IMG/VR virus record: IMGVR_UViG_3300008952_000077
Span: 1-50,455 of that record
DNA length: 50,455 bases
Strand: one strand, 5' to 3'
Source: a virus
Position 1 is the stretch's first letter. Every line of letters begins with the position of its first letter. The position numbers and the translations under genes are program-made. A model generated the notes under the pieces. It saw only the letters and a list, made by a program, of their open reading frames with translations. It was not told where the DNA came from and did no database searches. Positions 1 through 50,455 of the stretch are shown here, piece by piece.

Positions 1-176
1 CCCAGCCTGTGTTCTTTCCAGTTATTGCCTGCGTACATCTTTGACTTCTCGGGAGCATTCGGCATGCCTTCCTCAATAAAGTCAATGATGACCTCGGGCA
101 AGCCGATGTCTCGTAGCCCCTCCGTTAAAACTTCTTCGCGTAAATATTTAAACCAGCTTCCTGTTGAAATGTCCAT
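1..176 (-). CDS. partial probable virion protein (N-terminal 58 residues)
   Basis: The window edge cuts this gene after 58 codons. The ATG at 176 has a GGAG ribosome site 8 nt upstream. It is preceded at 196-203 by the ACTATTTA element that otherwise precedes virion genes. The visible product is a charged amphipathic segment beginning MDISTGSWFKYLREEV, with a conserved-looking GLRDIGLPE stretch. I do not recognise the family. A virion role is inferred only from the promoter class. Confidence 0.55.
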   Translation of the reverse strand, partial: MDISTGSWFKYLREEVLTEGLRDIGLPEVIIDFIEEGMPNAPEKSKMYAGNNWKEHRL

Positions 177-195
177 GTACCAAACTCCGTCACTA

Positions 196-203
196 TAAAT
201 AGT
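196..203 (-). promoter_or_regulatory. late promoter-like octamer ACTATTTA
   Basis: The minus strand reads ACTATTTA, followed here by TAG. It lies 20 nt upstream of the ATG at 176. It is one of eight identical copies in the window, mostly ahead of virion genes. No TTGACA box accompanies it. Confidence 0.55.
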
Positions 204-218
204 TGTTTTTAGTGGTAT

Positions 219-977
219 CTACGCAAAAGGGTCAGTCTTTAATAGTTTAACTGTATCTTCCCACGTTTCAACTTCATATGCAGCACCGTTCGGGTGGGCG
301 CGGAGCAATTCGGCCAGTGTATGATCATTGCCGGGTGCGGCTATCCTATCGCCCACAAAATGTATCCGATTGTGCTCAAGCGCTTCCTTAAAATATCGGT
401 CGATAACCTGTGATTTGTCGTTACCCTTATTGAATATGTCCATACTAACCGCGCCGCCGATAACAAAGTCAAGAGTCTTAAACTTTTTACGTAAAACTTC
501 AACGATCTGTTTTCTTTCCTGTTTCTCTGCATCCCATTTTTCATACTGTTCTCGCTGATCTTGGCTGGCATTCCGGCCGACGATAGAATAATTTATCATA
601 CCGACGCGTTCTTCATAATGGTGACCGGTCTTAACCGGGAAGTCGGATTTAGCAACAATAGATTCAAGACGACGAACAAGATTCTTGGGGTAGACAAACT
701 TATTCTTGTATACCAGTTCCCATTCGTTAAAGCCGGTATCGTTAATAAGCTCAGCCTTTTGAAGAAACGCATTACCCATGCAGGCAAAGACACCTGACGT
801 TTTGTTGAGAACATCGGTACCGAGCTGGTTTACAATTCTTTCAAATGTTCCGCCTGAAACAATATAAACTTCTTTTTTGTCCATCCACTTCAGAAAATCT
901 TTCTGGAAGGAGGAATCTATTTTGTGTTTAGCTACTGTGAGTGTACCATCAACATCAAAAAGAAAAATATCGCTCAT
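219..977 (-). CDS. phosphomannomutase, eukaryotic PMM type (HAD IIB)
   Basis: The 252-residue protein matches the eukaryotic-type phosphomannomutase family, which interconverts mannose-6-phosphate and mannose-1-phosphate on the way to GDP-mannose. The HAD nucleophile motif DVDGTLT is at residues 8-14. The PMM hallmark GMINYSIVGRNA lies in the cap. SMDIFNKGNDKS and HFVGDRIAAPGNDH supply the Lys and Mg-binding Asp motifs near the C-terminus. Length is the family norm (about 245-260). It overlaps the cupin gene upstream by 4 nt, so the two are probably translationally coupled. The family is unusual in bacteria and phages, so transfer is likely. Alternative: a PMM-like sugar phosphatase. Confidence 0.85.
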   Translation of the reverse strand: MSDIFLFDVDGTLTVAKHKIDSSFQKDFLKWMDKKEVYIVSGGTFERIVNQLGTDVLNKTSGVFACMGNAFLQKAELINDTGFNEWELVYKNKFVYPKNLVRRLESIVAKSDFPVKTGHHYEERVGMINYSIVGRNASQDQREQYEKWDAEKQERKQIVEVLRKKFKTLDFVIGGAVSMDIFNKGNDKSQVIDRYFKEALEHNRIHFVGDRIAAPGNDHTLAELLRAHPNGAAYEVETWEDTVKLLKTDPFA

Positions 978-1306
978 CTTTTATAATCGTCCGCTAGCCT
1001 TACAACGTCATCTAAATGGGGTGTTGAAACCTCCATCAATCTAACTAGTGTCTTGCCAGCGCCGAAGCGATGAACTTGGTTAGGTTTTACGTGAAACACA
1101 GAACCTGCTTTAAACTTTTGCGGCGGGTCAGTCTTATCAGTCCAATTTAATAACGTTCCCTCTAACACGTACACAGTTTCTTCTTTAACTTCATGATACT
1201 GAAGAGACAAACGCTGTTCTGGTTCTATGTGCAACATCTTGGCTACATAACCATCTGTTTCGGCCCAGATATGTTCAAAGCCCCAAGGTTTTTCTACAAT
1301 TCTCAT
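974..1306 (-). CDS. cupin, mannose-6-phosphate isomerase C-terminal type
   Basis: The small single-domain beta-barrel protein starts at ATG 1306, which has GGAG 6 nt upstream; an in-frame start at 1333 lies inside the upstream gene. The pattern KPWGFEHIWAET, then LSLQYHEVKEETVYVLEG and later HVKPNQVHRFG, is the cupin fold seen at the C-terminus of type II phosphomannose isomerase/GDP-mannose pyrophosphorylase. The metal-binding HxxxxEE and a late His are present. With phosphomannomutase next door, a role in mannose-phosphate metabolism is likely, as an isomerase or sugar-binding partner. The exact substrate is not shown. Confidence 0.75.
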   Translation of the reverse strand: MRIVEKPWGFEHIWAETDGYVAKMLHIEPEQRLSLQYHEVKEETVYVLEGTLLNWTDKTDPPQKFKAGSVFHVKPNQVHRFGAGKTLVRLMEVSTPHLDDVVRLADDYKR

Positions 1307-1307
1307 A

Positions 1308-1658
1308 TTATCTCCAAAATAACTGAATTCCAATAATCAAAAACGACAAAAATACACACAACATCGTCTTAGTCGTGAACATACTTTCATTCAGTAGCCA
1401 CCAAGTTAGTACCGGGAAAGTAAAGTACGATGCCCCGAAGCCCAGCATCCTAGCGGTCCATGCAGCATTTGTAGCATCTACAGCGATCTTGGTACCATAC
1501 CAAAACATAACGCTAGCAGGGATACCAAAAATAATCGCAGCATGAAAAGGCTTGCCTTGCCACCATTCCCAAATATAATGTGAATAACATTGAAACCACA
1601 CGCAGGCTTGAGCGGTAGCAAATAATGCAAATGTCTTTCCTAATTCAATAATTGGCAA
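1308..1658 (-). CDS. small four-helix inner-membrane protein
   Basis: This 116-residue hydrophobic protein has about four membrane segments (roughly residues 5-28, 38-56, 70-88 and 95-115). The Trp/Tyr-rich loop WEWWQGKPFHAA and the segment FGASYFTFPVLTWWLLNES recall half-size drug/metabolite-type transporters. The start is TTG at 1658, with AGGAGG upstream inside the end of the previous gene, which it overlaps by 14 nt. No substrate can be assigned. It could be a DMT-like transporter or a membrane modifier accompanying the mannose genes. Confidence 0.6.
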   Translation of the reverse strand: MPIIELGKTFALFATAQACVWFQCYSHYIWEWWQGKPFHAAIIFGIPASVMFWYGTKIAVDATNAAWTARMLGFGASYFTFPVLTWWLLNESMFTTKTMLCVFLSFLIIGIQLFWR

Positions 1659-2409
1659 TTAGGACCTCCTTGGCCATTTGTTCGTCGCGAGTGATTCTTC
1701 CATAATTGTCAAGTAAAATTTTTGTCGGAAACTGTTTATACAACCGCATCAAGCGAGGGTGATAAATATAGTCTAGTATTACCTTTTTGTCAAGTTCTTT
1801 AACCTTTTGAGAAAGAGCAACGTGGTTGATAGAAGTTTCTTCAAAGCCGCGACTGATGGACTCCTCAAAAAAATTATAACCAAACTTGCCGACAGGGAAA
1901 TATAAGTAATCAGCATCCGTGTCGGCCTGAATGCTATCTATAAAATTCTCATTTTTATCCCACGCAACATCAAAATTTTCTCTTTTGAATCTCTGAATAT
2001 AGGAGAGTGCGATAGGATTAAAATTTTTAGGATCAAACATGCCCGACTGAATCATACCCTCAGAGGAACACCTGTTCAAGATAAAGAACAAGGCTGCTCT
2101 AACTAGGTGATCTTTATAGCCTCGGAAAACTGTCTGATATACATCAAAGAGCTTCTCATCCTCAATTGGCCAAAAATGGTCAACAGCCTGTAAGATAATA
2201 TCAGGGTTGTCAAACATGCTTCGCCAAAAATCATAAACAATAAAACTAGTTGTGTGAGCAACAACGTGCCTATCATCTTCGGCTAGGTCGATCTCTATCT
2301 GGCCCGAATATAATAAATAACTGTCAACCTTGGCGGCGGCCGGGATCAGCTCTTTTAATGTCGGCAATGATTTTGGCGAAAACCTCAAATCTTTAATTGG
2401 GGATTTCAT
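1645..2409 (-). CDS. degenerate D12-class adenine methyltransferase-like protein
   Basis: The 254-residue protein follows the architecture of D12-class (Dam-type) N6-adenine methyltransferases. It has an N-terminal KSP...LKELIP segment, the helix YDFWRSMFDNPDIILQAV that normally follows motif I, RAALFFILNRCSSEGM in place of the family's FFYLNR-xx-G helix, and a C-terminal helical region. The FxGxG SAM loop and the DPPY catalytic motif are not recognisable: SYLLYSGQ and DYLYFPVG stand in their places. I infer a catalytically dead or repurposed paralogue, perhaps a DNA-binding or inhibitor protein. It overlaps both neighbours. Confidence 0.45.
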   Translation of the reverse strand: MKSPIKDLRFSPKSLPTLKELIPAAAKVDSYLLYSGQIEIDLAEDDRHVVAHTTSFIVYDFWRSMFDNPDIILQAVDHFWPIEDEKLFDVYQTVFRGYKDHLVRAALFFILNRCSSEGMIQSGMFDPKNFNPIALSYIQRFKRENFDVAWDKNENFIDSIQADTDADYLYFPVGKFGYNFFEESISRGFEETSINHVALSQKVKELDKKVILDYIYHPRLMRLYKQFPTKILLDNYGRITRDEQMAKEVLIANY

Positions 2410-3074
2410 TTTTTGCCTATTTTAGATTGTAGTTCCCGAAGCTGTAAGCCGACATTGTTTATATCCGTGAAATCCATTTCATTCATATCGGATAGCATAG
2501 ACAAAACTTCTCTTTCATCCATATTCTCTGCACTATCTCTAAATTTCTTAATTTCCTCTACCTGCTGGTGTAGTCTTTCTGCTTTCTGTTCACTCTCCGG
2601 AGTTGGGGGGCCATTGTTAATTTTCACAGTTTTTTTCTTGAGTCCCGGTAGAATCTCAGCAGCGTCTTCAAACGATGCAGAATCATTCGATTGCAACTTC
2701 TGCAGTTCTACCAACTTTGTTTGCAACTCTTTCGCGCTCATGTGTGACATATTAACGCTATCCACATCCGGTATTTCAATTTCTTCGGGAACTTCAAGTT
2801 CGCCAGCTAGCTGGGCGGCGCGGAGTTCATTTTGATACTGAATATATTGATCAACAATAGAACTAACATCTCCAAGCATAAGATCTATACTTGACAATTC
2901 ATCTCTTAGGGCGCCGACTTCATTAACTGTCTTGATCGACAGGATGTTACTAGTCTCGGGTACCGTTGCTGCGATAGATGTAAGTCTCGCTAGCGAATTA
3001 GAAAGCAGGCGCGCTGTTTCTGATGGCAATTGACTCTCATCAATGGTGTATTGGAGTACGATTGGTTTTTTCAT
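2406..3074 (-). CDS. hypothetical coiled-coil protein
   Basis: The 222 residues are mostly charged helix. Residues about 10-110 and 120-215 look like coiled coils (LMGDVSSIVDQYIQYQNELR; KTVKINNG break; QKAERLHQQVEEIKKFRDS). There is no signal peptide or membrane segment. The ATG at 3074 has GAGG upstream. It overlaps the D12-like gene by 4 nt and sits 1 nt after the gene upstream, so all belong to one transcript. I do not recognise the family. Confidence 0.6.
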   Translation of the reverse strand: MKKPIVLQYTIDESQLPSETARLLSNSLARLTSIAATVPETSNILSIKTVNEVGALRDELSSIDLMLGDVSSIVDQYIQYQNELRAAQLAGELEVPEEIEIPDVDSVNMSHMSAKELQTKLVELQKLQSNDSASFEDAAEILPGLKKKTVKINNGPPTPESEQKAERLHQQVEEIKKFRDSAENMDEREVLSMLSDMNEMDFTDINNVGLQLRELQSKIGKK

Positions 3075-3075
3075 T

Positions 3076-3369
3076 TTATCCTCTTAAAATTTGTTTGTTT
3101 GTGTGTAGTGTTTTTTCAATAATCTCCGGAGCGCCGATTACTACAATTTCGGTACCCGTATTTCCTTTATCAATTGTTATTTTTGAAAACCGATGGTTGG
3201 TATCTAAACCTTTGTCTATCAGACCTTCTTCGTTTAACTGCCTAAGTCTGTGCTCCTCTCGGACCATAACAACGTGTTCGGGATTGACGAAGACTTCTCT
3301 TAGTGCGTATTTGGCGTTGGTGGTAACTGCTCCGGTTCCGCACACCTCAGTTAGCTTAACTAGTCCCAT
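3076..3369 (-). CDS. small beta protein, FlbD/RemA-like pattern
   Basis: The best start is ATG 3369, with GGAGG 6 nt upstream; a longer in-frame reading from 3444 would overlap most of the preceding gene. The 97-residue protein alternates short strands (ALREVFVNPEHVVMVREE, then FSKITID and TEIVVIGAPEEI-like ending). That rhythm is seen in FlbD and RemA-type small regulators that report a residue-position-dependent strand followed by a short loop. The link is pattern-level only. It is the third gene of the groEL operon. Confidence 0.45.
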   Translation of the reverse strand: MGLVKLTEVCGTGAVTTNAKYALREVFVNPEHVVMVREEHRLRQLNEEGLIDKGLDTNHRFSKITIDKGNTGTEIVVIGAPEIIEKTLHTNKQILRG

Positions 3370-3571
3370 TGAGTTCCTCCAGTGGATATACATCTCTTCT
3401 TTTAAGCTTCCACGCGTGGCCGTTAGCATAAACTTGATAAACATGGTGACTCATTCTGCTCAAGTAAACACCAACAGTTGGTCTTTCGGTCCTTCTCAAT
3501 CTCATTCCTTTATCGGTTTCACACCACAGTTCCACGTCTTGGGGGATGTGAATCAGATCTCCTTGTTGCAT
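3356..3571 (-). CDS. hypothetical 71-residue protein downstream of groEL
   Basis: The ATG at 3571 overlaps the groEL stop (TGATG), with GGAGG just upstream, so it is translationally coupled to groEL. The protein is a short beta-rich domain: QGDLIHIPQDVELW, then TVGVYLSRMSHHVYQVYANG and WKLKRRDVYPLEE. It resembles SH3/KOW-like barrels in rhythm. It is not GroES; the GroES-like gene lies at 20544-20816. Function unknown. Confidence 0.55.
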   Translation of the reverse strand: MQQGDLIHIPQDVELWCETDKGMRLRRTERPTVGVYLSRMSHHVYQVYANGHAWKLKRRDVYPLEELNGTS

Positions 3572-5148
3572 CACTTATCCTCCGTTTGAATTATAGCGAA
3601 GCCGGTTGTTATCAACGTGCCAGCACAGCTAGCTGCATTCTGTAAAGCAGTCGTTGTAACTTTCACTGGATCAATAATACCACTGTCAACCATATTTGTC
3701 AAGACATTATTCCTAAAATCCCAGCCCATACCATCATCGGAATCAATAACCAAATTAGTTAATACATCTGGTGAGTCGCCGGCATTGAGCGCCATTTGTT
3801 TAAAAGGTGCTTTACAGGCTTCTATAACTATTAGCTTTCCAATATTTTGATCTTCATGGGAAACAGTTATCTCAACATCCCTGCTTGCTCGGAGCAACGC
3901 TGTGCCGCCGCCGCCTATGATTCCTTTATCTTGTGCTGATCGTACCGCCTCTAGGGCATCCTCGATTCTATGCTTTCTCTCAATCATCTCAACTTCAGTC
4001 GTGCCGCCGACAGAAATAATTGCCACACCAGACGATAGTCTGACGACCCTTGACTGGAGCATCTCGGCTTCCGACATGGACTCTGTATCTTTGACTTGTT
4101 TCTTTAGAGCTTGGATTCTCTCATCAATAGCTTTAAAGTTAGATTTGCCACCCACAACAGTAGTGGTGTACTTTGTACTTTCGATTGCTCTGGCCATTCC
4201 TAAATCAGACAACTTGACGTCTGATAGTTTGGTGCCGCTCTCACGGGTGACAAAAGTGGCACCTACAGATATTGCCAGATCATCTAACAGGTACCTGCGT
4301 TCTTCGCCATAATAGGGTGCCTTAATAGCAGCAATCTTTAAAGTTCCCCTCATAGCATTCATAATCATAGCAGCCAAGGCTTGGCCATCAATATCTTCAG
4401 CGACAATTATCAGGGGGCGACCTTCCCTTGCTACCATTTCTAGTAATGGTAAGATGGGCTCAACTTGTGAAATCTTATAGTCTGTCACGAGTATAAGTGG
4501 TTCCTCATAATTCATAGTTGCGCGGCGTTCATCAGTAACGAAGGCTGCGGCGCAATAGCCTGACTGAACCTTAAATCCTTCTGTAACATCAATAGACGTG
4601 TCAAGAGAACGAGACTCTTCAATTGTTATGGAGCCATCTTCGCCCACCCTATCAATAGCAAGAGTGACAAGATTTCCAATAGCAGTATCGTTGTTGGCTG
4701 AAATTGTAGCAACGTGAGCGATATCTTCCGCGCTAGCGACTGGGGCTGCCATCTCTTCAAGATTGTTTGTAATTTCTCTAACTGTTGCATCTATACCTCT
4801 CTTTAGTTCAATAGGAGAAACGCCGGTAGCAATATACTTTTGCGATTCATTTAAAATTGCTCGCGCAAGTACGGTTGCGGTGGTCGTTCCATCACCAGCA
4901 GTGTTGTTGGTTTCAATTGCAGCTTGCTTAATAATCTGGGAACCTGCGTTTTCAAAAGGATCTTCCAGTGAAACAAAGTGCGCCACAGTTACCCCGTCTT
5001 TCGTGATGAAGGGTGGCCTCCCATTTTCTTGTAGAATTACGTTACGGCCTCGTGGACCAAGTGTTGACGCAACATTATCAGCTAATGTGTTAACGCCTTT
5101 AAGAATTTTTTGTTGCAATGAAGTTTTATTATCAAATGCTCTGCTCAT
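3571..5148 (-). CDS. groEL: phage-encoded chaperonin GroEL (HSP60)
   Basis: The 525-residue chaperonin subunit folds proteins inside a double-ring ATPase. Family motifs are present: TLGPRGRNV near residue 30, KDGVTVA, the ATPase motif AGDGTTTATVLA near residue 88, the apical-domain region around EGFKVQSGY, and GIIGGGGTALL near residue 410. The protein is about 20 residues shorter than bacterial GroEL and lacks the GGM-repeat tail, ending TEDK. It has its own strong promoter (5170-5198). The GroES-like partner is 15 kb away. It probably serves virion protein folding, as in other large phages. Confidence 0.95.
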   Translation of the reverse strand: MSRAFDNKTSLQQKILKGVNTLADNVASTLGPRGRNVILQENGRPPFITKDGVTVAHFVSLEDPFENAGSQIIKQAAIETNNTAGDGTTTATVLARAILNESQKYIATGVSPIELKRGIDATVREITNNLEEMAAPVASAEDIAHVATISANNDTAIGNLVTLAIDRVGEDGSITIEESRSLDTSIDVTEGFKVQSGYCAAAFVTDERRATMNYEEPLILVTDYKISQVEPILPLLEMVAREGRPLIIVAEDIDGQALAAMIMNAMRGTLKIAAIKAPYYGEERRYLLDDLAISVGATFVTRESGTKLSDVKLSDLGMARAIESTKYTTTVVGGKSNFKAIDERIQALKKQVKDTESMSEAEMLQSRVVRLSSGVAIISVGGTTEVEMIERKHRIEDALEAVRSAQDKGIIGGGGTALLRASRDVEITVSHEDQNIGKLIVIEACKAPFKQMALNAGDSPDVLTNLVIDSDDGMGWDFRNNVLTNMVDSGIIDPVKVTTTALQNAASCAGTLITTGFAIIQTEDK

Positions 5149-5169
5149 TAATACCTCAAGTTATAACAT

Positions 5170-5198
5170 ATTATAGTTTGTTTATGGAAATTTGTCAA
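5170..5198 (-). promoter_or_regulatory. sigma70-type promoter for groEL
   Basis: The minus strand reads TTGACA (5198-5193), a 17-bp spacer, then TATAAT (5175-5170). This is a perfect consensus 22 bp ahead of the groEL ATG. The spacer length matches most other early promoters in the window. Confidence 0.85.
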
Positions 5199-5203
5199 GT
5201 ATT

Positions 5204-5845
5204 TTATATAATAATATCGGCGATCCCATGTTGGACGGCTTCTTCTGCAGATAAATAAATATTGACTTTCTCATTTAACATTTTTGTAAGTCTTTTCTTT
5301 GAAAGCTTCGTGCTTTCAACCAAAGCTGCCACGTAATCATCTTGCAATTGTTGTATTGCCTCTATCTCGTTAGTCAAGTTTGGCAGCGAGCCCATGGTGC
5401 CACCAACTACGTTATGTAGCATTACACGACAATTCCTGCCAATTTTTCGTTTGCCTTGCGTTCCAGCAGCCAGCAGCAAGACGCCGGCGGACATAACCTT
5501 TCCCAATCCAATGGTGTGAATCTCTGTGTTTTCTTTTATTGTAGTCATCAAGTCATATAGGGCGAACATATCGTCCGCATTGCCGCCATATGTTGACACG
5601 TAGAACTCAATAGGTCTTTTCTCTTGTTCTTTTTTGAGATTTTTATTTGTTTCATTCATATAAATCATGGACTGGCAAATCTCGGCGATTTTCTCTTGTT
5701 CAACATCTGAGAAAAGGCCCACAATTCTAAGATCGGGTTCAGGCGCGGATCCTATTGCATCAGGGTCTAATAATATTACCCTATCTTTATTTGGCGGAGA
5801 TACCGCTAATGCTTCCTGTAGTTTTTTAATTATTTTATCTATCAT
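5204..5845 (-). CDS. ClpP-like serine protease with altered triad
   Basis: The 213-residue protein has the ClpP fold: FYVSTYGGNADDMFALYD (the oxyanion-side GG), the nucleophile in GKVMSAGVLLLAAG (Ser119), and the His in RVMLHNVVGG (His144). The third triad position, normally Asp in an RD-x-FLSA context, aligns with Asn195 in VNIYLSAEEA. The C-terminus lacks the usual short extension and ends GIADIII. Phage ClpP homologues often act in head maturation, but here it lies among chaperone genes. It may be impaired, have a Ser-His dyad, or act as a partner of host ClpP. Confidence 0.85.
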   Translation of the reverse strand: MIDKIIKKLQEALAVSPPNKDRVILLDPDAIGSAPEPDLRIVGLFSDVEQEKIAEICQSMIYMNETNKNLKKEQEKRPIEFYVSTYGGNADDMFALYDLMTTIKENTEIHTIGLGKVMSAGVLLLAAGTQGKRKIGRNCRVMLHNVVGGTMGSLPNLTNEIEAIQQLQDDYVAALVESTKLSKKRLTKMLNEKVNIYLSAEEAVQHGIADIII

Positions 5846-5857
5846 CTGGCTTTTCCT

Positions 5858-6265
5858 TTAAGACATAAATGTCTGGGCAATTTTTTTATTGGTGTCAAGG
5901 TACGACATGGCAGTGTCCCAATCGTCGAACTCGGGCACAGTTCTAAAATAATCAGGATGCAAGGCGAGAATCGTGGCGATTCCGCGTTTCTTAAAAAGCT
6001 CAACCTCCTGATCGTGCATGCGGGTTGTCTTTTTATATACTTCGTCGTCTTTTGTGACTCCACATTTTAAGAGCGCTAGCAGCTTCTGGGATTCTGCATA
6101 GCTATACTCTTCTATGCATTTAACCAAAATTGCAAGACAAACAACGTGCGTAACTTTCAATAATTGGATAGAGACTCTAGTAGTTTTCAAAAAGTAGAAC
6201 GTTCGGCATGTGACATAGCCAAATATAAAAGTTAAAAGATGCAGTGCGTATTGTTCTAAACCCAT
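5858..6265 (-). CDS. hypothetical membrane-anchored protein
   Basis: The 135-residue protein has a hydrophobic N-terminal segment (about residues 5-27, LHLLTFIFGYVTC) and a second moderately hydrophobic helix (about 36-50). A soluble charged tail follows, with the conserved-looking pattern ILALHPDYFRTVPEFDDWDTAM. It is transcribed from its own promoter at 6301-6329 and is followed by clpP at a 12-nt gap. I do not recognise the family. Confidence 0.6.
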   Translation of the reverse strand: MGLEQYALHLLTFIFGYVTCRTFYFLKTTRVSIQLLKVTHVVCLAILVKCIEEYSYAESQKLLALLKCGVTKDDEVYKKTTRMHDQEVELFKKRGIATILALHPDYFRTVPEFDDWDTAMSYLDTNKKIAQTFMS

Positions 6266-6274
6266 TAAATCCTC

Positions 6275-6302
6275 AAAAAAATAACCATCGCTAGATGGTT
6301 AT
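6275..6302 (-). terminator. intrinsic terminator after the acidic protein gene
   Basis: A perfect 9-bp stem (minus strand ATAACCATC / GATGGTTAT, loop TAGC, 6281-6302) is followed by a run of T (6281-6275). It lies downstream of the stop at 6333. Its 5' arm overlaps the -10 box of the next promoter. Confidence 0.8.
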
Positions 6303-6329
6303 TATATCAAACAATCTGTTGATTGTCAA
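6301..6329 (-). promoter_or_regulatory. sigma70-type promoter overlapping a terminator
   Basis: TTGACA (6329-6324), 17-bp spacer and TATAAT (6306-6301). The predicted start point falls within the terminator's 5' arm, so transcripts from here carry an incomplete hairpin and should escape termination. Confidence 0.85.
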
Positions 6330-6332
6330 GCA

Positions 6333-7022
6333 TTACTTGCTCGTTAAGCGAGTGAAGATGCGCTCGGCAAGCTGGTCAACTACCTTTTGTTTGCTGTCTT
6401 CGCTACGGAGCCTCTCAGCTACGCGCTTGGCAACTTCGCTAACGATGGCATCGGTTTTACCTTCTTGATAACTTCTCATACCGGGAAGGTCTTCTTCATC
6501 TTCTTCTGGCGGCAGTTCGTCGCCCATGGGCGCTTCTTCTTCGCCGCCAAGATCGGCATCGAGTGCGGCTTCATCACCTAAGTCATCACCCCCTTCTAGG
6601 GAATCCACATCATCACCCATTTCCATCTCGGCATCAGCAACGGCTTCGCCGTCATCCATTTCAACATCAACACCAACCAAATCAGCTAGCTGCTGTACAA
6701 GGTCCATAAATTGATCTTCTTTATCTCCACCACCAAGGTCTGTTGCTGGGCCTTCTTCAGCACCGAGATCATCTCCGAGATCGGCATCAAGCTCGGCGTC
6801 CATTTCCATGTCATCTACGGCGCCCAGATCGGCATCCATTTCCATGTCATCTACGGCTGCAGCATCGTCGCTGGGCAGTCCTTCCTCGTCTTCTTCGGGG
6901 GGAAGCTCTTCCTCAATGGGCGGACTCCATTCTTGTAGTCGCGCGTCACCAACAGGGGTTAAATTTGCGAGCTTCATGAAGCTGCGAATTTCAGCCTCGG
7001 TTAAAAGTGTTTTGCGAGCCAT
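6333..7022 (-). CDS. highly acidic repeat protein, probable prohead/virion protein
   Basis: The 229-residue protein has a basic start (MARKTLLTEAEIRSFMKLANL), a long Asp/Glu/Met/Leu-rich centre with repeats of DDMEMDA-type units and ELPPEEDEE-LP blocks at about residues 37 and 170, and a helical basic C-terminus (VAKRVAERLRSE). A short conserved N-terminus plus acidic centre is typical of prohead core or scaffold-like proteins. The ACTATTTA element 29 nt upstream and a strong AAGGAG site fit abundant late expression. Function is inferred. Confidence 0.6.
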   Translation of the reverse strand: MARKTLLTEAEIRSFMKLANLTPVGDARLQEWSPPIEEELPPEEDEEGLPSDDAAAVDDMEMDADLGAVDDMEMDAELDADLGDDLGAEEGPATDLGGGDKEDQFMDLVQQLADLVGVDVEMDDGEAVADAEMEMGDDVDSLEGGDDLGDEAALDADLGGEEEAPMGDELPPEEDEEDLPGMRSYQEGKTDAIVSEVAKRVAERLRSEDSKQKVVDQLAERIFTRLTSK

Positions 7023-7050
7023 AGTAAATTCTCCTTGATAAACTCATGAT

Positions 7051-7058
7051 TAAATAGT
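7051..7058 (-). promoter_or_regulatory. late promoter-like octamer ACTATTTA
   Basis: Minus-strand ACTATTTA, 29 nt upstream of the acidic protein ATG (7022), with AAGGAG between them. Confidence 0.55.
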
Positions 7059-7091
7059 AGCTATTATTAACAAAAGACACAAAATGTTTCC

Positions 7092-7340
7092 TCAATCTGC
7101 CAGATCGGACTTTTTCATCTTGTGGAGCGCCTTCATTTCTATCTGCTTTACTCTCGCAAAAGAAATACCTAATCGGTCGGCAGTTTCTCTCAATGTCAGA
7201 TTACCATGTTTAAAAACTGTGATTAGTACACAGTTAAATTCAGCAGGATAATCAATAAAATGGCGGCACTCTCTTTTCTTACATTGGGTGTTTTTTCGCA
7301 TGCACATTCTTGAGCACGCCTTCAGTCCGTCAGTTTTCAT
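7092..7340 (-). CDS. small Cys-rich sigma region-4-like helix-turn-helix protein
   Basis: The 82-residue protein has an N-terminal Cys cluster (Cys9, 13, 20, 25, 37), probably a metal site. It is followed by a helix-turn-helix at about 47-76 (LTLRETADRLGISFARVKQIEMKALHKM). That segment closely follows sigma-70 region 4 (LEEVG...R.R.RQIE.KALRKL). No other sigma regions are present. It may bind promoter DNA or the RNA polymerase flap. T4 gp33, a functional analogue, contacts the flap in late transcription. It overlaps the preceding gene by 4 nt. Confidence 0.7.
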   Translation of the reverse strand: MKTDGLKACSRMCMRKNTQCKKRECRHFIDYPAEFNCVLITVFKHGNLTLRETADRLGISFARVKQIEMKALHKMKKSDLAD

Positions 7341-7678
7341 AGCTCTGGGAACTCCTCCGCGATCAAATCAAAGACATCTTCAACTTCATCGGCGTTCAAG
7401 GAAAAGTCTTTGCTCAATTGTTGTCCTTGTGTGATTAATTTTTTGCTTTTCTTTATTCTTTGTTTGTTTAATTTCTGTTTACTTGAAACATAATCACCTA
7501 TAAAAGATAAAATTGTGTCGTTATCGGAATTAACAGCTTCTATAATGGCCTTAAAGAATTCGGACTGGGTTAGTGAATTGTGGCGGAGGCGTACTATCAA
7601 TTTCGCGTGGTCGTGGTCTGAGACCTTAAAAACAATCCTCTTGGTGCTGTGACCGTAGTCACTGAAATCCTCGGGCAT
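7337..7678 (-). CDS. probable ribbon-helix-helix DNA-binding protein
   Basis: The 113-residue protein starts MPEDFSDYGHSTKRIVFKV. Residues about 14-48 (a strand KRIVFKVSDHDHAKL, then helices with SLTQSEFFKAIIEAV) match the CopG/Arc-like ribbon-helix-helix layout. The C-terminal half is a basic-then-acidic helix, including KKSKKL. It is co-transcribed with the sigma4-like protein. A regulator role is inferred. Confidence 0.5.
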   Translation of the reverse strand: MPEDFSDYGHSTKRIVFKVSDHDHAKLIVRLRHNSLTQSEFFKAIIEAVNSDNDTILSFIGDYVSSKQKLNKQRIKKSKKLITQGQQLSKDFSLNADEVEDVFDLIAEEFPEL

Positions 7679-7681
7679 AAT

Positions 7682-8719
7682 TTACCACTTCCTTGTGTTT
7701 ATGTGGGTGCGGCTCTCGCCCAGACCAGCGGAGGTTTGGCGTACAAATTTAGCTTTGTGCTGTAACTCTTTCAAATTTTGCGCACCGCTATATGAAAAAC
7801 CGCTCCTAATCCCTCTCTCAATATCCTCCAGAATGCCAATCACACTGCCGCGAAAAGGAACTTGAGTAGCAACCCCCTCAAAAGACGAGTAGGCACCTCT
7901 CCAACTCATCTGTGCTTCTTTGGATGCCATACCACGATATGATTTATACTTAAACCCATCGGCGCCTTCAAAAACATTCCCCGGAGATTCTGTTGTACCG
8001 GCTAACAGCGATCCGCACATGACTGCATCTGCGCCGGCGGATAAAGCTTTTACAATATCGCCGGAGTTTCTTATGCCACCATCTGCGACGATAGCCACAT
8101 CGCGATCAGTTTTAGAGCATTCAAAGATAGTTTGGAGGCCCGGCAAGCCATGGCCGGTTTGAACGCGAGTGGAGCATATAGAACCGCCTCCAATATTGCA
8201 CCTTACTGAATCGGCCCCCCAATCTGATAGATCGTTGACCCCTTGCAAGGTCGCGACATTTCCAGCCATGATGTGGAAATCTGCGGTAAGTTTCCTAAGA
8301 TTTTCTAATGCTTCTTTCATCATGATGTGGTGGCCATGGGCCACGTCAACGCACAAAAAATCAACACCAGCGGACAGCAACGCCGTAGCACGTTCCAAAT
8401 AATCTCCGGAAATGCCAATTGCGGCGCCGAGCACCGGTGATATAGAATTTACGCTACATTCATAAGCTCTCACAACCTGAAGTACTTGTTCTTCAATTGT
8501 GTTATAGCGGTGGATGATACCGGCACCACCTATCCCATACATCGACGAAGCCATCTGGCCGCCTGTAATTGTGTCCATCGGTGATGAAAATATAGGCAAC
8601 TTCAACTGAAGGCCGCGGCCGAGATCGGTGCCAATGTTGATTTCTTTCCGTGAGCGTATTTCTGAATATTGTGGCTGCAGTAGGACATCATCGTACGTCA
8701 AAGCTTCTGTCTTATTCAC
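7682..8719 (-). CDS. GMP reductase / IMP dehydrogenase family enzyme without CBS domains
   Basis: The 345-residue TIM-barrel enzyme begins with the family signature [15 protein letters not shown]. It has the catalytic Cys182 in [20 protein letters not shown], the phosphate-site motif [16 protein letters not shown], and [10 protein letters not shown] with a flap (VPFRGSV) closer to GMP reductase than to IMPDH. It lacks the CBS pair usual in IMPDH, and its length matches GMP reductase (about 345). Either activity would adjust the guanine/adenine nucleotide pool during infection. TG after the catalytic Arg also favours GMP reductase. Confidence 0.8.
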
Positions 8720-9071
8720 TGGGCTCCTCCCTTCTCTTTCTGGCCTTGGCTGCTTTTTTTGCTCTTTTCATTGTAGGTGAATTGTCAGAGTCAACAACAG
8801 TTTCAGCGGCCTCAATACGGACTGGCGGTGGTACTGGCGGCTCCACGACAGGAGCTTGAGGAGTTTTGGGTACGAAGTGAGATTGTAGTGTGCCGTACGC
8901 CTCCTCGCATTCTGAAAGGCCCTTGGCGTGCCGTATGATTTCGGCAACAAAATCGGTGTGTTCCGAAATGGCTGCTGGGTTATTGATCAATATCTCAATA
9001 GCACCGAAATGTTCTAACGCTTTACCGCGAAGCTGCATTAACGCTGCTTCTAAATTTTTTAATGAGGCCAT
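8712..9071 (-). CDS. hypothetical protein with helical N-terminus and Pro-rich basic tail
   Basis: The start is ATG 9071, with AGGAG 9 nt upstream; a longer in-frame reading from 9137 would lie inside the thioredoxin gene. The 119-residue protein has two to three helices (residues 1-65, LKNLEAALMQLRG), a Pro/Val linker (PVVEPPVPPPV) and a basic Lys/Ala/Arg tail (KRAKKAAKARKRRE). The tail suggests nucleic-acid or ribosome contact. Family not recognised. Confidence 0.5.
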   Translation of the reverse strand: MASLKNLEAALMQLRGKALEHFGAIEILINNPAAISEHTDFVAEIIRHAKGLSECEEAYGTLQSHFVPKTPQAPVVEPPVPPPVRIEAAETVVDSDNSPTMKRAKKAAKARKRREEPSE

Positions 9072-9075
9072 ATTA

Positions 9076-9462
9076 TTAACTCCTTTCCTTTTGTGTGTGT
9101 TTGTATCTCTCAATAAATTCGTGTATCTGGTCTTCATAGTACCATGTCGCTTCGGATGGCTTTTCTGCGTCAGGCAGAATCTTTATTCTAGTATTCTCGC
9201 CCTCTGTTCTCACGAAACAAATAGTTGGAACACCTTCAAAGCCGTACTTTGCTTCAAGTTCTTCGCCATCGTGATACGTGTTGTAAACGTAAAACATGAC
9301 ATCCTCATACTCATCTGATATTCTTTTATATATCGGTGCGAGGGCATGACACATATGGCACTGTGATGAATAAAACTTAATCACGACGGAGTGCTTTTCA
9401 TCAACCTCCCCGTTCATAATCATGTCTAGACTTTTTCTATCAATCCTCTGGATTCTTGGCAT
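9076..9462 (-). CDS. thioredoxin-like protein (CHMC active site)
   Basis: The 128-residue protein has the thioredoxin fold: strand VVIKFYSSQCHMCHALAPIYKRI with the CHMC redox pair, followed by the cis-Pro loop GVPTICFV. ATG 9462 is chosen because AGGAGG lies 9 nt upstream; a TTG two codons earlier is possible. A plausible job is reducing the phage class II ribonucleotide reductase (21051-23015), but the two are not linked. The CHMC site differs from the canonical CGPC, so its redox potential probably differs. Confidence 0.85.
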   Translation of the reverse strand: MPRIQRIDRKSLDMIMNGEVDEKHSVVIKFYSSQCHMCHALAPIYKRISDEYEDVMFYVYNTYHDGEELEAKYGFEGVPTICFVRTEGENTRIKILPDAEKPSEATWYYEDQIHEFIERYKHTQKERS

Positions 9463-9697
9463 TGTCAATTACCTCCTTTGCTTTCTTCATGCATTCGGGA
9501 CAAAATAATCTTACCACCTCTTGCTTAACAACAACCGACCATGATTGTAACATGTCTCTATCTTCTTTGTCAAATGTTTCCTGACAAATACTGCATTGTT
9601 CCGGTAGCTTGCCAAACTGGGAAATTTTTTCCGCGAGGTTTTCTGTGGCTTGCTTATCTACGTACTTCTTTAGCGTACGGCGCTGCTGGCGATTCAT
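9440..9697 (-). CDS. small zinc-finger protein
   Basis: The 85-residue protein begins MNRQQRRTLKK, a start common in small marine-phage proteins. It carries two Cys pairs, CSIC (about 35-38) and CPEC (about 66-69), that would form one zinc site. The C-terminus is helical. It overlaps the methyltransferase stop upstream by 4 nt and the thioredoxin start by 23 nt. Function unknown. Confidence 0.55.
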   Translation of the reverse strand: MNRQQRRTLKKYVDKQATENLAEKISQFGKLPEQCSICQETFDKEDRDMLQSWSVVVKQEVVRLFCPECMKKAKEVIDNAKNPED

Positions 9698-10167
9698 CGG
9701 TTCATAGCTCCGAAGATTTGCCTTTCGTTTGTTCCGTCGAAGACAACAACGGCGGAGGGAAAGGGGGCGCTGTTATTACAATCACCGAATTTAAGGCGAC
9801 CCTTTACAAAATAGACTTCGTCCGCCTTCATGACGTACTCGTGCCAATATTTGGTGTCGGTTCGCGCAGGAATAAGCATCACCGCTTTGGTACCTTCCTT
9901 GCGGGATTCTTGGTAGGCCTTTTTGATCCACTTCTCAATGCCGCGGCCATATGGCGGATTGATAAAGCTGGCAAAACCTGACCAGTCTTTAGACAAGCCA
10001 TTCTCGGCTTCTGTAAAGAAGTTTGCGCATTTTGTATTAGTTGGATCTGCGCACGGGTCCAAGTCAAATGGTCCGAAGCGCCAATCTAGCTTATCGAAAA
10101 ATTCCTGTGGTGTTGCCCACTCTCCTGTTTTAGATGAGAACATCGTTAGTTGTGTATTTTTATTCAC
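9694..10167 (-). CDS. phage N6-adenine methyltransferase (Dam family)
   Basis: The 157-residue protein matches the compact phage Dam family: EWATPQEFFDKLDWRFGPFDLDPCA at the N-terminus, the catalytic NPPYG motif (about residues 70-74), and FVKGRLKFGD with a C-terminal strand. It methylates adenine in DNA, presumably to protect phage DNA or mark it. It overlaps the next methyltransferase gene by 8 nt. It is single-domain, as usual for this family. Confidence 0.85.
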   Translation of the reverse strand: MNKNTQLTMFSSKTGEWATPQEFFDKLDWRFGPFDLDPCADPTNTKCANFFTEAENGLSKDWSGFASFINPPYGRGIEKWIKKAYQESRKEGTKAVMLIPARTDTKYWHEYVMKADEVYFVKGRLKFGDCNNSAPFPSAVVVFDGTNERQIFGAMNR

Positions 10168-11065
10168 TTGTTTTCCTTTTTTTGTTAGTTGGGAATCCCC
10201 GTTGAACCAATAAATTACTCATGTCAGCATAATCTTTATTAATTTCAAAAGCGATCCATTTTAAATTGTTTTGTTTGCAAACCAATGCCTCACTGCCTGT
10301 GCCAGCAAAGGGTATCACGACGCGGGGCGCCCCATCTTCATGCAGGCAACCATCCAGCAATTTTTGTGTTAGCTTGATAGGTTTTTGTGTGGGATGTTTG
10401 ATTCCGTCGGTAACATTGAGGGCTTTAGCTTGCTTACTTGTATACAGTGCAGCGGCGGAGGGGGAATACACGTAGCGTTCAGAAATGCCGGAGCCGCCGG
10501 CAAGAGAAGGCACCTTAATAACATCTCGTGGAAGGGCGCCCTTCTTGTTGACGGTATAAGTTGTGGTCACATCCTTGCCTTTGGTATTAAACCGGCCGGT
10601 ACCGGGCGGGCGTTTGCGCTTGCCATCTGAGTAACCTTTAACGAACCCCTCTGTATATGGTTCTCTAACACTATCTCTGTTGAAAATTCTCTTATTCTTA
10701 TCTTTCCAGACACACAATATTGATTCATGGCTGCGTTGCCAAAAATGCAAAGAAGGGACTGTTTTGTTGGTGTAATGCCATACAAGCCACCGGTGCGGTA
10801 AAGATAACTCAACAGAAATAAAAGCCAGAATCTCGCTAAAGCCATAGATATACATCGTGCCCGAAGGGGCCAAGATCCTCTCACATTCTGTTAACCATTC
10901 CTTGCACCACGAAATATAATCTTGAATTTCTTTTCTTGTCTTGTTGTTTCCAAAATCCTTACCAATATTATAAGGAGGATCAACAATCAAACAATCAACA
11001 GAATCCGCGTCTATTTGTGGAAGACCATCAATGCAACTCATTAAATTGACTGTGTTCCAATTCAT
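10160..11065 (-). CDS. beta-class DNA methyltransferase (N6-A/N4-C)
   Basis: The 301-residue methyltransferase has the catalytic DPPYNIG motif near residue 30 and the SAM-binding FAGTGSEA motif near residue 265. This motif order defines the beta class. HPTQKP precedes the SAM motif, as in HinfI/MboII-type enzymes. ATG 11065 is used; an in-frame GTG 3 codons earlier lies in the upstream gene. It overlaps the probable endonuclease gene by 4 nt, as in a restriction-modification pair. Confidence 0.85.
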   Translation of the reverse strand: MNWNTVNLMSCIDGLPQIDADSVDCLIVDPPYNIGKDFGNNKTRKEIQDYISWCKEWLTECERILAPSGTMYIYGFSEILAFISVELSLPHRWLVWHYTNKTVPSLHFWQRSHESILCVWKDKNKRIFNRDSVREPYTEGFVKGYSDGKRKRPPGTGRFNTKGKDVTTTYTVNKKGALPRDVIKVPSLAGGSGISERYVYSPSAAALYTSKQAKALNVTDGIKHPTQKPIKLTQKLLDGCLHEDGAPRVVIPFAGTGSEALVCKQNNLKWIAFEINKDYADMSNLLVQRGFPTNKKRKTSE

Positions 11066-11691
11066 AGACCCCACTTCTCAATTGGGTACACAAATGATAG
11101 ATTGATCAGTTTTTGAAACTTGTTGGATCCTGCTAACATATAGTCATCATTACTGCCACCTTCGCCGCCCTGTTGGCGGGAGAATAATCTGGATTTTTTA
11201 TTTGGGCCGGCCATGTAACGAACAAAGTCCGCCTTATGCATCCAGAACATTCTTAATTCGGGAGGCCGGGTTTCGGGGGAAGCCCATAAAACATTCGGGT
11301 TATCCAAAGATGGATTGACGCCACAAAAAATTAATCGCGACCAATCCTTTTTTTCTGCAATATGATTAAAAGTAAATTCATCAGGCTTAATTAGCTTACG
11401 GCCGAAATGTACACTGGACTTCCTCTTTACCTTTGGAGAGTTAGCGACACTGAATTTAATTTCCGTCTTGATATCGTCAAATATCCTATCATGGGCCGGA
11501 TTTTGGGGTACCTGTACAACACAGCCTTCGTTACTCATGTATTGTTCTACGGCCATTTCACCGTACACACCCTTGTTTTTGGTGCTCAGGCCAACATATT
11601 TTTCAATAGGCGTCCCGATCCAATTATTGTGTTGATTGCTGTCAAGAAAGCTGATTAGCGTTTGATGCTCAAACAATGTTGAAGCCATCAT
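11062..11691 (-). CDS. probable PD-(D/E)xK endonuclease, partner of the methyltransferase
   Basis: The 209-residue protein has a central YGEMAVEQYMSNEG helix followed by HDRIFDDIKTEIKFS. This gives Asp then ExK, the spacing of a PD-(D/E)xK nuclease core. Residues 105-140 form strands with WSRLIFCGVNPSL, as in type II restriction enzymes, and a C-terminal basic region follows. It is directly upstream of, and overlaps, a beta-class methyltransferase. I infer a type II restriction enzyme or a host-DNA-degrading nuclease. No named enzyme is recognised. Confidence 0.5.
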   Translation of the reverse strand: MMASTLFEHQTLISFLDSNQHNNWIGTPIEKYVGLSTKNKGVYGEMAVEQYMSNEGCVVQVPQNPAHDRIFDDIKTEIKFSVANSPKVKRKSSVHFGRKLIKPDEFTFNHIAEKKDWSRLIFCGVNPSLDNPNVLWASPETRPPELRMFWMHKADFVRYMAGPNKKSRLFSRQQGGEGGSNDDYMLAGSNKFQKLINLSFVYPIEKWGL

Positions 11692-11942
11692 TGTTCTTCC
11701 CCAACACCAGAGATTAGTGCGAAGTTGTCAACCACCTCGTCAATATTGTACTTCTGCTTATAAAGACGATATGCCTTCACTGCTGCTCGGATCTCATCCG
11801 TATTGAGCCATCCATTCTCCCGAAACTCCGAACGAAGTTCTCGCTTCTGTTCCTGATAGGGTTCGATGCACTCTTCAATTGCTGCTAGGGAGCGGATATA
11901 CTCCTTAACGTATTGTTTCTTTTGATCATTTGTTGTAGCCAT
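11688..11942 (-). CDS. small coiled-coil protein, weakly GapR/DUF2312-like
   Basis: The 84-residue all-helical protein has an N-terminal coiled coil (YVKEYIRSLAAIEECIEP) and FRENGWLNTDEIRAAVKAYRLYKQK. The order of helices and the G-x-x-x-x-EIR-AVK-R pattern resemble GapR-type DNA-binding proteins, only loosely. It is the first gene of the operon driven by the promoter at 11966-11994 and precedes the endonuclease, so it could also be an RM controller. Confidence 0.4.
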   Translation of the reverse strand: MATTNDQKKQYVKEYIRSLAAIEECIEPYQEQKRELRSEFRENGWLNTDEIRAAVKAYRLYKQKYNIDEVVDNFALISGVGEEQ

Positions 11943-11965
11943 GTGGCCTCCTTATTTACTCTATT

Positions 11966-11994
11966 AATATAGCAGAATATTGGGAAGCTGTCAA
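11966..11994 (-). promoter_or_regulatory. sigma70-type promoter for the DNA-modification operon
   Basis: TTGACA (11994-11989), 17-bp spacer and TATATT (11971-11966), 24 bp ahead of ATG 11942, with AAGGAGG between. Confidence 0.8.
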
Positions 11995-11998
11995 GTAT

Positions 11999-12697
11999 TT
12001 AATCCACGTGAACTTGAAAAACTTGATATATAAAATTGCGCATCAAACGCTGTTTTTCTTCTTCTGTTTCGCATTCAGCGTACTTGTAGTTGTAGGTTGC
12101 CTTCTCGTTCTGAATTTTAGACTCTATTTCTTGAATTTTTGTTTTCATCCATCTAGTTTGCTGCTTGTAGTTCTTTGGAGTTCTGACTCCGAATCTCTCC
12201 GAAAGGTCAAGGAGGAAATAATATCGTTCTTCTTTTAATGCCCTTTGTGCTTCCTTGAACAATTCAAGCCTCTCTTTCTTTTCCTCATCTGATAAATTCT
12301 GTAATCGATCAGGGTGGAGGTAGAGTGCTATTTGTTTAAAAAGCTTGGCGAAAGCGTTAGATAATTCTTTGCTGTCTTTTATTAAAACCTCGTCGTCTGC
12401 ATCAGCCTCTGATTTGTCGTGATGAACCACAAGCGCCCCATCGGCATCAACGTCGGTCTCTGGCAACCTGAGCCTTTCTTCAGGCTGGCTTTCCTCAATC
12501 TTGATTGATTGTGCGGCTAGAAGATTTTTGTTTAGATCAACAAGATCTACTTCTTTTTCCCTACAAAAATCCTCAAGATACCTCTGAAATTCTTGAGCAT
12601 GGGACTCATTGATATCATCTATAAATTCCAACTCGCTATGCTTAAACCTAAGTTCATTCAAGGTTCTTTTCCATTTTAACAAATTAGATGCGCGCAC
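11999..12697 (-). CDS. J-domain (DnaJ-like) co-chaperone
   Basis: The start is GTG at 12697. The 232-residue protein has a helical N-terminal arm, an acidic linker at about 75-105, and a J-domain at about 110-170. In the J-domain, FAKLFKQIALYLHPDRLQ carries the HPD tripeptide needed to stimulate DnaK, and FKEAQRALKEERYYFLL is the third helix. A charged coiled-coil tail follows. No zinc-finger or client-binding domain is present. It may recruit host DnaK for phage replication or assembly. Confidence 0.7.
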   Translation of the reverse strand: MRASNLLKWKRTLNELRFKHSELEFIDDINESHAQEFQRYLEDFCREKEVDLVDLNKNLLAAQSIKIEESQPEERLRLPETDVDADGALVVHHDKSEADADDEVLIKDSKELSNAFAKLFKQIALYLHPDRLQNLSDEEKKERLELFKEAQRALKEERYYFLLDLSERFGVRTPKNYKQQTRWMKTKIQEIESKIQNEKATYNYKYAECETEEEKQRLMRNFIYQVFQVHVD

Positions 12698-12723
12698 GAC
12701 CCTTACTCCGTGCTATAATTAGG

Positions 12724-15700
12724 CTAACCAAGCAGTTTAAATGTCTTACCCACAGCATAAGTGGAAAAGCCCCACTGCTCGTCATACTTTAACTTGGCCA
12801 TATAGGGCCTATTGGTGAAAATCTTATCTTTTTCTGGCTTGACGCCCCAACATCTAATCTTCTCTGTCTCGTTGTTGGAGTCAATTACCTCAACAATCCA
12901 ATAATTCTTGCCGTTCTTGGTTTTCTTCGGAACAATCTTGCGTGGAATGAACCAACACACGCACAGATCCGAATCAAATTCAGAAATAGGTGGAATAAAT
13001 TTATCCTTGAGTCTTTGAATAGTTTCAGTGGTGATTACCAGATTCATTGGGAACACTCCAGTCAGTTCTGACTTAAAGTGAATGATTTCTTCTTCCGAGA
13101 AGTCTCCTTCCTTGCTGTAAGCTTCAATATTCTCAGCAAACTTCTTTCTATTTTTTGGTCTATCAACAACTGCTGCAGACCAAAAATGTTTACGACCAGA
13201 GAATCTCTCGTCAACAAGCTTATCCATGGCTCCGGCGCGACAGAGGGCATCCAGCGCCTTCTTGTTCAATTTAGAATATGTTATCTCTTCCCGGAACAAT
13301 AGGTCTTCAATGTTGTTGAAGGGTCGGTGTTCAATTATCTGCTCCAATGCAGAATCTCCAAAACCCTTAATGGAAGTAAGCGGCTGGATCAACGTCGTGT
13401 TGTCTGATGCAATCTCCCACACACGTCCGGATTTATTAACGTCCACCGGTGCAATATTGTATCCGAATGACTTTGCAATATTGATTGCTTTTTCCTTACG
13501 GGTCTCAGGCTCTTTATCCAAGAATGCAGCCATCCATTCGGCCTCATAGTAATTCAGTAACCACGCGCACTGATAGGAGATCACACTATAGGAGACCGCA
13601 TGTGACTTGTTAAAACCATATCCGGAGAAGTATTCAAACTTATCCCACAGTGCTTGCGCTTCGTCGCGAGAAATGTCTTTTGCCACACAGCCCTTAATGA
13701 ATTTGTCATGCAGCCTGCCCTTTACGGAACCTTTGCCTGTTCCCTTCTTGGTTAACACCTTGCGAAGCATGTTACCTTCATCGAGAGTCAATCCCCCAAG
13801 CTTGTGGGCTAACAGGGCGATCTGCTCTTGGAAGATGAGGAATCCAAATGTTTCCTCGGTAATCTCTCGGGCCTCTTCAGAGAGATATCCAATGCGATGC
13901 GGATGATTTTTTGCGTCCACGTAGTCAGCATCCACACCTGCTGATAATGGGCCCGGGCGAAAGATGGATGTAATAGCTGACACATCAATAATATTACGAG
14001 GTTTCACTCTGGTGCAAAATCCTTGTGCGCCAGTCTCAGTGAACTGGAATACACCTGCCCACTTGCCTTTATGAAATATGTTTTCGTATACTTTTTGATC
14101 TTCAAGATCAATTACGTCTGGGTGTAAGTTTTCATTGTAGTAGTCGCGTACTTGGGTAAAGGTAGGCTCCTCAACGTTGTGGTAACGACGAAGTATGTGC
14201 TGAATGCAAACTTCCATCATCTTAAGAGTAGATAAGCCGAGCAAATCGAATTTAATGAACCCCATCGGTTCAAGATGACGTACGTTTTGACCCTCGGCCC
14301 ATGGGGCCTGACGCACACCACCTGAGTTAATCAGGGGCATACTCTTGTCTAGATCTTCTGCAATAACTACCCCGCCTGCATGACGTGAACATGAGCGAAC
14401 TTGGCCAACCAATCCTTCAACGTGTGTTTTTACTTGAGGATACTTGTTTAGATATGCGGTCAGTGTCGGTGAGAATTCCATCACCTCTTCCCAAGTTGGC
14501 ACATATACGCCGGCTTTGATGCCGTGCTTACGCTTGGCCTCGGGTGTTGCTTCGCGGATCATAATAGACGTGACTGTGTTGACCTCTGTAAATTCTATGT
14601 TGTAGAGTTTGGAGATATCTTTAATCAGCGATTTAAGCTGCAGCGTGTTCCAGTTGGAAATTGGCGCAACGCAATCCTCTCCCCACATTTCAACAAGTCT
14701 CTCTTTGAGTGCCATACTGTCGGACACATCGTAGTCAATGTCAGGATAATCGGTTGCATCAGAACGCAAAAATCTTGAGAACAGAAGGCCATGCTTGATT
14801 GGATCAATTTGGGTGATACCCAGTGCATAGGCAACAAGAGAACCTGCGGCTGAGCCGCGGCCCGGGCCGGCGAGCATCATATTATTGGTGACGTCAACAA
14901 TCGCTTTCATGGTAAGGAAATACTTGGAGAAGCCGCGATCATCTATCACATTAAGCTCTCTTCGTAATCTATCCGTGTACTCTTTGTTTGTGTGTAAGGC
15001 ACGGTCTTTCAAGCCCTCTAGGGCAAAATTTACTAAGGCCTGTGTGGCGGTAAATCCGGCCGGCACAACAAACTCAGGAAGACGAACCGTGTTGTCGGGC
15101 AGGAATGATTCAATGCGCCCAAAAGCGATCTTGTGTGTTTCTTCAATACTTTGCAAGACTATATCATCGTTGTATTCAAACCCCTGCTCTGCGGAATATT
15201 GTTTGTAACTCTCCCACATTTGATCGCCATTCTTTGGGTATAGCTCATAACCGATCTCTTCAACACCATCAGGCAATTGAGATTCTTCTTCAGCCCAAGA
15301 TGGCCGGCCTTTACCGAGCCAACCAAGGCGTTTGTAAAGTTCGCGATCTTTCCAAGCATCGGGGCCCGGATAATGACTATCGGCTGTTGATATTAATTTA
15401 ACATCAAACTCGTCGGCTACCTGCATTACATATTGATTTAATTCATGTTGTTCTTTAATGTTGTTCCATTGGATTTCGGCATACCACCGATCACCAAAAA
15501 CATCGACCATGCGTCTAGTGGTTTCGCGCATGGCTGCCAGCACTGCATCGTCGCTATCATCTCTATTCTCCCAATAGTCGCCGGCGTATACGCCGCCAAG
15601 ACAAGCAGAAGAAGCGATAATGCCTTCATTGTATTTCTTGAGAAGCGCATAATCAATACGCGGATAGCGGTAAAAGTTTTCTGGCTGATATGACTCAGAA

Positions 15701-16152
15701 ACTAATTTAAATAGATTGTTTAAGCCCGTCTGGTTCTGTACCAACAATACAAGATGACGTCTGCGGCGCAATATATCTTGGGTTTTCTTGCTGTTGCCTT
15801 CGTCTTCTACGGTGGCGCCCGACTGGGCATCCTTCTTGATACTCTTGGCGCGCTTCTTGTCTGCCATGGCCTGATCATAGGCTTCTCGCCATTCTGCAAT
15901 TGAGGGAGTAAAATACGCCTCGCAACCAAAAATAGGCTTGAAGTTTTTACCTTCGGCTTGCATTTTCTTTGCATGCAAAACCTGATATGCTAGACCATTC
16001 ATGTTTCCATGATCGGTTAAGGCTAGCGCCTCGCAGCCATTTTCGTACGCAAAATTCATATGATCCTGCGGAAATCCAATAGCATCAAAAATAGAACCGG
16101 CAACGCTATGTGCATGCAGTCCCACGAACTTAATCTTTGGTTGTTTATTCAT
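12724..16152 (-). CDS. dnaE: DNA polymerase III alpha subunit (family C, DnaE type)
   Basis: The 1142-residue replicase starts with a PHP domain (LHAHS at 12-16, LTDHG at 45-49). It has the palm sequence GPGRGSAAGS (about 429-438), catalytic acids in PDIDYD (about 470-475) and the third acid in KFDLLGL (about 634-640). The fingers/beta-binding region and a helix-hairpin-helix (LTSIKGFGDSALEQI) lie in the C-terminal third. Length is close to bacterial DnaE (about 1160). It has a promoter inside the upstream gene. A complete family C polymerase is rare in phages, and this phage also encodes a family A polymerase. Confidence 0.93.
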   Translation of the reverse strand: MNKQPKIKFVGLHAHSVAGSIFDAIGFPQDHMNFAYENGCEALALTDHGNMNGLAYQVLHAKKMQAEGKNFKPIFGCEAYFTPSIAEWREAYDQAMADKKRAKSIKKDAQSGATVEDEGNSKKTQDILRRRRHLVLLVQNQTGLNNLFKLVSESYQPENFYRYPRIDYALLKKYNEGIIASSACLGGVYAGDYWENRDDSDDAVLAAMRETTRRMVDVFGDRWYAEIQWNNIKEQHELNQYVMQVADEFDVKLISTADSHYPGPDAWKDRELYKRLGWLGKGRPSWAEEESQLPDGVEEIGYELYPKNGDQMWESYKQYSAEQGFEYNDDIVLQSIEETHKIAFGRIESFLPDNTVRLPEFVVPAGFTATQALVNFALEGLKDRALHTNKEYTDRLRRELNVIDDRGFSKYFLTMKAIVDVTNNMMLAGPGRGSAAGSLVAYALGITQIDPIKHGLLFSRFLRSDATDYPDIDYDVSDSMALKERLVEMWGEDCVAPISNWNTLQLKSLIKDISKLYNIEFTEVNTVTSIMIREATPEAKRKHGIKAGVYVPTWEEVMEFSPTLTAYLNKYPQVKTHVEGLVGQVRSCSRHAGGVVIAEDLDKSMPLINSGGVRQAPWAEGQNVRHLEPMGFIKFDLLGLSTLKMMEVCIQHILRRYHNVEEPTFTQVRDYYNENLHPDVIDLEDQKVYENIFHKGKWAGVFQFTETGAQGFCTRVKPRNIIDVSAITSIFRPGPLSAGVDADYVDAKNHPHRIGYLSEEAREITEETFGFLIFQEQIALLAHKLGGLTLDEGNMLRKVLTKKGTGKGSVKGRLHDKFIKGCVAKDISRDEAQALWDKFEYFSGYGFNKSHAVSYSVISYQCAWLLNYYEAEWMAAFLDKEPETRKEKAINIAKSFGYNIAPVDVNKSGRVWEIASDNTTLIQPLTSIKGFGDSALEQIIEHRPFNNIEDLLFREEITYSKLNKKALDALCRAGAMDKLVDERFSGRKHFWSAAVVDRPKNRKKFAENIEAYSKEGDFSEEEIIHFKSELTGVFPMNLVITTETIQRLKDKFIPPISEFDSDLCVCWFIPRKIVPKKTKNGKNYWIVEVIDSNNETEKIRCWGVKPEKDKIFTNRPYMAKLKYDEQWGFSTYAVGKTFKLLG

Positions 16153-17038
16153 CAGTGTCTCCCTCTTGACTATTACATAGTATAGTATGTTTGCGAGCGA
16201 TTGTCAAGCTGTCTGCCGGCTTTTGTATAAAGTTTTCGCTAGCCATATATTCTCTATATCCATCCCAGTTGCCAGCGTCCCAAAACCACTCAGTTTCATG
16301 TATCTTGCAGTTGGTTTCATCAACCTGCGAGAACACCGTGTTGATGCTGAACTTTCTGGCGCTCCATCGCTCATTAATTGGCAATTTTTTGGAGGGATAT
16401 TTTTCGCCATCTTCAGTATTGTAAAACGTTTTAGTTGTCTCAGAATTGACATACCTTCTGCATCTTTTAAAGTCTTCCCCAAACATGGTAAATGGTAAAT
16501 ATTTATTATCCTTGACAGTCTCGCCTTCAAACGATAAAAAGAAGTTATCTTGATGATGTAAAATATCAGCCCTCATTGCACGTAGTGAATAAATATTAAA
16601 GGCAGAATGCGGAAACGAAATATAATATTTTTCAGGCACGATCCACTTTGATAATCTGCTAGCGACATACCATGCGGAATGCATGCCGAACAGAGCGGAC
16701 CAACCATAAGAGTCGCGACGGTCGCGATCTTTCGGATGAATCGGCACATAGTAAATTGGTATCTCTTTGCGCTTGTCCTTATAATACTTTTCTTTTCTAT
16801 AATAATAAACTGGATCGTAAATCCATTCGCCAATAACCTTTCTTATTATGGGCGCCATGTCGTCGTTGGCAACAATCCATATCGTTTGGCAACCAGCAAG
16901 GGCACACTCAAATACCGATTTCTGGATCATGGTAAAATTTTCGTCAAGGGGCAGAAGACACCATGGATACTTCATCCCAAAGGTATCTTCGTAGTTGGCT
17001 ATGGGTATTATGCCCGCCATGTGAATATGTTTGCTCAT
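16145..17038 (-). CDS. nucleotidyltransferase-like protein (GT-A-type fold)
   Basis: The 297-residue protein opens with a strand-loop region (AGIIPIANYED...KYPWCLLPLD). IQKSVFECALAGCQTIWIVAND follows, in the arrangement of sugar-phosphate nucleotidyltransferases. The canonical GxGTRL signature is replaced by PIANYEDTFG, so activity is uncertain. The middle has IPIYYVPIHPKDRDRR and a WSALFGMHSAWYV block. With phosphomannomutase and cupin genes in the genome, it may act on a sugar nucleotide. Its 3' end overlaps the dnaE start and contains the dnaE promoter. Confidence 0.45.
   Translation of the reverse strand: MSKHIHMAGIIPIANYEDTFGMKYPWCLLPLDENFTMIQKSVFECALAGCQTIWIVANDDMAPIIRKVIGEWIYDPVYYYRKEKYYKDKRKEIPIYYVPIHPKDRDRRDSYGWSALFGMHSAWYVASRLSKWIVPEKYYISFPHSAFNIYSLRAMRADILHHQDNFFLSFEGETVKDNKYLPFTMFGEDFKRCRRYVNSETTKTFYNTEDGEKYPSKKLPINERWSARKFSINTVFSQVDETNCKIHETEWFWDAGNWDGYREYMASENFIQKPADSLTIARKHTILCNSQEGDTDE
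16179..16207 (-). promoter_or_regulatory. sigma70-type promoter for the polymerase III gene
   Basis: TTGACA (16207-16202), 17-bp spacer and TATACT (16184-16179). It lies inside the 3' end of the nucleotidyltransferase-like gene and 27 bp ahead of the dnaE ATG. Confidence 0.8.
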
Positions 17039-17850
17039 AAGTGTCTCAAATATTTTTGATAATGAAAAGAAGAACTATCAAGCTTGTCGAATTGCTCATC
17101 ACGAACGCTAGAATCGTAGATTTTTTTTTGCCTAGCAATTGTTGATGTTTTAAATTTGTAATGTTTTGGTTTGCCATTGGGCCCATAACTACTCAGCAGG
17201 CCTTTCATGCCTCTTTTCTCCATCTCTCTGACCACCTTAAATCTGGCCATGGTTTCTGAAAAATCAAAATCTTCGATCAGCTGTTTGTCAATGCTGGAAA
17301 TAGCGCAAGCATCCTTAACCTTAGTGTTCCCGCATATTCTATCAGACGAATAGAACCATATTTCTCTAACAAAGTCGTCATCTGTCCGAATGAAATCAAT
17401 TTCGTGTTTGCCTCCACTATTGAATGCAACCCAGTCGCAACACATTATTTTTTCACTGGGTGGCGAAGCAGTAAAGTCATGTAATTTTTCATAATGAACT
17501 TTAGCTATCTTAGAATATTCATTGAAACAAGTGATGGCGTTGTGCTCAAGTCGCATACTGGTGCAAAGATTTGAGGTTGGCATGTTGCCATCTAATGATA
17601 GCAAGAAAAGAAGCCTTTCCCATAGTAGTTCCTTCGGGAGTCCAATTCTCTTTTCTCCATCAAAGGTCGTTAAAGTTTTTCGAGTTTTACTCGAGAGTTT
17701 TAAGAAGTCAAAATCTACATCCGGTTCAAAATAATCAAACCTAAATGGTCTTTCTGCCTCGGAAAAGAATAGGGGATATCTATTGTTAAATGAATATACA
17801 ACGGCTTCCAGTGAGCTACCCAAAACTATGTCGCGATATTCATATATCAA
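17035..17850 (-). CDS. hypothetical protein, nucleotide-binding-like N-terminus
   Basis: The start is TTG at 17850, overlapping the stop of the previous gene. The 271-residue protein opens with a strand and loop (DIVLGSSLEAVVYSFNNRYPL). That resembles the start of UDP-galactopyranose-mutase-like or FAD/NAD proteins, but no GxGxxG is present. The rest (WERLLFLLSLDGNMP, MCCDWVAFNSGG) is not recognised. It overlaps the nucleotidyltransferase-like gene by 4 nt, so the pair may act together. Confidence 0.5.
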   Translation of the reverse strand: MIYEYRDIVLGSSLEAVVYSFNNRYPLFFSEAERPFRFDYFEPDVDFDFLKLSSKTRKTLTTFDGEKRIGLPKELLWERLLFLLSLDGNMPTSNLCTSMRLEHNAITCFNEYSKIAKVHYEKLHDFTASPPSEKIMCCDWVAFNSGGKHEIDFIRTDDDFVREIWFYSSDRICGNTKVKDACAISSIDKQLIEDFDFSETMARFKVVREMEKRGMKGLLSSYGPNGKPKHYKFKTSTIARQKKIYDSSVRDEQFDKLDSSSFHYQKYLRHL

Positions 17851-19034
17851 TCGCGTCTTCTAAACCCCGCTATCAAAGCAGCCATAAAAATAGTGTACAG
17901 GCTTCCACGATTAGCGACAGCGCAGCTACAGCCGGAAGAAGACTTCGTTCCCGGGTCGGATGACGCGGACGCGAACTCAAACGGGGCAGCTGTATCTTGA
18001 CCTTCTTCGTGCTCAAATCCAGTATCATGATGTTCCGGAGAATCGCCCGTGTCATCTTCTTCGGCGCTTGGTTCGTCTTCTTCTCCCGCTGGAATAAAAT
18101 ACGGTTGGGAAATAACTAAATCGCTTAAAGTTACGCCAAGTTCATGATGGAATGGATCGTACCAGCCAGTGTCAAAGTTCCCCACAAAGTTTAATTGATC
18201 TATCATGAAGGGCATGCCTTCTTCAACTTGAACACTCAAAAAGTATTCGTGGTATGCTGATTGTGTCTCTCTTGCACCAAGATTTAGATACATGTCCCAC
18301 GCCATCAGGTCGGCACGACCATCTACGAACACATCCCACTCATAAAGCGTGACTTCGTATTGGGTCTGCACAGAGTATTCTGACGAATGATAACCCTTTA
18401 CTTGGAGGTTACCGGCAGCTTGCATCTCGGCGCCTTCTTCGTCAATCTTATATTCGCCGTGTGCCATCACAGCACCCTCAGAGTCAGAGCCGATACCATA
18501 TGCGTTCTGGAATGTTACTTGCCCATAGGCGTCAATACCATACGATTCAAACGGAACCGACCAGTCCCAACGGAAGGCGCCCTGTTCACGCTCCACGTCA
18601 GTCATAGCCTCAACGCTTAGAACGGGATGTTCACCCCAATCACTCCACTCGTCTGCCCAGAGCTTACACTGTGCTCCTCGTGCCCAATCCCATGGAGCGT
18701 AGTAGCAGTCATGTCCCGGCGTAACCCGAGTCTTGATAACGGCAACATAAAAATCTGTACCCCTGTCGATTGATGACTGGAACCAGAAAAATTCCACAAT
18801 GGCATCAATGGTGTTATCATAAATGTCCGAGTTCCCAACGTAAAGGGTATTCCCCTCAAAAAAGGCGTACGGAAATCGGCCCTCACTGCCAGCGATGTCA
18901 GTAGCGTCTTCAAACGATACGTCCCAGTCTCCTTCTAAAATAGATGCGCCCGTATAGGACGTCTCGCTGGCACTTAAGTCTTCAGCGTGGGCCGGACCCA
19001 TGAGGCACAGCGATAATAGTAAGTTTGTAAACAT
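17847..19034 (-). CDS. secreted protein with MYXO-CTERM-like C-terminal anchor
   Basis: The start is ATG 19034, with AGGAG 5 nt upstream; an in-frame ATG at 19061 falls inside the promoter. The 395-residue protein has a signal peptide (1-17, cleaved after AHA), a large beta-rich domain (20-320), an Asp/Glu/Thr-rich linker (EEDDTGDSPEHHDTG), and a C-terminal tail (367-395). The tail has Cys369 and Cys371 (SGCSC), a hydrophobic segment and FRRRD. This is the layout of MYXO-CTERM sorting tails of Myxococcota. Its function (surface or outer-membrane display, or host-surface mimicry) is inferred. Confidence 0.7.
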   Translation of the reverse strand: MFTNLLLSLCLMGPAHAEDLSASETSYTGASILEGDWDVSFEDATDIAGSEGRFPYAFFEGNTLYVGNSDIYDNTIDAIVEFFWFQSSIDRGTDFYVAVIKTRVTPGHDCYYAPWDWARGAQCKLWADEWSDWGEHPVLSVEAMTDVEREQGAFRWDWSVPFESYGIDAYGQVTFQNAYGIGSDSEGAVMAHGEYKIDEEGAEMQAAGNLQVKGYHSSEYSVQTQYEVTLYEWDVFVDGRADLMAWDMYLNLGARETQSAYHEYFLSVQVEEGMPFMIDQLNFVGNFDTGWYDPFHHELGVTLSDLVISQPYFIPAGEEDEPSAEEDDTGDSPEHHDTGFEHEEGQDTAAPFEFASASSDPGTKSSSGCSCAVANRGSLYTIFMAALIAGFRRRD

Positions 19035-19059
19035 GTTTCTCCTGATATATGTTTGATAC

Positions 19060-19088
19060 ATTATAACTTAGTTAGCTGAAAATGTCAA
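19060..19088 (-). promoter_or_regulatory. sigma70-type promoter for the MYXO-CTERM protein gene
   Basis: TTGACA (19088-19083), 17-bp spacer and TATAAT (19065-19060), 25 bp ahead of the ATG at 19034. Confidence 0.85.
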
Positions 19089-19622
19089 CTATCTTTTGTG
19101 GAGCCCGTAAGAATCGTAGCCGCCGAGCCACCAATTTGGGTGCATTATGTGGCTTCTGTGGCTGTAGTGTTGCCACCCCAAGGCATGACCTATCTCGTGT
19201 TCAAGCACGCGTTCCTTGCGGCCAGATCTTGGAAAAATGAAAATTTTTGCCTTGATAATCTCATCAGTGAATTTGCTTGTATATAATCTTGTTGCGGCCA
19301 TTTTATCATCGGCGATCCCTTGGGATGGTAAAACGATAGCTATCTCATTATCTTTCGGGTTCATGCAGAGTGAATGGCGGTCTAAATAAATTTCTCCAAA
19401 TTCATAACCTAGCCGTTCCCAATAATTGACGGCCCTCCGGACTCTCCCCAAGGACACTTCCGTATCTTGGCATACTCTAATCATAGGCGGCTGGCTCCAC
19501 TTATATTTTTTCAATGGTTTTTGAGAAAATACTGAGACCTTATAAAATTTTGTAAACGGATTGTGGTCATAAGCCGCACTATCAGTTTGAAAGGCCATTA
19601 AAAATAACAGGAGAAACATCAT
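19089..19622 (-). CDS. secreted metzincin-like zinc metalloprotease
   Basis: The 177-residue protein has an N-terminal hydrophobic signal (about 1-17). Near the C-terminus are the zinc-binding helix HEIGHALGWQH (142-152) and the Met-turn SHIM (157-160), the HExxHxxGxxH plus Met signature of metzincins (matrixin-like). It has no visible propeptide cysteine switch and is about the size of a bare catalytic domain. It lies between the endolysin and the MYXO-CTERM protein, so it may degrade host envelope proteins during lysis or outside the cell. Confidence 0.8.
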   Translation of the reverse strand: MMFLLLFLMAFQTDSAAYDHNPFTKFYKVSVFSQKPLKKYKWSQPPMIRVCQDTEVSLGRVRRAVNYWERLGYEFGEIYLDRHSLCMNPKDNEIAIVLPSQGIADDKMAATRLYTSKFTDEIIKAKIFIFPRSGRKERVLEHEIGHALGWQHYSHRSHIMHPNWWLGGYDSYGLHKR

Positions 19623-20528
19623 TCATAGTTCTTCCTTCACTTCATCAAGCAGTGCTTTGATGTCTAGGCCGGCACAATCGATCTTTCGCTTGCTAACGTG
19701 ATAATGACTTACGAATCCTTTAAATTTTCCATATGCCACATTTTGTTGATAGTAATTTGAAGTTTTGCCAAATTGATTGAGGGGCGTTTCGTATGGGATC
19801 CCAGCTGCTTGATGGATTGCTTTCCACAAAGCCTTGAGAGCCTTAATTTGTTCAGGATAAAATCCCATAAAGGGCCCAAGTTCATGGCCATTAATATATG
19901 CCTTTTCGATTATTGGTCGCTCGCCGAAACCATTTTCCACGTACCAAGATTGATATTTGGGGTAGTAAGCATTTGAGATTTCAACGCCGACTGAGGGCCT
20001 GTTGGTTCTTTCGGAGCCGGCATGCCAAGCAGCGTGCTGCATGTCCATAGTTTGGTATATGGTGCCGTCATTGTCAATGAGGAAGTGAACTGAGATTCCT
20101 CTTTTATCCAAAACTCTCTGACAAGATTTAGAACTGAGGCAAACATCCCAATGGTTAACAAAATATCTAATTTTTCGTTTTGGCCGGCCGGTGTAATCGT
20201 AATACGTCCCACGTTTGGTTTTCAAGCCGTTGGGCTCTGACCATAAAACAACCTTGTCCCAGTCAATGTGGGTAAAGTTTCCATTAAAAACAACATAATT
20301 TGAATACTGGCATTTGTCGGGCGTGTGATCATCAATATTCTCTTGCCTTTCTGTCCAGAGGCGACGAAACGTAGCTGGGCCACACAAACCATCAGCTATA
20401 AGTCCCAGAGCCCTTTGAAACACCTTAACGGCCCTTGTCAATTTATCATCAAAGTATTTTTCACCAAACCACGACGGATCCCATCCGAGCTTAGCAGCCG
20501 AAGCTTCGTTATAAAAGTTTTTGTCCAT
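19623..20528 (-). CDS. endolysin: peptidoglycan-binding domain plus N-acetylmuramoyl-L-alanine amidase
   Basis: The 301-residue protein has an N-terminal peptidoglycan-binding domain (about 20-60, LTRAVKVFQRALGLIADGLCGPAT). An Amidase_2 domain (about 118-295) follows, with zinc ligands His126 (NHWD), His277 and Cys285; the last two are 8 residues apart, as in T7 lysozyme. It cuts the amide between MurNAc and L-Ala of host murein. No signal peptide is seen, and no holin is evident nearby. The four adjoining genes 17847-20528 look like a lysis/secretion set. Confidence 0.88.
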   Translation of the reverse strand: MDKNFYNEASAAKLGWDPSWFGEKYFDDKLTRAVKVFQRALGLIADGLCGPATFRRLWTERQENIDDHTPDKCQYSNYVVFNGNFTHIDWDKVVLWSEPNGLKTKRGTYYDYTGRPKRKIRYFVNHWDVCLSSKSCQRVLDKRGISVHFLIDNDGTIYQTMDMQHAAWHAGSERTNRPSVGVEISNAYYPKYQSWYVENGFGERPIIEKAYINGHELGPFMGFYPEQIKALKALWKAIHQAAGIPYETPLNQFGKTSNYYQQNVAYGKFKGFVSHYHVSKRKIDCAGLDIKALLDEVKEEL

Positions 20529-20543
20529 TTAAGATACGTCCTG

Positions 20544-20816
20544 TTAGATTATGCCCACAATATAATTATCTTGTATAATAGAATATGTCGTGTTGTTCAC
20601 GGTTATTTCTTCAATCATGCTATTATCGACAACCACTTGGCTGCCCTTTGATAGCTCAAATCTGACGTCTTCGGCCCAGTCAAGCACGTCAGTACACACG
20701 TATCTTTCTTCGGTAGGCTTGAAGTCTTCGGGCAACAGGATTCCCATTGGGGTTTCGGTTTCGTTTTTTGGAGGTCTATTCTCAATAAGAACGTACCGAT
20801 TGACTGGCTTAAACAC
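20544..20816 (-). CDS. GroES-like co-chaperonin
   Basis: The GTG start at 20816 has AAGGAG upstream. The 90-residue protein follows GroES from end to end. FKPVNRYVLIE is the first strand. ETPMGILLPED is the mobile loop that binds GroEL (GG-I-V-L equivalent). DVRFELSKGSQVVVDN is the central KVGD-like turn, and NNTTYSIIQDNYIVGII the C-terminal strand. It would cap the GroEL encoded at 3571-5148. The mobile loop MGILLP differs from host GroES, as in phage co-chaperonins such as gp31. Confidence 0.75.
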   Translation of the reverse strand: MFKPVNRYVLIENRPPKNETETPMGILLPEDFKPTEERYVCTDVLDWAEDVRFELSKGSQVVVDNSMIEEITVNNTTYSIIQDNYIVGII

Positions 20817-21042
20817 GGGCTATCTCCTTTAGTAATATTTTCTCGTGATTTTTGTAATTATTTTCGTCTAGAAACACGTTTGTGCGTGCGAGACACTGTT
20901 CACAGACCAACGAAACACAGACATTGGCGCCCGAGGTAGCTTTAATATTACCCGTTGGTCTCCACTGGCAAAGTTCTGTGTCTCGCTGCTTACAATTAAT
21001 AAGTAGTTCGCGTTTTTCTAGTAAGTGATTAAAATTTTTCAA
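20809..21042 (-). CDS. small Cys-rich zinc-ribbon-like protein
   Basis: The best start is TTG 21042: AGGAGG sits 5 nt upstream, whereas an in-frame ATG at 21063 lies in the reductase gene and lacks a site. The 77-residue protein has Cys in INCKQRDTELC and a later VCVSLVCEQC, giving a probable zinc ribbon of one or two sites. It lies directly after the reductase gene and overlaps the GroES-like gene by 8 nt. Function unknown. Confidence 0.5.
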   Translation of the reverse strand: MKNFNHLLEKRELLINCKQRDTELCQWRPTGNIKATSGANVCVSLVCEQCLARTNVFLDENNYKNHEKILLKEIARV

Positions 21043-21050
21043 ATTTCCTC

Positions 21051-23015
21051 CTAAATGATACAAGATTCGCCATCACAAAATTTAGTTCCTGAGCCACCTT
21101 CAGCATCAAATCTGGTGATTGGTGTGATATTTGCCGAGAGTTCATGATAACGTTCTTCTGTGATCGGTTCATATGGCGCCTGTTCATATCCAGTCTCTTC
21201 ATACTTTAGAAACGAGACTGCTTTGAGGCGTGTTTCATACATTTCAAGTGCGTCCTTGATTTGATCTGCTTCGTCGGGCTTAAAAGTAACTGTGACAGAT
21301 ACTGAATTATCAGCCCAGTAATGCTGGTACTGTGCGGCTATTTCTAACTGTTCCCACATGCTTATCTCTTTCTTTCCTTTGAGGAAATACGGTTCCTTAA
21401 CGGGGAATTCAACGCATACAGTATTAGGAGTGTACATATCATCTTCAATATTATATCCTGACTCGCGCAATTTGTCAATCATTTTGCTATCTTTTGAGAA
21501 CCTGATCCTCCTAATATAATATTCATCCTCTGGAAAGTGAATCCCCGGAGTAGACCCATTAAGCAGCGAAACAGTGCCGGAAGGTTTGATACTAGTCATG
21601 CGAACAGACTTTGGAATGCACAGCCAGTCAGAGTAGTCTTCATCCAGACTCTTAATGTGCTCGTAAGCATTGTCACACCAATTTAAAACCTCGCGACGGC
21701 CATGTTTATTAAATGCTTGAACAACACCGGACTGAGAAAGTCCAATTCGCCGGTTCTTAAGCATTTTTGCATTTGTTTCTGGCCAATGAGTATTAGAAAG
21801 CGTGACTGTCTTGCCGTAAAGGTAAGCAATCTTTAAAGTTTTTAGATAGTCTTCATATGTATCGTGTTTTGCAGGGAATGTTTCAACAAGACAGCATAAC
21901 TCCGCATCTTCAAGCTGCTGTTCAACACAAGGATTAAAACCCATAACACTCTTGTCATCATCCCTAGGTTCATCAGCCATGCGACCGCGAGTTCGTGCAT
22001 TATTGAGCCAGATATAGCCCGGCTCACCATTGCTTTGTGATTGTTTGGCGTGCCATGTGTAATCCATGCCGACTAAAGCGTGGAAAGAATTGTTAGAACC
22101 CCAACGGTGATGATACAATTTTTCTTGATCGTTCTTCATTTCAAGGTAGTGTTTATCATCATGGGCTCCCATCGCAAGTGCTGCAGAGCGCCTTACGTTA
22201 CCCGATACGACACAGCGGCCAATAAGATTTTCAGTGTCAACGATGTCAACAGAGGTAATTTTTTGACCGATGCGACTGTCATATAGTTCCTTCAGATTTT
22301 CGTGTAACTCAATTAAGGGATCAGGGCCCGAGGAAGTTCCGCCGAAACCCTTTATGGGGGCCCCGTAACCACGTATTAGAGAGTAATCAAATTTTGGCAC
22401 TTGGTTGCCGAAAAAATATCCGTCCAGAAGAACTTTAACGGAGTCAACCCAGCCTTCCCGACTGTCTTCAACAAAATGAATTTCGCTTGTGTGTTGTGGC
22501 TCTCGGATCGTTACTGTGTCGGCCCCTAACGTATCAAAACCAACCCCAATGCCAACCATTAAAGCATCCATCATCCATGCAAAAAGGTATCCCCCTTTGG
22601 ACGACAAATCCTTTGTGGAGCGGAATGCGCAATTGAACAATCCGGCGGCAGTTCGCTCTTCAATAAATTTGGTGCCCATCATCCACAGGCCGCGGCCGGG
22701 TGGGGTCCATTTCAAATTAAACAATCGATCATAAGCGTCTTTGGCTGTCTTTTGAGCTTTGCTGTCATTCCATTCTAATCCAAGCATGAAAACATGCTGT
22801 TTTTGCATGTTAAACATGCCCTCAATAACTCTCCGGCACGTGTGAAGCCACTCCTCGGTGCCCTTCAGGTCTGGGTCAAACTCGGATAGCCTTCTGGAAT
22901 ATGTGCGCTTAAAGGTAACGTACCCTAGAGGGCCCCAAGGCACCTCTTTTTCTCTGTATTGTTCAATAAAGGTATCTGATAGCTTAAATTTTCTAATATT
23001 GTCGATTGTTCTCAT
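21051..23015 (-). CDS. nrdJ: class II (adenosylcobalamin-dependent) ribonucleotide reductase
   Basis: The 654-residue enzyme reduces ribonucleotides to deoxyribonucleotides using adenosylcobalamin. The active-site Cys is in NPCVEQQLE. The redox pair is in GLFNCAF and in CCLVETF. The loop SIKPSGTVSLLNGSTPG precedes the C-terminal half. A C-terminal redox pair, FCDGESC (Cys647 and Cys652), resupplies electrons. It is closest to monomeric RTPR-type enzymes, which are about 740 residues, so it is somewhat compact. It needs host B12 and a thioredoxin, and works without oxygen. Confidence 0.9.
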   Translation of the reverse strand: MRTIDNIRKFKLSDTFIEQYREKEVPWGPLGYVTFKRTYSRRLSEFDPDLKGTEEWLHTCRRVIEGMFNMQKQHVFMLGLEWNDSKAQKTAKDAYDRLFNLKWTPPGRGLWMMGTKFIEERTAAGLFNCAFRSTKDLSSKGGYLFAWMMDALMVGIGVGFDTLGADTVTIREPQHTSEIHFVEDSREGWVDSVKVLLDGYFFGNQVPKFDYSLIRGYGAPIKGFGGTSSGPDPLIELHENLKELYDSRIGQKITSVDIVDTENLIGRCVVSGNVRRSAALAMGAHDDKHYLEMKNDQEKLYHHRWGSNNSFHALVGMDYTWHAKQSQSNGEPGYIWLNNARTRGRMADEPRDDDKSVMGFNPCVEQQLEDAELCCLVETFPAKHDTYEDYLKTLKIAYLYGKTVTLSNTHWPETNAKMLKNRRIGLSQSGVVQAFNKHGRREVLNWCDNAYEHIKSLDEDYSDWLCIPKSVRMTSIKPSGTVSLLNGSTPGIHFPEDEYYIRRIRFSKDSKMIDKLRESGYNIEDDMYTPNTVCVEFPVKEPYFLKGKKEISMWEQLEIAAQYQHYWADNSVSVTVTFKPDEADQIKDALEMYETRLKAVSFLKYEETGYEQAPYEPITEERYHELSANITPITRFDAEGGSGTKFCDGESCII

Positions 23016-23021
23016 TATAAT

Positions 23022-24401
23022 TTATTTCCTTCTAGTTTTAAATTTTTCATAACGATTTTGCAGAATATTTCTCTGCTCTTTGGCAGTAACCGGTGCCGGG
23101 CTCATAGGTAGGCTGCTGTTGATTGGTGTGGGTGATATTTTTGGAAGCATCTTAATACAAACATTTGAAGTGTCCATGAATATATCATAAATAATACCGT
23201 CCGGGCCGTTTCGGTTCTTAGCGATGAACATTTTTCCCTGATTTTTTTGTTTATCCTCAATGGTACGCGATATAGTACAAATAAAATCAGCAACAAAACA
23301 TTTATTAAATGCTTCTGAAATTTGTTCCATCGTAATTACTTCGGCGTTGAGGCCTGAACGATTTGTCTGAGAAGCTGTCCAAACGGGGCATTCAAACTCT
23401 TGAGATATCGCCCTGAGTTCTTCGTAAATAGATTCTAGCTCATTACGTTTTTCCTTACGAACAGTCACGGGCTTGAGTAGATCGGCGTAATCAACCACAA
23501 TCATACCGGGCCTGATCCCTCTTTTGATCAACTTTGATAAATGGGTCTTGATAGTATTAGTCGAGGCTGATTTTGTTGGATATTCTTTAACTATCAACTT
23601 ACCTTCAATGTCCTTGACAATATCGTAAATTTCGCTTTTAAAGCCTTTCAACTCAGATAACGGATAGCTCGTGATACAGCTATCATACCTAGATGCTACA
23701 ACGGTGTCCTGCAACTCAAGCGTATAATGTATTACTGTTTTGCCTTCCTTGATTGCTTGGGCGCCTAAGTGAACCAATACCATAGACTTGCCGGCGCCAG
23801 TGGGAGCAATAACAACCCCTAATTCACTCTTGCCTAAGCCGCCGCTGCAAATATTGTCAATATCGCTCCAGCCGGTTGACACAGGTTTACGAAACTTTGG
23901 AATAAATCTTTGTTCAAAATCGGCCAAATAATCATAGCCGAAATTGTTATCGGAACCCAGCTTTAAAGCATCGTTAATGACTTTTGAGATTTCATCAAAT
24001 GAGCACGATTGCAGCAGGTTAACTGATTCAATCATCGCCTCTTTTAATTTTTGCTTACGACAGAACTCTAAAGATACCTCTTTAATATATTCGCAGTCCG
24101 CCACTTCATTGATTTCAATGCGATTACAATAATCAAATAATTGTTTTTCGGCCACCTCATCATCAAGGTCTTCTGTCTTAAAAATCGTCAGTAACGCTTG
24201 ACTAGACGGATGCTTGCTGTATTTGTGCCTATACTTCATCAACTTACTAACGAAGATCTTCAAGTACTCAAGTTCAAGAAAGTTAATATCTAGAACTTCC
24301 GTTATTTGGTCTGCGAAAGTGCGATCTTCAAGGATAAGTTGTACCAACCCTTCTTGAAAGGATTTACCATATCTACTAAAATCAATTTTTTCTGTCAGCA
24401 T
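23022..24401 (-). CDS. replicative DNA helicase (DnaB/gp41-like)
   Basis: The 459-residue protein has an N-terminal helical domain (1-150), then a RecA-type motor. Walker A is APTGAGKS at about 199-206, and Walker B/MIVVDYADLL about 110 residues later. A late WTASQTNRSG and a SEAFNKCFVADFI arginine-finger-region helix follow. It unwinds DNA at the phage fork and is likely loaded with the phage polymerase. It overlaps no gene and is preceded by its own promoter at 24423-24450. No primase domain is fused. Confidence 0.85.
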   Translation of the reverse strand: MLTEKIDFSRYGKSFQEGLVQLILEDRTFADQITEVLDINFLELEYLKIFVSKLMKYRHKYSKHPSSQALLTIFKTEDLDDEVAEKQLFDYCNRIEINEVADCEYIKEVSLEFCRKQKLKEAMIESVNLLQSCSFDEISKVINDALKLGSDNNFGYDYLADFEQRFIPKFRKPVSTGWSDIDNICSGGLGKSELGVVIAPTGAGKSMVLVHLGAQAIKEGKTVIHYTLELQDTVVASRYDSCITSYPLSELKGFKSEIYDIVKDIEGKLIVKEYPTKSASTNTIKTHLSKLIKRGIRPGMIVVDYADLLKPVTVRKEKRNELESIYEELRAISQEFECPVWTASQTNRSGLNAEVITMEQISEAFNKCFVADFICTISRTIEDKQKNQGKMFIAKNRNGPDGIIYDIFMDTSNVCIKMLPKISPTPINSSLPMSPAPVTAKEQRNILQNRYEKFKTRRK

Positions 24402-24422
24402 ATTCCTCTCAATATCTTAATA

Positions 24423-24450
24423 ACTATAACATTTCCAGCCGTAAAGTCAA
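24423..24450 (-). promoter_or_regulatory. sigma70-type promoter for the helicase gene
   Basis: TTGACT (24450-24445), 16-bp spacer and TATAGT (24428-24423), 21 bp ahead of ATG 24401. Confidence 0.65.
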
Positions 24451-24466
24451 GCTGAAAACTCTCAAA

Positions 24467-25465
24467 TCAAACTGCAACGTCAACACTTTCGTTAGTAATC
24501 TTGTTTAAGTGAACCTTAAGTTCTTCCCAATTTAGCTCACCAAATCCATCTTCAATCATCATCTTAAGGATGGCAGTTTTATTGAAATTAAAATCAAACT
24601 TTTCTACTGATTCTTTAACAACGATCTTGGATTGAATTGACATCTGTGGTGAGTACAGTTGCATCATTTTATAATTGTGTTCGATCAGCTCTCTACTATC
24701 AACAATGTTATTATAAACTTTCAGTTTACTATTTTCTAACTGTTTTTCACAGTGTTGAATGATATCATCAACTGTGTGTGTTTCTTCTTCCGACAAGAAC
24801 TGCAATCTTTTTGCAACTGTACCGAAGCCAACACCTTTAACGCCCGGCAAGTTGTCGGACGTATCACCAATAATTGCCCTCGCTAGCGCCATATTAGTCG
24901 GATGGACGCCAGTTTGTTCCACGATTCTGTTAGTGTTCAAAAGCTCGTCTTTTGTGGGGCGCCAAAGTACCGTCTCATCATCACAAAGTTGCATGAAGTC
25001 TTTATCATTTGATACTATGATTTTTTGCCATCCATCATAGTGCGGAAGGTTGCAAACATATGAGATAACATCATCTGCTTCCACCTGTTCAATCATTGTT
25101 TGAATAATCGGCATCTCGTTCAAATATTCAATAAGTCGGCTTTGTTGCCAAATCTTATTTTGGATCTCTTCGTCGCCAGTAAGGTTATGAAAAGCGCGAT
25201 TGAGACGGATCGGCTTGCGGCCTTGCTTGTAGTTCTTGTCCATGGTCTTGCGCTTTCGCGAACCATCAGGACCATCCCAAGCAATAATAATATTGTCGGG
25301 CTTCGTTGTGCGCACAAGCTTCTGGAGGATCTTCAAGGATCCCTTCAGGCCGCCAATCGGCTGGCCATGCTGTGACAGGCTAGGATCAACGATATAAGCA
25401 CGTAAATACATATTTAATGCGTCAATGACCAATACTCTCTTCTTTTCTTTATTCTTCATATTCAT
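24467..25465 (-). CDS. 5'-3' exonuclease / RNase H-like nuclease
   Basis: The 332-residue protein has the 5'-nuclease fold of PolI N-terminal domain and T4 RNase H. LVIDALNMYLRAY and IIIAWDGPDG give metal-binding Asp residues. VEADDVISYVCN, then IVSNDKDFMQLCDD and ARAIIGDTSDNLPGVKGVG give the second metal site and the helix-hairpin-helix. It is probably used to remove RNA primers, since the phage family A polymerase lacks this domain. The ATG at 25465 overlaps the VOC gene. Confidence 0.88.
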   Translation of the reverse strand: MNMKNKEKKRVLVIDALNMYLRAYIVDPSLSQHGQPIGGLKGSLKILQKLVRTTKPDNIIIAWDGPDGSRKRKTMDKNYKQGRKPIRLNRAFHNLTGDEEIQNKIWQQSRLIEYLNEMPIIQTMIEQVEADDVISYVCNLPHYDGWQKIIVSNDKDFMQLCDDETVLWRPTKDELLNTNRIVEQTGVHPTNMALARAIIGDTSDNLPGVKGVGFGTVAKRLQFLSEEETHTVDDIIQHCEKQLENSKLKVYNNIVDSRELIEHNYKMMQLYSPQMSIQSKIVVKESVEKFDFNFNKTAILKMMIEDGFGELNWEELKVHLNKITNESVDVAV

Positions 25466-25754
25466 AATTAATTAACTCGTAAATGTTGCCCCATGGGTCC
25501 TTGGAATACACAGATCTGGAGCCGTCTCTATGTGGTTTGACTTTGTTTTCCATGCCTTCGAAATTGTCAGTCTCAAAAGCAAAATGTGCTGGATGTGTGC
25601 CCCTCTTCACAAAGGCCATTTTGATATTCTCAAATTCCACAAGGGCCCAAGAATCATCACTGTAAAGCCTTGATGCTCCGAAATTTAGTTCGTACCATTC
25701 TGCTGCACGCCCGGGGTCTTCCACGGGCAACGCAATGTGGTCAATTTTAGTCAT
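25449..25754 (-). CDS. VOC-family (glyoxalase-like) protein
   Basis: The 101-residue protein is one vicinal-oxygen-chelate half-module: MTKIDHIALPVEDPGRAAEWY, then HPAHFAFETDNFE and YSKDPWGNIYELINY. The ligand-type residues His6, His60 and a late Glu are present, so metal binding is possible. Enzymes of this kind include glyoxalase I and fosfomycin or antibiotic resistance proteins. It follows a structured leader RNA (25763-25835) and overlaps the exonuclease gene. Substrate unknown. Confidence 0.7.
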   Translation of the reverse strand: MTKIDHIALPVEDPGRAAEWYELNFGASRLYSDDSWALVEFENIKMAFVKRGTHPAHFAFETDNFEGMENKVKPHRDGSRSVYSKDPWGNIYELINYEYEE

Positions 25755-25762
25755 AAATGCCC

Positions 25763-25835
25763 CCAGAGGAGCTTTACGGCGCTAGCAGTATAACTTACCG
25801 CAGCGTCCCACAAAGCGCGCTCAGGGCCCTCCTAG
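25763..25835 (-). ncRNA. structured leader RNA, three-way-junction-like, ahead of the VOC/exonuclease operon
   Basis: The 5' leader begins about 4 nt after the predicted transcript start (about 25839). By eye it folds into a closing helix P1 (5' CUAGGAGGGC 25835-25826 with GCUCCUCUGG 25772-25763, 9 of 10 pairs) and a long hairpin P3. P3 pairs CGCU with AGCG and GCGGUA with UACUGC, loop AGUUA, bulged U, at 25780-25805. A weaker middle stem lies around AGCGCGCU. P1 ends next to the GGGGG ribosome site of the VOC gene. A riboswitch or autoregulated leader is inferred; it fits no class I know. Confidence 0.5.
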
Positions 25836-25845
25836 ATATGTTACT

Positions 25846-25874
25846 AGTATATACGCTTATACGATGCTTGTCAA
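25846..25874 (-). promoter_or_regulatory. sigma70-type promoter for the leader RNA/VOC/exonuclease operon
   Basis: TTGACA (25874-25869), 17-bp spacer and TATACT (25851-25846). The start point should be about 25839, leaving an 85-nt leader before ATG 25754. Confidence 0.85.
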
Positions 25875-25877
25875 GTA

Positions 25878-26999
25878 CTATTTCTCATCTTCGTCATAAT
25901 AGTCGGCAGCGTTCCCTTGTCGATTCTGAAATTTTTGAATGACTTCGACTTCCATGAGTTCAAGAACCTTATTCCTAAACTCTTCGTCGTTCTTTACCAA
26001 TTCGGTCCACTTCGATGGCTGGAACTTTTTGGAGTAATCGCCCATTGTCAGCGTATACCATGAGCCGGCAGACTGCATGTGCTTAGAACTCTTAACGGCA
26101 TCGAACCATGATTCATGGTCTTGGATGCCAATTTCTTCAGTGCCCCATAGAATACGGAATGTGCAATTTCTGCCCTCAGTACCAAACCTTGACTTTTCAA
26201 GTTTTACCTTAACTTCCGAACCAATCTTGAACCCTTTCTCGTCAAGTACAGCGGCCGCTTTGGATTTACGACCAGTAAGCCAAATACGCAATGAGTATGA
26301 ATAGTGCATTGCTTTTCCACCCGGTGTAACATACGGCGTAGTCATTGCAATCTGTCGTGCCATCGGGCCTTGCGGAATATTGGTCTTTAATTGATTGAGT
26401 ACGATAAACGTTGCTTTTTGATCCGCGATAGGAATGACCAGTTTGGACATACCTTTTGCCAAGATTCGGGCCTTGGTGGCCACAGATGATTGCGGATTGA
26501 AGTCACCCTCAACATCTGAAATAGAAGGCGTAAACGCGAGAGAGTCCCATATGAAGACCAACTGATCTTCTGCTGCTCCGAGTAATTCCTCAATAGTCTC
26601 CAAGACAAACTCAACTGAAGATGCCTGAACATACATTAAATTTTCCAAATCACAACCAGCACGACTTAAGAAGTCAGGATCGATAGCTGATTCAGAGTCA
26701 AAATAAACAACCATCTTGCCTTGTTTCTGAGCGTTGGCAGCAATTTGTGCTGCCATATAAGATTTACCAGTTGATTGAAGGCCCGCGATCTCGGTAATTT
26801 TACCAACCGGCACTCCGGCTAGATGACCCTTACAAATAATAGAGTCAAGCCACCTAGAGCCTGTTGGGATCCACTCCTTAACAGAAGTGGGGTTGTCGGT
26901 GGTAAGATCGTGCGCCACCTCACGGCCAGCTTTTTTATTCACTAGCTTCATAAGGTCGTGCATAGATACACGACCGGCCTTTGCTTTGGCTTTTGCCAT
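25878..26999 (-). CDS. uvsX: RecA/UvsX-like recombinase
   Basis: The 373-residue strand-exchange ATPase has Walker A GLQSTGKS (73-80), MVVYFDSESAIDPDFL after it, and Walker B LVFIWDSLAF. Loop regions follow, including VTPGGKAMHYSYSLRIW. It pairs with the gp32-like SSB (29969-30739) for recombination-dependent replication, as in T4. Its C-terminus is acidic (YYDEDEK), as in RecA. AAGGAG lies just upstream of ATG 26999, and a promoter at 27051-27079. Confidence 0.9.
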   Translation of the reverse strand: MAKAKAKAGRVSMHDLMKLVNKKAGREVAHDLTTDNPTSVKEWIPTGSRWLDSIICKGHLAGVPVGKITEIAGLQSTGKSYMAAQIAANAQKQGKMVVYFDSESAIDPDFLSRAGCDLENLMYVQASSVEFVLETIEELLGAAEDQLVFIWDSLAFTPSISDVEGDFNPQSSVATKARILAKGMSKLVIPIADQKATFIVLNQLKTNIPQGPMARQIAMTTPYVTPGGKAMHYSYSLRIWLTGRKSKAAAVLDEKGFKIGSEVKVKLEKSRFGTEGRNCTFRILWGTEEIGIQDHESWFDAVKSSKHMQSAGSWYTLTMGDYSKKFQPSKWTELVKNDEEFRNKVLELMEVEVIQKFQNRQGNAADYYDEDEK

Positions 27000-27050
27000 A
27001 TTAGCTCCTTAATTTTCTTTAGCTATACACTGTAATAGTGATACTCAAAT

Positions 27051-27079
27051 AGTATAACATAGTGTAGCTAATAAGGCAA
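27051..27079 (-). promoter_or_regulatory. sigma70-type extended -10 promoter for uvsX
   Basis: TTGCCT (27079-27074), 17-bp spacer and TATACT (27056-27051), with TG ahead of the -10. It lies 52 bp ahead of ATG 26999. Confidence 0.6.
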
Positions 27080-27099
27080 GCAATATAAAAACTTTTATA

Positions 27100-28080
27100 T
27101 TAAAAAGGTTTAACCTTGTTGTATTCGAGCACAAGAACATCCACGGCCGATGTGAATCGCACTGTCCATGATTGCCCGTTGTCTGTTGAGCTACTTATCT
27201 TATTGCCTTTACCGCCGGCTATAATCGTCGTCCCATCTGACGCTAATCCCATGATTTGGCCAACATCCGGATTCGCCAGATCGGTAGTGGCCCATGACGC
27301 ACAATTGTCAGTTGATATATATAATTGAGTTCCCTTGTTGGCAGTCATCCAAGTGTTTCCTGTGATGTGACAGATTGCCCAAAGAGCCTCCGAAATACCG
27401 GTTACGGCGCTCCAAGTATCTGTTGTGTCGCTCTCTGTAATTGAGGTTATTCGGTAAGAAGTTGTGCCATTGCCGGCTAAGAACCATACTCCGTTGTTGT
27501 ATTCGATACCGTTCGCGCGGGTGGCTGTGGATTCGTACCAGTTCAAGCCATCATCATATGATTTAAGAGTCTTCAGGGTGCCTCCCATGAGCCATGTTCC
27601 GGCACCATCGGTTGCAAGGCAAAGGTTTAAGCCTGCACCAGATTCAACATCGGTAATTTTAGTCCAGCTATCTCCGCCGTTGGTTGATCTAAACACATCG
27701 TCGCCAGTTGCGGCGATCCAAGTTCCGTTGTCACCGTACTCAACTGTTCTGGCTGCGTCCGACGTGCCGGAGAAATCGATTGATGACCAAGAGCCGGAGG
27801 TTGTAGGGTCCGCCGAGTACCTGAGTTCAGGACTTGTGTTGGTAGCAACAATCCACCGAGCATCATCACTGTCATCCTTGCCAAAAGATATATCCCAATA
27901 ATCAGATGTTTCTCCGGCCGGGCTTTCATACTCAGTCCAACTTTCAGCATCTGATGAGTACATCACCCGGCCGTCCCTACCGACGCCGGCCCACAACGGG
28001 ACGTGATCCTCTTCCTCTCTCCAATGGTTCATTTGAAATTTGTATGTCACTGGTGTGTGCCCCCTGATTATATATAGCAT
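27100..28080 (-). CDS. Asp-box beta-propeller protein (sialidase/BNR-like), possible receptor-binding protein
   Basis: The protein (up to 326 residues) is almost all short beta repeats carrying Asp-box motifs: STNGGDSWTKI, SYDDGLNWYES, STDNCASWATT and STDNGQSWTV. This is the signature of sialidase- or BNR-type propellers. No sialidase catalytic residues stand out and no signal peptide is clear. The start is uncertain: ATG 28080 lacks a ribosome site, while GTG 28050 has AGGGGG 9 nt upstream. It sits in the cassette island, where tail-fibre or adhesin genes are plausible. Confidence 0.6.
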   Translation of the reverse strand: MLYIIRGHTPVTYKFQMNHWREEEDHVPLWAGVGRDGRVMYSSDAESWTEYESPAGETSDYWDISFGKDDSDDARWIVATNTSPELRYSADPTTSGSWSSIDFSGTSDAARTVEYGDNGTWIAATGDDVFRSTNGGDSWTKITDVESGAGLNLCLATDGAGTWLMGGTLKTLKSYDDGLNWYESTATRANGIEYNNGVWFLAGNGTTSYRITSITESDTTDTWSAVTGISEALWAICHITGNTWMTANKGTQLYISTDNCASWATTDLANPDVGQIMGLASDGTTIIAGGKGNKISSSTDNGQSWTVRFTSAVDVLVLEYNKVKPF

Positions 28081-28090
28081 GGAGGGGCCA

Positions 28091-28121
28091 AGGCGGCAGA
28101 CTTATACCGGTCTGCCAGCGG
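28091..28121. repeat. cassette hairpin repeat, copy 1
   Basis: Stem GGCAGAC (28095-28101) / GTCTGCC (28110-28116), loop TTATACCG, flanked by GCG and AGCGG. It lies between the stop of the DUF262 gene and the start of the propeller gene. The same core recurs at 29421 and 29587. Confidence 0.85.
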
Positions 28122-28133
28122 TCACTGAGGCCT

Positions 28134-29348
28134 TTAAGCCGCAAGTTTTCGTAGACCAAACGCAAATACGTTAGTTTTTACACAATCGGTAAGCTTTTTG
28201 ATTCTCTTGGCGCGTGCGCCCGCATAATGGGGCAAATTAATCCAAGTAAAGTAATATTGTTGTTTTGAAACTTCGTCAGGATCTAAATTATTTGCGATGT
28301 ATCTTGTTTTCTCGTTAGCATACGCAGTATCACTTTGACTAATAAGACTGTCGTCTAATTCTTTTAATTTGTTAAAAAACAAAGAATAAGAATTGCAATC
28401 AATGTCATAGTTGTTATCATAGACCCACTCACAAACATAGAGTACAGCCCAACACATTTTTGCTGCTATTGTTTTTGATGGAGGGTAATAAGTTTGATTA
28501 CAAATTGTGTGCCTCCACATGTCTAGAATCTCTTCCACTCTCTGTATGTCATTCGAAGAGTACGGACACCCTTCATCAGAAATAGAGTGATAACCCAGGC
28601 CCATAGAATAAAAACGATCTATTTCATCGGAGGATAAGCCCCAATGATTGGTTTTGTTATTGGCTGGGTTGTTCCTCATAAGGACCATGGTCATTTTAGC
28701 CACTAACTCATCATCCAGCATCCTAGTAGCATCTTTTCTGCTGACAACTCTCATAAGAGCGTCGTCAAGAGTTTTTCTAGTTTTTCTTACCCAATCAGAA
28801 ATTGGCGTTTTAAGAGAATTTCTTTTTTCATGGGCATTTAATGGCTCACCAGAATTTAGTGCTAAGAAAATATCCGATAATGTATCTTTTCCACAAGGAG
28901 GGGCTACTTCAACATTAAGAAAACCTCCATCCAAAATGCGATCACGAAGGCGCTCAGGAAAATCTTTAAATAATTTATTTGTTACCGTTTGCGACACATC
29001 GTCAGCATCCAAAAAAGTTCCGGAAATAGGAAACTTATCATTTAAGAATTCAACAATCTTTTTTGATCTGTTTTGACCGTCTAAAGAGATATAGCGATAC
29101 CCCTTGTTTAGAATTCTATGAAAATATTTGGCTGATACGCGATCACCGTTTTTTCTAGAAAACTTTAAACACTTTTTAACGTCGGCCACAACGATTGTTG
29201 TAAGTTGGGACCAGCCGCGGCATACAGAAACCATGAACAGCGCTAAGAGTTCGTTATTCCAAACTTCCCGGCGCTGGTGCTCCTCTGCATAATATACTTC
29301 CGTGAAATCATGATCTTCACGGAACTCTTTTAAACTAACTAATGACAT
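28134..29348 (-). CDS. DUF262/GmrSD N-terminal-like DGQ protein
   Basis: The 404-residue protein has the ParB/Srx-like DUF262 core. YHRILNKGYRYISLDGQNRSKK supplies the DGQ-x-R motif. FLALNSGEPLNAHEKRNS matches the family's N-x-g-x-PLN-x-E-RN block. No DUF1524/HNH nuclease domain follows. GmrSD-type proteins cut modified phage DNA, so a lone DUF262 protein may counter host defence or exclude rival phages. ATG 29348 has GGAGG 6 nt upstream. It lies in the cassette island. Confidence 0.65.
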   Translation of the reverse strand: MSLVSLKEFREDHDFTEVYYAEEHQRREVWNNELLALFMVSVCRGWSQLTTIVVADVKKCLKFSRKNGDRVSAKYFHRILNKGYRYISLDGQNRSKKIVEFLNDKFPISGTFLDADDVSQTVTNKLFKDFPERLRDRILDGGFLNVEVAPPCGKDTLSDIFLALNSGEPLNAHEKRNSLKTPISDWVRKTRKTLDDALMRVVSRKDATRMLDDELVAKMTMVLMRNNPANNKTNHWGLSSDEIDRFYSMGLGYHSISDEGCPYSSNDIQRVEEILDMWRHTICNQTYYPPSKTIAAKMCWAVLYVCEWVYDNNYDIDCNSYSLFFNKLKELDDSLISQSDTAYANEKTRYIANNLDPDEVSKQQYYFTWINLPHYAGARAKRIKKLTDCVKTNVFAFGLRKLAA

Positions 29349-29420
29349 TTTACACCTCCAGTTTATTGTGTGATTAAACCAATGTCATGTGACAAACGTT
29401 TAATCTAGTCTTTCGTTAAA

Positions 29421-29457
29421 GGCGGCAGACTTTACACCGGTCTGCCAGCGGCTTTTG
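29421..29457. repeat. cassette hairpin repeat, copy 2
   Basis: Stem GGCAGAC (29424-29430) / GTCTGCC (29440-29446), loop TTTACACCG, then AGCGGCTTTTG on the plus strand. It lies between the lipoprotein stop and the DUF262 gene leader. A 7-bp inverted pair (ATTAAAC / GTTTAAT) follows in the leader. Confidence 0.85.
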
Positions 29458-29459
29458 TT

Positions 29460-29570
29460 TTACTCCACTGCAGTGTCTGCAGAGGCGGCGGTATCTTCCG
29501 CCGTGTCTTCATCCTTATCCCCACAACCCATCAATAGGGTCGCAGCAAGGACTGGTAGAACGAGTCTCAT
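29460..29570 (-). CDS. 36-residue lipoprotein, Asp/Thr/Ala-rich
   Basis: ATG 29570 has AAGGAG upstream and the gene encodes a complete tiny lipoprotein. It has the signal peptide MRLVLPVLAATLLMG, the lipobox Cys16 (LMGC), and then GDKDEDTAEDTAASADTA to the end. After cleavage only about 21 residues remain. The DTA/DTAE tract resembles linkers of lipoproteins from Myxococcota-type bacteria. It may decorate the outer membrane, for example for exclusion or lysis (spanin-like). No function is shown. Confidence 0.7.
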   Translation of the reverse strand: MRLVLPVLAATLLMGCGDKDEDTAEDTAASADTAVE

Positions 29571-29586
29571 TTTGCTTTATCTCCTT

Positions 29587-29627
29587 AAAAGCGGCAGACT
29601 TTTTACCGGTCTGCCAGCGGCTTTTTT
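29587..29627. repeat. cassette hairpin repeat, copy 3
   Basis: Stem GGCAGAC (29593-29599) / GTCTGCC (29609-29615), loop TTTTTACCG, with outer AAAAGC / GCTTTT pairing around a CGCT bulge. It is U-rich on either strand, so it can act as a bidirectional terminator. It lies between the Thr-rich gene stop and the lipoprotein start. Confidence 0.85.
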
Positions 29628-29629
29628 CA

Positions 29630-29902
29630 CTACTCGGTTGTAGTTGTTTCCGTAGTAGTTGTTGTCTCACCTGTAGTTTCAGTGGTTGTTCCGCCTTCCG
29701 TGGTTCCACCGCTCGCTGTTTCAGTTGCGGTGGTGGAAGAAACTTCAATAGAATTTGTAGTCTCCCCAATGGTGGTGTTGTCTGACACCGTTGCCGGATC
29801 TACAGAACAGGTCCCGTAGGCGGTTGCGACAACTAAGACACCTCCGACGACAGTAACCTGTATCTTCCATTTAGCCCATACGGACTTCATCCAATCTAAC
29901 AT
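29630..29902 (-). CDS. small membrane-anchored Thr-rich protein
   Basis: ATG 29902 with AAGGAG is the likely start; an in-frame GTG at 29941 is less likely. The 90-residue protein has one hydrophobic helix (about 14-32, VTVVGGVLVVATAYG), then a Ser/Thr/Glu-rich low-complexity tail to the end (TTETTGETTTTTETTTTE). This gives an anchored, extended tail. The helix orientation is not determined. It shares the island with the lipoprotein and hairpin repeats. Family not recognised. Confidence 0.6.
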   Translation of the reverse strand: MLDWMKSVWAKWKIQVTVVGGVLVVATAYGTCSVDPATVSDNTTIGETTNSIEVSSTTATETASGGTTEGGTTTETTGETTTTTETTTTE

Positions 29903-29925
29903 AATATTTCTCCTTCTATGTTGTT

Positions 29926-29953
29926 GAAAAGGGGCGCCCATTAACCGGGGCGC
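29926..29953 (-). terminator. intrinsic terminator after the gp32-like gene
   Basis: Minus-strand stem GCGCCC / GGGCGC (29953-29948 with 29939-29934), loop CGGTTAAT, followed by CCCCTTTTC. It lies 16 bp after the gp32-like stop codon at 29969. Confidence 0.65.
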
Positions 29954-29968
29954 TATCGGCTTAATGTG

Positions 29969-30739
29969 TTAACCAGCCATCAACTCATCGAAGGCTTTGT
30001 CAACGTCGTTAGCTTCCTTTTTACCATACGACTCAGTTTGGCGCGAGCGACCTTCAGCAGAAGAATCGGAGGCCAACTGTTCGTCAAGAATGGCATCAAC
30101 CTGTTCGGGCGTCAGGCGCTCAAACAAGCTGTCAAAATCGGGCATATTTTCCAGAAGCCCGGGAAGAGCGTCAGAGTCACTTAGGAGGGGACTAGTGTTA
30201 CGACGCATCTTCAAGTTGGTTTGTGGGTACGCACCGGGACGAGTGGGCTTCGTATAAGTGAGCGTAATGTCAGTACCCTCTACCGAATCGGTGATATCAC
30301 CGTATTCAGGATCAAGAATATATCCTAAAAGCAACTCATACGCGGTCTTTCCGTAACCATAGACCTTAATACCCTCATCCTCGCGTCCACGCACCACTAC
30401 CGGAGAGAAATAACGTTGACGCACAAAAAGCGACTTTGCCAACTTCTTGCTTTCCTCATCATTCTTCTCGGTGCCCTCGCGCCACAAAGATGACGCGAAT
30501 TCACATATAGGACAGCGTTCGCCAAAGTTGCGCTTCGGACAAAGCACACCGCCCTTATGATCTCCCACATTATAGTGGAAATACATTTCCTTTAACGGAT
30601 CACCATCTGATGTTGGCACGATCCGAATATCTTGGTCTCCTTCATCTGGCTTAAACCAGTGTGAGGTACCATTATCTCTAGTTCCCTCGCCACGCAATGT
30701 GGCGAGCTTTTGTTTCATTAGTTCCATGTTAATAGACAT
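29969..30739 (-). CDS. single-stranded DNA-binding protein, T4 gp32-like
   Basis: The 256-residue protein has an N-terminal basic arm (MELMKQKLATLRGEG), then an OB-fold region with a zinc site (HYNVGDHKGG, CPKRNFGERCPIC), and a late acidic C-terminal tail ending DVDKAFDELMAG. That tail is the hallmark by which gp32 binds partner proteins. It coats ssDNA at forks and recombination joints with UvsX. It has a promoter at 30794-30822 with a hairpin at the mRNA 5' end. Confidence 0.88.
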   Translation of the reverse strand: MSINMELMKQKLATLRGEGTRDNGTSHWFKPDEGDQDIRIVPTSDGDPLKEMYFHYNVGDHKGGVLCPKRNFGERCPICEFASSLWREGTEKNDEESKKLAKSLFVRQRYFSPVVVRGREDEGIKVYGYGKTAYELLLGYILDPEYGDITDSVEGTDITLTYTKPTRPGAYPQTNLKMRRNTSPLLSDSDALPGLLENMPDFDSLFERLTPEQVDAILDEQLASDSSAEGRSRQTESYGKKEANDVDKAFDELMAG

Positions 30740-30793
30740 TACTTTTTTCTCCTTTTTGTTTTGATAAAGTATACTGAGCTTTCCTCAGCATCT

Positions 30794-30822
30794 AATGTAT
30801 TACTCTTGCTCTAGCTTGTCAA
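30794..30822 (-). promoter_or_regulatory. sigma70-type promoter for the SSB gene
   Basis: TTGACA (30822-30817), 17-bp spacer and TACATT (30799-30794). It overlaps the 3' end of the FtsZ-like gene. The transcript start is about 30787, next to a CTGAG/CTCAG hairpin (30774-30788). Confidence 0.7.
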
Positions 30823-31663
30823 GAGTTTTTTGTTGTATTACGTTGGTATGGGCAACGCAAAACCCAAAGTCTGTTTCAAAAGGCGACTCGTAAATTGCAT
30901 AAGAAACATTTTTAAATGCATTCCTAGGTTTATTTTTGAGATGGCCTATAATATTTTTGTGTAAATCTCCGTCCTTTTCCAATTTTTCAGTTGATATACA
31001 GATATAATAACATACATCACGAGAGCTGTCAAGATCAAAATACCAATTTTCTTGAAGAGTTTGTGGGTCAATCCTCCCCAAAGAGCGGATTCTTTGAATG
31101 CCGGGGGCGGCCACTAAATTCCCAATAATTGGTGATGTATGATCAAATAAGTTCTTATAATGTACACAATAATAAATAGTTTTATTTATAGTTTCAAAGT
31201 ATTTTTTAATAGGTACTGAGCCTATAGATTCTTCTAATATTGGGTTACTAAAAATTGTAAAAGAGTTGAATAAGCCGGACCTCGCATATTGCTGTAGAAC
31301 ACTAAAAATAGCACGTTCTTGGAGTTTCGCAGCACCCAACAATAGATCAATATCTGGCTCAATGTAAAAGATGTCGATTTTCTTATCTTTTAGTTGTTGC
31401 AAGATAGTCAACGTTGCGTTAGCAGTTCTCGCTGAACCACACAAGAATACTTGCACACGTTCCTCCATACTGGAAAAGAATTTCTCCAAGTTGGGAGTGC
31501 TTGTTTCGTAATCTTCAAGATTTGCTTGATATTTTATCTTTCGCTTGTATTTTGTATTTCTTTCAACATTATCAGACATAACATAGCAGTTATACTCTTT
31601 GTTGTTGGAAAAGCAATTAACAATATTTTCACCAGCAGTCCCAATACCCAAAAGTGATATCAC
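30800..31663 (-). CDS. divergent FtsZ/tubulin-like protein
   Basis: The GTG start at 31663 overlaps the polymerase stop (GTGA), with AAGGAG upstream. The 287-residue protein opens with a Rossmann-like loop (SLLGIGTAGENIV; FtsZ has GVGGGGxNAV). FLCGSARTANATLTILQQL stands in the place of the tubulin GGGTGTG loop. QERAIFSVLQQYARSGLFNSFTIF and NPILEE then follow FtsZ's order of helices and IVI-x-N. The glycines of the GTP loop are mostly lost, so GTPase activity is doubtful. It is short for FtsZ (about 300-400). Confidence 0.5.
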   Translation of the reverse strand: MISLLGIGTAGENIVNCFSNNKEYNCYVMSDNVERNTKYKRKIKYQANLEDYETSTPNLEKFFSSMEERVQVFLCGSARTANATLTILQQLKDKKIDIFYIEPDIDLLLGAAKLQERAIFSVLQQYARSGLFNSFTIFSNPILEESIGSVPIKKYFETINKTIYYCVHYKNLFDHTSPIIGNLVAAPGIQRIRSLGRIDPQTLQENWYFDLDSSRDVCYYICISTEKLEKDGDLHKNIIGHLKNKPRNAFKNVSYAIYESPFETDFGFCVAHTNVIQQKTLDKLEQE

Positions 31664-32844
31664 AAAATCAACTCCTTAAGATCATAGTAATTTTTTCCAG
31701 CATTGATGTTGCCACGAAATTTGCCGAGCGAATTATTTTCAAAAATATTTTTAATCAAAGGGGCCACACTACGCTCTGAATCATCAAGATCAATAACTAT
31801 TTCGTCATGCACAATATGTGATATAAATGATTTCTTTCCCTCTAGAAACTTATCAATCTCAACAGCGCGTTCCATGACTAAGTCTGCCGTCGTACTCTGT
31901 ATCAAATAGTTAAAGGCTTTTCTGTGTTCTACCGGAACTGCTCTTCCGGTCATGGTGTTAACTTTTCCATCTACATAATAATCGGATAATATTTTATCTC
32001 TGTTATACAGATCGCTTTTTATTGCGTCTGAGTCTGGATTGTATAACCAAGCAAAGAATTTTTCTTTAGCTTCTCCGCGTGATAAAACACCGCCAAACAC
32101 ATTTTTTGCATTCCACTGGTGGATGTCCCAATCGGGCTGCGGCTCATTGCCGAGAGCCAATACTGTTCTTAATTCGGCGCCATTATAATCCAAACTGAGG
32201 AACCAATCATTTTTGGGCTTGATTATTTTACGGTGTGTCTTTTTCATGGTTAAAATTGGCAGAGAATTGCTGAATGTTGTCAAGCGACCAGTCACTGTAC
32301 CAAATAGATTATAATCAACGTGTGAGGGCCCAGACAACAGCCTTTGAAGTTGAAGGCGGTCCCTTGAATTGGTCATTAGCTCTCGGCAGTCTTTGTTGCT
32401 AGTAGTCAAATTGTTAAATTTGATCTTGTGCAGTAGTCTATGTACACTGGCTAGATGCTCATAGTTGCGCGGCTTTTCGTAATTTTCAAAAACATGTTTT
32501 GTAATCTGATTCTTAGTTTCGCAAAAGTTTAACAAAAAGTCTTCAGGCACCAAATCGTAAAAACACAATTCACGTAAATTAATTTTTGCTATTCTAAATG
32601 ACTGAAGGTATGCTTTAAATTTGGCCTGATTCGAGGCCAATTTTGCAGATATATCGGTCGGGCAGACTTCAGCGAGATTCTTGCCGCCAGTCATAATCCA
32701 CGCATATTCCACAGAATTATCAGTGATAGCACCGGAATGGCGCCATGTTTTTGTTAGATTAACCGGCAGATCCTCAAAATATAGTTTACCATTTGTGTAT
32801 ATTCCGACGCACTCTGATTTATCGTCTAGACTTTGAAAGTACAA
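31660..32844 (-). CDS. compact family A DNA polymerase without exonuclease domains
   Basis: The start is TTG 32844, with GGAG 6 nt upstream; the ATG at 32880 overlaps the -10 box of the promoter and would not be transcribed. The 394-residue protein is the polymerase domain of PolI alone. Motif A is SLDYNGAELRTVLAL, the O-helix has RGEAKEKFFAWLYN, an AFNYLIQSTTADLV helix follows, and motif C is ISHIVHDEIVID. All catalytic residues are present. Residues 1-130 are a short, unrecognised N-domain. The matching 5'-3' nuclease is a separate gene (24467-25465). Confidence 0.85.
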   Translation of the reverse strand: MYFQSLDDKSECVGIYTNGKLYFEDLPVNLTKTWRHSGAITDNSVEYAWIMTGGKNLAEVCPTDISAKLASNQAKFKAYLQSFRIAKINLRELCFYDLVPEDFLLNFCETKNQITKHVFENYEKPRNYEHLASVHRLLHKIKFNNLTTSNKDCRELMTNSRDRLQLQRLLSGPSHVDYNLFGTVTGRLTTFSNSLPILTMKKTHRKIIKPKNDWFLSLDYNGAELRTVLALGNEPQPDWDIHQWNAKNVFGGVLSRGEAKEKFFAWLYNPDSDAIKSDLYNRDKILSDYYVDGKVNTMTGRAVPVEHRKAFNYLIQSTTADLVMERAVEIDKFLEGKKSFISHIVHDEIVIDLDDSERSVAPLIKNIFENNSLGKFRGNINAGKNYYDLKELIL

Positions 32845-34060
32845 TTTTTTCTCCGTAACCTTTTTTGTTCCTATTAACATTATAACTCAATGAGCCTCTA
32901 TAGTCAAATGGATGGTTGATTGTAACTTCAAAAACAACGCCGGCACGGGATGGGCCTAGGCGATCATACACCGACAGACAATCGCGAAGGATTGTTTTTT
33001 TCTCGGGTTTGGTAAATTCTTTTGGCTCTTCGCGCATGCGAATTTCAAATAAAAATGCCAACAATTCTCTTTCCGTAAAAATTCTGGTTAATTGATCTTC
33101 AGAATATGACTCAGGCACAACATAACGCGTGCGAATACGACCGTTACATTCTTCAATAATCGGAATTTTTGGTAATTTCACCATGTTATATAATCTAAGC
33201 AGATATTTTCTAAATTTTTCATAATAGATATAATCTGCCCGACTATATCCGATGTTTATGATCCTGTTGGTTTTCTGCAAGTTATATTGTGCGGCGTACT
33301 GTAGCATCTCGCTTGAGCCGATATCTGCCACTATTCTCCATGGTATATTTTTGTCAACCATAAAACCAAACGAGCGGCATGCATTCAGGAAGTATTCCCA
33401 GTGGCCACTTTGAACGAAATGTTTCATTTTTTTGCTGTCGTCAAAATAATCAAGATCGGCAACTTCAATAGCTAACCCGCTAACGTTAATAGGGCAATAT
33501 CTACTCTTTAAAAATGCAGAAAAAGTAAATGGGTGGCGCGACACAGATTGCATTAATAGTGGCCCTAAGTGATTCATAAATTCATGAAAATTTTTAACTT
33601 GAATCTTCTTGTCCCTGAAATGATTTACTATCGCTGTTGAATAATTGTCTTGGTGAGTATTAAAAAGCTCTATTGGACTAACAAAAGATTTATAAACATT
33701 CAAATTGCTAAGATACGGGTGATTCGGATCCAATTGTCCTTGAGCAACTGCCTTTTTAAAAACTTGCTGTAAGTCTTTGAATGCGTCTACAACAAAATTG
33801 ATAGCACTCTGTTCTGGGCCGCCGGCATTATCCCCCGTAGCATCATTGAGCGGTTTTAAGCTTGCTGCGGACTGTTTCTCAAGATATACCGGTACAAACT
33901 GAAAGTTCACGCGGCCGTACAAAAATTTCTCTCCGAAATTAAAGTTGGTTAGATTTTCATATTGTTCAGCATTAATAACTGCATCATAATTATATGCCGC
34001 TCTCTTATAATATGTCAATGCGGATCCGTCGCGGTTTTTAGTAATGTAAATTTCTGCCAT
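32819..34060 (-). CDS. hypothetical phage protein, possibly virion-associated
   Basis: The 413-residue protein has no signal peptide or long hydrophobic segment. It starts with a beta hairpin-like region (MAEIYITKNRDGSALTYYKRAAYN). The centre is Phe/Tyr-rich helices (FHEFMNHLGPLLMQSVSRHPF). The end is basic (NRNKKGYGEKIVLSKSRR). It lies between the 1152-residue tail protein and the polymerase gene, and its 3' end carries the polymerase promoter. Family not recognised; a virion or injection role is possible. Confidence 0.5.
   Translation of the reverse strand: MAEIYITKNRDGSALTYYKRAAYNYDAVINAEQYENLTNFNFGEKFLYGRVNFQFVPVYLEKQSAASLKPLNDATGDNAGGPEQSAINFVVDAFKDLQQVFKKAVAQGQLDPNHPYLSNLNVYKSFVSPIELFNTHQDNYSTAIVNHFRDKKIQVKNFHEFMNHLGPLLMQSVSRHPFTFSAFLKSRYCPINVSGLAIEVADLDYFDDSKKMKHFVQSGHWEYFLNACRSFGFMVDKNIPWRIVADIGSSEMLQYAAQYNLQKTNRIINIGYSRADYIYYEKFRKYLLRLYNMVKLPKIPIIEECNGRIRTRYVVPESYSEDQLTRIFTERELLAFLFEIRMREEPKEFTKPEKKTILRDCLSVYDRLGPSRAGVVFEVTINHPFDYRGSLSYNVNRNKKGYGEKIVLSKSRR
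32879..32907 (-). promoter_or_regulatory. sigma70-type promoter for the family A polymerase
   Basis: TTGACT (32907-32902), 17-bp spacer and TATAAT (32884-32879). It is inside the preceding coding region, and its -10 overlaps an ATG at 32880, which points to TTG 32844 as the true start. Confidence 0.75.
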
Positions 34061-34102
34061 TTTTTCGTTCCTTTACTAATATGTAGATAAAAACCAGTTT
34101 AT

Positions 34103-37100
34103 TCAAGAGTCCGCGGGGGGATCGGAGGGTGCGGTCGGCTTCTCAGGCTCAGACTCAGCCGCCGGAGTGGCTTCTTGGGAGGCGCCCTTTCGACATTTTG
34201 TTTTCTTGTTGGTGCCTACTCCAGATGCCTGAGATCCTTTTCCTCCTGCGCTAGCGACCCAGACGGCAGTCAAATTTGTTTCTCCGACGCCCGGGGCGAA
34301 GTCATGACTAGCTCTTGTTATCATATAATAACCTCCCACACCCAAGTCTGTCAAGTCAAATGCAGCTTCATCCATACCAGCCATGCTTGGGGCAAAGCCC
34401 TTTGGATCAACATAGACATATTGGCCCGGGAAGGCACCAACGTTGGCATATGACTTTATATTTACATCATACAATTCTCTTAATTGATGTAAACCATCAT
34501 ATCCATCTTGTTCAAATCTAACTGTTTTTAGGTGAGGTGTTTCAGTTTTCTCTAGTGATATATTTTTTATAAGTCCGCGATCTCTTCCAAGCACATAATG
34601 CATTATTCCGCGCGGTTCGTCTTCAACTTTTTTCCCTCTCATTGTTTTTAATGGCATCGTCCGGCCGGCATGAAATATGAAGTAGTTCATTTCTTTGTCA
34701 ACGCCCGGGTTGGGATTGTTATAGTCGGAGTTGCCCTTTAAATTTAATAACGGATTTAATTTTGGAATGCTGCTAACCGTAAGTCTATGATATTTGTTGC
34801 CCGTGCCAAGAATGCGCGCTGTGATTTCGTCGCGGTTGCCTTTGTGTGACGGATATGACGTGACCACTGCTTCATATAATCTAACTTTTTGTTTAATCGA
34901 AAAAGGATAGCAGGAGTCTTCATTTAAATAATTTTTCAATAGATCATTAAATAGGTCTTTTAAAAACTGAGTGAGTGGATATTGAGCGATATTCTTTTTA
35001 AGCAACTTGCTCGTCAGCCATTCTGAAAAATATTTTACTGAGACCGGAACATCTCCAAAATTAACATGTTGTGAGTCTCCTGTGGCGTGATCAACAATCT
35101 CCAATGGGCCTAACACGACTCTAAACTTTTTGAATTCAGCAATTGTCTTTTTTAGTGATTGTATTTCCATCGCCCTCAACTCAGAATCGACTGGCAAGCC
35201 TTTATATTCTGTGGCCTTGGTAAGCTCATCGGCAGTTGTACTCAGATATTGCTCCATGCTGCCCATCACAACATTCAACATGTCGGCAATGTAAAAAAAT
35301 GGTATTTGAATGCTATCCATTCCAGCTAACTGCAATGCTGCGCCCAGATCTATATCATTTTTCTGGTCATCGTCTATTTGACTAGAGAAGGCAGCATGCA
35401 CTTCTTGGGAGAGATTTAATTGCGAATCTTCGCTGCCTTTGGTCACTTTTCCAGCTAGTGGGTATCCGGGACCTTGCGCCAAAACACTCTTGAGGTCTTC
35501 GCGAGTAAAATTTAAGAAATGAATATAGCCGTTGATAAAAAGTTGTTTAAATAGGTGAGAATGCATTTTCTGCTTTTCCTGTTCAATAATTTTAACGTCA
35601 TCCTGCTTAATTTGGTTAACCGTTTTTTGTAAATCGTCACCTCCGCCACCAGACATGCATATGCTGTAATCCGCATTATCAAAAGCCAGCTTTCTTGTTA
35701 AAAGTCTAACATTTGTGCTCACTTCTGTAAATATGTTTAGCCTTGGGGTAGCAAAATATTCTTCAACATACGCGAGATACTCAATATTAAAGGTAACACG
35801 ACCCAATTCATCAAAATCAAAAGTGTGAGTGACGGGCGTTAAATTAACACTAACAAAACTGTTATTGAGGGCCTTTTTTGCATCACCCTTGATCGGAGAT
35901 ACTCCGTCTTGTCTAGCCCAACCGAAGACTGCCTTGAGTCTAAAATTTAAAGCATCATTTTGTTTATAATCTTTTTGCTTGATGTTCTTGCCCGTTTTTA
36001 GCGCCAAATCAATATATTTAAATGTATGTGTTTCTTTTCTGCCTGTCTTAGAATTCACGGTTTCTACAGTACGGTCCCTCATGAGTTCTTCAAAATCTGC
36101 TGCTTGCAGGCTTAATGTTGCCGTAATACAGCGCTTTTGCGCAAACATGTCTTGGCCTTCAAAATTCAAATTAAATGATTTTATGCCGATGCCAAAACCT
36201 CTTTTGTTTTTGTTTTTAAAAATGTTTTTGATATCGGTTTGGCCGGCATGTGAATCAAAAGGGATCTCAACCTCTGAAACGGGCGCGGAACTATTGGCGT
36301 TTTTTATCTTATAAAGCCTTATTAGGGGCTGCATTGATGAAATCTCAGCCGTGCTCATGTTGAAAAAAGTCGCTTGGGAATGAGATGTGGTGAGCCTGTT
36401 CATAAGCCCAAATGATTCTCCTTCTATCAACAATGGCGCATTGCCGACCAGTTCACCACCGCCGGCTTTAGTATAGGGGAGCCGACGTCTTATTTCTTTT
36501 TCACCTTCTTCGTTCGACGTCTTGACATCAATGTTATCCAAACTACGACTGTACTTAGCTAACGTAGATATTTGTGACAGTAAAATACATTGCTCTTTAT
36601 AGTTGATAACAGCTACGGACATTATTTCGTCACCTGTCATGTGCGAGATGCCCTCGCCGACCATCGAGCGTTCTTGAGGAGTGCCTCCATTATGGCCGGC
36701 GATAGTTGCGCCGATGAGGTAACCTCGCTTGGTGTCCAATTCAATATTGGCTTTTTGATCAAGTTTTTCGGCACATTTGCTCATTTGACTATTCTTGGAT
36801 GTATGAGTCTTAAGTTCAGCTATTTTTGCTTTCATTCTCAATAACGGGTCGACATCCTCGCCATAGTCGCGAATTATTGGAATTAATTGATCAATAATTT
36901 TTTGCATTTCATCGCATTCTGCCGCCAAGAGACCTCTGTAGTCAAAGCCGGTTGTGGCGGCGCCGGATACGGCGTATTTGTATCCGGATCTATTACTAGT
37001 CTGCATCCCGCGGGTCCAACCTTCAGCCACATCTTTTAAAACGGTTTGATTAGCTGGATCTTCTGTGTTACTTTCAATGTCTGGGGTAACTTTGGAGCCC

Positions 37101-37561
37101 TGTGCGCCGGTGACTATTTGGAAAGCATTGGTACCGTTGCGCGATATATCTCTAATTTGTGCGGTTTCTTTTAATTGTTGTCCTTTTTTCTGGCCTCCGG
37201 CGAGGGCGCCTTTGACGCCGGCGGCGGTACCTGCTTCCCCCATATTTGCCTGTACGGCAGCTTCGGTTTCTGCGTCCGATTGCGCAATCGCTTGTTGGGC
37301 TGTGTACTGCACAAGGGCGCTGATATTGGACGTGCCGATCTTCTCAGATTGGCCCATAGCGCGGATATCAGTAATTAATTTATTGATTTTTCGGACTTCT
37401 TTGGCCATGCAGTTAGAAGACTCAATAATATCATCACAATTTGCGTCTAATTTTGCTTGATATTCTTTTGCTGCAGCATCGTAGGGTTCACTTCCAGCTG
37501 CGGCGCCGCCGCCGCCCTTGCCGAGAAATCCACCTGATACGCACTTGCTCCCACTCGGCAT
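34103..37561 (-). CDS. large tail/baseplate protein
   Basis: The 1152-residue protein starts with a Gly-rich arm (FLGKGGGGAAAG). A long helical segment (30-260) follows, then mixed beta domains. The C-terminal third (VYVDPKGFAPSM, GVGGYYMITRASHDFAPGVGET) reads like a baseplate hub beta domain that ends in a positioning strand. The last 40 residues are Pro/Lys/Ala-rich linker. Its place next to a LysM/gp53-like gene and a baseplate-like gene supports a baseplate or central-spike role. No exact family is assigned. Confidence 0.6.
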   Translation of the reverse strand: MPSGSKCVSGGFLGKGGGGAAAGSEPYDAAAKEYQAKLDANCDDIIESSNCMAKEVRKINKLITDIRAMGQSEKIGTSNISALVQYTAQQAIAQSDAETEAAVQANMGEAGTAAGVKGALAGGQKKGQQLKETAQIRDISRNGTNAFQIVTGAQGSKVTPDIESNTEDPANQTVLKDVAEGWTRGMQTSNRSGYKYAVSGAATTGFDYRGLLAAECDEMQKIIDQLIPIIRDYGEDVDPLLRMKAKIAELKTHTSKNSQMSKCAEKLDQKANIELDTKRGYLIGATIAGHNGGTPQERSMVGEGISHMTGDEIMSVAVINYKEQCILLSQISTLAKYSRSLDNIDVKTSNEEGEKEIRRRLPYTKAGGGELVGNAPLLIEGESFGLMNRLTTSHSQATFFNMSTAEISSMQPLIRLYKIKNANSSAPVSEVEIPFDSHAGQTDIKNIFKNKNKRGFGIGIKSFNLNFEGQDMFAQKRCITATLSLQAADFEELMRDRTVETVNSKTGRKETHTFKYIDLALKTGKNIKQKDYKQNDALNFRLKAVFGWARQDGVSPIKGDAKKALNNSFVSVNLTPVTHTFDFDELGRVTFNIEYLAYVEEYFATPRLNIFTEVSTNVRLLTRKLAFDNADYSICMSGGGGDDLQKTVNQIKQDDVKIIEQEKQKMHSHLFKQLFINGYIHFLNFTREDLKSVLAQGPGYPLAGKVTKGSEDSQLNLSQEVHAAFSSQIDDDQKNDIDLGAALQLAGMDSIQIPFFYIADMLNVVMGSMEQYLSTTADELTKATEYKGLPVDSELRAMEIQSLKKTIAEFKKFRVVLGPLEIVDHATGDSQHVNFGDVPVSVKYFSEWLTSKLLKKNIAQYPLTQFLKDLFNDLLKNYLNEDSCYPFSIKQKVRLYEAVVTSYPSHKGNRDEITARILGTGNKYHRLTVSSIPKLNPLLNLKGNSDYNNPNPGVDKEMNYFIFHAGRTMPLKTMRGKKVEDEPRGIMHYVLGRDRGLIKNISLEKTETPHLKTVRFEQDGYDGLHQLRELYDVNIKSYANVGAFPGQYVYVDPKGFAPSMAGMDEAAFDLTDLGVGGYYMITRASHDFAPGVGETNLTAVWVASAGGKGSQASGVGTNKKTKCRKGASQEATPAAESEPEKPTAPSDPPADS

Positions 37562-37565
37562 TCTT

Positions 37566-37901
37566 TTAGACTCCCAACATCGTTGCGATATTTTCTAAAT
37601 TAATCGGTATTTCAATAACATCGCCCTTGTTTAGGTGAGCCTCAGTAGGAGCACCGTTGTACCATCCAATAATCCACCACAGTTCAGGATTACCATAATA
37701 CTTGTTGGCAAGATTGTAGAGCCTGTCGCCATATTTCCAAATATGGGTGTCTGTGTTTAAAGAAGATCTATCCAGCACATCAGGATGATATAACGCTGAT
37801 GTTCCATAATGTACTATTTTTTGAAGCTTTCGCATGCGTCTGGCTATTGCCGAACTCTGTTCTTCGTTAACGAATACCTCTGTTTTTTTATATCTCGACA
37901 T
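37566..37901 (-). CDS. LysM-containing baseplate wedge protein (gp53-like)
   Basis: The 111-residue protein has an N-terminal helical arm. A LysM-like domain (about 50-100) follows, with HIWKYGDRLYNLANKYYGNPELWWIIGWYNG, then HLNKGDVIEIP. This LysM type is found in phage baseplate wedge proteins such as T4 gp53 rather than in wall-binding enzymes. The ATG at 37901 overlaps the preceding stop (TAATG), so translation is coupled. The next gene follows after 4 nt. Confidence 0.75.
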   Translation of the reverse strand: MSRYKKTEVFVNEEQSSAIARRMRKLQKIVHYGTSALYHPDVLDRSSLNTDTHIWKYGDRLYNLANKYYGNPELWWIIGWYNGAPTEAHLNKGDVIEIPINLENIATMLGV

Positions 37902-39067
37902 TACTCGTACGACTCCACTGCTGCGACAGCAGCCGCATCAACACCCTCATCCAAGCCGGTATGGCCGGTACCCGAGTCGGTATACCCTGCGTCTTTGAGT
38001 TCTTGACCCATGACAGCGCCGGCGATATACGCCCTCTTCTCGGCATTCTTGATCTTGCCGGCTTCTAGGCGACGTTTGTCTCGGCCTAGGCGACCTTCAC
38101 CCCCAAAGAGACCTTTCGTGCCGAACATGCCACCATAGCGAGCTTCCGCATTTTGTCTCATTTGTTCTACTTCTGCTCTGTTAGCTTCAGCTTGTGCGGC
38201 GTCATCCCAAGACTTGCCTTCGTAATCGCTACCCATTTGTCTAGGATCAAAAGTGCTAACACCGTAAGGAAAAACCTCGGCTTCGCTAAACTTGTTACTT
38301 GCGTCCCAGCCTAGGCCGTGTTCGTGAATCGGAGTGAATGAAATAACGACTTCAATGACTTTCGGTAAAATTGTATTTGCAACTGTTTTGTTAGTTTCAG
38401 CATGAAGCATCTCAAAAACACCGGATTCTCTGTTCTCTAAATTATGATTAATGGTCAAGCTTGAAATAAATCCAAGCTGGCCATGTTGAGGTTCCGGGCC
38501 TTTGGAGCTATAGTCTTGATAATATTTTGATTTTTCTTGTAAATTTCTAAAATTTGCTTGGCCGATGGTGCGCTGTATGTCTTTGGTGTTTTGCAGAAGG
38601 TTCATGACCTTTAATCTCACCAATGGTCCTTGGGATATGGTTTGCGCCTCCTGAACGTTGATGTAATTTGGATACACACTCTGTATCAAGGTTTGTACTT
38701 TGCCAAGATTCTCAAATGCTTCACTTTCGCTGGCTGCGGGTATAACGAAGCTTAAGTTTATTGTACGATCTGTTTGAACGAAATTGTGGATCTTATCAGC
38801 ACGACCAAAAACCGCTTCAGATTGCCAATTCGGAGTGTATGTCTCGTTATAAGAAGTAATGAACGCTTTAAAAAACACACTAGTTTGGCTAGCTTCATGC
38901 AGAAAAGAGATATAGAGCTTTTTATTGTTAGCGAGGCCGTCTGTACCGTCAGCATACCATACATTAGATTTTCTGCCAACTCTGTTGACCTTATACTTGT
39001 GAGCATCAAAAATTTGATTGTAATAATCGTATGCCGATGGTCCTGATTTTGGTTCGTCTTCTGCCAT
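37901..39067 (-). CDS. baseplate/tail protein
   Basis: The 388-residue protein has a beta-rich front (KLYISFLHEASQTSVFFKAFITSYNETYTPNWQ). RADKIHNFVQTDRTINLSFVIP with a helix to about residue 130 follows, and then another beta domain (LGFISSLTINHNLENRESGVFEML). The C-terminal third is charged helix. The pattern of F-x-A-x-I-T-x-Y with NLSFVIP is like baseplate hub/tail-tube initiator proteins. It is coupled to the LysM gene. Exact T4 equivalent unclear. Confidence 0.6.
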   Translation of the reverse strand: MAEDEPKSGPSAYDYYNQIFDAHKYKVNRVGRKSNVWYADGTDGLANNKKLYISFLHEASQTSVFFKAFITSYNETYTPNWQSEAVFGRADKIHNFVQTDRTINLSFVIPAASESEAFENLGKVQTLIQSVYPNYINVQEAQTISQGPLVRLKVMNLLQNTKDIQRTIGQANFRNLQEKSKYYQDYSSKGPEPQHGQLGFISSLTINHNLENRESGVFEMLHAETNKTVANTILPKVIEVVISFTPIHEHGLGWDASNKFSEAEVFPYGVSTFDPRQMGSDYEGKSWDDAAQAEANRAEVEQMRQNAEARYGGMFGTKGLFGGEGRLGRDKRRLEAGKIKNAEKRAYIAGAVMGQELKDAGYTDSGTGHTGLDEGVDAAAVAAVESYE

Positions 39068-39072
39068 TTATT

Positions 39073-41634
39073 TCATGTTCTCCCTGCTATTGCCTTTGCG
39101 GCTCGTTTGGTTTGAATTTTCTGTACAACTCTTCCAAGTTTTTCATCACCGATCCTAACATCAATAACGGCATTCTCGGGCCCACTATTAATATAGGTGT
39201 TACTAGAAGAATTTTGTGCAATATTTGTGTTTGCGGCGGTTGGTGCGGCGGCCCTTGCTGCGGCGGCGGGTATTGCCGCGGCGGTGGTAGCCATCGTTTT
39301 ATTCATTACATCGTTACTGGCAACTTCAGATTGTGCTTTAATTGCTATGCCCACATCCGACATTGCACTACCCAAAGCCAGTGCTTTTGTTCTTGAGACG
39401 TTTTCAATGGCGGCGGCAATTTTTTCGATATTGGCTGCGGCGCCGGGGTCTGTCAAAGCATTAAAGAAGGCAACGGCAGCTTCCACAATCGTCTTAAATA
39501 TATCACCTATATACGAGATTACAGCTTCAAACTTTCTAAACGGGGTCATTAGAGCGTCAAATGCTTTTTCTAACATACCACCAGTAAACATATCAAAGAA
39601 GCTTGGAGAGTTCTTTTCGGCAAAAGCGCCCATAAGACCTTTAACAGCACCAGCAAAAAGCCCAAAAACAACAATTGCCAATTTAACACCGGTTAAAACT
39701 TTAAGTAAAGGGAATAAAATAACTACTCCGAGAACAAAACCTATGCCTTTAAAAATAGGAATGAGTTCTTCACCAATATTAAGGGCGCCATCCATAGAGC
39801 CAGTAAATTCATGAAACTGATCGCTGATAAATTTTATCATATCAAAAAGCGCGGTGAATGGCAAGAATAACCCTTCAAGTATTAAGCCTAAAGCTGATAG
39901 TTTTTCACTTCCTAATTTTATAGAATCCATAAGCATAAGTATGCCACCGACTGCTGCCCCGATGGGCCCACCAAGAGCAAATCCTATCAAAGCTCCACCT
40001 AGCACTTTCATTACTCCTGCATTGTCTGACATAAATGTAAGCAAGCCACGAAATGCATCTATCAATGGTGTTAGTATTGGAATCATTTGAGCAAATACGG
40101 CATTTAGCTGTTCTTGGAATGAAGCAAGGGTTTTGGCTTCTTTTGCAGCTTCTTCAAAGTCCTTGGTTGTTTTCTTTGTCTCATCTGAAACAGAATCCAT
40201 GTTTCCGCTTAAGGTCAAAGCAAGATCACCAATGCTATCAAGACCAAGTGCATCTTTGTAGAAATTCTTCTGATAGTAGGACATGGTATCAAAGGATAGC
40301 CCTGTATCTAAAATAGAGTCTCGTATCATTTCAAATCTAGCAGTTGGATCTGTCTCCATCATAAGATCCATAGCATTAACAAAGTTACCACCAAGTGCAG
40401 CGTTTAACTTACCAGCTTGACGGGCGGCGCCCTCAAAAGTATCAAATTGATTAACTATATTCAGCAACTTGCTCACCGATAGGCCAGTTACCTTGGCTGC
40501 TGCTGCTAAATCCCTAAATGCCTCGTCGCCGTTCTCGCCTAATTTCATCAAAGAATCAGAAGCCTCTCCAAACTGGCCAGCCAAGGCCTCGGGGGCGACT
40601 CCAAGTTCTTGCGCAAAACCGACCATATTGAGCATTTCTGCGCCGGCGGCTTCAGCGCTCATACCCATGCCTTTCGTTAATGTCTGTATGCCTTGCGCCG
40701 TTTGTTGATTAGAAACGCCAAATTTTTCTAACACAGCGGTAGTTTTAATCAAGCTATTCCTAACTTCAGTATCTTGGATAGTTGAAAAATCTGTAAAAGT
40801 GTTGTAAAGTGCACCCATTGCAGCGCCCATATCTGCCGCTGTAGCCGTGAATTTACGGCCTTCCTCGTAAGTAACCGAAAGTGAACGTGCGAACTCCTGA
40901 GAGGCGCCTGTAGACTTCATAAACGCATTCTCTGCGTCACCTAGCTCAACTGCTAATTTGCCCATTGACTCTATTAAACTGATAAGAGCCAAAGCACCCA
41001 TCTTTTTACCAGCGGCTTGAAGACCTGCGCCTAAGCTTTCAGAACCTTGTATTGTTTTTTGAATGCTGTCGGATAATTCACCCTTCATAGTATTTGATAT
41101 ACCCTTCAAAGCCCCTTGGATACCGCTAGCGTCACCGCTAAACAAGCCTTGAGCAATGTCACTGGCATTATTACCAAAATTAGATAAGCGACTGTCTAAT
41201 TCCTCAAGATGGGCAAGATGTTCAGCTTCTTTCTCGGTAATTCCATCTAGAGTTTTAGCTTGTTCTCTGAGGTATGCAATCTCAGCTTGGCGCGCTTCTT
41301 TGACAGCTTTTAGTTTTTCCTCAGTGAGAATTGTTTTTTTATAACCTTGGTCTAGAGCGTCTACTTGTTTATTTAAAAGTATAACAAGATCTTCAGCATC
41401 TTTTTTCTGCGTCTTGAGCAAATCAACTGATTTTTTTAATGAACCTATAGTTTGTTCAAGACGAGCGACTAATTTCTCATTTAAATCGTTTCTTTGTAAA
41501 AGCTTTGTCAGCTGCTGTTCATTAAGAGAGTTTATTTTTTTAGCTAATTCAACTTTAGCACTAAGACTTGAACGAGATTCATTCTCAAGTTCTTGCAGTT
41601 CTTTGGCTAATTTTACTTCTTCTTCTGTGGCCAC
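39073..41634 (-). CDS. tail tape measure protein
   Basis: The 853-residue protein has a long N-terminal coiled coil (1-150), a helical middle, and two hydrophobic patches near 540-580 (GALIGFALGGPIGAAVGGILML) and 640-700 (GFVLGVVILFPLLKVL). The Ala-rich C-terminus (800-840) is followed by a basic end. This layout is that of tape measure proteins that set tail length and enter the host envelope. It has its own late octamer and is preceded by the chaperone-like gene pair. Confidence 0.88.
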   Translation of the reverse strand: MATEEEVKLAKELQELENESRSSLSAKVELAKKINSLNEQQLTKLLQRNDLNEKLVARLEQTIGSLKKSVDLLKTQKKDAEDLVILLNKQVDALDQGYKKTILTEEKLKAVKEARQAEIAYLREQAKTLDGITEKEAEHLAHLEELDSRLSNFGNNASDIAQGLFSGDASGIQGALKGISNTMKGELSDSIQKTIQGSESLGAGLQAAGKKMGALALISLIESMGKLAVELGDAENAFMKSTGASQEFARSLSVTYEEGRKFTATAADMGAAMGALYNTFTDFSTIQDTEVRNSLIKTTAVLEKFGVSNQQTAQGIQTLTKGMGMSAEAAGAEMLNMVGFAQELGVAPEALAGQFGEASDSLMKLGENGDEAFRDLAAAAKVTGLSVSKLLNIVNQFDTFEGAARQAGKLNAALGGNFVNAMDLMMETDPTARFEMIRDSILDTGLSFDTMSYYQKNFYKDALGLDSIGDLALTLSGNMDSVSDETKKTTKDFEEAAKEAKTLASFQEQLNAVFAQMIPILTPLIDAFRGLLTFMSDNAGVMKVLGGALIGFALGGPIGAAVGGILMLMDSIKLGSEKLSALGLILEGLFLPFTALFDMIKFISDQFHEFTGSMDGALNIGEELIPIFKGIGFVLGVVILFPLLKVLTGVKLAIVVFGLFAGAVKGLMGAFAEKNSPSFFDMFTGGMLEKAFDALMTPFRKFEAVISYIGDIFKTIVEAAVAFFNALTDPGAAANIEKIAAAIENVSRTKALALGSAMSDVGIAIKAQSEVASNDVMNKTMATTAAAIPAAAARAAAPTAANTNIAQNSSSNTYINSGPENAVIDVRIGDEKLGRVVQKIQTKRAAKAIAGRT

Positions 41635-41652
41635 AATAAAGTCCTCTGAAAG

Positions 41653-41660
41653 TAAATAGT
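41653..41660 (-). promoter_or_regulatory. late promoter-like octamer ACTATTTA
   Basis: Minus-strand ACTATTTA, 19 nt upstream of the tape measure ATG (41634). Confidence 0.55.
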
Positions 41661-41685
41661 TTTATACTAAAAAACAAGGTTGCTG

Positions 41686-41940
41686 TTATTTTTGACCTTG
41701 AAACGGCGCAAACTGAGGCGGCATGCTCGGGGCATTATCTGGGGTAAGGGTATGAGTATTGGAGTTAGAGCCGCCTTTGCCTTTAGAGGCATTCTCAATA
41801 GCTTCTTTTTCCATCTCTAATTGTCTAATTAGGCGCTGTGTGAACCATGAGCGTAGACCAATTGGCAAATTATATGCCTCTAAGAAAGACCATCCTCCTG
41901 AATATTTCAGGAAAAAGAATTGTTCATACACGTTCTCCAT
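41686..41940 (-). CDS. small tail-assembly-chaperone-like protein, possible frameshift extension
   Basis: The 84-residue reading from ATG 41940 has no clear ribosome site. It contains YEQFFFLKYSGGWSFLEAYNLPIG and an RLIRQLEMEKEAIENA helix, then a low-complexity tail. Its frame continues upstream, without a stop, across the 7-T run at 41959-41965 in the end of the preceding gene. The product may therefore also be made as an extension of the 284-residue protein, as in phages with gpG/gpGT tail chaperones. Confidence 0.5.
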   Translation of the reverse strand: MENVYEQFFFLKYSGGWSFLEAYNLPIGLRSWFTQRLIRQLEMEKEAIENASKGKGGSNSNTHTLTPDNAPSMPPQFAPFQGQK

Positions 41941-41944
41941 GTAT

Positions 41945-42799
41945 TCATCGGTCAGGCCAAAAAAAGTCCGCACTGAGCGGCACCTCCATGTCCTGATCGT
42001 AATTACACTCGCCACACTCAAAATGTTGAGTCATATCAACATTCGGCGCCGTGAGCTTATACGCCAACCTTAGATGGCGCGAATCAGAAGATGGCATATT
42101 TTCAACAAGGTATCTAATCGCATCAATACTTGAGTCACCGTTAACAGCAACAATTAACGATGCTAATTGGCGAGTAATACCGTGTTCTTGGCGTTGTTTT
42201 TTGTCCGCCTGTGCTCCGGCAGCGAGACGCTTTTCATCCGTCCCTGTCAAAAGCTTAAAAGTTACAATAACATTGGTTTTAGGCAATGTTACATCAAATG
42301 TACTATTTTGGTTATCGGTTACCGACATTGTGTTGTCGTCGTCGCCAGTATAAACCGATGCGTCGTTTAAGTCAAAAGAGTATTCCTGACTTTCGCCACA
42401 TTGCGGGCATGTTACCTTAGTTGTATAGTCATTACCATATCCCGATACACGGGTGGCTACAATAATGGCGTTTCTGTCGCCGATGAACAGCGAGTCAGGA
42501 TCAATTGCCTTGTTTATGATTAGGCTACCAATCACTCTATCGAGGGCAACGCCCTTTTTAAGCAATGTCCGCGATGTAAGCATATCTTCTTCTTTTGCGG
42601 TCATCTGCTTAATTTCAATCGCCGATTCACCATGTAATGGGTGGCCCGGCGGGTAGTATCTACCACCTGAAGGTAATTCCACAAATTCTGTTGGAATTAC
42701 AAATGAGAAACCTCCCACTCCTTCGTTCATAGCTTGAACTGGCGGGGAAGTATCCTGTTGTTGAGCGCCTCCTTGGGAGCGATCTTGATTTCTAGACAA
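41945..42799 (-). CDS. T4 gp26-like baseplate/tail assembly protein
   Basis: The start is TTG 42799, with AGAGG 6 nt upstream. The 284-residue protein has an N-terminal Gln-rich arm, then GGFSFVIPTEFVELPSGGRYYP. EIKQMTAKEEDMLTSRTLLKKG follows, the hallmark of the T4 baseplate (gp26-type) family. CPQCGE and CGEC-like pairs form zinc sites. The last four codons overlap the possible slippery run. Such proteins act with the tape measure in tail-tube assembly. Confidence 0.7.
   Translation of the reverse strand: MSRNQDRSQGGAQQQDTSPPVQAMNEGVGGFSFVIPTEFVELPSGGRYYPPGHPLHGESAIEIKQMTAKEEDMLTSRTLLKKGVALDRVIGSLIINKAIDPDSLFIGDRNAIIVATRVSGYGNDYTTKVTCPQCGESQEYSFDLNDASVYTGDDDNTMSVTDNQNSTFDVTLPKTNVIVTFKLLTGTDEKRLAAGAQADKKQRQEHGITRQLASLIVAVNGDSSIDAIRYLVENMPSSDSRHLRLAYKLTAPNVDMTQHFECGECNYDQDMEVPLSADFFWPDR
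41959..41965 (-). other. possible programmed frameshift site (TTTTTTT)
   Basis: The minus strand reads GAC TTT TTT TGG CCT GAC CGA TGA in the frame of the 284-residue protein. A +1 or -2 slip at the T run joins it to the downstream frame (GGC CTG ACC GAT GAA). No stem-loop was sought downstream. The site is four codons before the stop, where tail-chaperone frameshift sites usually are. Confidence 0.4.
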
Positions 42800-42828
42800 T
42801 GTACACCTCTCGTTTTATTAACTTGTCA

Positions 42829-43413
42829 TCATGTGTTAAAGAAGCTTGTTCCACCACCTGCTACTGCGACCGATGGGTTGGCGGTTTCAACGCGGGCCCA
42901 GTCGTACATAAGCTCAACTGTGGTGGTGGTAAGCTCATCGTCACCATATGAAAGTTGTCCAAGTTGAACGTCTTTAACAAATGCATTCCAAAGTGTCCAA
43001 GTTTCAAGTGGTTTACCGTCAGAATCAATTTGAGAAATGATAACGGTACCGAGGGCGCCGGCGGCCTTCGCCTTGGAAATAGAACCAAGAGAAGTTGCGT
43101 TAGCGGGGGGCTGATAGCCGGATAATCTTAAAATATCGGAGAACGTTGCTGTGACGTCGGGATTAACAGGGTCGACCATTTCAACGGAAATTGTATTCCA
43201 AGTGACAGCGCCCGGATAGTAAAACTTATGGTTTAGATAAGCATGCTCTACATTTTCAATAGTAAAGCTGGGCTTTGTTGTAGTTTTGGCGTACCATGCA
43301 ATGGCACCACCTTGCTCAGCTTGAATTCCTTGGAATTCTATTGTAAATCTGAAATTTCTTTTTGGATCTTTGAGGGTTACGTCCTCTCCGAAGTTTGTTG
43401 ACCAAAATGGCAT
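42829..43413 (-). CDS. tail tube protein (gp19-like)
   Basis: The 194-residue protein has the phage tube layout: KDPKRNFRFTIEFQGI at the start, AWYAKTTTKPSFTIENVEHAYLNH, YYPGAVTWNTISVEMVDP and LQLSYGDDE-like elements, and a strand-rich end with VELMYDWARVE. Length is close to T4 gp19 (163). It lies directly downstream of the sheath gene and carries its own late octamer at 43440-43447. Confidence 0.88.
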   Translation of the reverse strand: MPFWSTNFGEDVTLKDPKRNFRFTIEFQGIQAEQGGAIAWYAKTTTKPSFTIENVEHAYLNHKFYYPGAVTWNTISVEMVDPVNPDVTATFSDILRLSGYQPPANATSLGSISKAKAAGALGTVIISQIDSDGKPLETWTLWNAFVKDVQLGQLSYGDDELTTTTVELMYDWARVETANPSVAVAGGGTSFFNT

Positions 43414-43439
43414 TGTTTAAGTTCTCCTGTTTATAACAA

Positions 43440-43447
43440 TAAATAGT
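43440..43447 (-). promoter_or_regulatory. late promoter-like octamer ACTATTTA
   Basis: Minus-strand ACTATTTA, 27 nt upstream of the tail tube ATG (43413). Confidence 0.55.
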
Positions 43448-43449
43448 GA

Positions 43450-43466
43450 GGGGAATTATTTTCCCC
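43450..43466 (-). terminator. hairpin after the tail sheath gene
   Basis: Stem GGGGAA (43466-43461) / TTCCCC (43455-43450), loop AATAA, just after the sheath stop at 43474. Only TCACTATTTA follows, with no clear U run, so it may be a pause or processing site. Confidence 0.45.
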
Positions 43467-43473
43467 CTATGTT

Positions 43474-46392
43474 TTAATCATCAAATGATGCACCAGTGTT
43501 GAGGATTACGAAGTCAATAGCGATGAATTCGATGGCTCGTGCTGGTTTAATCATAATCTTAGCGTACATAATGTTTTGATCAACAAGATCAGGCGTCGTA
43601 GTAGACTCATCAAGGACTAGGCGATAGTCAGTGATACCGTATCTTGTCTTAACATTTGCAAGGAATGGTTCTACAAGTCCCTTGAAGCGGTTCCAAGTTG
43701 CCTGCACATTTTGCTCAAAGAGAATTTGAGTGGACAGGATGGAGATCTGCTTCTTGAGGTAGATAACCAAGCGGCGGACATTGATTCTATCAAGCGCTGA
43801 TTGACGCTCTTGGAGAGTCTTTTGTCCGAACAACACGATACCAGAGCTTGGGAAAGAAGCAATTGGGTTAATGTTGTACTCGTAAAGGGTGTCGCGATCT
43901 TTAGAGGTTAATCTTTCGCTGACATTCACAATCGGGATTCCAGCGGCACCATCGGTAAGTCCGCCGCGGTTAAAGCCAGCGGGAGCAAACCAGACATCAG
44001 TCTTGGCTTCGGAACTTCCGAGAACACCAAGAATTGCAACGGTTGGTGGTATCCAGACAAGCTGTCCCGTTCCTTCGTCGCGGGTCTGTACCCATGGATA
44101 GAAGGTTGTTCCGTACGAGGAATCAAGCCTTCTGTCTCTAAGGCCAAGAGAAGCTTGGTCCGGATTCGTGCCGATTCTGCTAGAAATATCCGAGTAATAT
44201 TGTTCGTGAGCAGGGATGTAGACGTTTGGAAGGTCAATCAAGGCCATCGCGTCAGCGCGCTCTTCGCAGATATCAATCATGCGCTCTGTAAGGGTCTCTT
44301 GAGTGAGACCGGGCGCTGTTAATAGGTTCATATCCGTCATCTCAGGATCTGAAACTGTATCAATCGCACGCCTATATGTGTGGAAGATATAGTTGTTGTC
44401 CTCTGTGGAAGTTGATGACATGAACGCATTGTATGTCGGATCTGGTCTGGTGATATCCCAGCCGTCGGCGCCACCCCAGAATGGAGCAGTAAATCGGTTA
44501 TAGCCTGCATCGAGAATATCGGTGTAAGATGCGCTAGTGACAGAAGCCTCTGCTTTACGTGAACCGGAGTTATAGTAATATGCAGAGCCGGAAGTCTCAA
44601 TATCATCTAATGAGAAGATATAGGACCATGCGTTGATACCTTTAGTAAGATATGCGCCAGTTGTCGGATCGTCAGGGAAGTTTGCATATGGCAATCTGTG
44701 GAAATCTGCGCAACTCGCATCGGGCCTTGTAGAAGACGGACTACGAGTGGAACTGAATCCAAAGTACGCATTAGTGGGGTCTCTCAGTCCACCATCGGAA
44801 GCCGAAACTCTGATGGAGGAACTTGGGAACAACAGTGAACCACTTAAGCAATTGATGGTGGCGCCGGCATCGGTACCAACCGATCCAGACAATAATGGCT
44901 GGCGGGCTTCAGTTTCTTCTTTACCATTTCTGTTACCGTGAATAAACTGGTTGGCATTCAGAACAAACGAAGTTTCTAATGTTGACATACCAATTTCTGA
45001 ACCCGTAATGCCAGTAACGGTCTTCGGCCTAGGAGGACCATAATAGCCAAACGGAACAAGCGATGAATCGGTTGCGCCGGCTTCAACATCTCCGTCAAGT
45101 TCAACATAAAAGTACTTAGACTTGTTTGGATAATCACCATAAGTTTTGAGCATCTTGTTGGTTGAATCCCATGCTACATATTGAGTACCGATCTTGCGGC
45201 CGATATAGCTAGGAGATTTTGGATCTAAACTACAGTTGTCAAATCTTTCTAGAACAACAACCTTGTTGTCTGTGTCTTTAATGTCCCGAACAACAACCGA
45301 GAAGGTGCCATAAGGATTTTGAGTGGTAGAAGATTGACGAATTTTTTCAATTGATACCTTGCAGTTCTTATGTAGCCATTCGCCATGGCCGCGGCCAACT
45401 AAGCGGAACAGCTTTTGAGCGTTTTGCGGTTCATAAGAGCCGGCGGCGCCCTGATCTTGGCCGATAAACCAACCAGCAACTGCTTCGCGCGAGGCTTGTG
45501 CCTTCATGTTAGCCGGCTGGTAGTCATTATCAAGCTCGCCGCCAAAGCCCATTGGAAGCAGAACGCCGAATGTCGTAGCCAAACTATGTAAGCCTTTTCT
45601 GCGCAGTGCTTGCTCGTAAGATTCGCCGAGCCAGTAGTCTTTTCTTGCCGAAGCAGGATAAAATGTAGTTGTGTTGTTACTAGCAACTTGAGGATTAGTG
45701 TTAAATCTCTTTCTAATAAATGTTTCTTGTGTGTCATCGAAGCCAAACGTAACTGTTTCTTGTGGCATGTTGCCGGAAACAATTAGCTGGTATAACCCAT
45801 TTGAGTCTGATTGGATAGCGATACCGGTACCTTCGGAACCAAGATCTCCGGCATACCCAGAGGGATTCACGATATTACCACTTAAAAAGATTTTACCTTT
45901 GTTTAGATAAAATGTCGCTGCATGTGTGCCTTCGCCAATATTGGCCGAGGATCCTGAACGGAATATAAATAACCCGAATGCACCACCATTGGTGGAGGCA
46001 GCCGTAGTTGGTTTTCCTGAAGTGGCCCAGCCGGCTGCAGCATTACCACCCACAGATTTACCAGTACTGGTTTGTTGACCCAAAAGACGAATGAATGTCA
46101 GAGGGGCAACATTCGAACGAAGGAAAGCTTTAGCTGCATAGGTTCCATACATAGGTGACTGATAGTTACCATCACGGTAGACATCGCCACCTCCTGAACC
46201 GGCTACGGTATCTCCGAATTCTGTTACGAAATCTGAATATGAACTAACTTTGACCGGAGTCATCGCGAGGCCTCTACGTGAGCGCCCAATTACGACCGGC
46301 CCAATGGCATCTGCACTCTTGGGGATAAAAGAGTTATCAATCTCGTTGATAAAGACTCCCGGAGATACAAATTTAAAACTTTTCACTGACAT
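43474..46392 (-). CDS. tail sheath protein
   Basis: The 972-residue contractile sheath subunit begins FKFVSPGVFINEIDNSFIP. This is the family start, followed by GPVVIGRSRRGLAMTPVKV. The C-terminal third has VNVSERLTSKDRDTLYEYNINPIASFPSSG, WGQKTLQ-like FGQKTLQERQSALDRINVRRLVIYLKK, and FVILNTGASFDD at the end. It is much longer than T4 gp18 (659), with several large insertion domains. Upstream late octamer at 46444 and downstream hairpin at 43450. Confidence 0.92.
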   Translation of the reverse strand: MSVKSFKFVSPGVFINEIDNSFIPKSADAIGPVVIGRSRRGLAMTPVKVSSYSDFVTEFGDTVAGSGGGDVYRDGNYQSPMYGTYAAKAFLRSNVAPLTFIRLLGQQTSTGKSVGGNAAAGWATSGKPTTAASTNGGAFGLFIFRSGSSANIGEGTHAATFYLNKGKIFLSGNIVNPSGYAGDLGSEGTGIAIQSDSNGLYQLIVSGNMPQETVTFGFDDTQETFIRKRFNTNPQVASNNTTTFYPASARKDYWLGESYEQALRRKGLHSLATTFGVLLPMGFGGELDNDYQPANMKAQASREAVAGWFIGQDQGAAGSYEPQNAQKLFRLVGRGHGEWLHKNCKVSIEKIRQSSTTQNPYGTFSVVVRDIKDTDNKVVVLERFDNCSLDPKSPSYIGRKIGTQYVAWDSTNKMLKTYGDYPNKSKYFYVELDGDVEAGATDSSLVPFGYYGPPRPKTVTGITGSEIGMSTLETSFVLNANQFIHGNRNGKEETEARQPLLSGSVGTDAGATINCLSGSLLFPSSSIRVSASDGGLRDPTNAYFGFSSTRSPSSTRPDASCADFHRLPYANFPDDPTTGAYLTKGINAWSYIFSLDDIETSGSAYYYNSGSRKAEASVTSASYTDILDAGYNRFTAPFWGGADGWDITRPDPTYNAFMSSTSTEDNNYIFHTYRRAIDTVSDPEMTDMNLLTAPGLTQETLTERMIDICEERADAMALIDLPNVYIPAHEQYYSDISSRIGTNPDQASLGLRDRRLDSSYGTTFYPWVQTRDEGTGQLVWIPPTVAILGVLGSSEAKTDVWFAPAGFNRGGLTDGAAGIPIVNVSERLTSKDRDTLYEYNINPIASFPSSGIVLFGQKTLQERQSALDRINVRRLVIYLKKQISILSTQILFEQNVQATWNRFKGLVEPFLANVKTRYGITDYRLVLDESTTTPDLVDQNIMYAKIMIKPARAIEFIAIDFVILNTGASFDD

Positions 46393-46443
46393 TATGCGTC
46401 CCTCTCTTTGGTTTAATGTACTTTATGCTTGCGCAATCAAAGA

Positions 46444-46451
46444 TAAATAGT
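46444..46451 (-). promoter_or_regulatory. late promoter-like octamer ACTATTTA
   Basis: Minus-strand ACTATTTA, 52 nt upstream of the sheath ATG (46392). Confidence 0.5.
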
Positions 46452-46467
46452 ATTTTTAATCCCAAAG

Positions 46468-46483
46468 ACACTTCAGGAAGTGT
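46468..46483 (-). terminator. hairpin after the 46485 gene
   Basis: Stem ACACTT / AAGTGT, loop CCTG, starting 2 nt after the stop at 46485. It is followed by CTTTGGG, so the U run is weak. Confidence 0.4.
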
Positions 46484-46484
46484 T

Positions 46485-47360
46485 TTAGCCCCCAAAAAAG
46501 TCTTCGGTACCGGGAAGAGGTTCTGATTCACGGGGGAACATGAGTTCAACAATGCTTTCTTCGATCCTTACAATCGGACGATCGTCGTTTTCCCCTTCTC
46601 CCATTAAATAACCGAGGACCCGGATGTTTATTTCAGATGTAAACATTCTCATCTCTTCATCAAGATTGGACACATTATTACTATGTGTAAAGCTCTGATC
46701 AATAAAGGCCTCATAAGAGTGGCCGTTTCTTTTCATTGTAAAAGAGTTAATTTGGCCGGTTCTAGTGATGAATGGGGCCATCATCTCGTTCATCTGTTGT
46801 TGATACTCACATTTAATTACAATTTTGTACTCCACATTAACATATACAGGAATGGGAATAGAGAGTGTTTGAATCACTACCTTCTTATTGACTCTTGGCG
46901 AATATAACTGATTTTCGCCTGTTGTATCGTTTCTGACAGCGTTGACAACAGCAAAATTTCTTGTTTTGTCTTGTTTGATCTTTTTGGCCAAAATCATCCG
47001 GCCGGTTCTTCCATTTCTGTCTTTGGAATAAAGGTGCGCCTGATATGAACCCTTTCTTTCTGGATCTTTGGTTATATTTGTTCTCTCGACGCTTATCAGG
47101 GGCAACTTGAGGGCGCCCGCATCGTCTCGCAACTCTTTTTCGTTCTTAATCTGAAACGAGCGCTCGGGAGTTTGCCATAAAACAGGAACTTTAATGAATC
47201 CTTCATTTGTAGTGGCGCTTAAAGATAGGTCCTCTTTCATCCATGACATTAAAGAGTAATCAATATTCTCAATATCAGAAACAAGCATCCCAATCTCTTT
47301 CAATGAAAGGTTGTTAGAATCCATTGGCAATTGTGCAAAGTCAAAATCATTAGGAAGCAT
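46485..47360 (-). CDS. neck/tail completion-like virion protein
   Basis: The likely start is ATG 47360 (MLPNDFDFAQ); the longer reading begins with TTG 47426 inside the upstream gene. The 291-residue protein has PVLWQTPERSFQIKNEKE and SVERTNITKDPERKGSYQAH in the first half and a beta-rich second half with PIPVYVNVEYKIVIKCEYQQQ. It lies between a connector-like gene and the sheath, where tail terminator and sheath-stabilising genes sit in T4-like phages. No exact family is assigned. Confidence 0.55.
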   Translation of the reverse strand: MLPNDFDFAQLPMDSNNLSLKEIGMLVSDIENIDYSLMSWMKEDLSLSATTNEGFIKVPVLWQTPERSFQIKNEKELRDDAGALKLPLISVERTNITKDPERKGSYQAHLYSKDRNGRTGRMILAKKIKQDKTRNFAVVNAVRNDTTGENQLYSPRVNKKVVIQTLSIPIPVYVNVEYKIVIKCEYQQQMNEMMAPFITRTGQINSFTMKRNGHSYEAFIDQSFTHSNNVSNLDEEMRMFTSEINIRVLGYLMGEGENDDRPIVRIEESIVELMFPRESEPLPGTEDFFGG

Positions 47361-47844
47361 CGAATAGCCCCTTTCTGGCGCGCTTGCACTGTGCTGCAAT
47401 TTCAAATTCTCTACCAGCCTGCCCAAATAGCAGTTTTGGCTCTGATAAGCTGATTATTTCGTAATAATAGTCACCGTACAAAACAAAGTCTCCCTCCCTT
47501 ACATAGAGATCCTGATCTTCTTCAAGCCTGCGCTTATGGAAATGAATCATAATTTCCCAAGATTTGTCAATCCCGGCGCTTTCCATGTAGTCTGTGGAAT
47601 AATCTGTGAATTCTACCAGCGCATATACCCGAATTGGGGGCAAGTACGTCTTTTTGATAGCTTCTCCGTACAATTCATGAAAATCGGTGGCTCGTAAATC
47701 AATAGGATAATATAAAATTTGTTGGCCTATGACCTTTTCAACCAACTCATCGTTAATTTGTTTAACTAAGTCGCGCTCTTTCTTTCCTAGAAAAAGAGGT
47801 GGTGGCGGAGCATCGGGTTTTGACCATTTGTTATCGTCTGACAT
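47350..47844 (-). CDS. neck protein, gp14-like
   Basis: The 164-residue protein has a Pro-rich arm (DAPPPPLFLGKKERDLVKQ), then LPPIRVYALVEFTDYSTDY and IMIHFHKRRLEEDQDLYVREGDFVLYGDYYYEIISLS. The motif REGDF-x-x-Y followed by a Phe/Tyr strand is like T4 neck (gp14) proteins of marine phages. It overlaps the start region of the next gene by 11 nt, and the gene upstream ends 10 nt before it. Assignment tentative. Confidence 0.55.
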   Translation of the reverse strand: MSDDNKWSKPDAPPPPLFLGKKERDLVKQINDELVEKVIGQQILYYPIDLRATDFHELYGEAIKKTYLPPIRVYALVEFTDYSTDYMESAGIDKSWEIMIHFHKRRLEEDQDLYVREGDFVLYGDYYYEIISLSEPKLLFGQAGREFEIAAQCKRARKGLFDAS

Positions 47845-47854
47845 CTAATAGCTC

Positions 47855-49132
47855 CTATCCTACAAAAATGGGCAGCGGTGAGCGCCTTAAAGTTTCTTCT
47901 GCTGCTGTGGTCTTTTCTTGATCTTTCTTGGCCAGTTCTGGGTATTCAACTTCTTTAAGAATTTCCATCAATTTATCTTTAAGCTGTTCTTGTTCTGCTT
48001 TAGCCTGACTAAGCAACTCAGAATGGTTAAGAGTCACACTTTCCCCCGGTATGGGCAATGTTGTAAACTTGCCACGGATTTGTCCTAGCATTTCTTTACA
48101 CAAAGCCAACGAATACTTGCGAATCCATTGCTTTCCGATCGCATTAATGTTCTCGTATGGAATATTGTCAAACGGAAGTGTATTCAGATTATTGATGCCC
48201 TCAATACCAGTATCAATGTCACCTTCTTCATCAAAAATACTTGATTTTATTCTAAATTTAAACCAAATACGATCTAAATAACCAGCAAAATTGTCGGCGC
48301 CTCTTGGAGCCGGATATAATCTCAATTTGTTATTAATTAATTCGTATGAATAATGCGACACTCTAGTATATAAAGAGTCTTCATACATTATGGCCTGAAG
48401 CTTGTTCTGCCATGTTGGAACAATTTCAAAAGTTGTGTCATCTGCATATTGTCCATAAGTCTGGTAGTTTCCAACCACCCCTACGCCCCCGTAGTAACCG
48501 TAAAAACGCCACATAGCTATTGGCGAGCGATAATATACCTTATCTATAATAATTCTTTTATCTGTGACTTTGCCAGAATAATCAATCGCATCACCGTTGT
48601 CGTTCACCCCGGAAGCCGATGAACTTGAAATAATGGTCTGTAAGTCGTAATCTTGTTGATTTTTTGTAGTTGTAAAGGAAGCGGAATATATCGTGGTAGT
48701 GCCCCCTACGCCGGCCATAGTAGCCATCCCATCCGCTATTTTATTTGTGTAGTTTGCCTCTATTCTTGGAAATCTTAAACTAGCGCTTACGGGGCCTGAT
48801 GTAACTTGGCCTAAATGGTTGAATGTGCCAGTCACATCACCCAGTGCATCGGATAAGACGTTTTTACCTTGATGTAAGTTGAAGATATACGAATATTCTA
48901 AGACTGCCTCTTCATACGCGGCGTAAACATTGGCTGGAGTAAGCTCAATATCAACAACATCGCCGCCGAGCTTCTTATAAACATAGGCAACTTGGTCAGA
49001 AGCACCACTGCGGAACGCTGCTGAACCAGTATAAATTCCAAATGGGACCGCGGCCGACACTAACTCGGCCGAACCAGTTGAAGTCAATATAATTGCACTT
49101 GTTTGTGATTTTGGGCTTAAGTCTCTTGGCAC
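47855..49132 (-). CDS. neck protein, gp13-like
   Basis: The 425-residue protein is beta-rich in its first half (SASLRFPRIEANYTNK). It has YGYYGGVGVVGNYQTYGQYADD in the middle. Its C-terminal domain (310-400) has NINAIGKQWIRKYSLALCKEMLGQIRGKF and PIPGESVTLNHSELLSQAKAEQEQLK, which match the helical block of T4-like neck proteins (YIKRYA...KRQWG...LPGGVTLNG). It carries its own late octamer 21 nt upstream. The first half is longer than usual. Confidence 0.6.
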   Translation of the reverse strand: MPRDLSPKSQTSAIILTSTGSAELVSAAVPFGIYTGSAAFRSGASDQVAYVYKKLGGDVVDIELTPANVYAAYEEAVLEYSYIFNLHQGKNVLSDALGDVTGTFNHLGQVTSGPVSASLRFPRIEANYTNKIADGMATMAGVGGTTTIYSASFTTTKNQQDYDLQTIISSSSASGVNDNGDAIDYSGKVTDKRIIIDKVYYRSPIAMWRFYGYYGGVGVVGNYQTYGQYADDTTFEIVPTWQNKLQAIMYEDSLYTRVSHYSYELINNKLRLYPAPRGADNFAGYLDRIWFKFRIKSSIFDEEGDIDTGIEGINNLNTLPFDNIPYENINAIGKQWIRKYSLALCKEMLGQIRGKFTTLPIPGESVTLNHSELLSQAKAEQEQLKDKLMEILKEVEYPELAKKDQEKTTAAEETLRRSPLPIFVG

Positions 49133-49152
49133 GCACGAACCCTCCTATTAGG

Positions 49153-49160
49153 TAAATAGT
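49153..49160 (-). promoter_or_regulatory. late promoter-like octamer ACTATTTA
   Basis: Minus-strand ACTATTTA, 21 nt upstream of ATG 49132, with AGGAGGG between. Confidence 0.55.
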
Positions 49161-49196
49161 TGATCACAACCAAAGATAAACACTTATGTAAGATAT

Positions 49197-49481
49197 TTAC
49201 GAAGTCTTCTTGGTTGTCTTGGTTTTTGTGGTTTTTTGGGTCGTGGTCGCTTTTTTAACAGTGGGCTTTTTAGCTGCGGCCTTGGGTGTTGCTTTGGCCT
49301 TTAATGTTGGGGTGGGCTCTTTTTTCTCGACCTTTGGAGCCTCAACTTTCGGAGTCTCAACTTTGGGCGCCTCAACAGTCGCTGCGGCGATGGGAGCTGT
49401 TTTTACTCCCTCTTCCGCTAAAAGAGCGGCGCGGCGAGCAGCATCTCTTCTTTTAAACATTAATCTTCTACGTGGGTTCAT
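49197..49481 (-). CDS. basic low-complexity Lys/Pro/Ala-rich protein
   Basis: The 94-residue protein starts with Arg/Lys-rich helix (MNPRRRLMFKRRDAARRAALL). EAPKVE/TPKVE repeats (about 37-52) follow, and then a histone-H1-like Lys/Ala/Pro/Thr tail (AKATPKAAAKKPTVKKATT). It has no hydrophobic segment. It is expressed from the late octamer at 49512-49519. It may bind DNA or bridge virion proteins. Low-complexity sequence precludes a family call. Confidence 0.6.
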   Translation of the reverse strand: MNPRRRLMFKRRDAARRAALLAEEGVKTAPIAAATVEAPKVETPKVEAPKVEKKEPTPTLKAKATPKAAAKKPTVKKATTTQKTTKTKTTKKTS

Positions 49482-49511
49482 GATATATCCTCTCTATAAA
49501 ACATGTAACAC

Positions 49512-49519
49512 TAAATAGT
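49512..49519 (-). promoter_or_regulatory. late promoter-like octamer ACTATTTA
   Basis: Minus-strand ACTATTTA, 31 nt upstream of ATG 49481. Confidence 0.55.
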
Positions 49520-49540
49520 TACAAAATAGCAAAAGCGAAA

Positions 49541-49576
49541 ATCTGAAAAAATAGGCGCCGAAATTTTTTGGCAGAT
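49541..49576. repeat. imperfect inverted repeat upstream of a late promoter
   Basis: ATCTG (49541-49545) pairs with CAGAT (49572-49576), and AAAAAAT with ATTTTTT (49546-49552 / 49563-49569), across a 2-nt GG bulge. The loop contains GGCGCC. It sits between the terminator at 49601 and the octamer at 49512 and may be a second terminator or a binding site. Confidence 0.45.
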
Positions 49577-49600
49577 CGACATTTTAAGGCTTTGATCCCC

Positions 49601-49627
49601 AAAAGAAAACCCCCTCCGAAGAGGGGG
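49601..49627 (-). terminator. strong intrinsic terminator (TTCG tetraloop)
   Basis: Minus-strand stem CCCCCTC / GAGGGGG around a TTCG loop (49610-49627), followed by TTTTCTTTT (49609-49601). It ends the 49647-50213 gene. Confidence 0.9.
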
Positions 49628-49646
49628 CAAAATATAAAGATATATT

Positions 49647-50213
49647 TTAAAGTGTCGTAAGGGCGCTTGGTCCGGATTGTCCAATGTACCTAATGTACAC
49701 TAGAACTTTTCCAGCGGTGATGGCCGTTGTACCATTTCCAGTACCTCTATTGATAAAAGCAACTGTAACGCCTGTGGTATTCAGGCCGAGGTTGTCAGCA
49801 ATCTCAGAAATACCAGCTACGCCGCGGCCGTCGGGGTCATAATCAGTATTACCAACTAATTCCACGACCGCCGTTGTATCGGCGTTGTCGGATACGGATG
49901 TTGCAGTTGAAACCAAATCCAAAACTAACGTTTGGTTTGGAGCAAATGTTTCTGTGCAGATAGTATTAGCATCCACAATAGTTACATTTGCTGGTAATGT
50001 GCAAACTGTTTTAAGCATGCCATTATCCGTAGCTGTTGCATCGGCGTCCTCAAAATCAATTTCATATACCGCCTCATATACACCATATGCAGATCCTGCG
50101 GTCATGAGCGCTGTTGCAGATCGCTTGAGCGAACCAGCCCCCATATCAATCTCTCTCTTTAAATTTTCTATTAGAGCTTGGACTCTTGCCAAGCCTACTC
50201 TTTTACTTCCCAT
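49647..50213 (-). CDS. small virion protein, possible capsid decoration
   Basis: The 188-residue protein starts MGSKRVGLARVQALIENLKRE, a helical arm seen on marine phage virion proteins. A beta domain (55-185) with many Thr/Ala/Asp residues and no Cys pair follows. It has a dedicated late octamer, a long leader with a palindromic hairpin and a strong terminator, which together suggest an abundant monocistronic product. No enzymatic motif is seen. The decoration role is inferred. Confidence 0.5.
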   Translation of the reverse strand: MGSKRVGLARVQALIENLKREIDMGAGSLKRSATALMTAGSAYGVYEAVYEIDFEDADATATDNGMLKTVCTLPANVTIVDANTICTETFAPNQTLVLDLVSTATSVSDNADTTAVVELVGNTDYDPDGRGVAGISEIADNLGLNTTGVTVAFINRGTGNGTTAITAGKVLVYIRYIGQSGPSALTTL

Positions 50214-50256
50214 GTTTAAAACCCTCCATTTATAATCATGTCAAAAACATATGGTT

Positions 50257-50273
50257 GAGACTATCATAGTCTC
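50257..50273 (-). promoter_or_regulatory. palindromic leader hairpin
   Basis: GAGACTAT (50257-50264) and ATAGTCTC (50266-50273) form a perfect 8-bp inverted repeat with a 1-nt centre. It lies 6 nt downstream of the late octamer, so it forms the 5' end of the mRNA and may stabilise it. Confidence 0.55.
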
Positions 50274-50278
50274 GCCTA

Positions 50279-50286
50279 TAAATAGT
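50279..50286 (-). promoter_or_regulatory. late promoter-like octamer ACTATTTA
   Basis: Minus-strand ACTATTTA followed by TAGG, 66 nt upstream of ATG 50213. Confidence 0.5.
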
Positions 50287-50391
50287 GCTGTGTTTTTTAC
50301 ATCTTAAAGTAGTAGAGGAGGCGGCGTGCGTTTATGGGCAAATTGTTAGCAGATTGCTTCAAATATTTATTTATTATATTCACAAAACAGG

Positions 50392-50418
50392 AAAGCCCCC
50401 GTCAAGGACGGAGGCTTT
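50392..50418 (-). terminator. intrinsic terminator of the gene beyond the window
   Basis: Stem AAAGCC-T-CCG / CGG-G-GGCTTT pairs with one mismatch around TCCTTGA, followed on the minus strand by CCTGTTTTG. The 50287-50391 stretch after it holds no feature I can support. Confidence 0.65.
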
Positions 50419-50436
50419 GCACTGAATGTGTTGTTT

Positions 50437-50455
50437 CTATGGTTTAGCTAGTCTT
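50437..50455 (-). CDS. possible 3' end of a gene entering from the right
   Basis: The last 19 bases read in one minus-strand frame as R-L-A-K-P followed by TAG, 18 bp before the terminator. This could be the tail of a gene outside the window, but six codons cannot prove it. Confidence 0.3.

Follow-up and report, generated by a model that had tools for sequence, protein, structure and literature searches.

Frameshifting that yields the tail assembly chaperones G and G-T is widely conserved in long-tailed phages "except T4" (PMC5009743), and in lambda gpG and gpGT derive from overlapping frames between the tube and tape measure genes, joined by a frameshift close to where the first frame ends. 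A 2010 review described T4 gp51 as essential and as having no known function (PMC3004832). On 70S ribosomes, an upstream hairpin stimulates +1 shifting and damps −1 shifting (PMC6321510). The locus described here lies in a 50,455-nt stretch of viral DNA (IMG/VR record IMGVR_UViG_3300008952_000077), referred to as the window. It is very likely that ribosomes skip one base forward near the end of its gp26-like gene, giving a short and a long protein; this was inferred from sequence alone. The features at the junction of the two frames are the following.

41945..42799, minus strand: gp26-like gene (T4_baseplate, PF12322), proposed short product G; 284 aa, TTG start as listed
41686..41961, minus strand: ORF2, in the +1 frame from the slip site, proposed T part of G-T; 91 codons plus stop
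41957..41965, minus strand: slip site TTT_TTT_TGG; P-site TTT at 41962-41960, +1 codon TTT at 41961-41959
41945..41947, minus strand: gp26 stop codon TGA
41938..41940, minus strand: ATG inside ORF2, a rival start, not conserved

On the minus strand the gp26-like frame ends GCG GAC TTT TTT TGG CCT GAC CGA TGA, and the +1 frame reads TTT GGC CTG ACC GAT GAA TAC ATG GAG and remains open to a stop at 41688-41686; it is open already 83 nt 5′ of the gp26-like stop. An earlier note on this stretch had proposed a +1/−2 shift at a run of seven T, four codons before the stop, into a second frame without a ribosome site of its own. The run was found at minus-strand positions 41965-41959, four sense codons lie between the last TTT and TGA, and no Shine-Dalgarno sequence is present 5′ of the second frame, so that these three claims held. 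One correction applies, as the second frame of the window does have an ATG (41940-41938), but this codon is not conserved.

Conservation was assessed in a clade set of the window and 80 IMG/VR loci (the best 80 of 218 viral-contig matches, 63-100% identical), with a non-redundant subset of 48 loci at <90% nucleotide identity. TTT_TGG in the gp26 frame together with a continuing +1 frame was found in all 81 sequences, and the protein of the +1 frame is conserved as FGL[TS]..Y[MI]..[IV]YEQFF[FY]LKY and onward. The T run is T7 in 71 members and TTTCTTTT in 10. Across the 48 loci, the +1 codons right after the slip encode Gly (48), Leu (48), Thr (47), and Tyr (48), while the gp26 frame is variable at the place of the +1 Leu (Pro 33, Ser 10, Thr 3, and Phe 2). 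Since the +1 residues are constant where the gp26 frame varies, the +1 protein was deduced to be under selection already 5′ of any start codon. At the position of the ORF2 ATG the 81 sequences have ATG (71), ATA (7), or ATT (3), and even a 4-nt Shine-Dalgarno match upstream of this position is missing in 47 of the 48 non-redundant loci. Among 264 windows along the gp26-like gene, synonymous constraint peaks at the last codons (48 clade members). This constraint and the presence of TTT_TGG with an open +1 frame in 81/81 sequences place the pattern beyond chance. The site, the two frames, their conservation, and the lack of start signals are all shown directly.

The direction of the shift was deduced from the 10 clade members with TTC_TTT_TGG, in which a +1 shift keeps tRNA-Phe on UUU while a −2 shift puts it on UCU. 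The "+1/−2" ambiguity of the earlier note was therefore resolved to +1, by these 10 of 81 members and by distant relatives without a long T run. Conservation of the T run had been named there as a check, and TTT_TGG proved to be present in 81/81 clade members and the full T7 in 71/81; the idea was to be refuted by a ribosome site conserved ahead of the second gene, a condition that did not hold (47/48 loci without Shine-Dalgarno). The central claim, that a tail-chaperone pair is made by a programmed shift at the T run, is supported as the best reading, with no protein evidence.

Two further elements lie 5′ of the slip site.

41968..41980, minus strand: hairpin CCGC-TCAGT-GCGG, ending 5 nt before the P-site codon
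41982..41987, minus strand: GGAGGT, Shine-Dalgarno-like, 19 nt before the P-site codon

The CCGC/GCGG stem pairs perfectly in 44 of the 48 non-redundant clade loci, and its 5-nt loop varies. Codons within the stem were compared across these loci with the rest of the gene: CCG was used in 45/48 (0.11 elsewhere), Leu was encoded as CTN in 48/48 (0.62), and GCG was used in 47/48 (0.135). Synonymous constraint picks out the freely variable positions of the stem. No covariation was seen for the stem in the clade because it is nearly invariant. The GAG codon of GGAGGT is fixed in 48/48 (background 0.34), and GAGGT occurs at a constant distance in 48/48 loci, compared to 24/960 control positions. The minimum of the 5′ folding energy falls at the place of the hairpin, and in synonymous shuffles the 5′ energy lay in the lowest 5% for 15 of 29 window-clade sequences, a strong signal. 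An Rfam search gave no match. The conservation of the hairpin is thus shown, while its driving of the shift is inferred.

The arrangement was then followed in wider relatives. Of 57 phage records with gp26 relatives, 12 were examined, and the second frame was at +1 across the gp26 stop in 8 (Mel-JY01 and RM378, both with TTT_TTT_TGG, immuto, SP-15, LIS04, a Streptococcus phage, BRock, and a 484-kb metagenome phage) and at −1 in 3 (PA5oct, Vibrio 2.275, and Atu_ph07). The slip motif of immuto is CTT_TGG. The second frame of Atu_ph07 has an ATG overlapping the gp26 stop, and that of LR756511 has its own TAATG start. Three further scans brought the total to at least 249 sequences (80 loci kept from the last scan); a gp26 frame was present in 247, of which 15 with <150 nt after the stop were left out, and the remaining 232 loci were thinned at 85% identity to 137 diverse relatives. 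A slip motif within the last 25 codons, with a matching open second frame, was found in 131 of the 137, at +1 in 111 and at −1 in 20. The +1 motifs were [CT]TT_TGG in 84 relatives (exactly TTT_TTT_TGG_CCT in 75) and TTT_Y in 27, mostly TTT_CGN; the TTT_Y motif is loose, and chance matches are possible among them. Four loci (L208, L237, L120, and L123) carry TTTTTTTGG, which corresponds to +1. The −1 motif was T_TTT_TT[CT] in all 20; L087 and L121, reclassified as "other" once the motifs had been counted, are not part of the −1 statistics, which rest on the remaining 18. The uniform P-site codon of the motif classes is not evidence because the classes were assigned by that motif. No recognized motif was present in six relatives (L085, L095, L119, L153, L156, and L162), five of which have a long frame across the gp26 stop, while L119 has a frame starting at TAATG; a few relatives seem to be start-codon users. 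In a strict test, requiring a frame open 110 nt past the stop with no ATG, GTG, or TTG from −30 to +45, start-less crossing frames were found at 47/137 gp26 ends versus 9/267 other gene ends in the same loci. The statistics given here take no account of shared ancestry.

L153, L156, and L162 were also observed to share AAT_CCC_AGT near the gp26 end, followed by a long +1 frame, and a shift on CCC_A, like that on proline codons in Listeria phages, is possible for these three. In public records, the second chaperone frame has no gene in LIS04 and a short internal ORF in immuto and SP-15 (L083, L085, and L086). A nucleotide search of phage records gave no match, a tblastn search with ORF2 gave none either, and a search of genome contigs found no relative.

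The side on which structure lies was found to differ with the direction of the shift. Perfect 5′ stems were present at 14/55 and 11/27 sites of the other +1 groups (0.8 and 0.5 expected, respectively, from in-gene controls) and at 0/18 −1 sites (0.4 expected). These other +1 groups carry different hairpins at the same place, and most of their sites are without a perfect stem. Just 5′ of the site, every +1 group showed a lowered folding energy and the −1 sites did not, while the 3′ folding energy was lowered only at −1 sites (−10.4 versus −6.2, p 0.005). Synonymous shuffles placed the 5′ energy in the lowest 5% for 9/55 and 3/27 sequences of the other +1 groups, a modest signal, and for 1/18 of the −1 group. 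Enriched 3′ structure at +1 sites was considered and rejected, the 3′ energy of the window clade being weaker than that of the control.

The identity of the products was deduced from the proteins and their neighbors, which are the following.

42829..43413, minus strand: tail tube gene (gp19-like), upstream neighbor; PF06841 E 3.7e-7, PHROG 4542 E 5.9e-26
39073..41634, minus strand: 853-aa gene at the tape measure position, downstream neighbor

The gene order is thus tube, gp26, ORF2, and tape measure position. The 853-aa gene has no significant family match in Pfam or PHROG; a tape measure is annotated at the corresponding position in immuto, LIS04, and SP-15. The gp26-like protein matched PF12322 above the cut-off (E 5.5e-17; 62.6 bits versus 24.5) and PHROG 150 (E 2.3e-19). 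Its model has a pLDDT of 90.7, and the ORF2 model consists of three helices (pLDDT 80). The first Foldseek PDB match for the gp26-like model was the HK97 tail assembly chaperone 2ob9 (E 0.68), and the top three of 729 chains in VIA-align were 3fgx (Z 6.2), 2ob9 (5.3), and 3klu (YqbN, 5.1), followed by a next value of 3.9; all three matches cover residues 13-130 of the gp26-like protein. YqbN is a member of the XkdN-like chaperones. The fold alone proves nothing because the Z values are within the range that the tool calls common. A sequence search of the PDB found no meaningful relatives, and the fold search for ORF2 was uninformative. Taken as one reading with the +1 shift, the pair very likely represents the G and G-T tail assembly chaperones, these functions being inferred from position, layout, and fold.

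ORF2 of the window matched DUF6760 (PF20546) only below the cut-off (E 0.041; 14.4 bits versus 27), and matches at E ≤ 0.1 were obtained for 21 of 44 ORF2s (best 2.2e-4), representing a distant likeness. DUF6760 genes adjoin T4_baseplate genes in bacterial contractile injection systems. This adjacency and the likeness suggest that such systems may hold the same chaperone pair; no DUF6760-type relatives from bacterial injection systems were found among the plasmids and genome contigs searched.

Other genes were noted in the window. The tail sheath gene (43474-46392, minus strand), upstream of the tube gene, is long (972 aa), with only its C-terminal part matching Pfam sheath domains. Also on the minus strand are genes for a GroEL-type chaperonin (3571-5148; Cpn60_TCP1 E 3.5e-60, PHROG 5725 E 4e-140) and an IMP dehydrogenase/GMP reductase-like protein (7682-8719; PF00478 E 1.4e-103), a DNA polymerase III alpha-type gene and a family A polymerase match (12724-16152 and 31660-32880), the latter covering only part of the profile, and a repetitive open frame of 94 aa rich in Lys, Ala, Pro, and Thr (49197-49481) with no PHROG match. 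DnaB, RecA, and a B12-dependent ribonucleotide reductase are also encoded, and no tRNA genes were found in the window.

The following mechanism is proposed. Most ribosomes would finish the gp26-like protein (G). Others, with the P-site tRNA-Phe paired to UUU and the A-site codon UGG still to be read, would slip forward one base, from UUU to UUU, and read GGC next; these ribosomes would add about 90 residues to give G-T. The CCGC/GCGG hairpin is predicted to refold directly behind the ribosome and push it forward, perhaps helped by the preceding GGAGG. By analogy with lambda, the tape measure protein would be coated by G, and tube protein would be brought in through the T part. The occurrence and frequency of the shift and the binding partners of the products are inferred, with no peptide or reporter evidence.

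The corresponding T4 proteins were compared. Gene 26 of T4 is followed by gene 25, and no second frame is annotated between them. PF12322 covers residues 1-206 of the 208 of gp26 and 1-201 of the 249 of gp51. The C-terminal extension of gp51, represented by the last 58 columns of eight gp51s, aligned with the ORF2s of 17 members of the −1 group at a probability of 86% (P 4.7e-6). The match to all 127 ORF2s had a probability of 83% (P 9e-6), while against the TGG or the TTTC group alone only P 0.011 was reached; controls (gp25, gp26, gp27, and the N-terminal part of gp51) gave P 0.07 to 0.9. In a tree of 72 rows, T4-type gp26s and gp51s form one group (100/98), as duplication would give, although the branches are long. 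It therefore seems that T4 uses two genes to obtain the products that its relatives get from a single frameshifted gene, an inference again from sequence alone.

Three rival explanations were considered. The first, which survives best but is judged unlikely, is that the frameshift is real and that its products are baseplate hub parts, as annotated, rather than tape measure chaperones. The family names say baseplate hub, and gp26 was assigned to the hub by genetic work cited in a T4 review (PMC3004832). Against this are the position between tube and tape measure, the G/G-T layout, and the modest fold match to the HK97 chaperone. In that review, gp26 and gp51 are also given as chaperones of hub assembly, gp51 is missing from the particle, and gp29 counts among the hub proteins; since the tape measure gp29 is itself classed in this way, a defect in a chaperone could be mistaken for one in the hub. 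The second, termination at the gp26 TGA followed by reinitiation at the ATG 5 nt on, with ORF2 made as a separate small protein, is very unlikely. An ATG 5 nt past the stop is present in the window and in 71/81 clade members, so that some reinitiation could occur, and LR756511 (L087) and Atu_ph07 have the start codons described above. However, the ORF2 ATG is replaced by ATA or ATT in 10/81 members. Five of these have no ATG, GTG, or TTG in the first 40 codons read (L045 being cut after 25 codons), and in the other five the sole such codon is a TTG at position 17 or 35. On rare occasions translation can begin at ATT or ATA. Reinitiation was ruled out as the main route to ORF2 by this loss of the ATG, the missing Shine-Dalgarno (47/48), and the conserved residues preceding the ATG. 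The third is that a Mu-like −2 shift of the ribosome, or slippage during transcription of the T run, leads into the same frame; it is permitted by T7 in 71/81 members but is all but excluded, since the run is broken by TTTCTTTTGG in 10/81 members, where −2 re-pairing is not possible and the homopolymer required for slippage is missing, since distant relatives with CTT_TGG, TTC_TTT_CGT, and CTG_TTT_CGC keep the arrangement without a long T run, and since the hairpin sits 5′, the side tied to +1 in published work (PMC6321510).

With the +1 shift in a G/G-T pair retained as the preferred reading, a bolder one was also drawn, toward which we lean only slightly: PF12322 would be a chaperone family in which the direction of the shift flipped together with the stimulator and in which T4 duplicated the gene. 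T4 gp26 would then be G and gp51 an in-frame G-T, and the "hub assembly" proteins would be tape measure chaperones. Its scope would be the tail assembly chaperones of large contractile-tailed phages, with a 5′ hairpin for +1 and 3′ structure for −1. The genetic work placing gp26 in the hub speaks against gp26 as a pure chaperone. No link of T4 gp26/gp51 or PF12322 to chaperone frameshifting was found in the open-access literature searched, which took in relevant sections of PMC10885494, PMC11821841, PMC11948020, and PMC9024508; preprints and most subscription papers lay outside the search. If the reading is true, gp26 and gp51 fall under the chaperone rule to which T4 was the exception. One gene family would also offer a comparison of +1 with −1 shifting, and natural +1 sites with an upstream hairpin. 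For annotation, several of these phages miss the second protein or show a short internal ORF instead.

Compared to lambda, the window shares the overlapping frames between tube and tape measure genes and the shift near the end of the first (PMC5009743), whereas lambda shifts −1 and the window phage +1, and the G of the window belongs to the T4_baseplate family, with a zinc-ribbon-like stretch, and by sequence not to the lambda family. Shifts to +1 in phage tail genes are described for HSTV-2 and for the Listeria phages PSA, A118, and A500 (PMC5009743), but the PSA-type shift is on CCC in a tail shaft gene, and for HSTV-2 the +1 direction was given merely as very likely. The relevant sections of PMC5009743 do not describe a +1 site that is shared across a family and has a 5′ hairpin. 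prfB (RF2) resembles the site proposed here in that a slowly read A-site codon goes with a one-base forward slip of the P-site codon, and CTT_TGG of immuto slips onto TTT as CTT_TGA of prfB does (PMC6321510). The A-site codon is the sense codon TGG in the window and a stop in prfB. The Shine-Dalgarno of prfB lies a few nucleotides before the P-site codon, while GGAGG in the window is 19 nt from it, with the hairpin between; a prfB-type site was rejected because GGAGGT ends 19 nt before the P-site codon in 48/48 loci. The constructs of PMC6321510 also have a hairpin juxtaposed 5′ of the site that stimulates +1 shifting, but these were test constructs with CUUUGA and A6G sites, whereas the element described here has been kept in natural phage genes. 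For T4, gp26 and gp51 both belong to PF12322 and the gp51 extension aligns with ORF2, the difference being two separate genes and no frameshift. Chaperone frameshifting is thus already a known kind, of which the +1 version is a variant, and the T4 reading is the novel part.
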